Source of the DNA: Lachnospiraceae bacterium
Lineage (GTDB): Bacteria; Bacillota; Clostridia; Lachnospirales; Lachnospiraceae
Assembly (NCBI GenBank): GCA_014804485.1
Contig: JAAUZT010000021.1
Location: forward strand, 31,169 to 95,168
Reading direction: 5' to 3'
Length of the DNA: 64,000 nucleotides
Shown here piece after piece: positions 1 to 64,000 of the stretch. A program made the position numbers and the translations under genes. Positions within the stretch are counted from its first letter, which is position 1, and every line of letters begins with the position of its first letter. Below the pieces are notes generated by a model. The model saw only the letters and a list, made by a program, of their open reading frames with translations. It was not told the origin of the DNA and did no database searches.

Positions 1-1432
1 TCTCAGCATTGGCAGGATTGGCAATATCCACCCAGAAACGTCTGTCCACTTTTCTGCCGGACTTTAAACGATACAGGATATTGAACACTCTGGGATCCTT
101 CATATCCTCCGGCTTCTCATCCCGCGACTTATCGGCAAGTGCCAGCACAGGCTCCGTATCCGTGATAAACATATGCTCCTCCGCATATGTGTTCGCCTGA
201 ACATAATTAAACTCATTATCCCAGAACTGCCCGTAATAATCCACATTGAGGGCAATACTGTCCAGTTTGTCCGCCTGCGGCAGATATGCATCATACCCGA
301 ACAGATCCAGCTTGAAGATCAGGAATACAACAATGATTCCTGCAACAACCGCACCGCTGGTTGCCGGATGTCTGAACAGACTCTTAATATCGAAGTCAAA
401 GATTACTTCCACGGCTGCACTGACGATCACGCCGCAGCCGACCATGCTTGCCACCGTCAGCAGCGTGTTGCCGTACGCCGCATTATGTACCCACATTCCG
501 ATTCCGAGACCGATCGGAATTGCCGTAACTACTTTCAATATCTGTCCGATCACGGGGAATGCCATCGCCTTACCCGCCGCCTCCGACGGACGCTTCCGAT
601 AGCATATCCATGCCGCCGCCAGAATCACTACAGCCAGTATAAACCATTTGCCGTAGTATGGCAATACAAGCCGTGCCACTTCCTTCAATTCCCCCCTGTA
701 TGTCGTGTATTTGATATATCGTGCATTATCTATGTAATCTTCCACTACGGAGAGCTTCGGCTCATGTCCCACATAGAATCCCGATACGGTTCGGAAGAAT
801 ACGCTCATCATAGTATTTATCAGAACGTATAAAAACAGTTCATACAACACCAGCGTCCCCGCCACACCGAGACCGATAAACTGATTACCGGTCAGCATCA
901 CCGCCAGAATAGCCGTATGGTACATCACCAGAAAGAATAACATCTGCCATATGAATCCGAATCCGATCATCGCCAGAACAGAGCCGTTTACCGCTCCCTG
1001 TATCGCTGCCGCCGCCGTACCGATCATAAGGCTCACCAGAGCCGAGGTCAGGTATATCATAATACCGTTCGCATAGACCACCGCAAATCTCCTGTTTCTG
1101 TCTACCGGTACACTGTGATACAGATCAACCTTTTTCCTGTCGTAGAGGTAGGAAAATCCCTGCATACCTATGATCACTGCCAGAAACAGCAGAATAGAAA
1201 TGAGTTTATCCTGAAAGCCCAACGCATCCTGCGCCGCCTGATACATCGCTTCCTTATACATCTCATATGTCTTGTAAGCTCCCTGGCTGTTCCGACTGCC
1301 TATTCGACTCAAATACACCGTCAGACCCCCTACATATGCCATTAACTGCGCCAGAACGGCTACGATCCACACCCAGATCCGGCGTTTATGGTTCTCTTTG
1401 CAGCTAGCCCAAAATGATTTTTTTGATGTCAT
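1..1432 (-). CDS. ABC transporter permease / multi-spanning membrane protein, 3' part beyond window edge
   Basis: Minus-strand reading frame from ATG at 1432 (MTSKKSFWASCKENHKRRIWVWIVAVLAQLMAYVGG...) runs off the left edge, so it is absent from the ORF track. It overlaps the 3' end of the upstream ABC ATPase by 29 bp. Confidence 0.7.
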   Translation of the reverse strand, partial: MTSKKSFWASCKENHKRRIWVWIVAVLAQLMAYVGGLTVYLSRIGSRNSQGAYKTYEMYKEAMYQAAQDALGFQDKLISILLFLAVIIGMQGFSYLYDRKKVDLYHSVPVDRNRRFAVVYANGIMIYLTSALVSLMIGTAAAAIQGAVNGSVLAMIGFGFIWQMLFFLVMYHTAILAVMLTGNQFIGLGVAGTLVLYELFLYVLINTMMSVFFRTVSGFYVGHEPKLSVVEDYIDNARYIKYTTYRGELKEVARLVLPYYGKWFILAVVILAAAWICYRKRPSEAAGKAMAFPVIGQILKVVTAIPIGLGIGMWVHNAAYGNTLLTVASMVGCGVIVSAAVEVIFDFDIKSLFRHPATSGAVVAGIIVVFLIFKLDLFGYDAYLPQADKLDSIALNVDYYGQFWDNEFNYVQANTYAEEHMFITDTEPVLALADKSRDEKPEDMKDPRVFNILYRLKSGRKVDRRFWVDIANPANAE

Positions 1433-2309
1433 ATCCCACTACCTCCGTTTCACTGATGAAGATCTCCTCTAACGAAAGAGGAAGTACTTCGTAAAATACG
1501 GTATCTACCGTGGCAAATCTGGCCGTCACTTCTTCCCGCGTGCTTCGTACGGTATAAGTGCGAAGAGACCCTCTCTGTTCCTTCTTAAGCACTTCCATGC
1601 CGTTTAACGCCTTTAACTCTTCATCCACCGTGGCAAACACACACTGCACCTTCTGGATGTTGCACTTCATATCCTCCAGATCTTTGGAAAGCAGCACGCC
1701 GCCCTTATGCAAAAGTCCTACATGATCGCAGATATCCTCAAGCTCCCGCAGATTGTGAGAAGCAATTACAGGCGTCAGTCCCCTCTCTTCCATCTCCTTG
1801 GCAAAAATGGATTTGACTCCCTGCCGCATCACCGGATCGAGTCCGTCGAAAGTCTCATCGCACAGAATATATTTCGTATGCGCACAGATTCCCAGAAGAA
1901 GCGCCAGCTGTTTTTTCATTCCTTTGGAAAAAGTACTGATCCTCCGGTTCTGATCCAAGTTAAAATGTTCAAGATATTTATAAAATTCCTCTTTATTAAA
2001 CTCATCATAGATACCGCTGAAGTACCGTTCCATCGTCCGCGCATTGGAATTGGCGAAGAAATAAGGCTCATCTGCTATAAAAAAGAGTCTCTTCTTCGCT
2101 TCCACATTATTGTATACGGGCATGTTATCCACTGCCACCGTACCACTGTCGGGCCGCAGCACCCCGGAGACCATTCTGAGCACGGTACTCTTGCCGGCCC
2201 CGTTCGTTCCGATCAGACCGAACACGGTATTGTCTTTTATCGTTACACTGACTTCGTCAACTGCCTTGATCTTATCAAATGTCTTCGTCAGGTTATGTAT
2301 CTCTATCAT
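1404..2309 (-). CDS. ABC transporter ATP-binding protein
   Basis: Walker A GTNGAGKST, signature-like FSKGMKKQLALLL, Walker B-like YILCDETFDGLD. Confidence 0.93.
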   Translation of the reverse strand: MIEIHNLTKTFDKIKAVDEVSVTIKDNTVFGLIGTNGAGKSTVLRMVSGVLRPDSGTVAVDNMPVYNNVEAKKRLFFIADEPYFFANSNARTMERYFSGIYDEFNKEEFYKYLEHFNLDQNRRISTFSKGMKKQLALLLGICAHTKYILCDETFDGLDPVMRQGVKSIFAKEMEERGLTPVIASHNLRELEDICDHVGLLHKGGVLLSKDLEDMKCNIQKVQCVFATVDEELKALNGMEVLKKEQRGSLRTYTVRSTREEVTARFATVDTVFYEVLPLSLEEIFISETEVVGYDIKKIILG

Positions 2310-2327
2310 AAATTCCTCCTTTTCTGC

Positions 2328-2681
2328 CTAAAGCACTTCGATCAGGCGGATGAGTTCTGCTTTGGACATACCGATCTCCAACACCTCCCGCACAAGTGCC
2401 ATGATCTGATCTACATATTCATTCTTGCGTTTCTCCACCAGCCCGCTGTCCCCTGATACAAAATTGCCTCTGCCTTTTACCACATAGATAAATCCCTGAC
2501 GTTCCAGCTCCGCATACGCCTTCTGGATCGTGTTCGGATTAATGGAAAGCTCCATCGCCAGATTGCGTACCGACGGGAGCTGCTCGTCAGGCTGCATAAC
2601 GCCCTTTAAAATCAGGGTTTTATAGCGCTCTACGATTTGTTCATATATTGGGCGGGTGTCTTTATAATCTATGAATATCAT
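2328..2681 (-). CDS. GntR family transcriptional regulator (YtrA-like)
   Basis: N-terminal wHTH YEQIVERYKTLILKGVMQPDEQLPSVRNLAMELSINPNTIQKAYAELERQGFI; short C-terminus; directly upstream of ABC ATPase. Confidence 0.93.
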   Translation of the reverse strand: MIFIDYKDTRPIYEQIVERYKTLILKGVMQPDEQLPSVRNLAMELSINPNTIQKAYAELERQGFIYVVKGRGNFVSGDSGLVEKRKNEYVDQIMALVREVLEIGMSKAELIRLIEVL

Positions 2682-2906
2682 GCCTGCTCCTTTCCCTGTG
2701 AATTACGTTTTACCCCTCCCCCACTGAGAATACTAAGTGTACTATCAGCGATGGTACACTTAGTATAGTTAAAGCGTGCAGGATTGTCAAGTGCAGAATA
2801 AAGATATGGGTTGAGAAAAACGGCCGCTCGGACAGATGATAAACTCTTCGTCGCCGCGCTCCCGCTCCGAGCTAGGGTATTGGCTATGAACTAATAAGTT
2901 TTGAAA

Positions 2907-3137
2907 GGCAGATTGCACAAAATATTCTCGAAGCTGGCATGCGGAGGAATATGAGATTTTCTTAATATTCCGTTCGATATCCAGAAATTTCGGGACAAGG
3001 ATGTCCCGAAAAGCCCGTAATGAGCCCGGACGGCGAATAGAGGGCGGTTTCGTCCGTCTGCATAACCTTGCCGGAATATTTTAGAAAATCCATATGACGC
3101 AGCCCGCCAGCTTCGAGAATATTTTGCGCAATCTGCC
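2907..3137. repeat. Structured palindromic element, copy 1
   Basis: 32-bp terminal arms 2907-2938 / 3106-3137 pair with one mismatch; inner helix GATTTTCTTAATATTCCG (2955-2972) / CGGAATATTTTAGAAAATC (3072-3090); hairpin TTTCGGGACA-AGGA-TGTCCCGAAA (2988-3011); hairpin CGGACG/CGTCCG (3027-3056). Confidence 0.85.
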
Positions 3138-3352
3138 CTCCCCCGCTTATATCAAAAATGTCCATCACTCAATTGCAAAATTTTCACCGTAAATCCAAAA
3201 CATTCCATAGAATTTCCTACAAAAAAGGACATACATGGAATATCCACACATGCCCTCTTCTAATATACTCTAAATATTTTATACAGAAATCCTCACGGTT
3301 CTATGCCATTGGCTTTTCCAAGATCATCTCAAGCATAATTTCCTGCCATGAC

Positions 3353-4894
3353 TTATTTCACCAACAACGACTTCCCTGTCATCACTTCCGGCTGCTCCAT
3401 ACCCATGAGCTCAATGAGCGTAGGCACGATATCCGCCAGACATCCGCCCTCTCTCAATTTATAAGCCGGATCTGCATTGACCAGAATAAACGGCACAGGA
3501 TTCGTAGTATGCGCCGTGAAAGGTGCTCCCGTCTCGTAATCTATGAGCTGCTCCGCATTGCCGTGGTCGGCACAGATAAACATCACGCCATCCACTTCCT
3601 TAATGGCTTCTACCGCACGTCCGACACACTCATCCACTGCCTCCACAGCCTTAATTGCCGCTTCTTCCACTCCCGTATGTCCTACCATATCGGGATTAGC
3701 AAAGTTGATGATAATCACGTCGTACTCACCTGACTTAATGCAGCCCACCAGCTTGTCACAAACTTCGTAAGCGCTCATCTGAGGCTTTAAGTCATAGGTC
3801 GCCACATCTTTCGGAGAATTAACGAGGATTCTCTCCTCACCCTCGTTGGGCTCTTCCACACCGCCGTTGAAGAAGAATGTTACATGTGCGTATTTCTCCG
3901 TCTCCGCCAGTCTCGCCTGTTTCATATGATTTGCCGCAAGCCACTCGCCGAACGTATTTGTCACTGCAATCTTGTGGAATGCCACCTCTTTATTCGGGAT
4001 CGTAGGATCATAATCCGAGAAACATACATAGGTAAGATCCAGCTTCTTCTCTCTTGCAAAACCTTTGAAATCATCGTCACAAAAGCTTCTGGTAATCTCT
4101 CTGGCTCTGTCGGGACGGAAATTAAAGAAGATAACGGAATCACCATCCTTGATCGTCGCTACCGGCTCACCGTTTTTCTTCACAACGGTAGGTTTTACAA
4201 ACTCGTCCGTCTCTTCCCTGTCATAGGACGCCTGAATTCCTCCCGTGGCACTTGCCGCCTCAAGTCCTTCGCCCTTGGTAAGTGCAATATATGCTTTCTC
4301 TACTCTGTCGTAGTTGTTATCCCTGTCCATAGCGTAGTACCGTCCTGTCACGGTTGCCACTTCACCCACGCCGATCTTCTTCATCTCCTGCTCTAAGTCT
4401 TCCACAAAGCCCTTGCCGCTGGCCGGAGGTGTGTCACGGCCGTCTAAGAAAGCATGTACATACACTTTGCTTAAGTTGTTTCTCTTCGCCAGCTCCAACA
4501 GTCCGTAGAGATGCGTGTTATGGCTGTGTACGCCGCCGTCAGACAGCAGACCGAACATATGCAGTGAAGAATCGTTTTTCTTACAGTTATTCACAGCATC
4601 AAGAAGCGCAGGATTCTCGAAGAAGGTGCCGTCCTGAATCTCCTTGGTGATTCTCGTAAGTTCCTGATATACGATGCGTCCCGCACCCATATTCAGATGT
4701 CCCACCTCGGAGTTACCCATCTGTCCGTCGGGAAGACCTACCGCCATACCGCTGGCATTACCTTTCACAAAAGGACACTCCGCCATGAGGCTGTCCATCA
4801 CGGGTGTCTTCGCTTCTGCCACCGCGTTGCCCTGTGTCTTCTCATTCAGGCCGTAGCCGTCAAGAATCATTAATACTGCCGGTTTTTTTGTCAT
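3353..4894 (-). CDS. gpmI: 2,3-bisphosphoglycerate-independent phosphoglycerate mutase
   Basis: Full-length iPGM: MTKKPAVLMILDGYGLN, MGNSEVGHLNMGAGRIVYQ, HNTHLYGLL, FICADHGNAEQ, THTTNPVPF-like AHTTNPVPF. Confidence 0.97.
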   Translation of the reverse strand: MTKKPAVLMILDGYGLNEKTQGNAVAEAKTPVMDSLMAECPFVKGNASGMAVGLPDGQMGNSEVGHLNMGAGRIVYQELTRITKEIQDGTFFENPALLDAVNNCKKNDSSLHMFGLLSDGGVHSHNTHLYGLLELAKRNNLSKVYVHAFLDGRDTPPASGKGFVEDLEQEMKKIGVGEVATVTGRYYAMDRDNNYDRVEKAYIALTKGEGLEAASATGGIQASYDREETDEFVKPTVVKKNGEPVATIKDGDSVIFFNFRPDRAREITRSFCDDDFKGFAREKKLDLTYVCFSDYDPTIPNKEVAFHKIAVTNTFGEWLAANHMKQARLAETEKYAHVTFFFNGGVEEPNEGEERILVNSPKDVATYDLKPQMSAYEVCDKLVGCIKSGEYDVIIINFANPDMVGHTGVEEAAIKAVEAVDECVGRAVEAIKEVDGVMFICADHGNAEQLIDYETGAPFTAHTTNPVPFILVNADPAYKLREGGCLADIVPTLIELMGMEQPEVMTGKSLLVK

Positions 4895-4908
4895 AATTGT
4901 TTTCCTCC

Positions 4909-6750
4909 TTAATAGTCAATCTCCCACTCATGCTCGCCGCCCCAGTCGCCGATGGCGTTGGTGGTGATTCCCTCTTGCGTGGTCACTTTGGTGTCAAACC
5001 GATAATTCATCTGCGGCACATACTCACCGCCTATCTTCACATTACTGTACAAATACTGCACTGTATATTCTGTCTTGGAATCCTCTCCGCTATCCACAGC
5101 CGGCTCATAGGAAATAACACTCCGCTGTACGCCGTCATCTTCCTGCTTTGTACCCCAGACCTTGATGATTCCCTGATGATTATCATACTCCTCTTCGCTC
5201 AGGAAATAGAACCTGACCTTATCGTCCTCCCGATGCAGCATAAGCTGTTCTCTGTTCAGCGGAATATAAATAGAGCCTTCCCAGTAACCTGAATTTTCTT
5301 CGATAAAACTGTCTCTGATCTGCTGGTAGGATTCCTGTGCCACCAGTTCTCTTGCATACGCATAGTTGCCTGCCTCAAACTCCTGAAAAGCTTCCGCAAA
5401 ATAATCACTCACCTCTTTTGCACGGGCGAGACATGCCATCGTCTCCGTGATTCCCGCATCTTTTACCGCACTGTTTACCTCCGTGAGAAGTATTCTGTAT
5501 GCTTCCAGATGAGGAATACTGATCTGTACATAGGGTCTATCGATCAGCACATACTGTGTCAGAACCGCCTTCATCGCCTCCGAAGGTTTTGTCTGATACA
5601 AAGCAAGCATTCTGCGCACAAGCGCTTCATACTCTGCGTAGCTGCAAGTATCCTGCGCTGCATCCGCGTCACAAAACATGCTGCATACGGCTTCCTCTTC
5701 CTCTGTCTTGAACAAACGCTCATAGCAGGTCGATAACAGTCCCGGCGCATCCGCATTATCCGGCTCCTGTTCCAGCACCTGAATACATTTATCTACGGTC
5801 GCAAGCGTACAATTCCCCTCGTTGATCTCATGTACCGCTTCATTGTACACTTCCACACAGTAATAATGAAGAAGTCCTTCGTCCTGTGTCTGCTCCCAGC
5901 CAGTGTATAATATCTGTTTGGCATCCTGTATATTGCCCTGTGCCACATAATTATCCGCCATACCGCGGTATGCTTCCACTGATGCCGTATCAATCTTAAG
6001 CGCACTCTCATAGGCATTCTGCGCATTTGTGTAATCGGACTGCTCCGTATATCTGCCTCCCTTGGCAAGACAGCGGGACAGCTTCATAGAGGGCAGATTA
6101 AGAAGTATTGGTATGGCGATGGCCCCAACCACGATCACTCCGGCACAGACCGCCATTGCGATCTTCTGTCTCCTGACTTTCCTCCTGCGTTCCTCGCGTC
6201 TTCTGGCACGCAATTCGTCACGCTTCTGCATGCGGATTTCGAAATCTTCCCTACTTTCCGCTTTGCCGTTCTTATCCCCAGTCGATCCGTGCTTCTTTTC
6301 CTCTGAGATCGGTTTTACTTTCTTTTTCTCCGCCGTTTCCGGCTTCTTTTCTTCAGTTACCGGCTTTACTTTCTTTTTCACTGCCTGTCCGGGCTTCTTT
6401 CCCCCGGCTGCCGGCTTTACTTTCTTTTTCACCGTCGGTTCCGGCTTCTTTTCCTCCGAGACCGGTTTTACTTTCTTTTTCTCCGCCGTTTCCGGCTTCT
6501 TTTCTTCAGTTACCGGCTTTGCTTTCTTCTCCGCCTGTCCGGTCTTCTTTTCTACAGCGGTGGGGTTTGCCTTCTTCTCTGCCTGTCCGGTTTTCTTTTC
6601 TACGGCTATCGGCTTTGCGTTCTTTTTTTCCGACGGTTCCGCCTTCTTTTCTCCGGTTGACGGTTCTTCCTTCTTTTTCTCCACTACCGAAATCCCTGAC
6701 TGCGTCTGCCGCTCCGCCAAATTGCTGTTATTATGCTCCATCTTGCTCAT
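4909..6750 (-). CDS. Single-pass membrane protein with Lys/Pro/Glu-rich N-terminal repeats and extracytoplasmic TPR-like region
   Basis: Repeats KKKVKPVxEEKKPExxEKK, then KIAMAVCAGVIVVGAIAIPILL TM segment, then TPR-like YTEQSDYTNAQNAYESALKIDTASVEAYRGMADNYVAQG. Confidence 0.8.
   Translation of the reverse strand: MSKMEHNNSNLAERQTQSGISVVEKKKEEPSTGEKKAEPSEKKNAKPIAVEKKTGQAEKKANPTAVEKKTGQAEKKAKPVTEEKKPETAEKKKVKPVSEEKKPEPTVKKKVKPAAGGKKPGQAVKKKVKPVTEEKKPETAEKKKVKPISEEKKHGSTGDKNGKAESREDFEIRMQKRDELRARRREERRRKVRRQKIAMAVCAGVIVVGAIAIPILLNLPSMKLSRCLAKGGRYTEQSDYTNAQNAYESALKIDTASVEAYRGMADNYVAQGNIQDAKQILYTGWEQTQDEGLLHYYCVEVYNEAVHEINEGNCTLATVDKCIQVLEQEPDNADAPGLLSTCYERLFKTEEEEAVCSMFCDADAAQDTCSYAEYEALVRRMLALYQTKPSEAMKAVLTQYVLIDRPYVQISIPHLEAYRILLTEVNSAVKDAGITETMACLARAKEVSDYFAEAFQEFEAGNYAYARELVAQESYQQIRDSFIEENSGYWEGSIYIPLNREQLMLHREDDKVRFYFLSEEEYDNHQGIIKVWGTKQEDDGVQRSVISYEPAVDSGEDSKTEYTVQYLYSNVKIGGEYVPQMNYRFDTKVTTQEGITTNAIGDWGGEHEWEIDY
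6280..6680 (-). repeat. Degenerate tandem repeats inside coding sequence
   Basis: Recurrent GGCTTCTTTTC(C/T)...GGCTTTACTTTCTTTTTC units encoding KKKxKPxxxEKKP repeats. Confidence 0.75.
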
Positions 6751-6886
6751 ACTCCTATAACTGTGATACCTTCCGCGTCATCCGGCTGTCCATGCCGCAA
6801 CGTTTTTAAATGCCCCATACATTCACCATACTAGCATATCAGATAGGATTTTGTCCAGTATTGCGTTCCTTATAATGTTACTATTG

Positions 6887-7028
6887 GTAACAGTTTAGCC
6901 CAGGACTTGCACTTGCTGCAAAGTCCGTGGGAACGTGTAAATTTGATCAAGAAGGAATCTGTCCCTCGCCGCAGGCGACTTGGAATGGGCAGATTCCGTA
7001 ACAGTGAAGCCAAAGGCTGAACTGTTAC
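6887..7028. repeat. Composite hairpin block between divergent genes
   Basis: Hairpins GGACTTGCActtgcTGCAAAGTCC, GGAATCTGTCCC...GGGCAGATTCC and GTAACAGT-GA-AGCC-AAA-GGCT-GA-ACTGTTAC; 5' segment GTAACAGTTTAGCC (6887-6900) can also pair with 7015-7028. Confidence 0.7.
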
Positions 7029-7101
7029 TACTATTGTACCGCTGTGCTATAATATAATCAATGCGGTTCACAATGTAATTCACCGCCCCTGGAGGTCACC
7101 T

Positions 7102-7710
7102 ATGATAAACCAATCCGACAGCACAATACGCATCCAATATCAGAGTAAGCTTTACGAGCTGCCTTACACACTCATCCGCAGCAACCGTCGAAGCTTCTCC
7201 ATCAGTATTGCACCCGACGGACAGATCACGGTGCGCGTTCCCATGCGCGCCACGCAGAAGGAAATCTCCCATCTGCTCATCGAGAAGCGTATCTGGATCG
7301 TCACTAAGTATCTGGAAGTTCAGGAAAAACAGCGTAACCGTCCCGTTTCCGAGTTGACCGACACCCAGCGGTTCGCCTTGGAAAAGCGCTATATCACCGC
7401 GGCGAAAGAATATTTTCCGAAAAGAGTTGCCCATTTTCAACAGTTTACCGGCGGCTCCTACAACCGCATCACCATCAGGGATCAGAAGACCCGCTGGGGA
7501 AGCTGCAGTGCAAGAGGCACACTCTCCTTCAACTGGCGGCTCATGCTGGCGCCGCCCGCCATCCTGGATTATGTGGTCGTCCATGAGCTGTGCCATCTGA
7601 CCCATATGAATCACTCCGCCGCTTTCTGGCAGAAAGTAGAATCCGTATATCCTGATTACCGTACCGCCCGTAAGTGGCTGAAAGACCACGGGCAGGAACT
7701 GGTTCTATGA
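7102..7710 (+). CDS. YgjP-like / M48-family zinc metallopeptidase
   Basis: RKTRWGSCSARGTLSFNWRLMLAPPAILDYVVVHELCHLTHMNHSAAFW (HExxH within HELCH); RBS GGAGG at 7090; upstream TATAAT. Confidence 0.92.
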   Translation: MINQSDSTIRIQYQSKLYELPYTLIRSNRRSFSISIAPDGQITVRVPMRATQKEISHLLIEKRIWIVTKYLEVQEKQRNRPVSELTDTQRFALEKRYITAAKEYFPKRVAHFQQFTGGSYNRITIRDQKTRWGSCSARGTLSFNWRLMLAPPAILDYVVVHELCHLTHMNHSAAFWQKVESVYPDYRTARKWLKDHGQELVL

Positions 7711-9504
7711 TGTGCCCTGTTTCTTGGTTTTGATGCGAAGTGCGGCATATCTGCCGTTACTTCTGTTGTCACGCGGTCTGTCTGCGCCCGATCTTCGTCC
7801 GGTATCGCTGCCGTGATCCGTTCTGCCGCCTCTTCCGCCACGCTCATTTCGGCTATCTCTTGCTCGATCCCAACTGCCTTGATCCGACCTGCTTCCACGT
7901 CCGCTTTGCCTGCCTGTGCCGCCGCAACCATCTCTGCCATTCTGTCTGCCCGCGCCGCTGCGTCCGTCTCTGCCGTTCTGTCTGCCTGCGCCGCGTCCGT
8001 CTCTGCTGTTCTGCCTGCCCGCGCCGCGTCTGCCTTCTTTCCTGTCGAAGAAAAATTTCTCTTCCCTGATGTCCTCTATCTCATCTCCCAGCTTCATCTG
8101 CATAAACGCTGCCGCGATCTGCAGCTCACTGTGCTGTCCCAGCGCAACTTCGTCCAGAATATATTCTATAGCGCGGCTGATATCCTGCTGTTCGATCACG
8201 CTGTGGGCCTCTTTTAAAATCTTGGCTGCTTTGCGCTGCATAATATCCGCCGCGTTCGGAATCTTCCTTTCCTTGATCTTCGTATGGCAGACCCGCTCGA
8301 TATCCCGGATCTTGTATGCTTCCCTGCCGACTACCAGCGTAAAGGAACGCCCTGTCTTGCCGGCGCGCCCCGTCCTGCCGATCCGATGCACATAATATTC
8401 GATATCCTCCGGTACGTCATAATTATAGACAGCCTCCACATCGCTGACGTCGATCCCTCTCGCCGCCACATCGGTAGCAATCAGGATACCCGCTCTGCCG
8501 CTGCGGAACAGATTCATTACAGTGTCTCTCTGGTTCTGGGACAGATCACCGTGAAGCCCCTCCACCTCATATCCGCGCTCCTTCAAATGCTCTGTCAGCT
8601 CGTCCACCATGCGCTTGGTGTTGCAGAAGATCAACGCCCGCTTCGGGTCATAATAATCGATCAGCCGGCACAGCACTTCTTCTTTATCCTGCCTACGCAC
8701 CTGATAGTACGCCTGCTTAATCAGCGGAATCGTCACCTCCTTGGGCGTCATCCTGATATAAGCAGCATCCTTCTGGTAGGTTCTGGTAATATCCAGAATC
8801 GGCTTCGGCATGGTCGCGGAGAAAAGTCCCGTCTGTCTGTGCTCCGGTATCTCCTGCAGGATCGTCTCTATATCTTCCCGAAAGCCCATGTTAAGCATTT
8901 CATCCGCCTCGTCCAGCACTACCGTATGCACATGTTCCATTTTCAATGTGTGTCTGCGCATGTGATCCATCACTCTGCCCGGGGTGCCGACTACGATCTG
9001 AACGCCGGATTTCAAGTTCTTGATCTGCCTTACGATATCCTGTCCGCCGTATACCGGCAGTACTTTGATCCCGTGCATATACTTAGCAAATTTGCGAAGC
9101 TCCTCCGCCGCCTGCATGGCAAGTTCCCGCGTAGGACACAGAATCACGGCCTGCAGATTGCGGTCTTCCGGATCGATCTTCTGCAGGATCGGTATTCCGA
9201 ATGCCGCGGTCTTACCGGTACCGGTCTGGGCCTGTCCGATCATATCCCGCCCTGTCATGAAAAGCGGAATCACCGCTTCCTGAATCGGCGTCATCTCATC
9301 AAAGCCCAGTTCCTTTACTGCCCGCAGAATCCGCTCATCTATCCCTGCATCCTCGTATTTCATATGCGTCTCGATTGTCTGGCTCCGGTCCTCTGCATCC
9401 GCCTGTACACCTCTCCACGCGCTTTCCATCCCGCTTTCCTGCACAGTTCTCTCTTTTTCTCCTAATATTCCCAATGCTTCCTTCTGTTTTGCTTTTTTGC
9501 TCAT
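7705..9504 (-). CDS. DEAD/DEAH box RNA helicase with RG-rich C-terminal tail
   Basis: AQTGTGKT, PTRELAMQ, VLDEADEMLNMGF, SAT, HRIGRTGRAG motifs; tail GAGRQNGRDGRSGAGRQNGRDG. Confidence 0.97.
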   Translation of the reverse strand: MSKKAKQKEALGILGEKERTVQESGMESAWRGVQADAEDRSQTIETHMKYEDAGIDERILRAVKELGFDEMTPIQEAVIPLFMTGRDMIGQAQTGTGKTAAFGIPILQKIDPEDRNLQAVILCPTRELAMQAAEELRKFAKYMHGIKVLPVYGGQDIVRQIKNLKSGVQIVVGTPGRVMDHMRRHTLKMEHVHTVVLDEADEMLNMGFREDIETILQEIPEHRQTGLFSATMPKPILDITRTYQKDAAYIRMTPKEVTIPLIKQAYYQVRRQDKEEVLCRLIDYYDPKRALIFCNTKRMVDELTEHLKERGYEVEGLHGDLSQNQRDTVMNLFRSGRAGILIATDVAARGIDVSDVEAVYNYDVPEDIEYYVHRIGRTGRAGKTGRSFTLVVGREAYKIRDIERVCHTKIKERKIPNAADIMQRKAAKILKEAHSVIEQQDISRAIEYILDEVALGQHSELQIAAAFMQMKLGDEIEDIREEKFFFDRKEGRRGAGRQNSRDGRGAGRQNGRDGRSGAGRQNGRDGCGGTGRQSGRGSRSDQGSWDRARDSRNERGGRGGRTDHGSDTGRRSGADRPRDNRSNGRYAALRIKTKKQGTS

Positions 9505-9693
9505 ACATACTCCATTCTGATTTTCATATAATTTTGTTATAATTCACACAAACTCTTCCACCATAGTATAGTTTTGTCTTTTTTTACCAACAAACACACT
9601 CGTTCTGAACATGATAATTGCTGCCATATCCCCTGCGAACGCCAAGGATATGACAGCACACATTATCACAGTATCGCTATGTTATTGATCTTC

Positions 9694-10359
9694 TTACGCC
9701 AGATATATCTTACGCAGTTTACTTACCGCGCGGTCTGCGATCAGGCACTCGCCATGCTCTTCTAAGTACAGCATCCTCTCTTCGGAAACCGCGATCAGGT
9801 TACCGAACTCCACTGCCTGCGCACTGATCTTATTAAACATCTTGTAAGACAGCCGGTTCTTCTCCACCACAAGGTAATACGCTTCTCCCTCTTTATAAAG
9901 GTGGCTCTTCACAGACAGATTCTTCGGAATGGACACAGTATACTGCATGGCCTGATGAAGCGTGGCAAACACGAACATCCGCCTGTTATCCTCATATTCT
10001 TCCTTTTTCTTCTGTCCCGCAGCACGGCGTTCCTCTTCATCCTGTCTGCCAAGCTCTGCACTGACTCCCTGCAGGACTTCCTTCAAGTGCTGCAGAATAT
10101 CCCGGAAACCCATAGGGCTCTCATTTGTAAAAGTGACTGCGAGTCCCTTATCCTGCAGCGGCGTGATCTGCATGGCAATACTCTCTCCGCTTAACGTATA
10201 TCCCACCTCGTCATGCGCGCGCTCAATAATATCCCGCAAAAATCCCTCGCCCTTCTCATTTCTCTCGAATATGTCTGACAGAGTCAGCCCATATTCAAGC
10301 ATATCTTCCGCTGTGACAATACACTGTACCGTCGCGTCATTGATTTTCTTATATTCCAT
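9694..10359 (-). CDS. MecA-like adaptor protein
   Basis: MEYKKINDATVQCIVTAEDMLEYGLTLSDIFERNEKGEGFLRDIIERAHDEVGY; C-terminal FATLHQAMQY region; internal Met preferred over ORF start. Confidence 0.8.
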   Translation of the reverse strand: MEYKKINDATVQCIVTAEDMLEYGLTLSDIFERNEKGEGFLRDIIERAHDEVGYTLSGESIAMQITPLQDKGLAVTFTNESPMGFRDILQHLKEVLQGVSAELGRQDEEERRAAGQKKKEEYEDNRRMFVFATLHQAMQYTVSIPKNLSVKSHLYKEGEAYYLVVEKNRLSYKMFNKISAQAVEFGNLIAVSEERMLYLEEHGECLIADRAVSKLRKIYLA

Positions 10360-10486
10360 ATAGCCTGTTATCCTCTGTTTTCTTTCGGTTACCGACCACA
10401 AACCTACCAGATATGTAGAACTTTGTCAAGCCGAAGTTTCTCTGTGCACCCCTCATAATAACGGGTGCATTACTATTCTAACACAA

Positions 10487-10521
10487 AAATGCGCAATAAT
10501 AAAGAATCTTATCGCGCATTT
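10487..10521 (-). terminator. Rho-independent terminator downstream of the MCP gene
   Basis: AAATGCGC ... GCGCATTT stem; minus strand continues GCGCATTTTTG. Confidence 0.65.
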
Positions 10522-10582
10522 CTGACCTATATTCTAAAGAAATTTTCCGTCAGTGCCATACTGATGTATCCTCCGTGTTGTC

Positions 10583-12310
10583 TCAATGCAATTTAAATTT
10601 GCTTACCTCACTCCTTAGCAGTCCGGAAACCCCAAGATTAGAATCCGCCTGTTTGTCGATATCGCTGACACTTTCTGTTAAACCGACCACTGTATCCGAC
10701 ACATTGCTGATCCCTATTGCGCTCTCGTTCACCGCTGTCTTGATACCCTCTACCGATTCTCTGATCAGATCCATACTGTGCCGCAATTCTTCGCTCTCTG
10801 ACGCAAATCTCTGCATCATCTCATTCATGCTGCCCACATCACTCCGGTAATTCTCACTGGTCGTAAGAAGCTGCTCATAGCCACCCATAGCAGTCTCGTT
10901 CATAAAGTTGATCATTACTTCCGCTTCTGCCGCCAATTCATCCACCGCCGCGATCACTTCCGCCGTCACCTTCTGAATCTCTGTTGCCGCATCGGCCGAA
11001 TTCGTCGCCAGCTTTCCGATCTGATCAGCTACCACTGCAAAACCTCTGCCGGATTCTCCTGCCCGAGCCGCCTCGATGCTGGCGTTTAATGCCAAAAGAT
11101 TTGTTTCTGACGTAATGCTGATAATATTCTTCGTAAGGTCCCGGATCTGCTCCACTTCCTTGGATTTCTCAATCTTATTCTGGACCGCCGCCGCCATATC
11201 CGCCGCCTGCGCTTCCGCATCGCGTCTGTTCTCCACGGCGCTCTGATATACCTCTGATGCATTGCTCATGATCTCATTGGAAGAACGGCTTCCATCCTCA
11301 GCCTGGCGATAAATCTCCTCGATGGAACCAAATACCGTTCCGATCGAATCATTGACCTGATCCAGTGCTGCGCTGGATTCTTCCATAGCCGCGCTCATCT
11401 CCTCCATTGTTGCAGAGACATTCGTTATGTTCTCACCTGCCAGAGACAGGCTCTCCGCCATCACACTTGAGGACTCATTGAGTCGGTCGGAATTGTCCGA
11501 AATATTGATCATAATATTTCTTATGTATCCTAAAAGTGCATTTACATTCTCTGCGATCAATTCCATCTCATCGCCGGTATGAATCTCCAGCCTCTGCGTA
11601 AGATCTCCCTCATTATTCACCAGCTCATATATCTTACCGTCTACCGTATGCAGGCTCCTGATGATCTTCCCTACAATGAGATTGATAATCGCCAGTGCAA
11701 CAATCAGACAAATCACGGTAATGGTTACAGTCTGCTTAAGGATATCGTCCAATCGCTGCACAACGCCGGAAGCATCATAGTCACATCCCACAACTCCTAC
11801 AACTGCTCCACTGTCATCCCAAATCGGCATATATGCCGATATCAGCTCCCCGTCTTCCGTCGAATCAATATAATCCTGTACGTATTCCACCCCCTGAAAG
11901 ACTCCCTGCAGCTCCTGATAGGACACTTCAAAAACTTTCCCGAACTCGTTATGGCTCTGTGTATTATCTGTATCGATTCCATAATACACTTGTCTGCCGT
12001 CGGTATATAACGTATACAGATATTGAATGCCGCATTCTTCTCTGACACCCGACATCGTTGCAAGAATATCCGCGTACTCCTCGCTGTCTTCAGCTCCCGG
12101 TGCCAGCACAGCCAGTTTTTCCGTATCGATCACCTTCGTGGAGATTACAGCCGCCATTCGCGCTTCCTCCACCCCCATTGCAATCAAACCATTCTCCGTG
12201 CGCTTATAAGAATTCACGCCCATAACGAGACATAGTATTATAATCAATGCCGTTGTCGGCAGCACGATTTTATTCCGGATTCCCATCTTTCTGGTTTTTT
12301 CTCTTTTCAT
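10583..12310 (-). CDS. Methyl-accepting chemotaxis protein (extracytoplasmic sensor, HAMP, signalling domain)
   Basis: [32 protein letters not shown] hairpin signature; start MKREKTRK preceded by AGAGGAAA. Confidence 0.95.
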
Positions 12311-12553
12311 ATAATTTTTCCTCTTTTCTTGCACGGCTCTGCATTATGCAGAGCCGCCGACATCACTTTCAGTATCATGTCTATTATAGCACTCCGTCAA
12401 AACGAGTACAATATAAAGTAAAGATTTCAATATAGACAAAACTTAACTATACTCTTTGACAAACTATCATACGCGAAGAGAGACAGAAGATAATCTTCTG
12501 CCCCTCTCCAAACTATGCACCTCTAAGTACTGACTCATATGCATATCACTTAT

Positions 12554-15500
12554 TTATTTGATTACAAAGTTCTTCACAATAGGCTGTCTCGTGAAGTAAT
12601 TGCCTTTACCCGCGATCGTGACTGTTGCCGTACCGCCTCGTTTGACATTTTTACTGTAAGCCAGCGTATAATCCTTGCCTTCTTTCAGCTTCCTGCCGTT
12701 CACTTTGACAGTAACCTTCGGCTTCAAAGCTTTACCTAAGAAGGTCTGGAACTTCACATCCTCGATGTCAGTCTTAGTGATTTCCGCCTGATCAATGGTA
12801 AAGTTCAGTGTCCTGGACTTCGTATCAGGATCATCATTATCTGTAATCCAACCGTTGCCCTTCACCTTAACAGTGAGTGTAGGCTGCTTCTTACTTACAC
12901 TCATAATATTTATATTATCCTTATAACTTATGCTGTAAGCCGTATTGAGTTTCAAATCAACGGTCTTGCCATTCATATCCCGGAAGGTAACTGCCGGTTT
13001 CAGTGCCTTGCCGCTATAAGTTACGGAAGCTACATCAATGCTGAAATCTTTCAAATTTCGGGCTGACACTGTAAACAGATTCGAAATCTTCACGCTGCCG
13101 CTGTAATTGCCTTTACCTTTGATCGTCGCCGTGACAGGTGCTTTACCGTCCGTCCATTTACCGATCGCATAAGTAACTGTATAATCGCTGCTTGACAGCT
13201 CATTCATCACTTCATTCTGTGCCGCGTCATAGTTCTTAGCGCTGAATCGTAATTCCGGATTCGGTGCATATCCCGTATAAGGAATTTCCAATGAACCATA
13301 TTCCGTCTTATCTTTCGTATCGCTGTTGATCAACAGCCCGCTGTCTTCCGTCGAAGGTGTCCACTTACCGTCCTGCTTCGCTACCACATTCTTCACAGAC
13401 AGTTTCGGTGTCTGAAGCTCTCCCTTCTTGTCTTTATCGCTGTCCTTAGTAACTTCCCCTGCCAGTGTGCGCTTATTGATCGTAAATATCGCTGTCTTGG
13501 TGCCGACATATTTACCCGTACCAGTAATCGTGATCGTAGCCCGTCCTGCATTGGTATTGTTCGTATAGCCTACATAGTAACCGTCCTTATCAGAGTTTAT
13601 ACTATCCTGCTCCGTCAGTACAATGGCTTTTGTACCCGCACCCACTGTCACCTTTATATTCGGTGTGTCGCCGGTTGATGTCAGCTCCACCGGAAGGCCG
13701 GTATAATAGAATTTTCCGCTCACTGCAATCTTCACGTTAGGAATCAGATAATCCTTATCTACCACACGGAAGGATACTGACCGCTCCCCTGCATAATTGA
13801 CTTTCTCTTTCCCAGCAATCTTCACTGCATAAGTGCCCGCTGCCGTAACCTTAGCGATACCGGTCCTGTCTTCTTTAGAATAAATCGTCTCCACTTTATC
13901 TTCTGTAAGTGCAGTTCCGTTTTCATCATGTGTACGCTTGATCTCAATGATCTCATACTGGCTTGCTGCAACTGCTTTCGTGCCGTCTTTCACCGTAATC
14001 TTCGGTGCCTGCGCACTCTTCTCCGCCAGATCCGCTGCTGTCACTGTCGTATTGCTTAAGTCTCTGGGTCTGATCTCGAACGTGAACTTAGTATCACCCG
14101 CCTTACCGCCCGCCTTAAGATCTACGGTTGTTCTCGTCCCCGCAAAGTTTCCTTTACCGGTGATCTTAAGCGTCGGTACTTTCTTGTCATTGATATTCTT
14201 GTAAACAGTCTGACCATCTTCTTCTACACTGTACACACTTGCATTCATATTATTGGTGTACGTAACCGTGTAGTCCGTTCCTTTTGCCAATGTGGCTGTC
14301 TTCTCCACACCGTCCTGATCCGTGTAACTGTATTTCACAGTCACCGAAGGCTCCACCTTCTTGCCGGTATAATAATTCGGGCTGGAAGATACTGTCACTT
14401 CCACTTTTTCCTGGTTGACCGGACATTTTGCAATCGTAAAGGTTGTAGTGATCGAACCCTCTTTGTAACCGCTCGGGTCGTTCAGCGCCTTATCCGTCGG
14501 AAGTACGACAAGCGTTGCTTTGCCGATCTTCTTATTGTTCTGATAATATACCGTGTACAGAGTCGGATCAATCGCTTCTTTACTTTCATCCGTTATATCA
14601 TCTGCAATATCATACAGACTGATCTTAGGCTCAATCTCCTTTTCCTTACCAAGATAGTATACTGCCTGTGCCGCTTTATCTGTTCTGCCGTTCTTGTCAG
14701 GAGACTCGTATACAACCTTCAACTTCTTTGCACTGAATTCTTTTCTGGTATCCTCTTTAATGTCAAATAAGATTTCTCTCGTGCCGGTAAACCTATCACC
14801 CTTCGCAGTCAGCGTAATCTTCGCCTTGCTCTGCTCCGTGGTAAGATTCTTGTTATTCGCATACGCTACCGTATAATCCGCTGTTGTCAGCTTATATCCT
14901 TTATAGGATAATTCTACAACCGGTGTCACATTCTTATCCGTATAGAACTGTGCCGGGATCGGATTCTCGCCTGCCGGACTGTCGCTTTCTCCTGCGTTAA
15001 CCTGCACCAGATAATTACCGGCTTCATCCTTAGCGCTCAAATCGATCTTTTCATTCTCTCCAAAGACACTCTTAAATGTCGCGTTGACTGTTACATTACC
15101 GTTAGGCATCGTAAAGGTATCGCTCTTAGTCTCCGCTGTCTCTGCCGCATAGGTAAGCACTGCCGCATTGACCGTTCTTTCACCGGAAGCAGCCTGAAAT
15201 GCCACCGTACCGTTATTGCTTGTGAGTATATTCTCATAGTTCTCTGCAGTAATGCTTGCACCGGAAAGTGTCATGGTATCCAGATAATATCCCTGATTGG
15301 GCGTAACCGTTACATTTACTTTCTCTCCGCTGTTTGCCTTTATAACACTTATCTCAACGTTACCGTCCTTGATACCGTCGGCTACGGAAATGCTGTGTGT
15401 GCCGTAGAGGTAGAAGTCGTCCAGGCTTCCCCATACTCCGCTTGTGCCTGTCTCCGTCGCCTTGATCGTTACTCCAACTTTAACAGAATCGCCTTTCTCG

Positions 15501-18500
15501 ACCTCAACGCCCGTAATCTCCGGATTACTCCAATTTCGCCATCCGTCTAAAGTAAATGTGGTCTGTCTTCTGAATTTCCTCTCACCGTTCTCGCCAAATA
15601 CTTCCACGAAAGCATACTGCACATCTTCCGTGCCTGCACCGTCACCTTGAATATAACCGCCAAAAGTATAGCTGCCCGCCTCAGGCGTAACAGTCTGCGA
15701 TACGCTAAACTCTGCCGGGTTTTCTGACCAGAAATTCATCGCATAGTTTCCGCTTCTCGGATTTTCTTTCCAGTCTTTTTCCTGACTGCTGACGCAGCTT
15801 TCCACTCCCTCTACCTGCCAATCCGGATGAGCGGTTCCCTTCTCAAATCCCGGATCCTGAAGAATATTGGCAGAAGATGTTCTCACTATTTTAATGGTCA
15901 GTGTCAGTTTATATTCCCTGCCGCCTTCTGTTACGGTTCCGTGTACGATATATTCGCCCACTTTATCCGTATTAACTAATTCCTTCTCCTCCTGATCCCA
16001 CTGAACATCCAATCGCTCATTGGTTCCATCATTATAAGTTGCCACAGCCTTAGGATATTCAAATGTCCCGCCCAGCGGAACCTCCAAAGGATTCTGATCC
16101 TTCGCCAATCCAATACTGGAAATAGCCCTCTCTGCTGTTGCTCCTGTTCTGATCAAGCTGTAAACTTTAGCCGTAGCAAGCGCTGTTCCGTCGAAATCAA
16201 ACCATGACTGGTTATCGACCGCACTTCCGCCATACCACTTGCCGGCATCATCAGGATCATATTCAGAAGCATAACTTGCTGCCCAGCCGGAACCGTACTT
16301 CTCCCATGCCTCTTGGTTCTGCTTAACCAGCTTTTCATCGGCATTGCCATCCTCATCATATACATAATACGGAGATATCCATGCCGGCTCCCAGTAGAAT
16401 ACACCGATAGCCTGCCCCGGCACAGCATCATTGACTCTATTGACCGCATTGACAACATCACGTATCTCATCCGCCTGTCCCTGCAGAGAAATATCATAGT
16501 TCAGAGCCTGTGATGTTCTCGGCGCGGTATTCTCATGTCCGTCACCGTCATCCCAGCTTGTCGTCCATGATGTCTCTGCGACCATGACCTTCTTCTCATA
16601 TGTTTCCGCAACTTCCTTCAATACCTGGTATAGATTATCAGTTGTTCCGTGCCAGAAAGGATAATAAGAGCTTGCAAATACATCATAGTCAACGTTATAC
16701 TTCTTTAAATCCGCTGCCCAGCCCGAATACCATCCTCCTTTTTCGGGATTTGTGAAATGCAGCGCCACAAGGCATTCAGGGTCGAATTTCCTTACCGCTT
16801 TGCTGCCCGCGTTGAAAATCTTCGCCATGTTTTCTCTGGAAGTCTCTCCGCAAATAGCATTGTTAGTCTCATTGCCGACCTGTACCATGCCTACATTAAC
16901 GCCAGCATCTCTAAGAGCATTCAAGCTCGACAAGGTATAAGACTCTACCTCTGCCTCCTTCTCTGCTAAACTAAATGCTTTCCACGCCTTTGGTGCCTGC
17001 TGCTTCGCCGGGTCTGCCCAGAAATCCGAATAGTGGAAATCAATCAGAACTTTCATACCGGCATCTGTAGCCAGCTTACCCATGACCTTGGCTTTCTCTA
17101 AATCGTTGTTACCGCCGCCGTAACCTCTACCGCTCCCATCATAAGGATCGTTCCAGATACGGATACGTACCCAGTTCGTACCGCCGGCTTTCAGATATTC
17201 AAAAAATTCTGCGTCAGAAAGAGGATTACCCTCCTCATCCTTGAATACAGTTCCGCTATCTCTGAGCGATATATAGGAAGATAAGTCAGCGCCTGTGATG
17301 AAGTTACTGCTCAGCTCTACCTTCTGTACATTGATATCCGCTTCCAACGCTCCTATCGGAACTAAAGCCTTTATTGCCGCTGCCAAGTCATCATAAGCTT
17401 TATTGATCTGCGCTTCGGTGGGCGCTTCCTTGGTTGCATCCTCCTCCGCTTCCTCTGCCGCTTTCAATACCACTTCTGCTGCCGCCAGTGCGACTGTAAA
17501 TTCTTTCCAGCCTTTCTCCTTGTAATCTTCTTCCTTGAGCTCCTTAGCTTCCTCTACAAGCGTCTGTAATTTATCCAGAAGTGACAGATTCGCATCAGGA
17601 TCTGCTTCCTCCAGCGTTGCATAGAATGCACCATCTTTATAATAGGTCTTACCTGCGAAGACAGGGGTAATGTCAATACCGTAACTATTGGTCTGTCCAT
17701 TCACCAGATTCTTTTCCCATTCAAAACTGCCGGTAGCATCTTTCATATATAGATTACTTACCTTTTTGTCATCAAAGGTAAGTTCACCCGGCACAGAGAA
17801 AGTGATTGAATACCAATTCTCATGTTCCGAATCCGCCGCAAAAGGATATCCGACACTTCCGTCAACTGTCTCTTCCCCTTGCGGTTTTGCTGCTTCACCT
17901 GTTGTCTCGTCCACTACAACAATGGTACTATCCTTGCACTCCGCATCCTTCGCCACCTGCAGATAAGGTGTCTTTTCTGCACTATACATATGCAAGGTAA
18001 CCTGCCGCATGATCGATGTAGCCATGCTTCCCGCATACCCTACATCATTTTTAACCGCATAGGAATCATCATCTCCGGATATCACTTTGCCAAAGAATTC
18101 CGTATCACCTTTCGAGGCTTCACAAATATATTCCGCAACCTTATCAGTATCGTTCTCGGAAAGTGCAACAGACTTCTTAAAAATCTGGAATCCCGCATCT
18201 TTTCCGTTATTTGTGAAGCTAATCGGAACGCTGTACCATCCCGCGTATCCTTCTACCGCGGTCATTGAATAGGTATCGTCCGCTCCCCATACAGTCCACG
18301 TTGCCTGCGCTGCCTTTGAGGTTAAATCAGCTCCCCAGTGATACAATCCGATTTCTTCTTCCTCTTCCATATCACCGGCATAATAATAGAATGTCACATC
18401 AACACTCAAAGACACCATTGCGTCCATTGCACTCTTCAGGATCTTATATGCTTTTGTAATTTCGTAGTCTGTAAAGTCATCAGGCTCGTTAGCAAAATCT

Positions 18501-20740
18501 TTTAATTTTTCCGTTACATAATTCTTAGCCTCGCTAAATTCTTTCCATGATTCTGCCGTATAACCTGCCTCGCCTTTATTCTCAATCTTCTTGAGCTCAT
18601 CAGAACCCAATAGTTCTCTGAGCTGGGCAAGCGTTACTGCCTCTGCTGCATCTTGAGAGGCATAGAAGGTGAGCTTGACGTTATCACCCTCATGCTCATA
18701 TTTACAATAAGTCTTGCCAGCAAAGACAGGTGTAAAATCAATCCCCCATTCATCATCTTTTCCATTCATCAAATTCTTCGACCATGCATATCCCTTGTCT
18801 GTCTTCTCAAACAACCCGCAAATCTTTTTTTCGTCAAATTTGATTGCACCCGGTACTGAAAAAGATAAGGTATACCAATTCTCAGCATCCTGCATTTTCT
18901 CCATATCATAAACAGGATTGTTGTCTGTTTCATTATCTACTCCTGAGGTATCGATAAGAGAAATATTACCATTATCTTCATTTACCACAAATAACTTTGC
19001 AGCCGCTGAATTTTTATCCAACTGAATTACGGGTATCACATCTTCACTGTACACATTCAGAGTGATATTTCGCATAATTGCAGTTGCTTTATCAACCTTG
19101 GTAGTTTCATCGGTTCCAATATAACTTTTACCATTTTTATAGGCACAGGTTTTATTCTTGCCACCTACTATCTGGGCATAAGTATCAACGTTATCAGTAT
19201 TGTCATATTTTACTTTGAATACGGGCGAGCCATCGGTACTTTTTACATAAATCTCAAACCCTGATTCCTGGTCTGCATCTTCTAAATGAATCGGAATACT
19301 GTACCATCCCGCATATCCCGATACTGCCTCGAATAAATAGACCTTATCACTTGTATTTACTGTCCAGTCTGCCTTTGTAGCCGTCGTAGTGACCTTGTTA
19401 TCTTTGCAGTACAGACCTACTTCCTCACTATCTGTGGCATCCTCAAGATAGTAGTAGAAAGTTATATCTCCATCCGTCTGGGTTTCATCCTCTATCGCGT
19501 CAGAGAACGTTTTGTCCTTATAATATACTTTACCTACAAAGACAGGGGTAAAATCAGTCTGCCAATTGTTTTCAGTCGGACCATTCACGAAATCCGTAAC
19601 CCACGTACTTGTACCTGTATACAAACCACAGATTTTTTCTTCGCTGTTAAAGTCAAATGTGCCAGGAGCAGAAAATGTAATGGAATACCAATTTACATGC
19701 TTTGTATCCGGCTCAAGAGCATAGCCAGTGTCACCATCGACTTCCACTGAGTCCAGCTGCGTCAATTTACCGGTTTCCCCATCCACATCCACTCTCGAAA
19801 GTGTTGATTCTGTCGCATCGTGCATCTGTAGATATGGTGTGTTCGTAGCATCATACACATACAAGGTGACTTGCCGCATGATAGCCGTAACCATGTCAGT
19901 TGTGCCATCGTTAGCGTAACCCTTCCAATCTTTAACTGCATAGGATTCTATACCATCCTCCAGTAACTTCTTGTAGATTTCTGGATTGCCATCCGACCAT
20001 CCGCTAAAACCTGCAATCTTCTTTGCCTCCTCGTCTAATACCTTCCTATAGATATCAAAACCTGCTTTAGAACCACCACCGTTTTCCTTGACTTCCTCAT
20101 TCTCATTCGAAAGCGTCATATCAATCGTATACCAATTAGAATACCCTTCTACAGGCTTCATTAAATAATAACGATCGTTCCATTCTGCTTTCTTAGCTTC
20201 CTGGGACATAGTAATAATCCCCGACTCACCCCATACATCAATCCCAAGCTCAAACGACTCTGCCTCATTTTCATCAGGTTTCCAATAAAAATAGAACTGC
20301 ATCGCATCACTACTACCATTGCTATCATCCTCGACAGCCATAACACCCTTAGAATCTTCCCGAAGCTCAGCCGCTTCTTCAACATCCTTCATGTCATCGC
20401 CGTCTTCAGAGTCTGCCTCATCATCAGCCAATTTCTCATCGTCGTCCTCACCCTGCTCGCCCGAAGCACCCTCGTCCTTCTGGCCAGGATCATCCTGATC
20501 GGCATCCTCCGCTCCGCCCGCAACATCATTATCTGCATCGGAATTTCCAATCTCATCATTCTCACTCGTCTCCGCGGACGGTGTCTCGTTGATCTGCTCA
20601 TCAGCCTCCGTGAAATCTTCCACATTCGTCTGAGCCGCCTGCACTGCCATATCAGGAATCGTCGATCCCGCCAATATCATTGCCGCACTTAAGACTCCAC
20701 ACAGACTTCTTCGCAAATACTGTCTTAACTGTTTCCTCAT
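12554..20740 (-). CDS. Very large secreted modular protein with GH53 endo-beta-1,4-galactanase domain
   Basis: Signal peptide; GH53 core approx. 16140-17345 ([66 protein letters not shown]); FIVAR-like linkers; Big_4-like and CBM-like regions; long C-terminal MBG-like repeats. Confidence 0.95.
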   Translation of the reverse strand: [2728 protein letters not shown]

Positions 20741-20798
20741 GTCTTGCCTCCCATTCTTTATTTTTTACTACCCCCTGCATCTTCCCGGCAGGACTACA

Positions 20799-20824
20799 GC
20801 GCAACGTTGCGCAATCGGTTGCGC
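20799..20824. promoter_or_regulatory. Two overlapping operator-like palindromes
   Basis: GCGCAACGTTGCGC (20799-20812, perfect) and GCGCAATCGGTTGCGC (20809-20824, one mismatched pair), centres 11 bp apart. Confidence 0.75.
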
Positions 20825-20838
20825 TACTACTTACTTTC

Positions 20839-20867
20839 ATTATATAGAACAGAACCATTTTTCGCAA
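20839..20867 (-). promoter_or_regulatory. SigA-type promoter of the GH53 gene
   Basis: TTGCGA (20867-20862) - 17 bp - TATAAT (20844-20839) on the minus strand, immediately upstream of the palindromes. Confidence 0.75.
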
Positions 20868-21038
20868 GAAACTTTGTCCCGTGTTATTTACCAATCTTCC
20901 TACCCTATTTTTATGAAAAAGAAACAAAAGCGCATGGTCTATGTTGCTGTTCCATGCGCCTTTATACTGCTATTTTATATGAAATTGTTAGTTGCTTATG
21001 CCAACTGCCTAATTTCAAAAACCTGCGGGCAGTTTGCG

Positions 21039-21191
21039 TTACAGATTATATTGTAGATACAGTTCTTTCCTGTATTCCGGATCAGTAACAGCTCTGGACA
21101 GTTCATCCGTACAGCCGGATTTCAGCAGAAGCTGAGTCAGCCTTACGAAACAAGATTCGCCCGCATTGTAAACTGCTTTCCACTTTATCCA
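21039..21191 (-). pseudogene. Possible C-terminal fossil of an Rpn/PD-(D/E)XK-family protein
   Basis: Open frame without a normal start: WIKWKAVYNAGESCFVRLTQLLLKSGCTDELSRAVTDPEYRKELYLQYNL*; tail resembles RIEDLKRSAKEPAYQEQLIKELGL of the ORF at 63209. Confidence 0.4.
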
Positions 21192-21194
21192 TAC

Positions 21195-23591
21195 CTATTC
21201 CAATTCCAACGACTGCACCATCCCATTGACATGCTTCGGATCCACCGTAGGGCTGCCCAGCGTAAAGAACCGCTCGCCCCACTCACCGATCTGCACTGGG
21301 CAGGTAATCAGTGAGAGTCTGCTAAACTGAATCTCATCCGTCTCGGCAAGCTTCAAGCCAATGGAAGTGACGAAATTAAGCGAGTGTCCGTCATCATCCA
21401 TGGAATATGCCATCGAGGATCCGTCCCAGAATACATCCTCCACTGTGTAATCCTTGTATAAGGATATGTCTATGCCGCCTTTGACAGCGGCACCGTCTTC
21501 AAGCAGCAATACTTTTTCATTTTTCGGATCAACCCGGAAGCTGACCTTATCCCGAAACTGCTTCTGATAATCTTCTTCATCAAAGGCATACAAATCTATC
21601 GTTCCCGTATCGTATCTGTCCACCAGATAAAGCTTCCATCTCTCACTGCTGCCCGTATTCTCAAGGCACATCTGAAATGCAAATGTTCTGGGTAGCCCAT
21701 CCTGTGTCTGCTCCAGCATAAATACTTCCGGCTTAAGTCCCGTCGGCAGCCACGGCAAGTCCAGGCTGTTGACATCTCCGTCAATCATCATCTTCACGCC
21801 GCGGCAGCCATACTGTTCCGTATACAGCCCGTAGAAATCTATGCCGTACTCCTCATCTTTATGAATCAGATACCACGTGCCGTCTTCCAGCGGGAATTGT
21901 CCGCCGTTATACAGATAATCATAATATGCCGCGGCGTCAACCACCGCCGCCGCTATCAGCGCATCATCCGTCATGGACCACAACATATCCTCAAATTCCT
22001 TCGCTGTAGCCTGATTCCATTCTGTCTTGATCCGTTTAAGCTCCTTCTGTACCTGTGCCTCTTCTTCCTCTATTGCCGTCTTTTGCGCTTTGAGCTCTTC
22101 AAGCCACTGTAGCAGCTCTGTCTCTTCCGCCGCCTTTTGCGCCTCAAGTTCTTCAAGATTCTGCCGCATCTGTGCCTCTTCCGCCTCGTCCACAGCTTTT
22201 GCCACCGCTTCCCGCTCTCTCTCCAGCTCTGCGGCAATCCGCTCCATTTCTTCCAGTTCTTCCCACCTACGCTGTATCTGCTCCGCTTCTGCTGCCTGTA
22301 CCGCTGCCTGTTCCTCTTCCGCTGCCTGTATTGCCGCCTTTACCGCCTCCTCATGTCCTGCGGCTTCAATCTCCTGTGCGGTTTCCGCTCCGGTATAAGC
22401 ACATCCGCACAACAGAATGACAGTCAACGCCACGATTCCCGTTATGATTTTGCTCCTTTTCCTTACGTCCGCGATCATAACTATGCGCTGCCGTATCCGC
22501 CTGCTGCTGCCGTCCATGGTCAATACCACGCTGTTTGCGCCGCTCCGGGTATGTTCGACATTCATCAGTTCAAGCAGCGTCCTGCCATAAGAGAACCGCT
22601 GCGTCTCTCCCAGCAGCCCGACCGCCCGCTCATCGCAGGCAAGTTCACTGTCCTGCTTCGCCTCATATGCCGCCAGCCACACAAGCGGATGAAACCACCA
22701 GACTGTACACAATATGCTGCGCACCGCTGCCCACAAGGTATCTCCCTGCACGGCATGCGCATATTCGTGCGCCAGAATATGAAGTCTGATCTCCTCTTCC
22801 TTATACAGCTCCGGGCTGATATAGATACCCTTTCCAGCCATACACGGACCGGGCAGCCCATTCACCAGCCAGACCCGTATCCCATGATCCGTCAGCCGCT
22901 TCGTCCATACCGCAGGCAGGCAGTCTGTCTGTGCCCTCTCCCTGGTTCGATGCAGATACACGATGAATCGCATCTGTCTAAACAGCGCGAATCCGCCCAC
23001 AGCGATCACACCCGAAACCCATATCATAACAATCGCCATACGAAAGCCTGCATAGGATCTTTCCCCCAATCCGTACCACGTCTGCATACCCTGTCTGTCC
23101 GCTGGTGAATCTGCCGGATTTGCTTCCATCTCTGTACCATCTGTTTCCGTTCCCGCCATACCTGCTGCCATGCCGCTTACGTCCATCCTTGCACCGTCTG
23201 CCGCCGCTCCTGCCGTCATGCCGCTTACGCCTGACCCTGCAGCCGTTAGGGCTGATTCTATCCCTGCCGACATATCCCGCAAAGCCTCCTTCGCATTCCC
23301 GGCATTTGCAGATGCCCCTGCGGTCATCTCATTGCTTCCGTTGTTTTCATCCACACTATTCTTATATATCTCTTCTGCTCCTGCCGCACCCACATAATAC
23401 TGTGATATTCCCTGCACCGCATTCATAATGCTGAACGAACTGCTGCCGAAGCTGACCGGCAGGATCATGCGCACCGCTACCACAAGCCACAGCGCATAGC
23501 GCATCCCCATACTGATTCTGCCATATGTCAGCCGCCGCAGTACCAGAATCACACAGATCAGAATCGTACCGCTTACAATCATATCCGTCAT
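21195..23591 (-). CDS. BlaR1/MecR1-like M56 family membrane metallopeptidase with coiled-coil and unknown C-terminal domain
   Basis: LHILAHEYAHAVQGDTLWAAVRSILCTVWWFHPLVWLAAYEAKQDSELACDERAV; TM then Glu/Ala-rich coiled coil. Confidence 0.9.
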   Translation of the reverse strand: MTDMIVSGTILICVILVLRRLTYGRISMGMRYALWLVVAVRMILPVSFGSSSFSIMNAVQGISQYYVGAAGAEEIYKNSVDENNGSNEMTAGASANAGNAKEALRDMSAGIESALTAAGSGVSGMTAGAAADGARMDVSGMAAGMAGTETDGTEMEANPADSPADRQGMQTWYGLGERSYAGFRMAIVMIWVSGVIAVGGFALFRQMRFIVYLHRTRERAQTDCLPAVWTKRLTDHGIRVWLVNGLPGPCMAGKGIYISPELYKEEEIRLHILAHEYAHAVQGDTLWAAVRSILCTVWWFHPLVWLAAYEAKQDSELACDERAVGLLGETQRFSYGRTLLELMNVEHTRSGANSVVLTMDGSSRRIRQRIVMIADVRKRSKIITGIVALTVILLCGCAYTGAETAQEIEAAGHEEAVKAAIQAAEEEQAAVQAAEAEQIQRRWEELEEMERIAAELEREREAVAKAVDEAEEAQMRQNLEELEAQKAAEETELLQWLEELKAQKTAIEEEEAQVQKELKRIKTEWNQATAKEFEDMLWSMTDDALIAAAVVDAAAYYDYLYNGGQFPLEDGTWYLIHKDEEYGIDFYGLYTEQYGCRGVKMMIDGDVNSLDLPWLPTGLKPEVFMLEQTQDGLPRTFAFQMCLENTGSSERWKLYLVDRYDTGTIDLYAFDEEDYQKQFRDKVSFRVDPKNEKVLLLEDGAAVKGGIDISLYKDYTVEDVFWDGSSMAYSMDDDGHSLNFVTSIGLKLAETDEIQFSRLSLITCPVQIGEWGERFFTLGSPTVDPKHVNGMVQSLELE

Positions 23592-23646
23592 CTGTCACTC
23601 TCTCCCTTCCGCTCACAAGATTCCCGACCTCTCCTCCGCACTCTTC

Positions 23647-24027
23647 TCATTCAGCGCTGCTTTCCGCTTCTGCCCTGCGCAGGATCTCATACATCTCCGC
23701 GATCTCTTCTTTCGACAATGCCTTCCTCTCCACCATGGTATTGAGCATCAGCCCCATTCGGCCGTCGAAGACTTTCTCCAGGAACTCTTCCGTCTCCTGC
23801 TGCACTGCCTCATCCCTGCCTACATCCGGATAATACAGCTTCGCCCGCTCTCCTTCCTCATGATGAATCGCTCCCTTCTCCTCCATGCGCCGCAGGAAAG
23901 TCATCACCGTATGCTTTGTCCATCCCGTCGTCTCCTTGAAATGATTGGTGATCTGCATCATCGTCTGCGGCGCTTCCTGCCACAACATACTCATCACCTT
24001 CCATTCCGCCTCCGATAATCTAACCAT
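23647..24027 (-). CDS. BlaI/MecI/CopY family transcriptional regulator
   Basis: LSEAEWKVMSMLWQEAPQTMMQITNHFKETTGWTKHTVMTFLRRMEEKGAIHHEEG. Confidence 0.94.
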   Translation of the reverse strand: MVRLSEAEWKVMSMLWQEAPQTMMQITNHFKETTGWTKHTVMTFLRRMEEKGAIHHEEGERAKLYYPDVGRDEAVQQETEEFLEKVFDGRMGLMLNTMVERKALSKEEIAEMYEILRRAEAESSAE

Positions 24028-24152
24028 ATCCTTCTCCCTCTAAATCCAATAATTTCATATTCTTAATTCTAGGTTTACGCTTGACTACCTATAATATAAT
24101 ATGCCGGTAGTCATTTGTCAACCCATTTTTTATAATCTGAAACTCTATGCGG

Positions 24153-24379
24153 GGCAGATTGCGACAAACGCTCTCTCGTGTCATGCGCAGTCAAATGTGA
24201 TTTTCTTAATATTCCGCTCACAGTCAGCAATTGCGGGACACGGATGTCCCGCAAAGCCCGAAACGAGCCCGGATGGCTCATTGAGGGCGGTTGCGTCCGT
24301 CCTCCACCACCTATCCCGGAATATTATAGAAAATCCATTCGACGAAGCCGACACGAGAGAGCGTTTGTCGCAATCTGCC
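24153..24379. repeat. Structured palindromic element, copy 2
   Basis: 30-bp perfect terminal arms 24153-24182 / 24350-24379; conserved core with copy 1: GATTTTCTTAATATTCCG, TTGCGGGACA-CGGA-TGTCCCGCAA (24231-24254), CGGATG/CGTCCG, CCCGGAATATTATAGAAAATCCA. Confidence 0.85.
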
Positions 24380-24588
24380 CTCTCTCCAATTTGACAGAAA
24401 ATTTATATGTTTTCACATAAATATTTAGAATTTTCCCTTCCAATTTAAAGTAATATCTGCTAAAATGGTGTTAAGAAATAAAGATTCCTGCCGATACTAT
24501 TAACAGAACAAGATGTTCACAATAATTTATCCAGGGAGGGATTGTCGCAGTATATGCAAATGAGAGGAATTATAAAGTTGAAGCGGTT

Positions 24589-24804
24589 ATGGCTGTTTCC
24601 CCGCTAAGGAAGGTTTCTTCCAATGACAAAAAACACCAGTCCGGACAGAACCCGTCTAAAACCTTCGCGCAGACTTTCTTTTCTAAGGTTTTAGATGAGG
24701 CATGTGAGAGGGAACAGGAACGAAACATCCACATTTACACCAGCGGCTACACCAGGGATGCACTTCCCTATTACAATTTTATCAATATGCGCGAGTATTG
24801 TTAA
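24589..24804 (+). CDS. Small conserved-looking hypothetical protein
   Basis: MAVSPLRKVSSNDKKHQSGQNPSKTFAQTFFSKVLDEACEREQERNIHIYTSGYTRDALPYYNFINMREYC; frame stays open upstream (VYANERNYKVEAV), followed by a terminator. Confidence 0.6.
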   Translation: MAVSPLRKVSSNDKKHQSGQNPSKTFAQTFFSKVLDEACEREQERNIHIYTSGYTRDALPYYNFINMREYC

Positions 24805-24812
24805 CTGAAGTG

Positions 24813-24847
24813 AAAAACCCGAGGAACTCCAATATCCCTCGGGTTTT
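24813..24847. terminator. Bidirectional rho-independent terminator
   Basis: AAAACCCGAGG ... CCTCGGGTTTT between convergent genes. Confidence 0.8.
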
Positions 24848-24911
24848 GCATTTATTCTGCATATCACATATCCATTCCGAATCTCTGTATTGCTTACTGC
24901 GAATTCGCTCT

Positions 24912-26351
24912 TTACTGCAGCTGCTTCGCCAGACTGAAGATCTCCTCCAGCATATCTTTACATGCCTGCATATCCTGTACGGTAGCTTCCGAAGTCCTAA
25001 GTCCTTCCATGCTGGAAGCCGCCACTTCTTCACTTGCCGCAGACAACTGTGAGATATCATCCGAGATCGCATTGGTGCTGTCGATAATGCTCGCGATGAT
25101 CCTTTCGCTGTCTCTTATATTGTTTACCATATTCTGTACTTCTTCATCAACTGCCTCGAATTTCTCCCTGGTAGCCTCGATCAGCTCGGTCTGTTTGTTA
25201 ATAGACTGTTGTGCACTGTCTACACTCTCATTCACGCTCTTCGTATCCAGAATCAATTCATTGATAATATTGGTAATGCTGTTGGAAGCATCTTTAGTCT
25301 GCTCCGAAAGCTGCCTGATCTCCTCGGCAACCACCGCGAACCCTCTTCCCGCCTCTCCGGCACGCGCTGCCTCTATGGAAGCATTGAGTGCCAGCAGATT
25401 CGTCTGGCTGGAAATAGACAGAATAGCGCCGATGAAATTCTGCACCTCTTCCACCTTATGGCTAAGCATATTGCTGACTTCAACGGTCGCTCCGCTGGCT
25501 GCCTCCACGTTCTCAGCCTGCTTCCTCAGACTCTCAACAACATCGGCACCCTGCGTTACCATTTCACTCGCTCTGTCGGAAGCTGCTGTCAGATTCCTGA
25601 TACTCTCCTCCACGGCATCCGTATTGCTCCGGATCTCCATACACATATCCGCCTGCCGCTGAATGGACTGCGCCGTAGCATCGGTGCTCTCCGCTATGTT
25701 CGTCATGGCGAAATTATTGGTATCTACATTGCCCTGCAGATTTCCCAGTCTGTCCATCGCACCGTCAAAATTCTCGATAATACTGCCGGCTACCTGCAGC
25801 ATCTTCTGCTGCGCCGCCTCCTGCTGCGCCGCGGCCTCTGCCACGCTATTGACATTCTCCTCATTAAACTGGACCAACAGCTTAGAAACCGTATAAGAAG
25901 CATATGCCACAAGCATAATCGTTAAAAGACTCATAATCGAATCTTCCAGTTGTGTACGATCCAGCAGGAATATCCTGATCAGATTAAGTGCTATGATCGC
26001 ACCATTACCAAACAACAGCAGCCTCTTATTATAATATACCAGAACACCGAACAACACGGGAAAAGCATAGGCGTACACTCCCGTATTCATCCCGAATAAT
26101 ACCATAGCCCCATACGCGACTGTGGCACATGCCATCATGCCTACCGCACCCTTTTTCTGGTCTTTCCACAACACATAAGACCCAATTGCACCGATTAGCA
26201 TTGCCACTGTCACCGCTGCACGCACAATAACTCGTATGCCGCCGCTCTCTAAAGCCCCCGATGCCACGGTAACCAGAATAAAATACACTAAGATTACCGA
26301 GATAAGAATTAGTACGGTTTTGTTCGCCCGTCTGTACTGTGATGCTGTCAT
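24912..26351 (-). CDS. Methyl-accepting chemotaxis protein (multi-TM N-terminus)
   Basis: [39 protein letters not shown]. Confidence 0.93.
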
Positions 26352-26492
26352 CTTATGTTCCCCCTTTAGATTATATTATGTTTTTCTGATATTACATTCA
26401 TACTACACTGATACACAGCTATATATTATCACAATTATTCGACCATTTCCAGTTTTTCCGATGCCGAACCGTAATCCCAAATTACACCAAAA

Positions 26493-28310
26493 TCACATCT
26501 CGACATCTCTGATCAATTCCGGCGGCAGCCATTTCTTCAGAATCTTGCCAAGCATTTCCATATCTATAGGCTTGGGCAGGAAATCGTTCATTCCTCCCAC
26601 AAGGAACTCATTCTCCATCCCTTTAACCGCATTGGCTGACAGTGCTACAATGGGCAGACTGTCCGTGTAGGGCGTGCCAGTCGCACGGATCAGTTTCACG
26701 GCTTCGATACCATCCATCTCCGGCATCATATGATCCATGAACACCAGATCATACTGCATCTGCCTGCGTATCATATCGACACTGTCCTGCCCGTTGTCTA
26801 CCAGATCAGGCACAATACCGAACTTCTTAAGAAGTCCCGTCGCCACACGCAAGTTCACTTTATTATCGTCCACCACAAGCACCTTAGCTTCCGGCGCGGT
26901 AAAGTCAATGACAAACTGTTTTAATTCTACCGCATTCTTGTTCTTACTGTATTCACACGGCGCGGCATCTATAACCTTCTGTCGGATATCAAAGATAAAC
27001 GTGCTGCCCTTGCCGTATTCGCTCTCCACCTTGATGCTGCCGCCCATGTTCTCCACCAGCAGCTTTGAAATGGACAACCCCAATCCGGTACCTTCCATGC
27101 CGCGGTTCTTCTTCATATCCACCTGTTCAAAGGATCGGAACAGCTTATCCATATCCTCCTGCCTGATGCCGATGCCTGTGTCAGCGACGCTGAACAACAG
27201 CCGTCCTACATTTTCCTCTTCCTGCTGCCACGATACCGTGAGTGTAATGGATCCCTCATATGTAAACTTTGTGGCATTACCCATGATATTGATGATAATC
27301 TGCTTCACTCTTCCGATATCCCCGTACAGCTTGCGCGGTACGCTGTCGGACACCTTAGCGATCAGTTCCACCGGTCTGCCCTTCAACCGCACCTCCATCA
27401 TGCTCATTACATCATGAATCATGGATGAGAAATAATACTCTTCGGGAATGATCGGCATCTTCCCGGATTCGATTTTGGAGAAATCCAGAATATCGTTAAT
27501 AATACTAAGCAGCCCTTCTCCCGACGTCTTGATCGTGCCTGCATACTCTCTGCCCTGCTCCGACAGCTTCTCATCCAACAATAGGTCCGCCATACCGCAG
27601 ATCGCGTTCATCGGCGTCCGAATCTCATGGGACATGTTGGCAAGAAACACGCTTTTCGCCTCATTGGAGGCTTCCGCCTGGTGCATCAGCTTCTCCATCT
27701 CTTCCATATTATGCTTGATCGTCATCGTATTCTCTACCGCGATCACACACAGCACGCCGCAGCCGAACTGGAGGCAGAAAATATTGATGAGCATATTCAT
27801 GATACGCAGGAATGTAACAATGGCAGTATTCTCAATCACATACCGCGGTTCCAAAAAATTGCCCATGCTCAATTCCACGAAATAGAACACGAATATAATA
27901 ATAAAATTCACGACCGGATGAAACTGCCTCTTCTCCGGATTCTGACATTTCAAAACAAAGTTAGTGAGAACCGTAAACGGAAACATTGCCAGACAGTAGA
28001 GCCCGAATTGTGTAGTTTCGCCTAATATATACACGGAAATCCATGAGTAGACCAATATCTCCGCCACAAATATGAAGTACACAAGACGAACGCGGTTATG
28101 TCTGGCATAATAAAACGCCACTCCGTAGATCAATATGCTTACCAAATTCAGGTTGCTTAAAAACCTCGCCCCGCCTAATCGCAATGTAACCAGAAGTATG
28201 GTATGTATGAATACCAAAACAACGGCGCAGATCTGAAGAAATACGTCGTAATTCATAATATTCAGTTTGAAATTCTTCACCTGATTCCACATCTTCGCTA
28301 TCCCGGTCAT
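26493..28310 (-). CDS. Hybrid sensor histidine kinase / response regulator
   Basis: FLANMSHEIRTPMNAI (H box), NIMGNATKFT, GTGLGLSIS, C-terminal receiver VLVVDDNKVN...VFMDHMMPEMDG. Confidence 0.95.
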   Translation of the reverse strand: MTGIAKMWNQVKNFKLNIMNYDVFLQICAVVLVFIHTILLVTLRLGGARFLSNLNLVSILIYGVAFYYARHNRVRLVYFIFVAEILVYSWISVYILGETTQFGLYCLAMFPFTVLTNFVLKCQNPEKRQFHPVVNFIIIFVFYFVELSMGNFLEPRYVIENTAIVTFLRIMNMLINIFCLQFGCGVLCVIAVENTMTIKHNMEEMEKLMHQAEASNEAKSVFLANMSHEIRTPMNAICGMADLLLDEKLSEQGREYAGTIKTSGEGLLSIINDILDFSKIESGKMPIIPEEYYFSSMIHDVMSMMEVRLKGRPVELIAKVSDSVPRKLYGDIGRVKQIIINIMGNATKFTYEGSITLTVSWQQEEENVGRLLFSVADTGIGIRQEDMDKLFRSFEQVDMKKNRGMEGTGLGLSISKLLVENMGGSIKVESEYGKGSTFIFDIRQKVIDAAPCEYSKNKNAVELKQFVIDFTAPEAKVLVVDDNKVNLRVATGLLKKFGIVPDLVDNGQDSVDMIRRQMQYDLVFMDHMMPEMDGIEAVKLIRATGTPYTDSLPIVALSANAVKGMENEFLVGGMNDFLPKPIDMEMLGKILKKWLPPELIRDVEM

Positions 28311-28424
28311 TTATATTCCTCACCGTCTCGTACTCTTTCCATCACCGATGTTATTGTACACCCGCATACCGTCAGAGTGCAAGTATATCAAGCTATATGT
28401 TTCAGGTTTGCTCATGGCTACGAC

Positions 28425-28859
28425 TCAGATCACATAATTACCCGTAATCTGACCCTGCCACTCTACCAGATCCGCCAGTGTCACTTTATCCACAACCCCG
28501 CTGATGGCCTCGTCAAGCATCTGCCAAAGCCGAAGCGTCACACAAGATTCCTGACGCTCACACATATTGATCTCATCATCCAGACAGGGAACCGGTGCCA
28601 GCGACCCTTCCGTCAGCCGCAGTATCATACCTACCGTATATTTCTCCGGCTCTCTTGTCAGACGATATCCTCCCTGCGGTCCTCGGATGCTTTTCACATA
28701 TCCTGCCTTGTTAAGCACCGAGATGATCTGCTCCAGATATTTGTCCGATATCTCCTGTCTTGCCGCTATGTCCTTGATTCTCACCGGTTCACCGGTATTA
28801 TTTAACGCCAGATCCAGCATCAGCCTGAGCGCATATCTCCCCTTTGTGGAAATCTTCAT
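28425..28859 (-). CDS. Rrf2 family transcriptional regulator with three cysteines
   Basis: MKISTKGRYALRLMLDLALNNTGEPVRIKDIAARQEISDKYLEQIISVLNKAGYVKSIRGPQGGYRL; C-x7-C-x5-C. Confidence 0.93.
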   Translation of the reverse strand: MKISTKGRYALRLMLDLALNNTGEPVRIKDIAARQEISDKYLEQIISVLNKAGYVKSIRGPQGGYRLTREPEKYTVGMILRLTEGSLAPVPCLDDEINMCERQESCVTLRLWQMLDEAISGVVDKVTLADLVEWQGQITGNYVI

Positions 28860-29131
28860 ACAAGCCCTCCTGTCAGAGTCTCCGACACCATGCAGCAAGT
28901 ACATGAATAGTCTGAGCACTCATTTTCCTATCAAGTCAGTATGCTTTATATGATATTTATACTACTCTTACGTATTTTTGTCAAATAACGTTTCTTCGGT
29001 AATCCCGGAAATTTACTGTCAGAACTGTTAAGAAAATATCTCCTCATTACGATATATAATATAAGAAGCGACCAAAAGCGCGTCGCTGGCAGGTAAACGG
29101 AATTACGAATCACGCTAAGGAGGGCACAAAC

Positions 29132-29857
29132 ATGAACAAAGTAAACGGATACAGCGCATACCAGAATAACTACTATGATAACTCTGTACGCGGCAAGAAA
29201 AATCAAGATAAGACATCCAAGACCGACTCCGCCGGCAAAACAAACGGCATCGGCAAGACCGGAAACAGCACTCAGTTAAGCAGCAAAGCTAAGGCTCTGT
29301 TGCAGGAGTTAAAGAGAACTTACAGCAACATGGACTTCATGGTTGCCGACTATGATTCCGATGAGGAAGCTGCTTCTTATCTCTCCCGCGGGATGAAGGA
29401 ATACAGCGTGCTGATCGATCCGGAAGAATTAGAGCGCATGGCAGCCGATGATGATGTTAAGCAGCAGAACTTGGCACTTCTCGATGAAGCTGTCGGTAAA
29501 CTGGACGAAGTAAAGGATCAGCTCGGCGATCATAAGAATGAAATAGCGAGCATAGGCATTACCATCGGTAAAGACGGCCAACTGTCCTATTTTGCAGAGT
29601 TAGAGAAATCCGGCGAGCGTCAAAAAGAATTTGTAGATCGCATTCGTGAAGGCAAAAAGGAGGCGGCCGAGAAAGCGGAAGCGGACAAAACCGGCGGCAA
29701 GCCTCACGGATATGAGTATGAGAGAAGCAAACGCACTACCGTATACGCTTCTACCGCCGAGGAACTGGTCGACAAGATCAAAAATGTGGATTGGGACAAT
29801 ATCAAGGAAGAAACTACCGTTCCCATGCCCGGTGATCGCTTTAGTTTCTCAATCTAA
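29132..29857 (+). CDS. DUF6033-like protein
   Basis: MNKVNGYSAYQNNYYDN...LKRTYSNMDFMVADYDSDEEAASYLSRG; RBS AAGGAGGG; terminator follows. Confidence 0.7.
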   Translation: MNKVNGYSAYQNNYYDNSVRGKKNQDKTSKTDSAGKTNGIGKTGNSTQLSSKAKALLQELKRTYSNMDFMVADYDSDEEAASYLSRGMKEYSVLIDPEELERMAADDDVKQQNLALLDEAVGKLDEVKDQLGDHKNEIASIGITIGKDGQLSYFAELEKSGERQKEFVDRIREGKKEAAEKAEADKTGGKPHGYEYERSKRTTVYASTAEELVDKIKNVDWDNIKEETTVPMPGDRFSFSI

Positions 29858-29862
29858 AATAC

Positions 29863-29890
29863 AAGCGCAGGTGGAGCACCACCTGCGCTT
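29863..29890. terminator. Rho-independent terminator
   Basis: AAGCGCAGGTGGAGCACCACCTGCGCTT palindrome between convergent genes. Confidence 0.85.
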
Positions 29891-29930
29891 TATTGTTTTC
29901 ATGATTTACATGACCGCTGCTGTCACTTTC

Positions 29931-30701
29931 TTACATTCCCATGAGTTCTTTTCTCTTGATTTCCTCGAAGAAATCATCGATCGACTTGACGATCTTCGCC
30001 GGTTCCATTGATTTCAGCAAATATCCCTGAGGCTTCAACGCCATAACCTGCATGATGGTCTCCTTATCACCCTTATTCGTAAGCATCATGACCGGAATAT
30101 CCGCAAAATCATGCTCGCTGCGGATCATCTCTAATACCTGCTTACCGTCCACAATCGGCATCTCATAATCAAGCAGCACCAGATCCGGTCTGTTGGTCGA
30201 TAAATATTTGATTGCCATAGCTCCGGAATTAGCAAGGGTTACCTGATAAGACTCCTCCAACCATCCCTTCACATTACGAAGCATGGTGCCGGAATCGTCC
30301 ACCACCAGAATCTTCTTCTTATTCTGTTTGCCGTATTTCTTCTCGTAACCCGTAATTGCCGACACCACTTCGGTAACATTGATGGGTCTCTGGAACTTCT
30401 GTCTGATCAGATTCTTAGTGATCACCTTCTCCACAGTAGCCAGCTCATCGATATCACCGATGGCAAAAATCGGAATATCTTCCTCAGTCGCCTTATCCTT
30501 AATGTAATTGAGCGCCTGTTGCTCCTCACCCATCTTCTCATCCACATAGAGCAGGATGATACCGATCTGCTCCTCGATCTGATTGATGGCATCGATGTCC
30601 GCTTTGACCGTGATCACTTCGTAATCCGATCTCTCAAACCGATCTTTCAATGACATAATAAGATAACTCTGAATCTGTGAGATAATCACTACATTCTGCA
30701 T
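29931..30701 (-). CDS. Response regulator with pseudo-receiver plus receiver domain
   Basis: C-terminal REC KKKILVVDDSGTMLRNVKGWLEE...LVLLDYEMPIVDGKQVLEMI...MMLTNKGD; degenerate N-terminal half. Confidence 0.88.
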   Translation of the reverse strand: MQNVVIISQIQSYLIMSLKDRFERSDYEVITVKADIDAINQIEEQIGIILLYVDEKMGEEQQALNYIKDKATEEDIPIFAIGDIDELATVEKVITKNLIRQKFQRPINVTEVVSAITGYEKKYGKQNKKKILVVDDSGTMLRNVKGWLEESYQVTLANSGAMAIKYLSTNRPDLVLLDYEMPIVDGKQVLEMIRSEHDFADIPVMMLTNKGDKETIMQVMALKPQGYLLKSMEPAKIVKSIDDFFEEIKRKELMGM

Positions 30702-30822
30702 ATTATCACTCCCCGCTTCCATCTATGTATGTACAATATCGGGCACTTGGCCTCCGTCCTAAACATACGCTTTTATTATAACAAATTGCTTTCTCATTTG
30801 CAATGCTAAACCGGATTTTCTG

Positions 30823-32166
30823 TTACTTGAAAAAAAGCTCTTGCTTCTTGTACTTCCTATAATACCATATTCCCGTCAAATCCGCCAGAATCCAACCGAT
30901 CGGTACCGACATCCAGATCCCCGTCACACCGATCCATTCCACAGAGGACAGCACATATGCCAACAGGACACGGGTTCCTAAGGACACCACTGTCAACACC
31001 ACGGAAATGCCGGCCTTGTGGATCGCACGATAATAACCGTAGAATAGAAACAACAGCCCGATGCCGAAATAAAAAGCGCCTTCGATGCGAAGATATCCTG
31101 CGCCCACAGCGATCGCTTCCGCACTTTCCTCACTCAAAAACAGTCCCATAAGCTGCTCTGAGAATAGAACCACAAGAATCGAAATGACCAGACAGAATAC
31201 GAACGCGCCTGCCACCGCATCCCTCATTCCCCGCCTGATCCGCTCAGTCTTATCTGCTCCGTAATTTTGTGCCACATAGGTAGAAAAAGCATTGCCGAAG
31301 TCCTGCACCGGTGCATATGCAAAGGAATCGATCTTCACCGCCGCCGCGAAAGCCGCCATCACTACGGGGCCGAAACTGTTCACCAGTCCCTGCACCATCA
31401 AAATACCGAAATTCATGATGGACTGCTGCAGACAAGTAAGTGTTGAGAGTCCGATCAGCTCTTTAAATATCTGTACATTCCATGAGCGGTTCGCTCTGCT
31501 GACTCTAAGCTCCGGATATCTGGCTCCGTAGTATACGACGATACCGATCCCCGCCAAATACTGCGCAAAAACCGTAGCCGTCGCAGCACCGCCCACGCCC
31601 CACTGAAAACCTCGGATAAAAAGGATATCCAGCACAATATTCGTTATGGCGGATATTCCCAGAAAAAGAAGCGGTATCACGGAATTGCCCACCGCACGCA
31701 GCAGATTCGCTACAAAATTATAGAGAAAGACAGCGACAATACCCCCGAAGATCCACACCAGATATTCCCGCATAAGTGGTGCCACCACATCCGGCACGCG
31801 TAAGAATATAAGTATCCACTCCATCGCCGCATAAACGACAATATTCAGTACAAGTGTCACACTGCCAATCGCAATAAACGCCGTGAAAATGCCCTTTTCC
31901 AGCCTATCCCTGTCCTTCGCCCCGAACTGCATGGAGAAGAAAGCGCTGCTGCCCATGCACAACCCGATCAGGATCGATGTGATAAACACCATCAGGGCAT
32001 AGGACGATCCCACCGCAGCCAGTGCATTTTCCCCCAGATACCGTCCCACGATCAATGTATCCGCAATATTGTATAGCTGCTGAAGCATATTCCCTACCAT
32101 AATAGGAAATGCAAACTTCAGCAGCTTCTCCATAATATTCCCTTCTGTTAAATCATAACCCTGCAT
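30823..32166 (-). CDS. MATE family efflux transporter
   Basis: MVGNMLQQLYNIADTLIVGRYLGENALAAVGSS; 12-TM hydrophobic pattern. Confidence 0.95.
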   Translation of the reverse strand: MQGYDLTEGNIMEKLLKFAFPIMVGNMLQQLYNIADTLIVGRYLGENALAAVGSSYALMVFITSILIGLCMGSSAFFSMQFGAKDRDRLEKGIFTAFIAIGSVTLVLNIVVYAAMEWILIFLRVPDVVAPLMREYLVWIFGGIVAVFLYNFVANLLRAVGNSVIPLLFLGISAITNIVLDILFIRGFQWGVGGAATATVFAQYLAGIGIVVYYGARYPELRVSRANRSWNVQIFKELIGLSTLTCLQQSIMNFGILMVQGLVNSFGPVVMAAFAAAVKIDSFAYAPVQDFGNAFSTYVAQNYGADKTERIRRGMRDAVAGAFVFCLVISILVVLFSEQLMGLFLSEESAEAIAVGAGYLRIEGAFYFGIGLLFLFYGYYRAIHKAGISVVLTVVSLGTRVLLAYVLSSVEWIGVTGIWMSVPIGWILADLTGIWYYRKYKKQELFFK

Positions 32167-32215
32167 TACTTATCTTACTCTCTTCATCCTACCTCATGAT
32201 TCCGCTCTGCAGAAT

Positions 32216-33652
32216 TTATAAATCGTAGTACATTTTAAATTCAGCCGGATTCGGAATCTGCTCCATCTTCTTAAGCTCCGCACGCTTACGCGCTACCCAG
32301 ATATCAATCAGCCTCTGCGGGAACACGCCGCCCTTGGTCAGATATTCATGATCCTGCTCTAATGCGTCGAGCGCCTCTCCCAGAGATTTCGGCAATCCTT
32401 TGATCTTCTTCTGCTCCTCTTCAGACAACGTATAGAGATTGAAGTCATAAGGTCCCCATCCGTTGGCCTCCGGATCGATCTGATTCTCGATGCCGTCCAG
32501 ACCTGCCATCAGTATCGCCGCATAAGCATAATACGGATTCGCCGTAGCATCGGGATTGCGCAGCTCAAACCGCTTCGCCGTCGGAGACTTGGCATAAGCA
32601 GGAATCCGGATCACCGCACTGCGGTTGGAAGTAGCGTAACCGACCGTAACCGGTGCCTCGAATCCCGGCACAAGACGCTTGAACGAGTTGGTAGACGGAT
32701 TGGTAAATGCACATAAAGACGCGATATGCTTTAACAGTCCGCCGATAAAATAGTGTGCCGTACGGCTCAGTCCCGAATAACCGTCCGCATCATAGAATAA
32801 AGGCTGTCCATCCTTTAACAGCAGCATATGTACATGCAGACCGCTGCCCGCTTCCTGATAGATCGGCTTAGGCATAAATGTGGCCGTCTTGCCCACACTT
32901 GCCGCCAGATTCTTAATAATATATTTGACGATCATGGTATTATCCGCCATGGCAGGCATATCCGCCAGCTCTACCTCGATCTCCATCTGTCCGGGACCGC
33001 CTACCTCATGATGATGATATTTCACACGGATTCCCCAGTCTTCCATCATCATGCACATACGGCTTCTTAAGTCATACCCCACATCCTGCGGTGCCGCCAC
33101 ATGATAACCGCCCTTGTAAGGCACTTCATAACCGTTATTGCCCGGATTGTACGGGTCCATCGTACAGTTCCAGTCTGCCTGTCTGGTATCGATCCGATAA
33201 CCGCAGCGCTCCGGCGAAACCTCATAACGGGCGCTGTCAAGCAGATAGAACTCGAACTCCGGTCCGATAATCATCTGATCCGCGATACCGCTGTCTTTCA
33301 TGTACTCTATCGCCCGCAGACTCACATTCTTCGGGTACTGGTCGAAAGGCTTGTTCTCCCCCTCGCCAATCGTGCACACATTGCCGCACATCGTCAGTGT
33401 CGGCACTGTCGCAAACGGATCCACATACGCGGTGTCCGGATCCGGCAGAAAGACCATATCACTCTTCTCGATAGGTGCATACCCGTAGTTGGAGCCGTCG
33501 AATCCGATCCCGTAAGTAAACGTATCCTCACCAAACCGCTCCACCGGAATGGTAATGTGACGCCACCGCCCGTCGATATCCGTCATCTTAAAATCGATCA
33601 TGCGGATCTGCTTCTCTTCGCACAGCTTCAGAATTGCTTCACTTCTGTTCAT
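32216..33652 (-). CDS. glnA: Glutamine synthetase type I
   Basis: MVFLPDPDTAYVDPF, GPEFEFYLLD, GSGLHVHMLL, NPSTNSFKRLVPGFEAPVTVGYATSNRSAVIRIP; start at internal Met 33652. Confidence 0.96.
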   Translation of the reverse strand: MNRSEAILKLCEEKQIRMIDFKMTDIDGRWRHITIPVERFGEDTFTYGIGFDGSNYGYAPIEKSDMVFLPDPDTAYVDPFATVPTLTMCGNVCTIGEGENKPFDQYPKNVSLRAIEYMKDSGIADQMIIGPEFEFYLLDSARYEVSPERCGYRIDTRQADWNCTMDPYNPGNNGYEVPYKGGYHVAAPQDVGYDLRSRMCMMMEDWGIRVKYHHHEVGGPGQMEIEVELADMPAMADNTMIVKYIIKNLAASVGKTATFMPKPIYQEAGSGLHVHMLLLKDGQPLFYDADGYSGLSRTAHYFIGGLLKHIASLCAFTNPSTNSFKRLVPGFEAPVTVGYATSNRSAVIRIPAYAKSPTAKRFELRNPDATANPYYAYAAILMAGLDGIENQIDPEANGWGPYDFNLYTLSEEEQKKIKGLPKSLGEALDALEQDHEYLTKGGVFPQRLIDIWVARKRAELKKMEQIPNPAEFKMYYDL

Positions 33653-33850
33653 AATCCCTGCTCCTTTCCTGCTTCCCCTAGTGTATACGTCAGCCCGGTG
33701 TATCCTGTCATTTCCCGATACCCGAATCTGTTTGATTACCTTAGTATAACATACGGGAGCAGGTTGGTGCATTATATTTTTGTAGATATATTTATCTTAT
33801 TTCGCTTACTTTTTCCATAAAGAAACAGATAGGAAAAAAGACAAACAGGG

Positions 33851-34660
33851 TCACCGATTTTTCGGCAACCCCATTTTATCTATAATACCGTCCGCACTCA
33901 CACCGGGATGGGTGAGATAAAGCCGGCAGATCTGCTCTGTCAGTTCCTCGCTGATTCCGTTCTTTACCGCAATCTCCCCGACGGATCGTCTCCTGTTCGT
34001 ATCACGCATGACCGCTTTGACGACGCTCTTCATGTCAAGCGTGGCAATTTCCTGTTCCAATGTAACTTTCTCTGTTCCTGCTCTGTCTGCTTTTGACCCT
34101 GCCGCTTCAGTTCCGTTTGTTTTGATGCCGTCCGCCGTACCATGGTCTGACTCTGCACCGTTTGATTTTACACTGTCTGCCTTCGCCGCACCGTTCGGAT
34201 GTGCTACTTCGACCTTCTCTACCTTATATGCACCATCGTCCCCGACTGCCAGCACCGCAAAAGTGATAGGCTGCGTAAACCGTCTCGGTCCGCAGCTTCC
34301 CGGATTGAGCAGAAGCCGTCCGCCCTCCTGCCTCTCTTCATATTTATGGGAATGACCGTAGACAATAATATCGACATCCTTTAGGTCTTCTTCCTTTTTC
34401 GGAATATACTTTTTATTATGTACCATAAAAAAGCCGATTCCGCACAGACTGACTGAGAGTGTCTCCGGCAGTTCCTTCGCCCATTCTTTATCATTGTTCC
34501 CCCGCACGACATAAGTCGGCGCAATCCTGTTCAGTTTGTCCAAAATTTCCGGCTTGTTGACGTCTCCGCCGTGCAGGATCGCCTCACAGCCCTGCAGTGC
34601 TTCCTCCACTTCCGGGCGAAGCAGTCCGTGTGTGTCTGAAATGATTCCTATCCTGTGCAT
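33851..34660 (-). CDS. YfcE/MJ0936 family metallophosphoesterase with C-terminal extension
   Basis: RIGIISDTHGLLRPEVEEAL, ILHGGDVNKPEIL, VRGNNDKEW, VYGHSHKYE, LLNPGSCGPRRF. Confidence 0.93.
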   Translation of the reverse strand: MHRIGIISDTHGLLRPEVEEALQGCEAILHGGDVNKPEILDKLNRIAPTYVVRGNNDKEWAKELPETLSVSLCGIGFFMVHNKKYIPKKEEDLKDVDIIVYGHSHKYEERQEGGRLLLNPGSCGPRRFTQPITFAVLAVGDDGAYKVEKVEVAHPNGAAKADSVKSNGAESDHGTADGIKTNGTEAAGSKADRAGTEKVTLEQEIATLDMKSVVKAVMRDTNRRRSVGEIAVKNGISEELTEQICRLYLTHPGVSADGIIDKMGLPKNR

Positions 34661-34680
34661 GTTGTGTACCCCGTTTACTT

Positions 34681-35793
34681 TTATTCTCCTGTCAATTCCG
34701 ACAATGGCTTAAATGTATATCCCATTTCCTCCCATTTGGTCAAAAGCTCGTCCAGAATCTCCCCGTTGGTAGAGGATGTGTTATGCAGAAGTACAACCGC
34801 TCCCGGATGTACCCGCGCCGTGAGCTTATCAAACGCCTCCTCATGACTTGGCTGCTTATCCTGATCCCAGTCCACATATGCCAGACTCCAAAATATGGTT
34901 TTATACCCCAGCTCATACGCCATTTTCAGATTATCCGCATTACACTTGCCCTGCGGCGGACGATAGTAGGCGGAAAGCTCTGCTCCTGTGATCTCCTGGA
35001 ACAGATCCGCCACATCGTCCAGTTCTTTCCGGAATGTCTCTTCATCGGATATCGTCGGCATGTCGAGATGGTGGTAAGTGTGATTACCTACGGCATGTCC
35101 ATCCTCTACCATGCGCTTTGCCATCTCGGGTGCTGTCTCCAGGAAATGCCCTACCACGAAAAAGGTGGCTTTCACATCGTGTTTCTTCAGAGCATCCAGA
35201 ATCGGTTCCGTATTGCCGTTCTCATATCCGCAGTCAAAAGTAAGATAGATCACCTTCTCGCTGTCGGCACCGACATAATAGGCGTCATACCATGCCAGAT
35301 CCTGCGCGGAAGCGTTGCCCCTTGGCTGCGTGCCCGGTTCTCCGAAAGAAAGTCCCCAATCCTCCGATGCAAGCGTAAGTTCCCAGCCCTCCGGCGGCTC
35401 CTTCTTCTCTGTTTTTTCATCACCGCTCATAGTTTTATTATTGTCTGGCAGCGTCTGTGCAGTGCTTTGCTCTGACCGCGCTTGTAAATCACTTTCCATT
35501 GACTGTGCCTGCTGATCCGTTGATGCTAATTCGCTGTCACCTATGCCGGACACCCCCGCACCTGATTGCTCCTCATTTGTCTGCTCCGCGCTTAATCGTT
35601 CCGTATCAGTCAGATCTGTACCCGCCTCCGCTCGAACATTTTTTACCGATACTTCCGTTTCCTTCTTCGCCGCATTCTGACATCCCGACAAAACCGTCGT
35701 TGTCATAGCCGCCAAAATAAAAACTGCCGATACAACAGCAGTCCTTCCCACTATCTTCCTTCCGTTACTCTTTTGGTTCCTCATGATGCACAT
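34681..35793 (-). CDS. Polysaccharide deacetylase (PdaA-like), lipoprotein-type N-terminus
   Basis: YLTFDCGYENGNTEPILDALKKHDVKATFFVVGHF, VGNHTYHHLDM, AYYRPPQGK; TTVLSGCQ lipobox. Confidence 0.94.
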   Translation of the reverse strand: MCIMRNQKSNGRKIVGRTAVVSAVFILAAMTTTVLSGCQNAAKKETEVSVKNVRAEAGTDLTDTERLSAEQTNEEQSGAGVSGIGDSELASTDQQAQSMESDLQARSEQSTAQTLPDNNKTMSGDEKTEKKEPPEGWELTLASEDWGLSFGEPGTQPRGNASAQDLAWYDAYYVGADSEKVIYLTFDCGYENGNTEPILDALKKHDVKATFFVVGHFLETAPEMAKRMVEDGHAVGNHTYHHLDMPTISDEETFRKELDDVADLFQEITGAELSAYYRPPQGKCNADNLKMAYELGYKTIFWSLAYVDWDQDKQPSHEEAFDKLTARVHPGAVVLLHNTSSTNGEILDELLTKWEEMGYTFKPLSELTGE

Positions 35794-35940
35794 CTCCTGA
35801 TCTTATGTATTTTATCATCTAAACTCGCAAACCCGCACTTTCAGCGCTTATGTCCGATTTCATCGAACGTTTGCTTGTTAAAACCGCATGAAAAACAAAT
35901 GCCTGCTCCGTAGTCGCTTGTTTTTCCTTCGCGATTTTAT

Positions 35941-35995
35941 ATTATAAAATACGCCTGCATCAAAATTGCATCAGATGTGTATCAAAGTTGCATCA
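35941..35995 (-). promoter_or_regulatory. Promoter region with four 11-bp-phased direct repeats
   Basis: GCATCA 35957, GCATCA 35968, GTATCA 35979, GCATCA 35990 (period 11); TATAAT on the minus strand at 35946-35941. Confidence 0.65.
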
Positions 35996-36106
35996 TCTCG
36001 CGACAGTCAACAATAATATCTGATTTCTCCAAACTGCGCATACCACTTGTTGATAATCATATTACTACCTGCTTCAATTCTTCCCGCTCTCCTTCTGCGG
36101 CTCATT

Positions 36107-36757
36107 CTACTCGATCTTGATTTTCTCCGCCGTCTTCAACAAAAAGCAGGTGCCCTGATACTGCCCTGCCTCGTACAATCTCACCACGATCTCCCGCATC
36201 CGCTGATCCATTTTGTGATAGCAGACCCGATTCTCCCACGGAAGACCCGTGATATATTCTCTCTGACGCTCATTTAACGTCTGCATTGCCGCCTTGAACT
36301 TCTCCGCATCACTCCTGCTCCACAATCCGAAGTCGCAGGAAAGATATGCGTTTTCACAGCCGTTTCGGTCACTCAGCCCTGCCAGATACTCTGCCGGATT
36401 TCCATCCCTTTCTCTGCAATACATTCTTTCCTTCCAGTGGATTACTTCCATATCTTTTCCCCCGGCTTGCACAAGCCGAAAGCTGGTTCTGCCGTATTTA
36501 TCATGTTCTATCGTATATTCTGCCTTTCTTTGCCCGTTCCCGCTGCCCGGCTCCTGCGTGAGCACCACCTTCGTGTCAAGCAGCCGCTGCCAGACTGCTC
36601 CACGCACTCTTTCGTAAGGCGTCGGATAGGTCAGCTTCTCGCTGATCTGCTTGACGGTATATCCCAAATCTGCCAGATGACGGATTGCGCCGCCACTGGC
36701 AGTTTCAAAAGTAAAGTCGGACAATGCATTTCTGAAAAAATCCTGTTCTGACATCAT
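36107..36757 (-). CDS. Hypothetical protein
   Basis: Long ORF with normal codon usage; SEQDFFRNALSDFTFETASGGAIRHLADLGYTVKQISEKL... Confidence 0.75.
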   Translation of the reverse strand: MMSEQDFFRNALSDFTFETASGGAIRHLADLGYTVKQISEKLTYPTPYERVRGAVWQRLLDTKVVLTQEPGSGNGQRKAEYTIEHDKYGRTSFRLVQAGGKDMEVIHWKERMYCRERDGNPAEYLAGLSDRNGCENAYLSCDFGLWSRSDAEKFKAAMQTLNERQREYITGLPWENRVCYHKMDQRMREIVVRLYEAGQYQGTCFLLKTAEKIKIE

Positions 36758-36786
36758 ACCCTGCTTTCCTCAGAAAAAGTTCCGAT

Positions 36787-37173
36787 TTATTTCAAGACAT
36801 TTCTTGTGGCAACAATATCGACGCCCGTACCCGCCACATTGGAAACGATCACATCCCCGATGTGAATCGGCGCCTGCACCTCCACGTCCTTCAATGCCTT
36901 GACACACTCAAATATCTTCCCTTTCGGGATATCCTGCTTCGTCTTGACAGATACCATATCCGCCCCGCCTCCGGTTACTTTCACCGTCGAAGTCACAATT
37001 CTGGTTGGATTCGTAACTTCCTTGCGGCCGTAAGTATCGCCTCTTTTACATGTATTGCCGCTTACGCTTACTACCTCATCCCCGTCCATCTCAACAGTCA
37101 GAGGGCATCCCATCGGGCAGTTAATACAGATTAAATTTCTGACTTCCATATTATTCCTCATTTCATCACACAT
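36787..37173 (-). CDS. DUF1667 domain protein
   Basis: LICINCPMGCPLTVEMDGDEVVSVSGNTCKRGDTYGRKEVTNPTRIVTSTVKV. Confidence 0.93.
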   Translation of the reverse strand: MCDEMRNNMEVRNLICINCPMGCPLTVEMDGDEVVSVSGNTCKRGDTYGRKEVTNPTRIVTSTVKVTGGGADMVSVKTKQDIPKGKIFECVKALKDVEVQAPIHIGDVIVSNVAGTGVDIVATRNVLK

Positions 37174-37306
37174 TATTTTGTTAATTCTTCCAAATCTGAT
37201 CGGATATATTCCATGCTTCCTGTCTTCTCGAATTCCGATCCATCATGCCAAAGCTGCTTATGCGCTTACGGCTTATGTCTGTTTTATTTTTGTATACTCT
37301 TTCGTG

Positions 37307-38578
37307 CTACTCTTCCTCGATCTTAAACGTAATCTGCTCCAGTTTCGGATACTGTAAAAGCTGCTCTTTTGTCAGCTTCACTTCTTCCATTTCACCCGGC
37401 GCAAGCACCTGCCGTTTCCTGTGGATTACTCTCTCGTCATCAAAGTAGACACTGACAAAACAATTCTTATACACACCGCCGACACGGAAGCGCACGGTCA
37501 GATTATCCTCCATACAAGCCCTGCGGATCGTTGACGGAACCGTATATCTGACGCCCGCTGTCGGATTCAGACAGATTTCCGCCTCCGTAGCGGCATCCGC
37601 TGCACTTGTTCCTTTTACATAGGCCGCTGCGTTCCTGCCTGCCGCCGACGCTTCCTCCGATACGAAATCCACAAGATCATGCACGTGGAGCACATTACCG
37701 CAGGCAAAAACGCCTTCCAGATTCGTCTCAAGACTCTCGTTTACCTTCGGTCCGGAAGTAACCGGATTGATCGTCACACCCATGCCGCGGGATATCTCAT
37801 TCTCCGGTATCAGCCCGACCGACAGTAAGAGCGTATCACAGGAATAGAATTCTTCCGTCCCCGGAATGGGCTTATTCTTCTCGTCCACCTGTGCCAGCGT
37901 CACACCCTCGACCCGCTCTTTTCCCTTGATATCTACCACCGTATGACTCAGCTTCAAGGGGATGCCATAGTCGTCCAGACACTGCACGATATTTCTCTTA
38001 AGCCCCCCGGAATAGGGCATAAGTTCTGCAACGACTTTCACTTTAGCGCCCTCTAAGGTCATTCTTCTCGCCATAATCAGCCCGATATCACCGGAACCGA
38101 GAATGACCACCTCTCTGCCGGGCATATATCCTTCCATATTCACCAGTCTCTGCGCCGTGCCGGCAGAGTAGATTCCCGCAGGGCGATAACCCGGTATATT
38201 GAGTGCACCTCGGGGTCTTTCCCGGCATCCCATTGCCAGAATCACCGCTTTTGCCTGAATCTCAAACATTCCGTCTTCCCGATTCATCGCCGTCACGGTC
38301 TTATTCTGCCCGATGTCCAGCACCATCGTGTTCAGTTTATACTCTATCCCCAATTCTTTCACCTGCGCAATAAACCTGTCCGCATATTCCGGTCCCGTGA
38401 GCTCTTCTTTGAAGGTGTGCAGACCGAAACCGTTATGAATACACTGGTTCAGGATGCCTCCCAGTTCTTTGTCCCTCTCTAAGATTATAATGCTTTCTAT
38501 TCCGCTCTGTCTGGCAGAAACAGCGGCCGCAAGTCCCGCCGGGCCTCCGCCGATAATCACAATATCATAATTTTTCAT
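37307..38578 (-). CDS. NAD(P)/FAD-dependent oxidoreductase
   Basis: MKNYDIVIIGGGPAGLAAAVSARQSG, VILAMGCRERPRGALNIPGYRPAGIYSAGTAQ; start at internal Met. Confidence 0.93.
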   Translation of the reverse strand: MKNYDIVIIGGGPAGLAAAVSARQSGIESIIILERDKELGGILNQCIHNGFGLHTFKEELTGPEYADRFIAQVKELGIEYKLNTMVLDIGQNKTVTAMNREDGMFEIQAKAVILAMGCRERPRGALNIPGYRPAGIYSAGTAQRLVNMEGYMPGREVVILGSGDIGLIMARRMTLEGAKVKVVAELMPYSGGLKRNIVQCLDDYGIPLKLSHTVVDIKGKERVEGVTLAQVDEKNKPIPGTEEFYSCDTLLLSVGLIPENEISRGMGVTINPVTSGPKVNESLETNLEGVFACGNVLHVHDLVDFVSEEASAAGRNAAAYVKGTSAADAATEAEICLNPTAGVRYTVPSTIRRACMEDNLTVRFRVGGVYKNCFVSVYFDDERVIHRKRQVLAPGEMEEVKLTKEQLLQYPKLEQITFKIEEE

Positions 38579-38594
38579 CTTATCCTCCATGTCC

Positions 38595-40031
38595 CTATAC
38601 CGTGTCCTTATTTGTACCGACAACCAGCTTAGAATCTCCGCCGGATTTTGTGATATCAAACATGCTCATATCACATTCCCTCGCCAGAATCTCCATCGTT
38701 CTGGGCGCACAGAAACCGGACTGACATCTGCCCATCCCGGCTCTCGTCCTGCGCTTCACGCCGTCTAAGGACTTCGCACCAAGCGGTCTTCTGATCGCGT
38801 CGATGATCTCTCCCTCCGTAACCATCTCACAACGGCAGATAATATTGCCATAGGCGGGATTCTCTTTGATCAGAGCGTTTCTCTCTTCCATACTTAATGT
38901 ATTCGGATTCTTGATGCCTTGTCTGTTAGCGATAAAGTCAGTCTTCTCCGCAAGACCCATCTTATCCCGTATCAGCTCCGCTGCCATCTCACCGATTGCC
39001 GGACAACTTGCAATACCCGGAGACTCTATCCCTGCGCAGTCTATAAAGCCCGGTGCATCTTCCGCTTCCCCGATGATAAAATCATCCCCGTCCTCGTGGG
39101 CACGCAATCCGGCAAAAGAGGTAATGACCTGACGCGTTGGAATGTTTCTGACACTCATGCCCGCTTTCTCAAGCACTTGTGCCAATCCTTCCGCGGTAGT
39201 GTTAATTCCCTCTTTGTCTTCCACATCGACTGCGGTGGGACCGACCAAAAGATTGCCGTGCACCGTCGGCGTAACTAAGATTCCTTTACCGAGCTTACCC
39301 GGCAGAGCGAAGATCGTCTTATGCACATGATTGCCGGCTTCTTTGTCCATCAGGCAGTAATCGCCCCGTCTGGCAGTAATATGGATTTTCTTTTCACTGA
39401 CCATATTGTGAAAGCGGTCTGCATATACGCCGGCTGCATTTACTACGTACTTTGTTTCGAAAGCACCCTTGTCCGTCTGCAGTTCGTAACCTTCCTCGGA
39501 TTTATGAATCTCCGTAACTTCCGTATTAAAATAAAATTCCACGCCGTTGGCGTAAGCATTTTCCGCCAGCGCAATATTCAGTCCGAAGGGACAGACGATA
39601 CCCGCCGTAGGCGCATACAATGCCGCATACACATTCTCCGTAACATTGGGCTCCATCTTAAGCACTTCTTCCCGGTTTAAAATGCGAAGCTCCCTGACGC
39701 CGTTGGCTACGCCCCTGTCATAAAGTGCCTGCAGATTAGGCATATCGTCCTCGTTCAGGCACAATACCAGCGACCCGTTTCGCTCAAACGGGAAATCCAA
39801 TTCTTTGGCCAGCTCCCCCATTCTCTCGTTTCCCCGCACATTCAGTTTCGCCTTGAGCGACCCTGTCACGGCATCATAGCCGGCATGCACAATGGCGCTG
39901 TTTGCCTTGGACGTGCCGCAGCATACATCCTCTTCTTTTTCCAATACACATATCTTCGCCTGATAGCGGGACAGCTCCCGTGCAACCGCCGCGCCGCATA
40001 CCCCCGCTCCTATTATGATCACGTCATACAT
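38595..40031 (-). CDS. glpA: Anaerobic glycerol-3-phosphate dehydrogenase-like FAD oxidoreductase with BFD-like [2Fe-2S] domain
   Basis: MYDVIIIGAGVCGAAVARELSRY, C-terminal IICRCEMVTEGEIIDAI...RTRAGMGRCQSGFC; adjacent to glpK. Confidence 0.88.
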   Translation of the reverse strand: MYDVIIIGAGVCGAAVARELSRYQAKICVLEKEEDVCCGTSKANSAIVHAGYDAVTGSLKAKLNVRGNERMGELAKELDFPFERNGSLVLCLNEDDMPNLQALYDRGVANGVRELRILNREEVLKMEPNVTENVYAALYAPTAGIVCPFGLNIALAENAYANGVEFYFNTEVTEIHKSEEGYELQTDKGAFETKYVVNAAGVYADRFHNMVSEKKIHITARRGDYCLMDKEAGNHVHKTIFALPGKLGKGILVTPTVHGNLLVGPTAVDVEDKEGINTTAEGLAQVLEKAGMSVRNIPTRQVITSFAGLRAHEDGDDFIIGEAEDAPGFIDCAGIESPGIASCPAIGEMAAELIRDKMGLAEKTDFIANRQGIKNPNTLSMEERNALIKENPAYGNIICRCEMVTEGEIIDAIRRPLGAKSLDGVKRRTRAGMGRCQSGFCAPRTMEILARECDMSMFDITKSGGDSKLVVGTNKDTV

Positions 40032-40091
40032 ATCGGCAGAATCTCCTTTCTGTTTTCCATGCTGCTATTCTATCGCAGCGCATGTCTATGT

Positions 40092-41707
<1,616 letters not shown>

Positions 41708-41861
41708 CTATCTTTGCATATTTTTCTGTAATCCCCACTATTTACACACGTTCCGTATAGATTCTATTTTACCAGTAAAAAATGGTGTCCACAATAGACA
41801 AATTATTACGTTTGCCTAAAGTGTGGACACCAGCATAATTATCATGTATACAATACCGCTA

Positions 41862-43994
41862 TTACGAAATTACGACCTTATCTGCTTTCCGCGCCTTCAC
41901 CAGCACCGCCCATCCGATTCCGACAAGCACAAGCCCCGCTCCGCTCAGGCATAATGCATCCGAAACCGAGAGGGTACTTTTCGCAAACACCGGCAGGACT
42001 TTCTCCACCTGCTCCGGATAGTAACTGACAATGACACTAATCACATTGTTGATAAAGTGCATTAACATGGCCGGATAGATACTGTCCGCCTTCCAGGCCA
42101 CGAGACAGAGCAGAAGCCCGATGAGCCCTGTGGGAATAAACTTCACCAGACTCATGTGATACAGTCCGAACAATACCGCCGTGATCGCGATCGCCGAAGA
42201 GACACGGTACTTCGCCTTCATGGAATGCATGATCACTCCGCGGAACAGCATCTCCTCGCAAATCGCCGGTGTCACCGCAATTACCAAAAAAGCGGCCACA
42301 ACATTACTTTCAAAAAGCTCCGAGAAAACCGTCTCCATATTTTCCGTGCTCTGCGGAAACAGTTTCATCAACGCTGCCGTAATCACGAGATTAAGCAGAA
42401 CCATTCCCACACTTATCAGTGCGCCGCCTAAGAAATTTACCGCCTTAGTACGCGCAAAACCGTAAGTCTGCCTGATGTCTCTCTTCGTATAGACTACCAG
42501 AAACAGCGGCACTAACAAAAGAATCATCTGTGTCCCGAAGGCTCCTGCCAGACCGAATCTGATCTGCAGCAGACTTCCCACATAGAGCATGAGAAGAATC
42601 GTGACCGCCACCACGAACCACACATCGGATACGGTAGGCACGCCGCCCTTCTTCAGGTTGCTCCGCCTCTCAAAGAGCTGTAATCCCGCTTTACCGTCAG
42701 AAAAAAGAATCGCTTCGCTGTCATAGATCTTGCTCAAGAACAGAATCGCTATTACCGCGTATGCCACGTTGCTTGAAAGCACCACCGCGATCGCACCGTA
42801 ATCGATCTTAAACGCCATCATATTCTTGATCAGCAGACAGATATTTGCCACGGGAATCATCGCTATCGTCTGCGTCAGTTCAATATTCGGTATAAAACCG
42901 ATATAGCCCACGAACATCACGATAAGCATAAGCGGCGTAATATAGTTGTTCGCCTCCTTATAACTCTTGGCAAAAGATGTCACGCACATGGTCACCGCGC
43001 TGATAAATAAGGAAAAAGCAAACACCGCCAAAATACACACCAGAATCGCCGGAATAAACTTCGCCATATCAAAGGATCCCATATCCGTCTGCATATCCAG
43101 CATTTTATACATATATAATGTAATCACACCCATGGAAAGGATATTCAGAAACGCCGAAACCATTCCGATCACTGCCACTGTAATAAACTTCGATATAATC
43201 AGCTGTCTGTTCGTCACCGGAAGCGTCAGGATCGTCTCAAGTGTTCCTCTCTCCCGTTCACCTGCAGTCGTGTCGATGGCGGGATATATCGTTCCCATAA
43301 GCAGGCTGATCACAAGCATAAACGGAAGAATAGATCCTATAATGTTTCCGATCGACTGCTCACTGCTGGCAATATCCTGTCTCTCATAGACAATGGGCTC
43401 TAAAATCGCCTGTATGTCCATCCCCTGCTCCGTGATAATCTGTTTCGTCATATCCTCTTTCAATTCATCGAGCGCGTCCATAACGATTCCTGCCGCATAT
43501 GATGAATTCTCCACGGAAGAAAGATAATACGCTTCATACTGCACTTTCCCGTCTTTCATCCGCCCTGAGACATATACGTCGATTTCTTCCTCATTCAGAG
43601 CCTCTTCGTAATCCGTTATGCTGCCGGCATCTACTATCGTAATCTCATATGATTGTCCGGATGCCTCTTCATCCGCTTCTTCATCGGCGTCCGCTGTTGT
43701 TTCCCGTACTGTTTCATCGGCCGCCTGATTCTCCGCTCCTGCAGATTCAGCTCTGTCTTTCTGAAACTCCTCCAGTTTATGTAAGAACCTGCCTTCGTCC
43801 TCAGCTTCTACGACGATCCTGTAATTCTGCTCCTTCATACTGGACGAAACAAAAGCCATAAGCTGCATAACGCCGATAAAAATAAGCGGATATAATATAA
43901 TCGGCACAACCAGCATCATAATCACTGTCTTCTTGTCCCTGAAAACATCCAGCATCTCCTTTTTCACTAATGTCTGTATTATTCTCGTGCTCAT
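41862..43994 (-). CDS. ABC transporter permease / CPBP intramembrane protease fusion
   Basis: NatB-like N-terminus (KKEMLDVFRDKKTVIMMLVVPIILYPLIF) fused to CPBP motif CEEMLFRGVIMHSM ... FIPTGLIGLLL ... HFINNV. Confidence 0.93.
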   Translation of the reverse strand: MSTRIIQTLVKKEMLDVFRDKKTVIMMLVVPIILYPLIFIGVMQLMAFVSSSMKEQNYRIVVEAEDEGRFLHKLEEFQKDRAESAGAENQAADETVRETTADADEEADEEASGQSYEITIVDAGSITDYEEALNEEEIDVYVSGRMKDGKVQYEAYYLSSVENSSYAAGIVMDALDELKEDMTKQIITEQGMDIQAILEPIVYERQDIASSEQSIGNIIGSILPFMLVISLLMGTIYPAIDTTAGERERGTLETILTLPVTNRQLIISKFITVAVIGMVSAFLNILSMGVITLYMYKMLDMQTDMGSFDMAKFIPAILVCILAVFAFSLFISAVTMCVTSFAKSYKEANNYITPLMLIVMFVGYIGFIPNIELTQTIAMIPVANICLLIKNMMAFKIDYGAIAVVLSSNVAYAVIAILFLSKIYDSEAILFSDGKAGLQLFERRSNLKKGGVPTVSDVWFVVAVTILLMLYVGSLLQIRFGLAGAFGTQMILLLVPLFLVVYTKRDIRQTYGFARTKAVNFLGGALISVGMVLLNLVITAALMKLFPQSTENMETVFSELFESNVVAAFLVIAVTPAICEEMLFRGVIMHSMKAKYRVSSAIAITAVLFGLYHMSLVKFIPTGLIGLLLCLVAWKADSIYPAMLMHFINNVISVIVSYYPEQVEKVLPVFAKSTLSVSDALCLSGAGLVLVGIGWAVLVKARKADKVVIS

Positions 43995-44806
43995 CTGCGC
44001 ACCCTCCTCTTTCCTGCTTCCTCTTTTCCCGAATCACACATATCGGACTCCAGTCCGCCGTTTTCGTCAATCAGCCCGGCAAATATGTCTCTTAAGCTGT
44101 CGCGTCCTGTCTGCACTCTCAGTTCTGCCGGCGTACCTTCTCCGATAATCCTCCCCTGATGAATCATAATGATCCTGTCACACAGATACTCTGCTTCTTC
44201 CATATAGTGTGTGGAGTAGAGAACCGTCTTTCCCTTTTCCCGCTCGCCTTTCATAAAATCAACGATCGCCGCACTGCTGATAATATCCAGCCCCAACGTC
44301 GGCTCATCAAAAATATAGACTTGCGGGTCATGCACGAGACATCTCGCAATCGAGGCCCGCTGTGTCTGACCCGTGGATAATTTCTCTATCCTGTTATCCA
44401 AGAAAGATTCCATAGAAAGCACTTCGCTGATCTCGTCGATCCTGCGCTTCGTATCTTCCTCCGCTATGCCGTAAAGCACTCCGAGCATTTGCAGTAATTC
44501 TCTTGTCGAGAGCCGCCCGTAAAGTTTGGTGTTGTTGGACAGATATCCGATATGCCTTTTGACTTCGATGTCATCTGTTAATTCCTCTTCCCCGATACGG
44601 ACGCTCACCATACCGCTTGTCGGCTTCATCAGCTTAGACATCATACGCAGCAGTGTCGTCTTTCCCGCGCCGTTCGGCCCCAGTATCCCGACGATTTCCC
44701 CTTCCCGCATAGACAGCGAAATACCGTCTACCGCATTAAATTCACTCTTTTTATTTTTCTTCTCATTTCTGATAAATGTCTTTACCAGATTGTCCGCTGT
44801 AATCAT
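43991..44806 (-). CDS. ABC transporter ATP-binding protein (NatA-like)
   Basis: GILGPNGAGKTTLLRM, LSTGQTQRASIARCLVHDPQVYIFDEPTLGLD; ATGA overlap with the downstream permease. Confidence 0.95.
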   Translation of the reverse strand: MITADNLVKTFIRNEKKNKKSEFNAVDGISLSMREGEIVGILGPNGAGKTTLLRMMSKLMKPTSGMVSVRIGEEELTDDIEVKRHIGYLSNNTKLYGRLSTRELLQMLGVLYGIAEEDTKRRIDEISEVLSMESFLDNRIEKLSTGQTQRASIARCLVHDPQVYIFDEPTLGLDIISSAAIVDFMKGEREKGKTVLYSTHYMEEAEYLCDRIIMIHQGRIIGEGTPAELRVQTGRDSLRDIFAGLIDENGGLESDMCDSGKEEAGKRRVRR

Positions 44807-44883
44807 TCTGCAATGTTCCCCTTTCCTGTATCAATTTCATGAGTCTCAACTCGTCAAACGTTATTGTCAGTTGAACGATATGC

Positions 44884-45372
44884 TCATTTGTCTTTCTTTT
44901 CATCCTCAGTCTCGTTCTCAAGCCTGTTTTCTCTCCACTTATATATGAAAAGCGCTATTGACAGTAGTATAAAGCAACCCGCAAATGTATAGATTCCGAC
45001 TAAAAACCCTACCGCTGCCCCTGCCGCTGCCATCTGATATTCACGGTAACTTATGATAAACCGAATGGCTCCGCCTACTACGCCCGCAATCAGGCTTGTA
45101 CACAGATTTACCTTCCATGACGGCGCAAGTTTTCTGTCCCATATCCCATTGATGACGCAGCCGATCGCGATATAGCATGCCAGGCACATGAATACGATAA
45201 ATTCACCTATAATTTCCTCGGAGCAATCCGGTCCGTAATACATGATCTGTGCTATAATCGCTATGACCAATCCCCAGAAAGCAAGCCAGCAGCCGTTATG
45301 CTCGATCCTGAGCATTTTCTGTTCCTGCATCTCATCCAGCTTGTTTTTCCACTTCTTCATAATAGATATCAC
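44884..45372 (-). CDS. Small multi-TM membrane protein, function unknown
   Basis: Four hydrophobic segments; adjacent to XRE regulator. Confidence 0.75.
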   Translation of the reverse strand: MISIMKKWKNKLDEMQEQKMLRIEHNGCWLAFWGLVIAIIAQIMYYGPDCSEEIIGEFIVFMCLACYIAIGCVINGIWDRKLAPSWKVNLCTSLIAGVVGGAIRFIISYREYQMAAAGAAVGFLVGIYTFAGCFILLSIALFIYKWRENRLENETEDEKKDK

Positions 45373-45479
45373 CTGTTCCTTTCCTGCCTCAGATTCCTGT
45401 TTCTTCTTTCATCCGATTTCTATTAGACCTTCACACTTCCCGTTCATTCCATACTTCTGCTTTTTTGCCGTCTGCGCAG

Positions 45480-45731
45480 TTATTCGGGTGTCTCATCCTC
45501 CCAAAACAACTCGTCAAGACTCTTACCCAATACACGGCATATAGCCCGGCACAATTTAATCGTCGGATTATATTCTCCCTGTTCAATGGCATTCATCGTC
45601 TGCCTCGATATCCCCACGGCCTCCGCAAGTGCCTTCTGCGTCATATCCTTCTCGGCTCTCGCCACCTTGATCGGTATATTTCTTGCCATCCGCTCACCTC
45701 TTTTTTTCCGTTTCTGCTGCCTATCGGTCAT
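45480..45731 (-). CDS. XRE family HTH regulator
   Basis: IKVARAEKDMTQKALAEAVGISRQTMNAIEQGEYNPTIKLCRAICRVLGKSLDELFW. Confidence 0.92.
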   Translation of the reverse strand: MTDRQQKRKKRGERMARNIPIKVARAEKDMTQKALAEAVGISRQTMNAIEQGEYNPTIKLCRAICRVLGKSLDELFWEDETPE

Positions 45732-45873
45732 TGCCTTTCCCGAATTATCATTCTGCGGTCAATGCCTTGTTCTATTACACGTTATCATACACATTACAAT
45801 ATGTCAAATATATTTGACATTTATTTTTATTTATTTTACAAAAAGCCATTGCACGGTTCTGCGCATCAAAAAA

Positions 45874-45894
45874 AGCGGCAGATTAACTGCCGCT
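45874..45894 (-). terminator. Rho-independent terminator overlapping a stop codon
   Basis: AGCGGCAG-TTAAT-CTGCCGCT followed by TTTTTT on the minus strand; stop codon 45883-45885 lies in the loop. Confidence 0.9.
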
Positions 45895-46404
45895 CATTCT
45901 CTGCTCTGCGTACCGCAGTACCGTGATGATCGGTACAATCAATATGCCGCAGAAGAAATTACTGACGCCATGAATCGCGTCCCACGGAAGTCCTGCGATA
46001 ATCCACGCAATCATCCCGTCAAAATTCAAGCCAAATAATAACGCCTGTGCCGGAGCATACAATGTTCCGAACAGAAAGCCGTGCGCCGCACACACGGACA
46101 TATAAACGAACGGTCGTACCTTCTTCGGCATATGCTTCGGAAGGATCATGACCACTCCCCACAGAATCGTCCACAGATATAAGTAGGGCACCCACCAAGC
46201 CGCAAAGCCGCACAATATCCCATTCAGAATGACATAAGTATAAATCGGATACAGTGCCTTCTTTCTGTAAACGACCGTGTAAGCAATTGTGAATACTCCC
46301 AGCAGGTGGACGTTCGGGATCAACTCCATAATCAGCTTGGAGGCATACATGATACCCCCAAGCATTCCGAACACTGTAATCTCCCTGATCGTAAGTTTCA
46401 TCAC
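45883..46404 (-). CDS. ECF transporter S-component-like membrane protein
   Basis: KLTIREITVFGMLGGIMYASKLIMELIPNVHLLGVFTIAYTVVYRKKALYPIYTYVILNG; six hydrophobic segments; downstream of a cobalamin riboswitch. Confidence 0.8.
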   Translation of the reverse strand: MMKLTIREITVFGMLGGIMYASKLIMELIPNVHLLGVFTIAYTVVYRKKALYPIYTYVILNGILCGFAAWWVPYLYLWTILWGVVMILPKHMPKKVRPFVYMSVCAAHGFLFGTLYAPAQALLFGLNFDGMIAWIIAGLPWDAIHGVSNFFCGILIVPIITVLRYAEQRMSGS

Positions 46405-46898
46405 TTCTCGACCTTAAAGGAGTATGCCTCTCCCTCTGTGATCGTTGTAGAATCAACGCCGGACTGCGCATACTCTCCGTTTACATAGAACGCCCAATAT
46501 ACACCGTCTTTATCATAATCCGCGGTGATGCCGTTGACCGTTTTGACATAAAGACCGTATTCGCTCTCTTCTCCTTCGATCAATCCGACTTCCAGCAGCG
46601 CTTCCCCGACCGTCTCCTTATCTGTGTGAATCTCAAAACCGGTCTCATTGCCGTCCTGATCTGTCACGGTAAATGCAAACTTCGTACTCCCTTCACCCAG
46701 CACACTTACATCGCCGGCACTATCCGACTCCGTACTGCTGCCGGAATCTGTCTGTACATCCGCATTCTCCGCTTCGGTCCCGGAAGATACCGCATTTCCC
46801 GTACTGCCGTTACAGCCGTTTGTAAACAGTGCTGCAGCCACAATAAGCACCATACAAAGGATGAACGACAATAATTTCTTATTGCTTCTCGTTTTCAT
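46401..46898 (-). CDS. DUF4430 (transcobalamin-like C-terminal) lipoprotein
   Basis: MKTRSNKKLLSFILCMVLIVAAALFTNGC lipobox; ...VGEALLEVGLIEGEESEYGLYVKTVNGITADYDKDGVYWAFYVNGEYAQSGVDSTTI. Confidence 0.88.
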   Translation of the reverse strand: MKTRSNKKLLSFILCMVLIVAAALFTNGCNGSTGNAVSSGTEAENADVQTDSGSSTESDSAGDVSVLGEGSTKFAFTVTDQDGNETGFEIHTDKETVGEALLEVGLIEGEESEYGLYVKTVNGITADYDKDGVYWAFYVNGEYAQSGVDSTTITEGEAYSFKVEK

Positions 46899-46939
46899 AT
46901 CCTTATTCTCCTTTGTTGTTATTTCCCCTTTCGGATCGG

Positions 46940-47130
46940 CACTCGCAGTCGCTGCATAAGAGGATTCCATTGTCCGGATATTTCGACTCGGCATTATACC
47001 GGACCGCCTTCTCAGAGATTCTCCAATGGCTTGTCCCGAAATGTGGCTTTCGGTCAGACCGGTACAATCAAACATGCCTCACGGCGACGGGCTCGTACAG
47101 GATTCGCACCTGTTTCCCCGAACAATTCTT
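46940..47130 (-). ncRNA. Cobalamin riboswitch
   Basis: Minus strand CGGGGAAACAGGTGCGAATCCTGTACGAGCCCGTCGCCGTGA ... AAGCCATTGGAGAATCTCTGAGAAGGCGG ... GCCGAGTCGAAATATCCGG match the conserved aptamer segments. Confidence 0.88.
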
Positions 47131-47197
47131 TTCTATCATAATCTTTTGCATCTGCTTAGTCAATTAATAAATCTCTATGAGCATCTGCAGCTCTTAA

Positions 47198-48811
47198 TTA
47201 CTGTGAAGCCTTCTCCAGATTCATATTCTTGATCGCAAACAGCGCTGCAAGCAGAAGAACCACGCCTACGGGCAGTGAGATCCACGCACTCTGCGTAAAG
47301 CCCGCAACAATGTATGTGACAAAGGAGATCACGGCAGCTACGATTACATAAGGAAGCTGCGTGGACACATGGCTGACATGGTCGCACTGCGCGCCTGCGG
47401 AAGCCATGATCGTGGTATCGGATATGGGCGAACAGTGGTCACCGCATACCGCTCCGGCCATGCAGGCCGAAATAGAGATGATCATGAGCTGCGGGTTAGA
47501 ATCCATGAACACATTTACCACAATGGGGATGAGAATACCGAATGTCCCCCATGAAGTACCTGTAGAAAATGCAAGGAAACAAGCCACAAGGAATATAATT
47601 GCCGGCAGGAAATTCATGAAACCTCCCGCACTTCTTTTTACTGTCTCCGCAACAAAAGTCGCTGCCCCCAGGGAATCTGTCATCGCTTTCAATGTCCATG
47701 CAAACGTAAGGATCAGGATCGCCGGAACCATGGCTTTAAATCCATCAGGCAGACACTGCATGCAGTCCGTAAAACCTAAGACCTTCCGCAGCAGGTAAAT
47801 GATAATCGTCAAGACCAGTGCGCATATGCTGCCCAGCGCAAGACCGACGGAAGCATCGGAATTGGAGAAAGCCTCTACGAAACCTGCACCTTCAAAAAAA
47901 CCGCCTGTATAGATCATACCAATCACACAGCACACAATCAGCATAATAATCGGAATCAACAGATCGATCACTTTGCCATTGGGATTCGCTATCACGTCCT
48001 GTTTCTCCTCAGACCACTTTCCCGTGGAGAACAAATCGCCTTTCAGCGCGTTTTCCTCATGCACCTTCATGGAACCGAAGTCCACCTTCATGAGTATCAT
48101 GGCAATCATCATAATGATCGTCAGAATCGCATAGAAATTATACGGAATGGCGCGGACAAAGATGGAGAATCCGTCTTCTCCCTCCACGAATCCGGATACG
48201 GCTGCTGCCCAGGAAGAAATCGGGGCGATTATGCAGACCGGCGCTGCGGTAGCGTCAATCAGGTAAGCCAGCTTCGCACGTGACACTTTATGCTCGTCTG
48301 TAACCGGTTTCATCACGCTGCCTACGGTAAGACAGTTAAAATAATCATCAATAAAGATCAGAACGCCGAGCGCCACGGTAGCTAACTGCGCACCTGCCCG
48401 CGTCTTGATCTTCTCTTTGGCATAACGACCGAAAGCCGCGGAACCGCCGGCACGGTTCATCAGGCCCACCATCGCTCCCAATATCACAAGAAATACCAGA
48501 ATACCGACATTATAGCTATCGGAAAGAACAGCCACAAAACCATCGCTGAAAATATGTGTCAGCGTACCTTCAAATGATAATCCGGAATAGAATATCCCGC
48601 CCACCAGAATACCGATAAACAGAGAACTGTAAACTTCCTTCGTAATCAGCGCCAGCAAAATCGCAACAACAGGCGGAACCAGTGCCCAGAAAGTGGCATA
48701 CATGGGCGGCGTATACTCTACCCCCTCTTCCGCTGCAAATGCTGTGACCGGTAAAAGCGCCAGACACAAAATCAGAACTCCGATTCCCCTTATTATTTTT
48801 TTCTTTTTCAT
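47198..48811 (-). CDS. Na+/H+ antiporter NhaC family protein
   Basis: MYATFWALVPPVVAILLALITKEVYSSLFIGILVGG ... GDHCSPISDTTIMASAGAQCDHVSHVSTQLPY. Confidence 0.93.
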   Translation of the reverse strand: MKKKKIIRGIGVLILCLALLPVTAFAAEEGVEYTPPMYATFWALVPPVVAILLALITKEVYSSLFIGILVGGIFYSGLSFEGTLTHIFSDGFVAVLSDSYNVGILVFLVILGAMVGLMNRAGGSAAFGRYAKEKIKTRAGAQLATVALGVLIFIDDYFNCLTVGSVMKPVTDEHKVSRAKLAYLIDATAAPVCIIAPISSWAAAVSGFVEGEDGFSIFVRAIPYNFYAILTIIMMIAMILMKVDFGSMKVHEENALKGDLFSTGKWSEEKQDVIANPNGKVIDLLIPIIMLIVCCVIGMIYTGGFFEGAGFVEAFSNSDASVGLALGSICALVLTIIIYLLRKVLGFTDCMQCLPDGFKAMVPAILILTFAWTLKAMTDSLGAATFVAETVKRSAGGFMNFLPAIIFLVACFLAFSTGTSWGTFGILIPIVVNVFMDSNPQLMIISISACMAGAVCGDHCSPISDTTIMASAGAQCDHVSHVSTQLPYVIVAAVISFVTYIVAGFTQSAWISLPVGVVLLLAALFAIKNMNLEKASQ

Positions 48812-48942
48812 TTTTATGATCCGCCTTTCGTTCCCCTGTTATTTTTCTATGGGTTAATACTGCCGAAGTTAGTATAGCACTACCCTTTGCATGAAACAAG
48901 GAAAATGTATATTCTCCCATCTGACCCTATCTAATTTTTGTA

Positions 48943-48986
48943 TTGACAATTTCCTGAATCAGGTATAATATGTAGCATGCTACATA
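48943..48986 (+). promoter_or_regulatory. marR promoter with overlapping perfect palindrome
   Basis: TTGACA 48943-48948, TATAAT 48964-48969 (15-bp spacer), TATGTAGCATGCTACATA palindrome 48969-48986. Confidence 0.8.
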
Positions 48987-49005
48987 TATAGACGGAGATA
49001 TTACC

Positions 49006-49452
49006 ATGAATGAACCGAAACTCTATTTTAAAAAGATACACAACCAACTGGAATCCGGTTTTAATAAAGAGTATAAAAAATACGGACTGACCAGCACACA
49101 GCTTGATGTCCTCATGTATCTCTCACAGGAAACCGACAGGGAATGCACGCTCTCGGATATCGCTGCACATTTCGATGTCAAACATACCAGTGTCATCCAC
49201 GTGCTGAAACTTCTGGAACAGAAGGGCTTTATCTGTAAAAGTGAAATTCAGGGTGCGCGCGCCAAACCCATTCTGCTGACAGACAGCGGCAGGCAGCTTG
49301 GCGAACAGCTTGCTTCGGAAATAAGGCAAAAGAGTCCTTTATTGGATGAGATCATGTTTGCCGGTTTATCAGAAGACGACCGGCAGCTCTTAGACAAGAT
49401 GCTCGAACAGATTTACCGGAATCTGAAATCCGACGCATTCAGAAACTTATAG
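49006..49452 (+). CDS. MarR family transcriptional regulator
   Basis: YGLTSTQLDVLMYLSQETDRECTLSDIAAHFDVKHTSVIHVLKLLEQKGFI. Confidence 0.93.
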   Translation: MNEPKLYFKKIHNQLESGFNKEYKKYGLTSTQLDVLMYLSQETDRECTLSDIAAHFDVKHTSVIHVLKLLEQKGFICKSEIQGARAKPILLTDSGRQLGEQLASEIRQKSPLLDEIMFAGLSEDDRQLLDKMLEQIYRNLKSDAFRNL

Positions 49453-49482
49453 AATACAGAATCAGGAAAGGAAGGATTTATT

Positions 49483-50832
49483 ATGCAGGATAAAACAACA
49501 GAAATCTTCCGGGACGCCCCAGTACCGAAAGCAGTCATCAGCAATGTCGTGCCGTCTATCATCAGTATGATCATGGTCTTAATCTATAATCTGGCCGACA
49601 CATTCTTCATAGGCCAGACCAAAAACGCCTACATGGTTGCCGCCATCTCCGTGGCAACTCCGGCATTTCTCTTATTCATGGCCGTCGGAATGCTCTTCGG
49701 CATAGGCGGAACTTCCCTGATATCAAGGTTACTCGGTGAGGGCAATACCGAAAGGGCGAAGCGCACTTCCGCTTTCTGTTTCTGGACCGGACTCGGTATC
49801 GGTGTCATTGCGATGGTCATTATATTTATCTTCGCCGAACCGGTGAGCCGGGCTATCGGTGCAAGCGATGACACCGTAGGCTATGCTTCGCAGTATCTGC
49901 GCATCGTTTCCACAGCTATCCCGTTTCTGATCATCAGCAACAGCTTCAGCAACATCATTCGTGCCGAAGGCAATGCAAATGTTGCCATGATGGGAATGCT
50001 CATCGGAAACCTGATCAATATTATATTGGATCCGATAATGATCCTTGCTCTGGGCTGGGATGTAGCCGGCGCAGCAGTTGCAACCGTGCTGGGCAATATC
50101 TTCGCGGCCGTTTTCTACATATTGCATTTGCTTTCCAAAAAAGCGACGCTCTCCATCCACCCCAAGCATTATCAGGCCGGAGGCGGCATCGCCGCCGGAG
50201 TACTTGCCATCGGCATTCCGGCTTCGCTTAACAGCATCCTGATGAGCCTTTCAAATATCATCGTCAACAATATTATGATCGATTACGGCGATATGGCGGT
50301 TGCCGGACTGGGTGTGGCAATGAAGGTCAATATGATCGTGGTAATGCTCTTAATCGGACTCGGCACCGGTATCCAGCCGGTCTTAGGCTACTGCTTCGGC
50401 GCCGGAAACCGGAAACGCTACATGGCTGTCCTTAAGTTCTCGCTGATGCTCGCTTTCGGACTAAGCGCCGTAATGACTGTTATCTGCTACTGCGGTGCCG
50501 GGCCTCTGGTGCATGCTTTTCTGGAAGATGCGGATGCCTTCGGGTACGGTATGTCCTTTGCGCGTATCTATATCTACTCCGGCCCGGTGATGGGTCTGCT
50601 ATTTGTATTTATTAACGCCATCCAGTCTACCGGCGCGGCACTGCCGGCTCTGATCCTTTCCATCAGCCGTCAGGGACTCATTTATCTGCCGGTGCTGCTC
50701 CTGTTTCGGAGCATTTTCGACTCCGCAGCCATGCTTGCAGCGGCACAGCCGATCACGGACTACTTGTCCACTACCCTTGCGATTGTGCTGTTTATATTTA
50801 CTTACCGGAAATATTTTCCGAAGTCAGATTAA
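49483..50832 (+). CDS. MATE family efflux transporter
   Basis: IYNLADTFFIGQTKNAYMVAAISVATPAFLLFMAVGMLFGIGGTSLISRLLGEG. Confidence 0.95.
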   Translation: MQDKTTEIFRDAPVPKAVISNVVPSIISMIMVLIYNLADTFFIGQTKNAYMVAAISVATPAFLLFMAVGMLFGIGGTSLISRLLGEGNTERAKRTSAFCFWTGLGIGVIAMVIIFIFAEPVSRAIGASDDTVGYASQYLRIVSTAIPFLIISNSFSNIIRAEGNANVAMMGMLIGNLINIILDPIMILALGWDVAGAAVATVLGNIFAAVFYILHLLSKKATLSIHPKHYQAGGGIAAGVLAIGIPASLNSILMSLSNIIVNNIMIDYGDMAVAGLGVAMKVNMIVVMLLIGLGTGIQPVLGYCFGAGNRKRYMAVLKFSLMLAFGLSAVMTVICYCGAGPLVHAFLEDADAFGYGMSFARIYIYSGPVMGLLFVFINAIQSTGAALPALILSISRQGLIYLPVLLLFRSIFDSAAMLAAAQPITDYLSTTLAIVLFIFTYRKYFPKSD

Positions 50833-50835
50833 AGC

Positions 50836-51645
50836 TTAACGACCGGTCAGGATACCGTAGCCGGTTCCGATTTTGCCACCGTTTAACAAATGGCGTTTCA
50901 TATTTCGTTGCAGACCGGTATCTTCCGGCAAGTCTGCAATCGGAACATCTCTGGTTTTAAACACCCATTCGATGTAATCGGTGTCCGAATAATCTGCCTC
51001 TTGAATCTTAAAGCGATGTTGGAATGCAATAATTTTGGAGTCCTGCGAAAGCAGGCTGCACAGTTCCGGCGCCAAAAGCCAGGAATGACAGATATAATCC
51101 ACGTCCTGATATTCGGGGAAGTATGCGGCAAAGAATTTTTTTGCACTTTCAAGAGATACATCGCATCTTTCTCCGGTCAGGACAGAGTCTGAGGGAATGT
51201 GAATACTGATCACAGGCTCAGATTCCCTGTCTACCATTTCATATTCCAGTTCCCCAATCCGAAATAAATTTCCGCTGACCTGCCGCGCTGTCCACCACTC
51301 CCTGTCAAAAGCATATTGTCCTGTTATATTCCTGCATTCCTCTATGAATCTGGTAAAACAACACATTGTGTCTGCAAAAACTGTTTCCGAGATTCCTTTT
51401 TCCTCATACCATGAATAAAGCTCAGCTGCGCATACCAGCATACATGTCAGCATTTTGATTCTCTGCGGATCTTCTCCTAACAACTGTCCCAGCTTTGCCC
51501 GTGCATCGGCTTCGGTTTGCATGTTCTTAAGCCCGTTTGTAACAGGATACGCCGCAGCGAAATCGTCTGTTTGGTAATAGGATAGAACCCCATTTTGAAT
51601 TTCTTTTGGTAAATGAATTTTATTACATAATGTTATCAGATCCAT
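50836..51645 (-). CDS. Acyltransferase-domain-like hypothetical protein
   Basis: Single long ORF; MDLITLCNKIHLPKEIQNGVLSYYQTDDF...; C-terminal GNAT-like composition; start at internal Met. Confidence 0.65.
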   Translation of the reverse strand: MDLITLCNKIHLPKEIQNGVLSYYQTDDFAAAYPVTNGLKNMQTEADARAKLGQLLGEDPQRIKMLTCMLVCAAELYSWYEEKGISETVFADTMCCFTRFIEECRNITGQYAFDREWWTARQVSGNLFRIGELEYEMVDRESEPVISIHIPSDSVLTGERCDVSLESAKKFFAAYFPEYQDVDYICHSWLLAPELCSLLSQDSKIIAFQHRFKIQEADYSDTDYIEWVFKTRDVPIADLPEDTGLQRNMKRHLLNGGKIGTGYGILTGR

Positions 51646-51827
51646 AAAATAAGCCCCCATTTATTTACTTTTCCAAAAATCCCAAGAGTTTCTCTGTATC
51701 GATTATACAATGAGGTAAATACATTTGCAAATTCCGCTATGTCATTTATGCAGGCATTTACCATTCAAATATTCACAGACCGCCACCCGGTCACATAAAA
51801 TATTAAAACTCCATCACGGAGGTATTT

Positions 51828-52637
51828 ATGTTCTATATCACCTCAAACGACGGAACTAAAATTGCCGTCTACGACTATAATCCTAAGGGGAAACAGACGG
51901 TTTTTCTCATTCACGGATGGCCGCTGTCCCATCTGATCTTCGAATATCAGATCAATCTGCTTACCGACTGCGGATATCGTGTCGTTGCGGTGGATTTAAG
52001 AGGATTCGGCAGGTCGGATACTCCTGTATGCGGATATTCCTATGATCAAATGGCGGCTGACATATTCCAGGTGGTCCGTCAGCTTTGCCTCAAAAGATTT
52101 GTCTTGGTCGGATTTTCAATGGGAGGCTCAATCGCCCTAAGATATATGAATTGTTTCAATGGATTCGAAGTTAGTAAGCTGATTCTGCTATCTGCCGCCG
52201 CACCATGTTTTGCCAGACGTCCGGGCTTTCCCTACGGAAAACCTGTACAGGAAGTAAATGACCTGATCAACCTTGCCGAAACCGACAGACCGCAGCTATG
52301 CCAGAACTTCAGCAAACAGCTTTTTGCATGTCCGCACCCGGATGCAGTCGTTGACTGGTTCAGAGACATCGCATTATCTGCATCGGGAATCGGAACGATA
52401 AAGTGCGGTATCGCGCTGCGTGATGAAGACGGCAGGAACGATTTCGAATGTGTTCACGTTCCCACCTATATTATTCATGGTGCTAAGGATCTGATCGTTT
52501 CCGACGAGCTTGCCGAAATACAGCACGAATGTATCTGCGGCTCAAAACTCATAACTTTAGCTGACAGCGGTCACGGAATCGTATATGATCAGCTTACTAA
52601 ATTCAATGATGTATTTATGGGTTCAATCAATGCCTGA
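51828..52637 (+). CDS. Alpha/beta hydrolase
   Basis: VFLIHGWPLSHLIFEYQ, VVAVDLRGFGRSD, LVGFSMGGSIALRYM, DSGHGI. Confidence 0.93.
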   Translation: MFYITSNDGTKIAVYDYNPKGKQTVFLIHGWPLSHLIFEYQINLLTDCGYRVVAVDLRGFGRSDTPVCGYSYDQMAADIFQVVRQLCLKRFVLVGFSMGGSIALRYMNCFNGFEVSKLILLSAAAPCFARRPGFPYGKPVQEVNDLINLAETDRPQLCQNFSKQLFACPHPDAVVDWFRDIALSASGIGTIKCGIALRDEDGRNDFECVHVPTYIIHGAKDLIVSDELAEIQHECICGSKLITLADSGHGIVYDQLTKFNDVFMGSINA

Positions 52638-54363
52638 CTTTTGCTGCAATGCACAGACCAGCCAGAAGGACCAGCACGGAAATACCGAGCATGACCAATG
52701 TATCAACCGAAACAGCGGAAGATGAAATATCCTCCCCGGGCTGCATCTGTCCTCTGTCCATATCCTGCTGCCGGAAACGTGCTCCATCCTTCCGGTCTTG
52801 TCCTGCTTCAGAGGCGAACTGTCTTCCGCCGGCTCGTCTCATTTCCTGCCTGTCCGTACCGCTATCACCATCTGGTAAATCCATCCTGCTCTCATCATCG
52901 GGCATATCCAACCTGTCGGGAGGTTCGATCATACCCATTACAGGCACATCTTCATTACGAGTCATTCCTCCGAAATTTCTGCCATTTGGCATACCGCCTC
53001 TAAACATTCCGCCCTGACCAAAACCGGAGGACGAAGAATTATCGATCGTGATCTGCTCTTGTACGCCATCAATCGCAATTGTGCAGACATCTCCCACTTT
53101 CAGCTCAGGTGTACTGAGTACCACGGAAGAAAAGCTACACGGGATTTCCTCAGAAAGAAGTTCACTGCCGTCAGAATCCTCCAAGCTTATTAATGTGCCT
53201 GCTGCCGCATTCGTGCCGTACATTAAAAATCCCTGTGTGGAACCGGCATCGAAGCCTTCCGCCATAGCGCTGCCTCCACAGGCGATTACCGTACCGCCAC
53301 TGACAACACACTCGCCGCCATTCTCACTTCCACAATCAAGCGCACAGTTACCACCGTTGTCCGAAACACTTATGAATACTTTGCCGCCCTCAATATAGAT
53401 ACTGCCGTTGGAATCCAGCCCGTCCGCATCCCGGCCAGAAGGATTGACAATCGTAACTTCACCGTCCGTAATACGGATGACGGAGTTTTCGCCGCGCCCA
53501 CTGGCATTGATCCCGTCATCTGTCGCCGTAATGTCCACAGTTCCGCCGGCAATTGTAATGTCTACGGCCTCAAGGCCTTCATAGCATTCCGAAATAGTAA
53601 TGCTCCCGGACCCAACATAAAGAAATGCCGTCTCGTCATCGTTGGATACGGTAATACCATCATCACCGGCCTTAATAGAGATCTCGGCATTTTGAATGCG
53701 TACACTATCATTAGCGTGTATGCCATCCTGTGCCGCGCTTATTGCAATATTACCGCCGGCAACCACCAGATCATCGTTGCATACGATTCCGTGATGATAC
53801 TCAGCGCTTACCGTAAGCGTACCGGTTCCGTTGATCGTCAGATCGTCTCGGGAATAAATGGTTCCATCCACCCCCGATGAGGCTGCCTCCTCGTTATACT
53901 CCTCGCCGGAAGAGACTAAATTTTCCGTCCCATCCGCCAATGTCAGAAACACATTATCCGCCTGCTCGACCCGAATTGCCGCGTCATCGTCACAGTGAAT
54001 CGACACGCCGTCCAGCAGCACCCAAATTTTATCTTTTTTGTCAGCATCAATAATGACGCTGCCGTTTGTGAGCTCACCGGAAAGCACATAATGACCTGCA
54101 TATGCGATGCAGATATTTCCGTCATAAACATAGGCTCCGTTTCCGCTTATCGTACTGCCTTCATCGGATAGTACTATTTTGGTGGCATAAGCGGTATCCC
54201 AATCAGCATTCAAATCATTGGCGGTAAATAAATCACTGCCCACGTCTTCACTCATGACAGGGATACTGGCAAAAACTTTTCCGTTCATAAGCAGAACCGT
54301 CAGCACAATACTGAAAATAATAGCAGCAATGCAAATTGCATCAATCTTTTTGTGGGTTGACAT
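52627..54363 (-). CDS. Carbohydrate-binding-domain (DUF4353-type beta-helix) surface protein
   Basis: TLADGTENLVSSGEEYNEEAASSGVDGTIYSRDDLTINGTGTLTVSAEYHHGIVCNDDLVVAGGNIAISAAQDGIHANDSV; C-terminal TM. Confidence 0.88.
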   Translation of the reverse strand: MSTHKKIDAICIAAIIFSIVLTVLLMNGKVFASIPVMSEDVGSDLFTANDLNADWDTAYATKIVLSDEGSTISGNGAYVYDGNICIAYAGHYVLSGELTNGSVIIDADKKDKIWVLLDGVSIHCDDDAAIRVEQADNVFLTLADGTENLVSSGEEYNEEAASSGVDGTIYSRDDLTINGTGTLTVSAEYHHGIVCNDDLVVAGGNIAISAAQDGIHANDSVRIQNAEISIKAGDDGITVSNDDETAFLYVGSGSITISECYEGLEAVDITIAGGTVDITATDDGINASGRGENSVIRITDGEVTIVNPSGRDADGLDSNGSIYIEGGKVFISVSDNGGNCALDCGSENGGECVVSGGTVIACGGSAMAEGFDAGSTQGFLMYGTNAAAGTLISLEDSDGSELLSEEIPCSFSSVVLSTPELKVGDVCTIAIDGVQEQITIDNSSSSGFGQGGMFRGGMPNGRNFGGMTRNEDVPVMGMIEPPDRLDMPDDESRMDLPDGDSGTDRQEMRRAGGRQFASEAGQDRKDGARFRQQDMDRGQMQPGEDISSSAVSVDTLVMLGISVLVLLAGLCIAAKVRH

Positions 54364-54817
54364 AGAACATTCTCCTCACCTTATGTATTCTCCGTTGTTT
54401 CCTCTGTTAAGTCTACATTCGGAAGTTGAATTAATCATGAAGGTTTTGTGAAAATTTTGTGATATTTTTTCCTGTATGCTTGCTCTAAAATCCTCGGTTC
54501 AGTATAAACTAAATTTTGTTTATGAAAACTGCACAACACTACATCTGGTATTTCACAATGCAGATAAAAATATTCCCTACCATATTTTCACACGCAAGAT
54601 TAATTATCTGAATTCCGAATATACTTTTTTCTACACGCTAATCTACACGCTAATCTTACAAAAACTTTGCATTCTACTCCTACTCATGATATAAATATAT
54701 CATATTTTTCATATCTCAAAAAAGTACTGTAATTCTAAAAGCATACGATACCGGACGGTATCTCAACACATGCGGTCATAAACACTATTCTGTGTAATCT
54801 ACGAAAGGAATGTTCTC

Positions 54818-55296
54818 GTGTCACTTCAACAAACCGACTCTACTGTTCCGTCAAAAACAGCACCTCTTAAAAAACGTAACACCAACTGGCATGAAGCGGC
54901 AGTCTGCGCTGGATATCAGCCTGTCTTTCCTTAGTCTTTATTATCCCAAGAGATTAATGAAACCTTTACAAAAAGACAGAAAAATAACCGTTGAAAAATT
55001 CTCCAACGGGGTTTATCATATCATTAATGAGACTTTTAATATTCAGATTATCGTCACAAAAGAGCTCTGCCCGGAGGAGAATCTATATCCGATATATGAA
55101 CCAGCTGACTAATGCCAACTCAAATACGAAAGGGAGATCACCTATGTTTGAAGAAATGATGGAACGTGCAAGAATAGAAGCGGAAACCTATTATCATGAT
55201 AAAATCGAGCAGTTGTCTTCTTGTAATGAGCAATTAGTTTTCCAGATTGACTACCTGAAAAATCTGCTTAACCAACATAATATTCAATTTGAATAA
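54818..55296 (+). pseudogene. Doubly deleted remnant of a Lachnospiraceae Rpn/PD-(D/E)XK-like family protein
   Basis: Fragments KKRNTNWHEAAVCA | SALDISLSFLSLYYPKRLMKPL...TKELCPEENLY | IRYMNQLTNANSNTKG...HNIQFE lie in three different frames. Confidence 0.6.
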
Positions 55297-55419
55297 AATA
55301 TATTAACTCTTGACGCAATCCCGGCAAAGTTCCACATTGAATCAAATCTGGTTTCATGCTATAATAATCCAATAAAAGGAACCAGATGGTTTAATAAGCT
55401 TTCTCTTTATTTGGAATAA

Positions 55420-55669
55420 AATGCTGGATAAAAGAGTAGTCTGTAAATACATCCCTCAGAAAAGCGATACGATGTTTTAGGCAGAGTGGGAAGAATTCTT
55501 TTTGTTGTATGCACTTTTAGGAAAGGAAATACAGTCCATATTATTTCCGCCAGATGTGCAACAGAGCCTGAGAAAGCGAGGTATGAACATGGCGAAAGTT
55601 ATGATGAATAGCCTTCCGGCAGAGCTGACACCAGAAGAAATTGCTGAACTGGTGAAAAAATGTATGTAA
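55420..55669 (+). pseudogene. Second degraded reading frame
   Basis: MLDKRVVCKYIPQKSDTMF*AEWEEFFLLYALLGKEIQSILFPPDVQQSLRKRGMNMAKVMMNSLPAELTPEEIAELVKKCM with in-frame stop. Confidence 0.45.
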
Positions 55670-55677
55670 ACTTGGAA

Positions 55678-55706
55678 TGGAATCTATTATTAATAGATTC
55701 CATTTT
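55678..55706 (+). terminator. Hairpin terminator-like palindrome
   Basis: GGAATCTATTATTAATAGATTCC followed by ATTTT. Confidence 0.6.
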
Positions 55707-55776
55707 GCTTTGCAGTGATTTTTTAACCGTAATTGTAAAGTAATGCTCCTTAATTATATGTAATGGAGCAAAAAAA

Positions 55777-57303
55777 TTATTTATATTTTCTTACAATTTC
55801 TTTTACCATTTTTTTTAAATAAGTATATTCGGCTTTTTCTCTATTAAACAAGGCAAATATTAAAAGAACTACAATAAATGTTACCAATACTTTGCCAAAC
55901 ATACCAATCAGTGAAACCGGAAAATGTTTAGTGGCACAATAAATAACCGCAACACACAATAACGATTGCATTATATAGCCTATCTGTTGAACATAGTAAG
56001 CGTTTACATTTTCTTTAAACCGTTTTTTAAACAAAATCCTTGGCTCATACCAAACAGTTGTTAATATTCTTGCAATTCCAGTTGCTGCAATTATCCCACT
56101 TAAACCAATCAGGTTCCCTAATACAGCCGACAATATCAAATTAATAAAGGCCGCCAATAACATTAAATATTTAGTTTCCTGATATAGACCCATTGTTTCA
56201 CGATAAACCCATACAGGCGTAATTATATTAGAAACATAAAAGCAAAATATCATTGCAATAACAACATCCATATTCAATAAATATGCTTCACCAATCCACA
56301 ATAAAATAAAATCATTAATACACAACAGTAAACAAATACTGCAAAATACGCTGAGGCCATGAAATGAAAATACCAACATTTTAAATGTTCGTAAAGAATG
56401 CTCTTGATTGTTTTCTGCATTTAGATCACCCAAACTAGCTGTTATTGCCCTAATCAACACACTCACAAATTGACTTATTACTGATTCCACCATCCGATAA
56501 TTAGAATAATATCCAACTGACACAGTTGTTATGATAATAGAAATCAATAAATTATCTGTATTATTCATAACAACTATCCCAACCTTATATATTAATGTTG
56601 CCCGAATCATTTCCAATATAGACTTCTTATTTTCTTTATTTAATTGTTCCGCTTTCCCATGAAAAACATAAGGGTACATCTTGTGTGCCTTATAAGTTAT
56701 AGAAATATTATATAAAATTGTGCATCCAGCTTGCACTAACAGGTATACCATGTAATCATGAAAAAGCAAAAGAAGTAGAATTTGAGCTATATTTTGGATT
56801 ACTTGAATAACAGTTCTAAACGAACTTATCACAAAATTTTTTTGATCTGCCTCTATGATCATGGATTTATTTACAGAAAAATAAGACAAGACAGAATTCA
56901 TCAAATAAATGATGTAATATAATCTTATCTTATTAAACTCCATATCCACATCAACGATTAAAGGAAGTAATGGTACTACTATAATGCCAAGAACCAAAAC
57001 TAAAACAGCCACATAAATAAATAACTTCCGACAAAAATTCAGAAGCGCCCGCAACTTTATATAATCCCGATCTCGAATAGGCTTGTACAAAAAAAAGAGA
57101 AATGCATTTCCAATACCCATCTCTGTTAAAGATAGCAATGTCAGAATATTGGCAAACAATCCATGAATTCCCAAATATTCCTTTCCTAATAAGATAATAA
57201 AAATCTGTCTATTAATAAAAGAGAATAGGATCGTAATTACTTGACAAAACAAACCATATATCATATTCCTTTTAGAATTATCTATTCTTGTAGTACTGCT
57301 CAC
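55777..57303 (-). CDS. Polysaccharide flippase (Wzx/oligosaccharide transporter)
   Basis: MIYGLFCQVITILFSFINRQIFIILLGKEYLGIHGLFANILTLLSLTEMGIGNAFLFFLYKPI. Confidence 0.92.
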   Translation of the reverse strand: MSSTTRIDNSKRNMIYGLFCQVITILFSFINRQIFIILLGKEYLGIHGLFANILTLLSLTEMGIGNAFLFFLYKPIRDRDYIKLRALLNFCRKLFIYVAVLVLVLGIIVVPLLPLIVDVDMEFNKIRLYYIIYLMNSVLSYFSVNKSMIIEADQKNFVISSFRTVIQVIQNIAQILLLLLFHDYMVYLLVQAGCTILYNISITYKAHKMYPYVFHGKAEQLNKENKKSILEMIRATLIYKVGIVVMNNTDNLLISIIITTVSVGYYSNYRMVESVISQFVSVLIRAITASLGDLNAENNQEHSLRTFKMLVFSFHGLSVFCSICLLLCINDFILLWIGEAYLLNMDVVIAMIFCFYVSNIITPVWVYRETMGLYQETKYLMLLAAFINLILSAVLGNLIGLSGIIAATGIARILTTVWYEPRILFKKRFKENVNAYYVQQIGYIMQSLLCVAVIYCATKHFPVSLIGMFGKVLVTFIVVLLIFALFNREKAEYTYLKKMVKEIVRKYK

Positions 57304-58796
57304 AGCTTCATCCTTTTAAATATGTGATACAACTTTCTTGCCTTATCATATAAATGCATTTTTTTTAAAAACCTAATTATTTTATATCTGATCATTTCGT
57401 AGATATTCCTACATTTCCTTTTTATCCTAACTTTATATTGATATACTTTTGCTTTATAAGTTATCTGTTTTTTAATATATGGTTCTATCAATAAACAATC
57501 TTCGCAATCCTTTTTTTCATTACGCCTTTTCTTCATCTCAAATAGCGTAGATAAATTACAAAATTTTATATCGAACGCAAACAGATAATTATTAGGATTA
57601 TAAATCAAGTCTTCCTTTGTCTGTGAATAATAAATAATGTTTTCATCATGTATTGCCACTTTTACAGTAAAATGATACTTCTTCAAATTTATAAAAGTAA
57701 GGCAATCTATATCTCCCGGATTTCTTATACCATAAACTCCCAGAATCCCACTGGAATCAATAAGAAAATCCTCTCTGTCTATTTTATACGCATCTAATTC
57801 TTTACCAATCTGCTGAAGTGATGCAATATAGGCTTTATATTTGCACATTTGTCCATAATTTAAAACGTCCAATGAATTGTGATTTAATAACAAATGAGCC
57901 AGTTCTAAAGATTCTCTGGAATTATCGCTTATATGGATAGAACTATTTTCAATTTGAAATATATTTCTTATCTCTTGTTTTAAACTGACAATATCATCTA
58001 TGTTTATATTATCAAGAACATAAATTATGGTCTCCGCATGATCTATATAGCAATTATCAACCTTACCCTGGATGCCTTTGTATCCGTTTTGTATGTCCCC
58101 ACACCAACTCTGCTTTCCATATATATGGATCATCAGATTTTTTAAACCATTATACTTAAGCATAATTGATGACGTATAGACCACATTACATGTTTGATGT
58201 ATTAATGTGTCTACAACCTCAAGTTTAGTCTTATTCGCTCTAGGCCAAATACAAACAAAAAACACATTTTCTTTCAAACGAATATATTCGGTTATCATAT
58301 AATCTATGTATGATTTTTCTAGCAATTTCTGTTTAAAATATGCATAATCGTACTTTACTTCTATATCCTCGTAACGCACAATCGGAACCGTGAGATTATA
58401 ATACATGGCAATTGCAACTCTATGTGAGCCATTCAATATAGCATTATTTCTTCCGACTGGAATAACTGATATTTCTTTTCTAACACCATCACGTTTAATG
58501 CTACTGATTAACTCTTCAAATACTTCAAGATAATCCAGAAAACTTTTTTTTGATCCTTCTTTTCCCGGTTCTATAAACGTTCCGTCAGTAAACGCTTCTA
58601 AATGAGTGAAATATAGCTGTCGCAAAAAAGGCACATTAATCCCTCTATCATATGCTTCAACAAATTTGTATTTGACAACCAAATCAATTCTGTTACTTAC
58701 AAGCAATTCTCTTGCCTGAATATATTCAATTTTATCTTCCCCGACATCATAGCTGTTTCTATCTATGGTGATAATATCACTCGTTAATGTTGCCAT
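57300..58796 (-). CDS. Hypothetical protein with ParB-like N-terminus and possible nucleotidyltransferase-like region
   Basis: ISVIPVGRNNAILNGSHRVAIAMYYNLTVPIVRYED (ParB-like); later FLIDSSGILGVYGIRNPGDIDCLTF; ATGA overlap with the downstream flippase. Confidence 0.75.
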   Translation of the reverse strand: MATLTSDIITIDRNSYDVGEDKIEYIQARELLVSNRIDLVVKYKFVEAYDRGINVPFLRQLYFTHLEAFTDGTFIEPGKEGSKKSFLDYLEVFEELISSIKRDGVRKEISVIPVGRNNAILNGSHRVAIAMYYNLTVPIVRYEDIEVKYDYAYFKQKLLEKSYIDYMITEYIRLKENVFFVCIWPRANKTKLEVVDTLIHQTCNVVYTSSIMLKYNGLKNLMIHIYGKQSWCGDIQNGYKGIQGKVDNCYIDHAETIIYVLDNINIDDIVSLKQEIRNIFQIENSSIHISDNSRESLELAHLLLNHNSLDVLNYGQMCKYKAYIASLQQIGKELDAYKIDREDFLIDSSGILGVYGIRNPGDIDCLTFINLKKYHFTVKVAIHDENIIYYSQTKEDLIYNPNNYLFAFDIKFCNLSTLFEMKKRRNEKKDCEDCLLIEPYIKKQITYKAKVYQYKVRIKRKCRNIYEMIRYKIIRFLKKMHLYDKARKLYHIFKRMKL

Positions 58797-58945
58797 ATTT
58801 ATATTGATTCCTTTTTATAGACCTCATAGCATATCAACACCTTATGTATCACTAACTTTAACACCCTCTAATTCTCCCATTGCCAGACAGCACCGGCATT
58901 TTTCGATCTATACTTTTGCAGTAACTAACTCACCCATTTTTAGTA

Positions 58946-59923
58946 TCAGGCTCTTTGTTTCATTTTTTTTATAATGTTAAATGGTATGAATCTATTTGCT
59001 ATCGCTTTAATTTTTTTATCTACCTTTACTTTCTTTGAAGTAATTAGTTCATTATATAAATAGGTATATACATCTTCTACTTTACTGTTATAATATTGTT
59101 CCCCCATCATTGCCTTTAATCTTACACAAGCCACCCAAAAATGATATTTAATAATTTCATTATACTTATTGTCATATTTTTTATTAAAATAATTAAGCCG
59201 TTCTTCAAATATTTCTATTATATCCAATCTTTTTTTATTGTAAGGAGAATTCATAATACTATTCTCTCGGTTTACATATGCATAATATTTATTATCTATT
59301 AATACATATGTTGAGCACATATCCACGAGAAAGGGAATAAGAAATTCATCCTCATGTAATTTGCCTACAGGAAACCTTAATTTTACAAAAAGCGATTTTT
59401 TATATAATTTGTTCCATGCTACTATTTTTAACTTATAATCCAGAATACCTTCAACTGCCTGTTCATGATTCAACACTCTTATATTATATGGGATTCTATC
59501 TATTTTAAAATCTGCCCTATGTACTTCATCCACATCTTGAATAGCACATTCTACAATATCCGCCCCCTCATTTATTGCAACGTCCATCATGCCTTTAATC
59601 ATATATGGATGAATATAGTCATCCGAATCGACAAATAAGATGTATTGCCCAACACATACATCAATTCCGGCATTTCTTGCATCTGATAATCCCCCGTTTA
59701 CTTTATGTATTACTTTAATACGCTCATCTAATTGCTGATAACCATCACAAATTTGTGCTGATCCATCTAACGAACCATCATCTACTAAAATAATTTCTAT
59801 GTGATTATATAACTGTGTCCTAATACTTTCTATGCATTTCTTTAAATACTTTTCAACATTATATATTGGGACAATTACACTGACTAACGGAGTTTCATCA
59901 TGTGTCATTTTCCTTTTCCTCAT
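58946..59923 (-). CDS. Glycosyltransferase family 2
   Basis: PLVSVIVPIYNVEKYLKKCIESIRTQLYNHIEIILVDDGSLDGSAQICDGY ... FVDSDDYIHPYMIKGM. Confidence 0.95.
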   Translation of the reverse strand: MRKRKMTHDETPLVSVIVPIYNVEKYLKKCIESIRTQLYNHIEIILVDDGSLDGSAQICDGYQQLDERIKVIHKVNGGLSDARNAGIDVCVGQYILFVDSDDYIHPYMIKGMMDVAINEGADIVECAIQDVDEVHRADFKIDRIPYNIRVLNHEQAVEGILDYKLKIVAWNKLYKKSLFVKLRFPVGKLHEDEFLIPFLVDMCSTYVLIDNKYYAYVNRENSIMNSPYNKKRLDIIEIFEERLNYFNKKYDNKYNEIIKYHFWVACVRLKAMMGEQYYNSKVEDVYTYLYNELITSKKVKVDKKIKAIANRFIPFNIIKKMKQRA

Positions 59924-60017
59924 TAGTATGTATTTGCATTATCGCTTCCAATAGTCTAAGATTTGTACCGACAACTTCGCCTCTGTGGATATATGCATAT
60001 GCTTCTTCGCGGATTTT
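59898..60017 (-). pseudogene. 39-aa open-frame C-terminal remnant overlapping the GT2 start
   Basis: KIREEAYAYIHRGEVVGTNLRLLEAIMQIHTNEEKENDT* with no start codon near the 5' end. Confidence 0.4.
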
Positions 60018-60038
60018 TTATAGTCTATGCTTAAAATA

Positions 60039-61217
60039 TTACTTTTCATTAAATTCTATCTTTAATAATAAAACAGCTAAAACAACTCCAACCATAGGAG
60101 CCAAGATCACATGCCCGGAAAATACAGATATACCATATAGCAAAATAATTCCAACAATATATATCGTTTTTTTTGAATATAAAGCTTTTTTTAAATACTG
60201 AGCATAAAAAAGAATAACAATTACAGTAACAATGCCCCCAAACTGAACTAATAAATCAAATAAATCCATCTCAATCAAAATATGATCAGCACCATTTTCC
60301 GCTACATAGGGACCAATGCCTAGAATTAATTTCCAGAGAACATCTTCATCATATACTTGCCGAAAGACTCTCCTTGCAGTTACTTCTCGTCCTGATAGCA
60401 AAAAATTTACTATTCCACTTGCCATCAAATATCTCCACCTTATAGCATTTATATTTTGTACAATTGAATTAACATGATTTGTAATATACCATAAGCCTCC
60501 AAAAACACTAGGAATAAGCAAACATATACTTAATAATTTTTTGTTTATATTTTGTTCTGAAGATAATCCTACTAATAGCAAAATAGCTAATGCAATATAT
60601 GACGCTTTTGTTCCAATACAAATAGTTCCAGCAACGCCCAATATAATATTTATAAAATTCAATTTTGTTTTATCAGTTTTATATTTTTCGATTTCCATCG
60701 TTAAAATAATTACCATTATTGCACTAATTTCATTTCCCGCATAATAAAATCCCTTATTTCCAAATCCGCTTCTATATGTATCAAACCCAATATCAAATAG
60801 CATAGGAACAATTAAGGAAACAGGAAAAAACCAGCAGTAAGAATTGCAAATTTTCTCTACACATCGTACTATTGTATTATCATAATAGTTCAACTTAATC
60901 ATTGTCATTATGATAATCATAGGCATTAATAATTTAATAAGTGCAGATACATTATAAATACACCCTCCTATATCGTTTAACCCAAAAATCCCTATTTGAA
61001 TTGTAAAAAAAAATAGCACCAATATTTTTCTTCCAATCTCTTTTCTGGTTGGTATAATCTTTATTAATATAAATACACAAATAAAAAACGTAATAGTTTT
61101 ATATATAGCACTTATACTTGTATTGTTTTCTGTTAATAATAAATATCCATTAATATTATCTATAATAGGGCTTATAATTAGTAGCCACATTATAATATTA
61201 CTATATTTAACTTTCAT
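60039..61217 (-). CDS. O-antigen/polysaccharide polymerase-like membrane protein (Wzy-like)
   Basis: About 10 TM segments, periplasmic loop with WRYLMASGIVNFLLSGREV; location in glycosyltransferase cluster. Confidence 0.75.
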   Translation of the reverse strand: MKVKYSNIIMWLLIISPIIDNINGYLLLTENNTSISAIYKTITFFICVFILIKIIPTRKEIGRKILVLFFFTIQIGIFGLNDIGGCIYNVSALIKLLMPMIIIMTMIKLNYYDNTIVRCVEKICNSYCWFFPVSLIVPMLFDIGFDTYRSGFGNKGFYYAGNEISAIMVIILTMEIEKYKTDKTKLNFINIILGVAGTICIGTKASYIALAILLLVGLSSEQNINKKLLSICLLIPSVFGGLWYITNHVNSIVQNINAIRWRYLMASGIVNFLLSGREVTARRVFRQVYDEDVLWKLILGIGPYVAENGADHILIEMDLFDLLVQFGGIVTVIVILFYAQYLKKALYSKKTIYIVGIILLYGISVFSGHVILAPMVGVVLAVLLLKIEFNEK

Positions 61218-61233
61218 ATATTTTACCCTAATG

Positions 61234-62307
61234 CTATATCCTTTTTAAGTTTAAGAACAATTCTCTATATTGTTTTTCGATATAATCATGATATTCTTCC
61301 AAATATGTATATTGTTTCTCCTTTTTTACCAGATTAATTAACGCTTCTCTTACATTTTCTTCTCCTTTAAGCAAAATATTATATTTTTCTAACCTTTTAG
61401 GAAAAATCAATTGAAGTCCAAGACACTTCGCTTCCCATAAAACCATACCTTGTCCCTCGGATCTTGACTCAAGACACAATGCATCCATCTGATTCATAAT
61501 TGCAAAAGGATTTTTCTGATTTCCAAGAAAAAATACTACATCTTCAAGTGCATGCCTCTTTATCCACTTTTTATAATAATACAAGTCCGGACCATCCCCT
61601 ATGATATAACAGCGCAAATCCTTTCTCGCTTTATATGCCGCCAAAAAATCATTAAGAAATAAATCATATCCCTTTTGTATATGAATTCTTCCAACGCAAA
61701 CAATATTTATTTTAGTTGAATCTATTAATAATTTTGTTTTTTCATGGCAATCAGACAAGATTTGCTTTACATTTATTATATTAGGAATAATTCTTATTTT
61801 TGCCTTCTTATTTCCATGCTTTCGAAAAGGTTCAATCACCCCTTGAGAAACTGCAATAAATTCATCATAAAATTTATATTTTTCCTTGAAAAACAAATAA
61901 AGAATCCGATATTTCCAATTAAATAGGAGCTCTTTTTCTATATCACTGTGAATCCATAAAATTTTTCTTGCACAATTCATCTTAGTTGTACAATATGCAC
62001 ATTCCTGCCGATAGCTATCATAATCAAAAGCAAAATCATACTGATCTTTAATCTCTGTATATAACTTCATTCTTCTTATTAAACTAAATGGAATGCAACG
62101 AAACCAGTAAGGGAATGGTTTAAGAAAATGGATATGTATATTTTCCTTAAAACTACTAGTGTCGTAAAAAATATCTCGAGAAAACAGAAATACATCCACA
62201 TGGTATTCGTCTAAAATAGAAGAGCCCAAAAGATTAACTAAAGAACGTTGTATCCCACCAACTTTTAAATCGGCTTGAAATATAGCAATTTTTTTCATTT
62301 GTCTCAT
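61234..62307 (-). CDS. Glycosyltransferase family 4
   Basis: KINIVCVGRIHIQKGYDLFLNDFLAAYKARKDLRCYIIGDGPDLYYYKKWIKRHALEDVVFFLGNQKNPFAIMNQMDALCLESRSEGQGMVLWEA. Confidence 0.93.
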   Translation of the reverse strand: MRQMKKIAIFQADLKVGGIQRSLVNLLGSSILDEYHVDVFLFSRDIFYDTSSFKENIHIHFLKPFPYWFRCIPFSLIRRMKLYTEIKDQYDFAFDYDSYRQECAYCTTKMNCARKILWIHSDIEKELLFNWKYRILYLFFKEKYKFYDEFIAVSQGVIEPFRKHGNKKAKIRIIPNIINVKQILSDCHEKTKLLIDSTKINIVCVGRIHIQKGYDLFLNDFLAAYKARKDLRCYIIGDGPDLYYYKKWIKRHALEDVVFFLGNQKNPFAIMNQMDALCLESRSEGQGMVLWEAKCLGLQLIFPKRLEKYNILLKGEENVREALINLVKKEKQYTYLEEYHDYIEKQYRELFLNLKRI

Positions 62308-62319
62308 CCCTTACATAAT

Positions 62320-63033
62320 CTAACGAATATACTTAAAGAATTTAAAGGATATTAAAATTCTTTTTGCCCTTGCTATGCTCATTTCTTGAAAGAAACGATA
62401 AAATCCTTCTAACCCAATTTTGCTTATCCATTTGGGTGCTCTTTTAATACTTCCCGACACGAAATCAACTGTCCCACCACTGCCAACAACATATTGTATT
62501 TTACACTCTTGCAAAAAAGATCGATTACTCTCTATGAAATATTCCTGCTTACCTGCTCCAAATCCAACAAACAGAATGTCTGGTTTAAATTTTCTTATAC
62601 TGCTTTGACACTCTCTGATAAACCTATCAGAAAAGGGATAATCTTCAAATTCTGGAGAAAATCCATCAACTTGAATCGCATATTTTTTTCTCACATTTTC
62701 TACTGCATTCCTAACAGAACTTTCCTTGCCCCCTAAAAAAAACAGTTTCAAATCATTCTTCTTCGCATAATCACAAAAGTCATAAACTATATCACTGCCA
62801 GAAAGCTTAATAACATCCTTAAAATCAGGATATAATATTTTTGCAATTTTCAATGGAATTTCTCCATCTACTGTTGCATAATTTTTATTAATAAATTCTA
62901 GAAGCCTTTGATTTTCATTCGCCAATACAATAATTTGTGCATTTACTGTAACAATGAATTTTGTTTCTCCATTTAAATTCTGAAACAGTTCCTCTTTGTT
63001 GGTTAAATTAATATCAATATTACAAAATTTCAT
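62320..63033 (-). CDS. WecB/TagA/CpsF family glycosyltransferase (GT26)
   Basis: FIVTVNAQIIVLANENQRLLEFINKNYATVDGEIPLKIAKIL ... KPDILFVGFGAGKQEYFIESN ... VGSGGTVDFVSGSIKRAPKWISKIGLEGFYRF. Confidence 0.95.
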   Translation of the reverse strand: MKFCNIDINLTNKEELFQNLNGETKFIVTVNAQIIVLANENQRLLEFINKNYATVDGEIPLKIAKILYPDFKDVIKLSGSDIVYDFCDYAKKNDLKLFFLGGKESSVRNAVENVRKKYAIQVDGFSPEFEDYPFSDRFIRECQSSIRKFKPDILFVGFGAGKQEYFIESNRSFLQECKIQYVVGSGGTVDFVSGSIKRAPKWISKIGLEGFYRFFQEMSIARAKRILISFKFFKYIR

Positions 63034-63146
63034 ATAGACAAATTCCTATCCCTCATCTCCGCCCTCATCAACTGCACCGCTTTCTCTCCGTTCCCACTGG
63101 TAAATAAAAAACCTGACACAAAGCATGCTGTCATTGCAATTACCAT
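63030..63146 (-). CDS. Possible 38-aa small ORF, or truncated gene end, translationally coupled to the TagA-like gene
   Basis: MVIAMTACFVSGFLFTSGNGEKAVQLMRAEMRDRNLSI*; stop overlaps downstream start as ATGA. Confidence 0.4.
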   Translation of the reverse strand: MVIAMTACFVSGFLFTSGNGEKAVQLMRAEMRDRNLSI

Positions 63147-63208
63147 CACAATTTCATACTTTACGTCAGGATTTATATTATGAATTCATTCAGTTTACGA
63201 TTAAAAAT

Positions 63209-64000
63209 TTATAGACCCAGTTCCTTAATCAGCTGCTCCTGATATGCCGGTTCTTTAGCAGAACGCTTCAAATCCTCTATCCTGTCCTGCTCAAGCAGGA
63301 TGCCGTTCAGTTTATTGATAAGCTCTCTTCCTTCTTCTCTTCCTTCTTCCCGAATGGTTCTTTCATATTTTTTAACATCAAATTCTTCCAACAGCATGCC
63401 TAACACCTCCGAACGGTATTTTCTCAGGAATTCAGCCAATATATTATGATCTATGCAGTAGTCTATTGTCATGTTCAGCGCCTCATTCAGTTTGTATCCT
63501 TCTGCAGTATACTGCCTTGCTATGCTTACAAACTCGGCATATTCACCCAAGACCCTGCATTTCTCCATCAACTCCGTGTTATGACCATGGTTTATGTTTA
63601 TAAATCTTACATTAAGCTCTATCGCTGCATCCCTGTCCTTATTCTCAAATGAGTCCGACAGCAACATTACTTGTTCTTCCGGCATATCTTTTTCACCGTT
63701 ATAAAAAACCACGCACTGCGGAGTCGGCAACATGAGCCTTTTCGTGCCGAATATGCTTCTCCCTGCCCGCTTCACCAGAATTTCATATTCCTGCGCAAGG
63801 TATATCAGCATCCGCACCGGCATGTTGGGGCTGAATGTACTCTGGTGTTCGTACATGTTCATGGTCCCCGCTATTATGAATGCAATGTCGTTTTTCATAG
63901 TTATGTAAACTGCATTCTCGATCGTCACTACCTCAAACTTTGATGTGTCCTGATAGTCAGTTCCGTTAAGCGCATTGTAAAGCTGCAACAGCGCTTCCCA
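63209..64000 (-). CDS. Rpn family / PD-(D/E)XK nuclease-like protein, 5' end beyond window
   Basis: VYITMKNDIAFIIAGTMNMYEHQSTFSPNMPVRMLIYLAQEYE ... LPTPQCVVFYNGEKDMPEEQVMLLSDSF; REEGREEGRELINKL tail; frame open to the edge. Confidence 0.85.
   Translation of the reverse strand, partial: WEALLQLYNALNGTDYQDTSKFEVVTIENAVYITMKNDIAFIIAGTMNMYEHQSTFSPNMPVRMLIYLAQEYEILVKRAGRSIFGTKRLMLPTPQCVVFYNGEKDMPEEQVMLLSDSFENKDRDAAIELNVRFININHGHNTELMEKCRVLGEYAEFVSIARQYTAEGYKLNEALNMTIDYCIDHNILAEFLRKYRSEVLGMLLEEFDVKKYERTIREEGREEGRELINKLNGILLEQDRIEDLKRSAKEPAYQEQLIKELGL

Follow-up and report, generated by a model that had tools for sequence, protein, structure and literature searches.

The window analyzed here, a stretch of 64,000 nucleotides of contig JAAUZT010000021.1 from a Lachnospiraceae bacterium, contains two copies of a structured element, both on the forward strand. 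The features read on the reverse strand include a gene for a 2728-aa protein with GH53 (endo-galactanase type) and Ig-like domains (12554-20740), a pair encoding a BlaR1-type M56 peptidase and a BlaI-type repressor (21195-24027), and a cobalamin riboswitch (46956-47151, 41 bits). Copy 2 of the element is located upstream of the BlaI-type repressor gene.

In copy 1, the 5' inner arm GGCAGATTGCACAAAATATTCTCGAAGCTGGC (2907-2938) pairs at 31 of 32 positions with the 3' inner arm (3106-3137). The arms enclose a core (2939-3105) with two hairpins, the first being TTTCGGGACA-AGGA-TGTCCCGAAA (2988-3011, GGA at 2999-3001) and the second carrying the loop GAGCCCGGACGGC (3013-3045, GGA at 3028-3030). Outside the arms are a left outer terminal repeat with its spacer (2869-2906), aligned to the family terminal repeat GATTCGGGTGTCAAAAGGTGC, and a right outer terminal repeat (3138-3175), placed by the family alignment; both are decayed, with an identity between them (0.48) equal to the random expectation (0.48). 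In copy 2, the 5' inner arm GGCAGATTGCGACAAACGCTCTCTCGTGTC (24153-24182) pairs at 30 of 30 positions with the 3' inner arm (24350-24379), around a core at 24183-24350. The terminal repeats of both copies are decayed and a target duplication is not readable in either. The long paired arms described in the initial annotation are confirmed by these counts and by the predicted folds, of -116.6 kcal/mol (z -11.3) for copy 1 and -133.9 kcal/mol (z -16.5) for copy 2, with none of 200 shuffled sequences being equally stable in either case.

Next to copy 1 (2840-2880), relatives carry an inserted second palindromic repeat (GGCACTTAGTGAGGTATTTCACGAACTTAGTGCC within ~90 bp) at a point where the window has none. 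This repeat adjoins the element at loci L062 and L252, and a related form is present at L255. Another repeat, GTAGCGGTAC..GGCTGCAAAACACGCAGCC..GTACCGACGG, is found directly upstream of many copies in the congener G011 (L213, L218, L223 and others).

The TwoAYGGAY core

Both window copies match the TwoAYGGAY model of Rfam (RF01731) over its full length, with 106.8 bits (E 4.6e-18) for copy 1 and 107.0 bits (E 4.2e-18) for copy 2, far above the gathering score of 43 bits. The dispersed structured RNA family that had been suspected from the two copies is therefore this one, with 33 copies in the genome of the window. TwoAYGGAY was reported in 2010 as a probable RNA, not cis-regulatory and without a function (PMC2864571), and the element shares with it the core sequence, the structure and the two GGA hairpins. 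In 2014, the two GGA hairpins were proposed to bind CsrA, as a hypothesis awaiting validation (PMC4333381), and Rfam 15 added further covarying pairs (PMC11701678). The known family accounts for the core only, since the Rfam model ends there and includes neither the inner arms and terminal repeats nor the target duplication and the multi-copy mobility. The core is thus already known; the literature searched contained no description of what surrounds the core and no paper tying miniature inverted-repeat elements (MITEs) to CsrA or to TwoAYGGAY.

In copy 1 the hairpin loops are AAGGAU and CCGGAC; in copy 2 they are ACGGAU and CCGGAU. All four have GGA, and the strict AYGGAY form is found only in hairpin 1 of copy 2. 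The compensatory change of a core pair between the copies, TTTCGGGACA/TGTCCCGAAA in copy 1 versus TTGCGGGACA/TGTCCCGCAA in copy 2, is real and belongs to a wider pattern: 30 core pairs are doubly changed, whereas shuffles gave 15.0 and slid controls 8-14. In the same covariation count, 95% of the cells of GGA hairpin 1 (helix 3) are paired, and GGA hairpin 2 (helix 4) has changes on both sides at ten pairs. Selection on structure is clear in the core.

The mobile unit and its distribution

The complete unit has ~320 bp and includes outer terminal inverted repeats, a 7-bp target duplication, inner arms of 30 bp and the core. In the alignment of copies, the family consensus terminal repeat GATTCGGGTGTCAAAAGGTGC is found at both ends, ~40 bases beyond the inner arms. 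Among 33 non-redundant copies having both terminal repeats, an excess of direct repeats was found at the 7-bp offset only (63% match versus 36%, p=0.0005), with eight perfect duplications, such as TCTATAG, CTATAGA, ATTATAG and CTATATG. The element adjacent to gpmI is present in L062 alone among 80 named relatives with gpmI, and the four relatives examined for the gpmI-GntR order (L063, L065, L067, L069) keep this order with a short gap and no element. Derivatives with the core deleted were also found (L142, L287), and the neighboring genes differ at each copy. One of these derivatives (L142, G000:C6:148136) and L007 (G000:C23:49644) form a near-duplicate site without and with the core in one assembly, which is probably a strain mixture in the metagenome-assembled genome; the loss of the core occurred between the arms.

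An insertion sequence (IS) in the congeners G003 and G011 ends in GATTAGGGTGTCAAAAGGTCA, differing at 3 of 21 positions from the terminal repeat of the element, with similarly AT-rich flanks. It encodes a DUF772 transposase, for which the best of the three families listed was NCBIfam NF033551 (IS1182) with 92.4 bits, below the cut-off of 270. In the assembly of the window genome, no autonomous element or transposase with these ends was found, either by terminal-repeat pattern or by protein. This and the low IS1182 score weigh against a mobile element, as do the decayed ends of the two window copies. On the basis of the terminal repeats, the 7-bp duplication, the related IS and the empty sites, the element is MITE-like, and the non-autonomous mobile element put forward at first as a candidate is borne out. 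Similarly to other bacterial MITEs, which are non-autonomous derivatives of DDE transposons, it is short, lacks ORFs, has terminal inverted repeats and a target duplication, occurs in bursts and has a related IS bearing a similar terminal repeat; unlike them, its body is a conserved structured RNA and its inner arms homogenize while the terminal repeats decay. The terminal repeats and the target duplication spoke against an identity with REP/RAYT elements, which was dropped; retron-type a1/a2 arms, suggested by the long paired ends, were dropped too, since a Pfam search found no reverse transcriptase among 14 ORFs of the window. The right terminal repeat also contains an outward TTGACA (CACCTTTTGACACCCGAATC), a possible -35 box for adjacent genes.

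In addition to the genome of the window, 20 of 36 congeners carry the element, with 1-27 copies each, and the rest have none, the occupied sites being patchy. TwoAYGGAY was found in no other genus of a small order-level sample; in a class sample of 394 genomes, it was present in 37 genomes of 24 genera and 12 families, and the ten genomes of this sample that were searched again all had multiple copies (2 to 23). Fourteen insertions are common to the window genome and the congener G027, so many copies are not recent. The phage and plasmid collections had no match to the element.

A complete genome of another family (G097) has 18 copies of the core, mostly near-identical, within an element that ends in CTGCGATTCGTAATATA and has direct repeats of 8-11 bases, its ends differing from those of the element described above. 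These CTGCGATTCGTAATATA ends also frame other short elements lacking the core. ORFs and repeat pairs were examined by reading 18 stretches around single terminal repeats of this genome; no pair of repeats framed an ORF large enough for a transposase. The presence of the same core between other ends indicates that two or more unrelated types of transposon have carried it.

GGA loops and the association with csrA

Across 133 copies, GGA is conserved at 0.97-1.00 in both loops, versus 0.4-0.9 at other unpaired positions, while the loop base preceding GGA and the internal loops vary freely. The gene csrA was found in 127 of the 394 genomes of the class sample, including 32 of the 37 TwoAYGGAY-positive genomes versus 95 of the 357 others (p=9e-13), and the five positive genomes without it have csrA-positive congeners in every case. 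At the level of genera, csrA is present in all 24 with TwoAYGGAY and in 77 of 223 overall (p=5e-13). The association is drawn from the class sample, since csrA is near-universal in the genus of the window, where the window genome itself has it directly after a FliW-like ORF (identity read from sequence). It may in part reflect motility or phylogeny; the positives span 12 families. CGA replaces GGA in one hairpin of G036 copies (L032, L052 and others) and at L297, L301, L306, L309 and L312, as well as in several other genera, a point that a pure CsrA reading must explain.

The CsrA-sequestering small RNAs CsrB/CsrC and RsmX/Y/Z have many sites each and come from one or a few regulated genes. 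The hairpins resemble the short GGA-loop hairpins of these RNAs in being paired and in occurring in csrA-bearing hosts; they differ in that there are two predicted sites per unit, scattered on a transposable element, and known here from sequence. As an extension of the 2014 proposal, TwoAYGGAY is a candidate transposon-borne CsrA decoy, which is our best functional guess, with a probability that approaches even. The AYGGAY-strand RNA would present two hairpins with GGA loops, borne on a long stem, for binding by CsrA, and each copy would act as a movable CsrA decoy or a CsrA-responsive site. A broader proposal, made tentatively, is that two or more unrelated MITE families have each taken up this putative decoy module, one with a 7-bp duplication and GATTCGGGTGTCAAAA ends and another, in G097, with 8-11 bp and CTGCGATTCGTAATATA, so that transposons would both spread and multiply the predicted sites of a global regulator in Clostridia and self-copying of the palindrome would keep the stem without selection.

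Possible too, although we hold it doubtful, is a purely selfish MITE, with the hairpins as passengers or serving transposition, the RNA functionless and CsrA irrelevant. Copy bursts in single genomes and arms without strand-specific wobble tolerance are in its favor, as are the mostly antisense placement relative to neighboring genes and the lack of a convincing promoter, the copies having only weak promoter-like matches. These last two points, together with the lack of a convincing terminator, also count against the CsrA reading. It accounts poorly, however, for the persistence of the GGA loops and the hairpin pair over 24 genera in which all stems have diverged, for one core with two unrelated types of terminal repeats, and for the strict association with csrA genera.

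Inner arms, orientation and origin of the element

The arms had been described as different between the copies yet complementary within each, which holds; the inner 20 nt, however, are not completely different, as had been stated, and can be aligned. In comparison with the 33-copy family, the arms of each window copy prove to be variants of GGCAGATTGCACAAAATGTTCTC that continue into either of two inner ends, namely CGAAGCTGTC for copy 1 and CTCGTGTC for copy 2. These inner ends are alleles of unequal length, and copies are A/B, A/A or B/B; with the arm types assigned by eye from the arm sequences, the core tree needs eight or more changes to account for their states, three of them forced by strong branches. 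Private arm variants occur in both arms of a copy. In 50 copies with terminal repeats decayed to chance, the inner-arm identity has a median of 100% and a minimum of 90%, and both window copies share this combination of decayed terminal repeats and preserved inner arms. Among ortholog pairs, L005/L236 has four double arm changes and no single one, L011/L240 a double G-to-T, and L001/L235 a double G-to-C. The 136 arm mismatches in 131 copies include 57 A.C, 38 G.U and 41 transversions; on the AYGGAY strand, G.U is therefore not above A.C, and there is no wobble preference.

Template switching has been described for inverted repeats and for RNA hairpins (PMC8794818, PMC8604942). Changes in blocks that include indels, double transversions and the lack of wobble preference are as predicted for template switching within a palindrome, and hairpin-templated copying, one of the causes first considered for the arms, is the better supported. 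The pattern points to template-switch homogenization, more than RNA selection, as what keeps the arms matched: when replication stalls at the hairpin, one inner arm would be copied from the other, so that arms would be unlike between copies and matching within each. As in the reported cases of hairpin maintenance (PMC8794818) and of inverted repeats (PMC8604942), the paired changes are multibase and transversional and keep the stems perfect; here, in contrast, they extend over 131 copies of a single mobile family, in which block alleles have been converted both ways. That selection on RNA or cruciform structure, acting through ordinary compensatory mutation, made the arms complementary instead is unlikely. 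It would be consistent with the strong core covariation and with the long stems of most class-level loci read, but it leaves unexplained the block replacements with change of length, the double transversions, the ortholog pair with four double changes and no single, and the G.U count. Selection on arm structure may nevertheless act alongside template switching.

Of 75 non-redundant copies in the genus of the window, 59 lie with the AYGGAY strand antisense to the co-directional genes on either side (59:16, p 6e-7), with gene directions taken from a simple longest-ORF rule and no gene caller. Often, an upstream stop codon lies only tens of bases from the 3' side of the element. The class-level loci have an orientation of 10:9, hence without bias, and young copies with intact ends (20:4) do not differ from old copies with decayed ends (32:9); the comparison gives no sign of a bias that grows by selection. 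The bias may arise because GGA hairpins are avoided in mRNAs, or because insertion itself is biased. The nearby stop codons and the 59:16 bias could also be expected of a REP/BIME-like intergenic element, stabilizing mRNA 3' ends or terminating transcription, but such a role is quite improbable given the stem without a U-tract after it, the position of copy 1 beyond an apparent gpmI terminator hairpin (GGGCATGTGTGGATATTCCATGTATGTCCTTTTTT), the balanced class-level orientation and the equal bias in young and old copies. The Rfam type of RF01731 is Cis-reg; an ordinary chromosomal cis-regulatory RNA, as this implies, is very remote, since neighbors differ per copy, presence is patchy, and the empty sites and target duplications contradict it.

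The element is most probably a non-autonomous, MITE-like unit of ~320 bp, with a TwoAYGGAY structured RNA as its body and template-switched arms; its function, graded apart, stays at the lower level given for the CsrA decoy. The mobility and the pattern of change in the arms are shown by the data, and from these the transposase, the template switching and the binding of CsrA are inferred. An IS1182-like transposase recognizing the terminal repeat would move the element in trans, and after insertion the terminal repeats would decay. The arms provide a clear case in bacteria of hairpins that template switching probably maintains, and a caution that paired changes in repeat families need not all mean RNA selection. 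TwoAYGGAY has had no assigned function since 2010, the CsrA sponge of 2014 being the only proposal; because the RNA is multi-copy, carried by transposons with two sets of ends that are unrelated, and limited to csrA genera, that proposal is directly testable, with the copy number as a natural dosage series of 0 to 33 copies within one genus.

Follow-up and report, generated by a model that had tools for sequence, protein, structure and literature searches.

A MITE-like repeat with a TwoAYGGAY RNA payload and co-evolving arms in motile Lachnospiraceae

The long hairpin analysed here (copy 2) belongs to a repeat that is dispersed in many copies in its host genome, is missing from orthologous sites in relatives, and holds a TwoAYGGAY RNA between its arms. 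A further copy (copy 1) lies in the same window, that is, in the whole 64,000-nucleotide stretch of Lachnospiraceae DNA that was analysed. The explanation that we favour, with a probability of about 0.62, is that copy 2 represents an old member of a MITE-like repeat family that carries an RNA as payload, with arms matched by the copying of one onto the other and a candidate role linked to CsrA. A ~290-bp repeat of motile Lachnospiraceae, the intact copies of which end in GATTCGGGTGTCAAAAGGTGC at a TA target, would carry inside its outer repeats two arms of ~30 bp and then the TwoAYGGAY RNA, and would spread by non-autonomous transposition, probably using some transposase. The arms would gain point mutations, after which one arm would be copied onto the other by template switching within the hairpin during replication; conversion between dispersed copies would assist the matching of the arms, and selection for pairing may contribute too. 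Mutation followed by arm copying would thus produce arm pairs that look 'replaced'.

Structure and surroundings of copy 2

In copy 2, positions 24152-24182 pair with 24350-24380 as a perfect inverted repeat (31/31 bp), with 167 nt between the arms. The arm letters given in the original prediction were correct and the 30/30 pairing that it described stands, the outer G-C adding one more pair. When all 251 nt of the + strand were folded, copy 2 reached -138.6 kcal/mol compared to a mean of -69.8 for shuffled sequences (z = -13.9), a value that excludes a chance origin. The features of both copies are as follows.

24152..24182, + strand: 5' arm of copy 2, outer stem with type B inner end (perfect inverted repeat, family alignment)
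24183..24350, + strand: TwoAYGGAY RNA core, RF01731 model positions 1-168 (107 bits, E 4.2e-18)
24227..24294, + strand: junction closed by GCAA (24227-24230) with TTGC (24291-24294), the strongest mutual-information pairs; it contains hairpin 1 and also the stem 24256-24259/24285-24288, which bears hairpin 2
24231..24254, + strand: hairpin 1, TTGCGGGAC-ACGGAT-GTCCCGCAA (fold, covarying pairs, GGA loop retention)
24265..24279, + strand: hairpin 2, GAGCC-CGGAT-GGCTC, with the second GGA loop (29 nt past the first GGA loop)
24350..24380, + strand: 3' arm of copy 2, outer stem with type B inner end (perfect inverted repeat)
24117..24122, + strand: possible decayed remnant of an outer terminal repeat, TGTCAA (compared with intact ends; weak)
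24390..24396, minus strand: possible decayed remnant of an outer terminal repeat, TTTGACA on the + strand (compared with intact ends; weak)
2907..3137, + strand: copy 1, type A/A with one A-C mismatch (arms 2907-2938 and 3106-3137, core 2939-3105)

The contexts previously described for the two copies hold. Copy 2 lies between a BlaI-like gene (23647-24027, minus strand; Penicillinase_R, PF03965, 2.9e-30), past which a gene for a BlaR1 M56 peptidase is found, and a small ORF on its right, and copy 1 is found 3' of gpmI, which encodes iPGM. The site of copy 2 is shared by five species and that of copy 1 by three. Copy 2 is old and fixed, with decayed outer repeats. Elsewhere in the window, a Cobalamin riboswitch (41 bits) was detected at 46956-47151 on the minus strand, and the same strand has a 2728-aa open frame at 12554-20740, with GH53 and Big_4 domains in the part that was searched.

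The interior of copy 2 matched TwoAYGGAY RNA (Rfam RF01731) over the full model at a score well above gathering (107 bits against 43), and copy 1 was found to be a second member (106.8 bits). Both AYGGAY-type loops are present in copy 2, as ACGGAT (24240-24245) and CGGAT (24270-24274), and the element shares with the Rfam family this full-length match, both hairpins and a Clostridiales host. The Rfam entry is typed as Cis-reg, unlike the element described here; a table from 2010 classed TwoAYGGAY as probably RNA and probably not cis-regulatory (PMC2864571). A search of the TwoAYGGAY literature returned no account of outer inverted repeats, of mobility or of ~30-bp perfect arms in a repeat.

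Covariation backs the junction closed by GCAA/UUGC, hairpin 1 with its AYGGAY loop and the stem that bears hairpin 2, and the GGA loop of hairpin 1 was retained in 172 of the 178 distinct copies that make up the collected set. Hairpin 2 was found as UGAGCC..GGCGAA, with tandem G-A pairs, as CGAGCC..GGCGAG, and in the Watson-Crick variants GAGCC..GGCUC and CGCGCC..GGCGCG, with GGA retained throughout. Such an exchange between tandem G-A and Watson-Crick pairs while GGA is kept is an RNA signature on the + strand. Besides RNA-type covariation on the + strand, the core has a pair of hairpins whose GGA loops are nearly invariant.

A separate modification was observed in genome G027. At least five of its copies (L245, L263, L264, L265 and L266), each at a locus of its own, share one longer hairpin, GTGCTTATTAC-CCTAAAG..-GTAATAAGC, the tip of which varies, in place of the GGA loop of hairpin 1; three of the five have ordinary copies as orthologs. 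Either conversion between copies or a nested insertion would account for this. Hairpin 2 of another copy from this genome, L246, is the site of a distinct insertion, several tens of bases long.

Dispersal and outer repeats

The host assembly (3.97 Mb in 58 contigs, 85% complete) contains at least 33 copies of the ~290-base repeat, counting every match above threshold. Within the genus, carriage was patchy, with 1 to 33 copies in each of the 23 carriers among 41 genomes; in the order, carriers amounted to 27/245 well-assembled genomes and 15/117 genera, the copy counts per genome in this latter survey being lower bounds ('at least'). A pattern scan of species genomes gave mostly Lachnospiraceae MAGs, some of them labelled Roseburia or Blautia. 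Four copies from one Blautia-labelled MAG (L090, L155, L080 and L103) have arms of ~45-55 bp, some perfectly paired, the sequences of which are unlike those of the arms in the window genome.

Many copies, the younger ones, carry outer inverted repeats, GATTCGGGTGTCAAAAGGTGC and GCACCTTTTGACACCCGAATC, ~35-40 nt outside the arms. The 14-base core of the outer repeat has four perfect matches in the genome, in which single truncated ends are also present. A check of relatives for empty sites and target duplications had been proposed beforehand, and it revealed three empty sites and a duplicated TA at two of them. For L014, L015 and L023, three copies specific to the host genome, the joined flanks aligned without a break in four to six of the seven relatives searched. 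For L014, the empty site reads CTTTCCTAACNATATAATAAAG (N denotes draft sequence) and the occupied one ...CCTA[element]TAACAATA...; for L023, the empty site reads CCTTTCTACTCACTG and the occupied one ...TTA[element]TACTCACTG. Duplication of a TA target fits both, L015 being too degraded to read. The site of copy 2 was occupied in all the relatives examined. The view that the hairpin is a dispersed element, and not a cis-regulator of a single pathway, is borne out by the 33 copies and the empty orthologous sites. The outer inverted repeats, the patchy multi-copy carriage and the empty sites with TA duplication identify a MITE-like repeat that has an RNA as payload.

The repeat resembles other bacterial MITEs, such as RUP of pneumococcus (TA target, IS630-Spn1) and Correia/NEMIS, in being short, non-coding and intergenic, and in having terminal inverted repeats, a TA target and a predicted long stem-loop transcript (PMC2229807, PMC3049150). 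In contrast to them, no partner insertion sequence was found here, and the interior is a conserved RNA that covaries across genera. No DDE_3 (IS630-type) transposase was detected across nine genomes, which were draft assemblies searched for the DDE_3 family alone, and this result speaks against an IS630-type partner. A longer autonomous element with the same ends was rejected for this assembly, in which the search with the ends gave repeat copies, truncated ends and unrelated near-matches only. The site of L111/L236 (L031 near 8360, G000 contig C25), at which the element is present in two relatives, was discarded as an empty site because a GGCAGAT scar of the 5' arm indicates a deletion. A dispersed repeat of another kind, ~80 bp long (AAAAATGAACTTCGCCCAATTGCGAGATTCGC...), was observed in the flank of copy L016 of genome G000 (contig C54, around 25500), and each of the six matching relatives gave many matches to it.

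When divergence was averaged over the 26 ortholog clusters with homologous flanks, values of 0.065 for the arms, 0.066 for the core and 0.104 for the outer-repeat zone were obtained. The RNA-coding part has therefore been kept somewhat better than the ends used for movement.

Co-evolution of the arms

Alignment of the 33 genomic copies revealed a single arm consensus that ends in either of two ways on the inner side, GGCAGATTGCRCAAAATGTTCTC being followed by GAAGCTGTC (type A) or by TCGTGTC (type B); the inner ends as listed are CGAAGCTGTC for A and CTCGTGTC for B. Copy 2, of type B/B, has a local GCGACAAACGC variant, and copy 1 is A/A, with its single mismatch in the arms. The inner arms of the two copies had been taken as unrelated, but in this alignment both are variants of one consensus, and the impression that nothing was shared arose from comparing two copies only. 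It was from this impression alone that the variable inner arm could be thought of as a guide or address for other loci or phage. Such a function is very hard to credit, as the arms are homologous in all the aligned copies of the host genome and those of copy 2 are near-identical at one site in five species; guide-like arms were rejected because these segments are homologous among copies and do not vary freely.

When each ortholog cluster was counted once per state, the commonest combination of 5'/3' arms was A/B (74), followed by B/B (27) and A/A (15). True B/A copies were absent where 3.5 were expected (Fisher p 0.02), the lone automatic B/A call being a misclassified B/B copy. Pairing at the inner end is imperfect in A/B copies, and full or nearly full in A/A and B/B copies. 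In the simplest reading, A/B is the ancestral state and either arm has since been copied onto the other.

In 27 ortholog clusters comprising 535 arm columns, 22 two-sided changes and 35 extant one-sided mismatches were found, with transversions making up 13/22 of the former and 8/35 of the latter (p 0.01). By our own estimate, about one two-sided change would be expected from independent mutation at the same divergence. The original prediction had named arms drifting by ordinary point mutations with unpaired positions as the observation that would refute it. Such drift does happen, as the 35 one-sided mismatches demonstrate; yet two-sided changes lie far above the independent expectation and, as judged by comparison of orthologous copies, the arms co-evolve. 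One arm column of copy 2 reads C:G in three of the five species and G:C in the other two, with an orthologous core, and a column of L009 runs through C/C, C/G and G/G in three species.

The deduplicated mismatches comprised 44 G-U and 70 A-C in the arms compared to 73 G-U and 35 A-C in the core helices (Fisher p 1.7e-5), the p-values for arms and mismatches being approximate because paralogs are partly dependent. Selection acting on a + strand RNA would be expected to favour G-U. Such a preference is seen in the core and is absent from the arms, which supports arm copying at the DNA level and points to homogenisation of the arms via template switching. Arm-templated repair, as had been suggested from copies 1 and 2, is the best account of how the arms stay matched. 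Template-switch homogenisation of inverted repeats has been described, bacteria included, together with a role in the maintenance of RNA stems (PMC8794818, PMC8604942). As in those systems, imperfect inverted repeat arms turn identical and multibase compensatory changes appear; unlike them, the present case has arms of ~30 bp, a spacer of about 170 nt and many copies of one mobile repeat.

Two other processes could produce matched arms. Selection at the RNA level, acting through compensatory mutation, would agree with an arm conservation equal to that of the core and with the scarcity of transversions among the extant one-sided mismatches. Nevertheless, we regard it as rather unlikely, as A-C mismatches are at least as frequent as G-U in the arms although RNA selection tolerates G-U, and as the two-sided changes are rich in transversions compared to the one-sided ones. 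Two-sided changes could also derive from replacement of whole elements by recombination between dispersed copies. In 18/70 clustered elements the core resembles a paralog more closely than the ortholog, and L012, L124 and L019 join a core swap to an arm change; the multi-column arm changes in core-swapped clusters imply that ectopic conversion accounts for part of the two-sided changes. As the sole source of them, replacement is improbable, since copy 2, L009, L018/L116 and L030 changed on both sides while their cores are orthologous. Arm copying by template switching, assisted by conversion, is therefore the account that we retain.

Candidate CsrA binding and significance

Binding of CsrA was first proposed for TwoAYGGAY RNA in PMC4333381. 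Hairpin 1, ACAYGGAUGU, with a six-base GGA loop and AC/GU closure, closely resembles the CsrA SELEX consensus RUACARGGAUGU (PMC7652899). The hairpin stems exceed in length those of typical CsrA SELEX ligands, which counts against the proposal. The csrA gene was present in 27/27 carriers compared to 157/245 genomes overall (p 2.5e-6; p 0.003 at genus level). In the same 245 genomes, the controls fliW (157 positives) and flagellin (163) occurred in nearly the same genomes as csrA. The link is therefore with a flagellar-CsrA module or with motile lineages and is not specific to CsrA, so that the co-occurrence loses weight as specific evidence.

No enrichment of promoter signals was detected in the copies (16 observed vs 20.9 by shuffle) nor of terminator signals, with almost no T-runs past the arms. 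With respect to both tandem neighbours, cluster representatives from all genomes were antisense in 61 cases and sense in 24 (p 7e-5, from naive ORF calls). This bias is the opposite of that expected for RNA sites kept in mRNAs and counts against a CsrA/mRNA role; together with the lack of promoter and terminator enrichment, it also argues against a simple sponge. The CsrA-titrating RNAs CsrB/CsrC and RsmY/Z likewise have paired GGA hairpin loops; unlike them, the element has no more than two sites in each RNA, is dispersed in many copies and showed no promoter. A predicted binding of CsrA through the two GGA hairpins, serving for titration or for marking of repeat-bearing transcripts, is put forward tentatively as the most likely RNA function, at somewhat less than even odds.

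The same absence of a promoter signal, together with the antisense bias, arms that show no preference for G-U and the patchy carriage, would also fit an RNA core that is a mere passenger of a DNA repeat, whose perfect arms would work at the DNA level (as a cruciform or in transposase recognition) and whose + strand RNA would have no function for the host. This we consider unlikely given the strand-specific G-U excess in the core, its covariation, the tandem G-A exchange and the nearly invariant GGA loops, and given that arms and core diverge less in ortholog clusters than the adjoining outer-repeat zone (0.065 vs 0.104). An RNA payload with a candidate CsrA role remains our preferred reading. 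Its widest form, in which a transposable repeat would spread putative CsrA-binding hairpins in motile gut Lachnospiraceae as a dispersed Firmicutes counterpart of CsrB, with arms perfected by DNA template switching, is speculative and probably goes too far.

TwoAYGGAY, an RNA family that has lacked a function since 2010, is the payload of a mobile repeat; many of its 'conserved' copies are paralogs of that repeat, and their conservation needs to be read anew. The many orthologous arm pairs lend themselves, as a natural data set, to the study of how template switching homogenises inverted repeats in a bacterium. RNA control of CsrA in bacteria that use FliW has been stated to be undetermined (PMC7652899) and, if the GGA hairpins do bind CsrA, the repeat would bear on that control.
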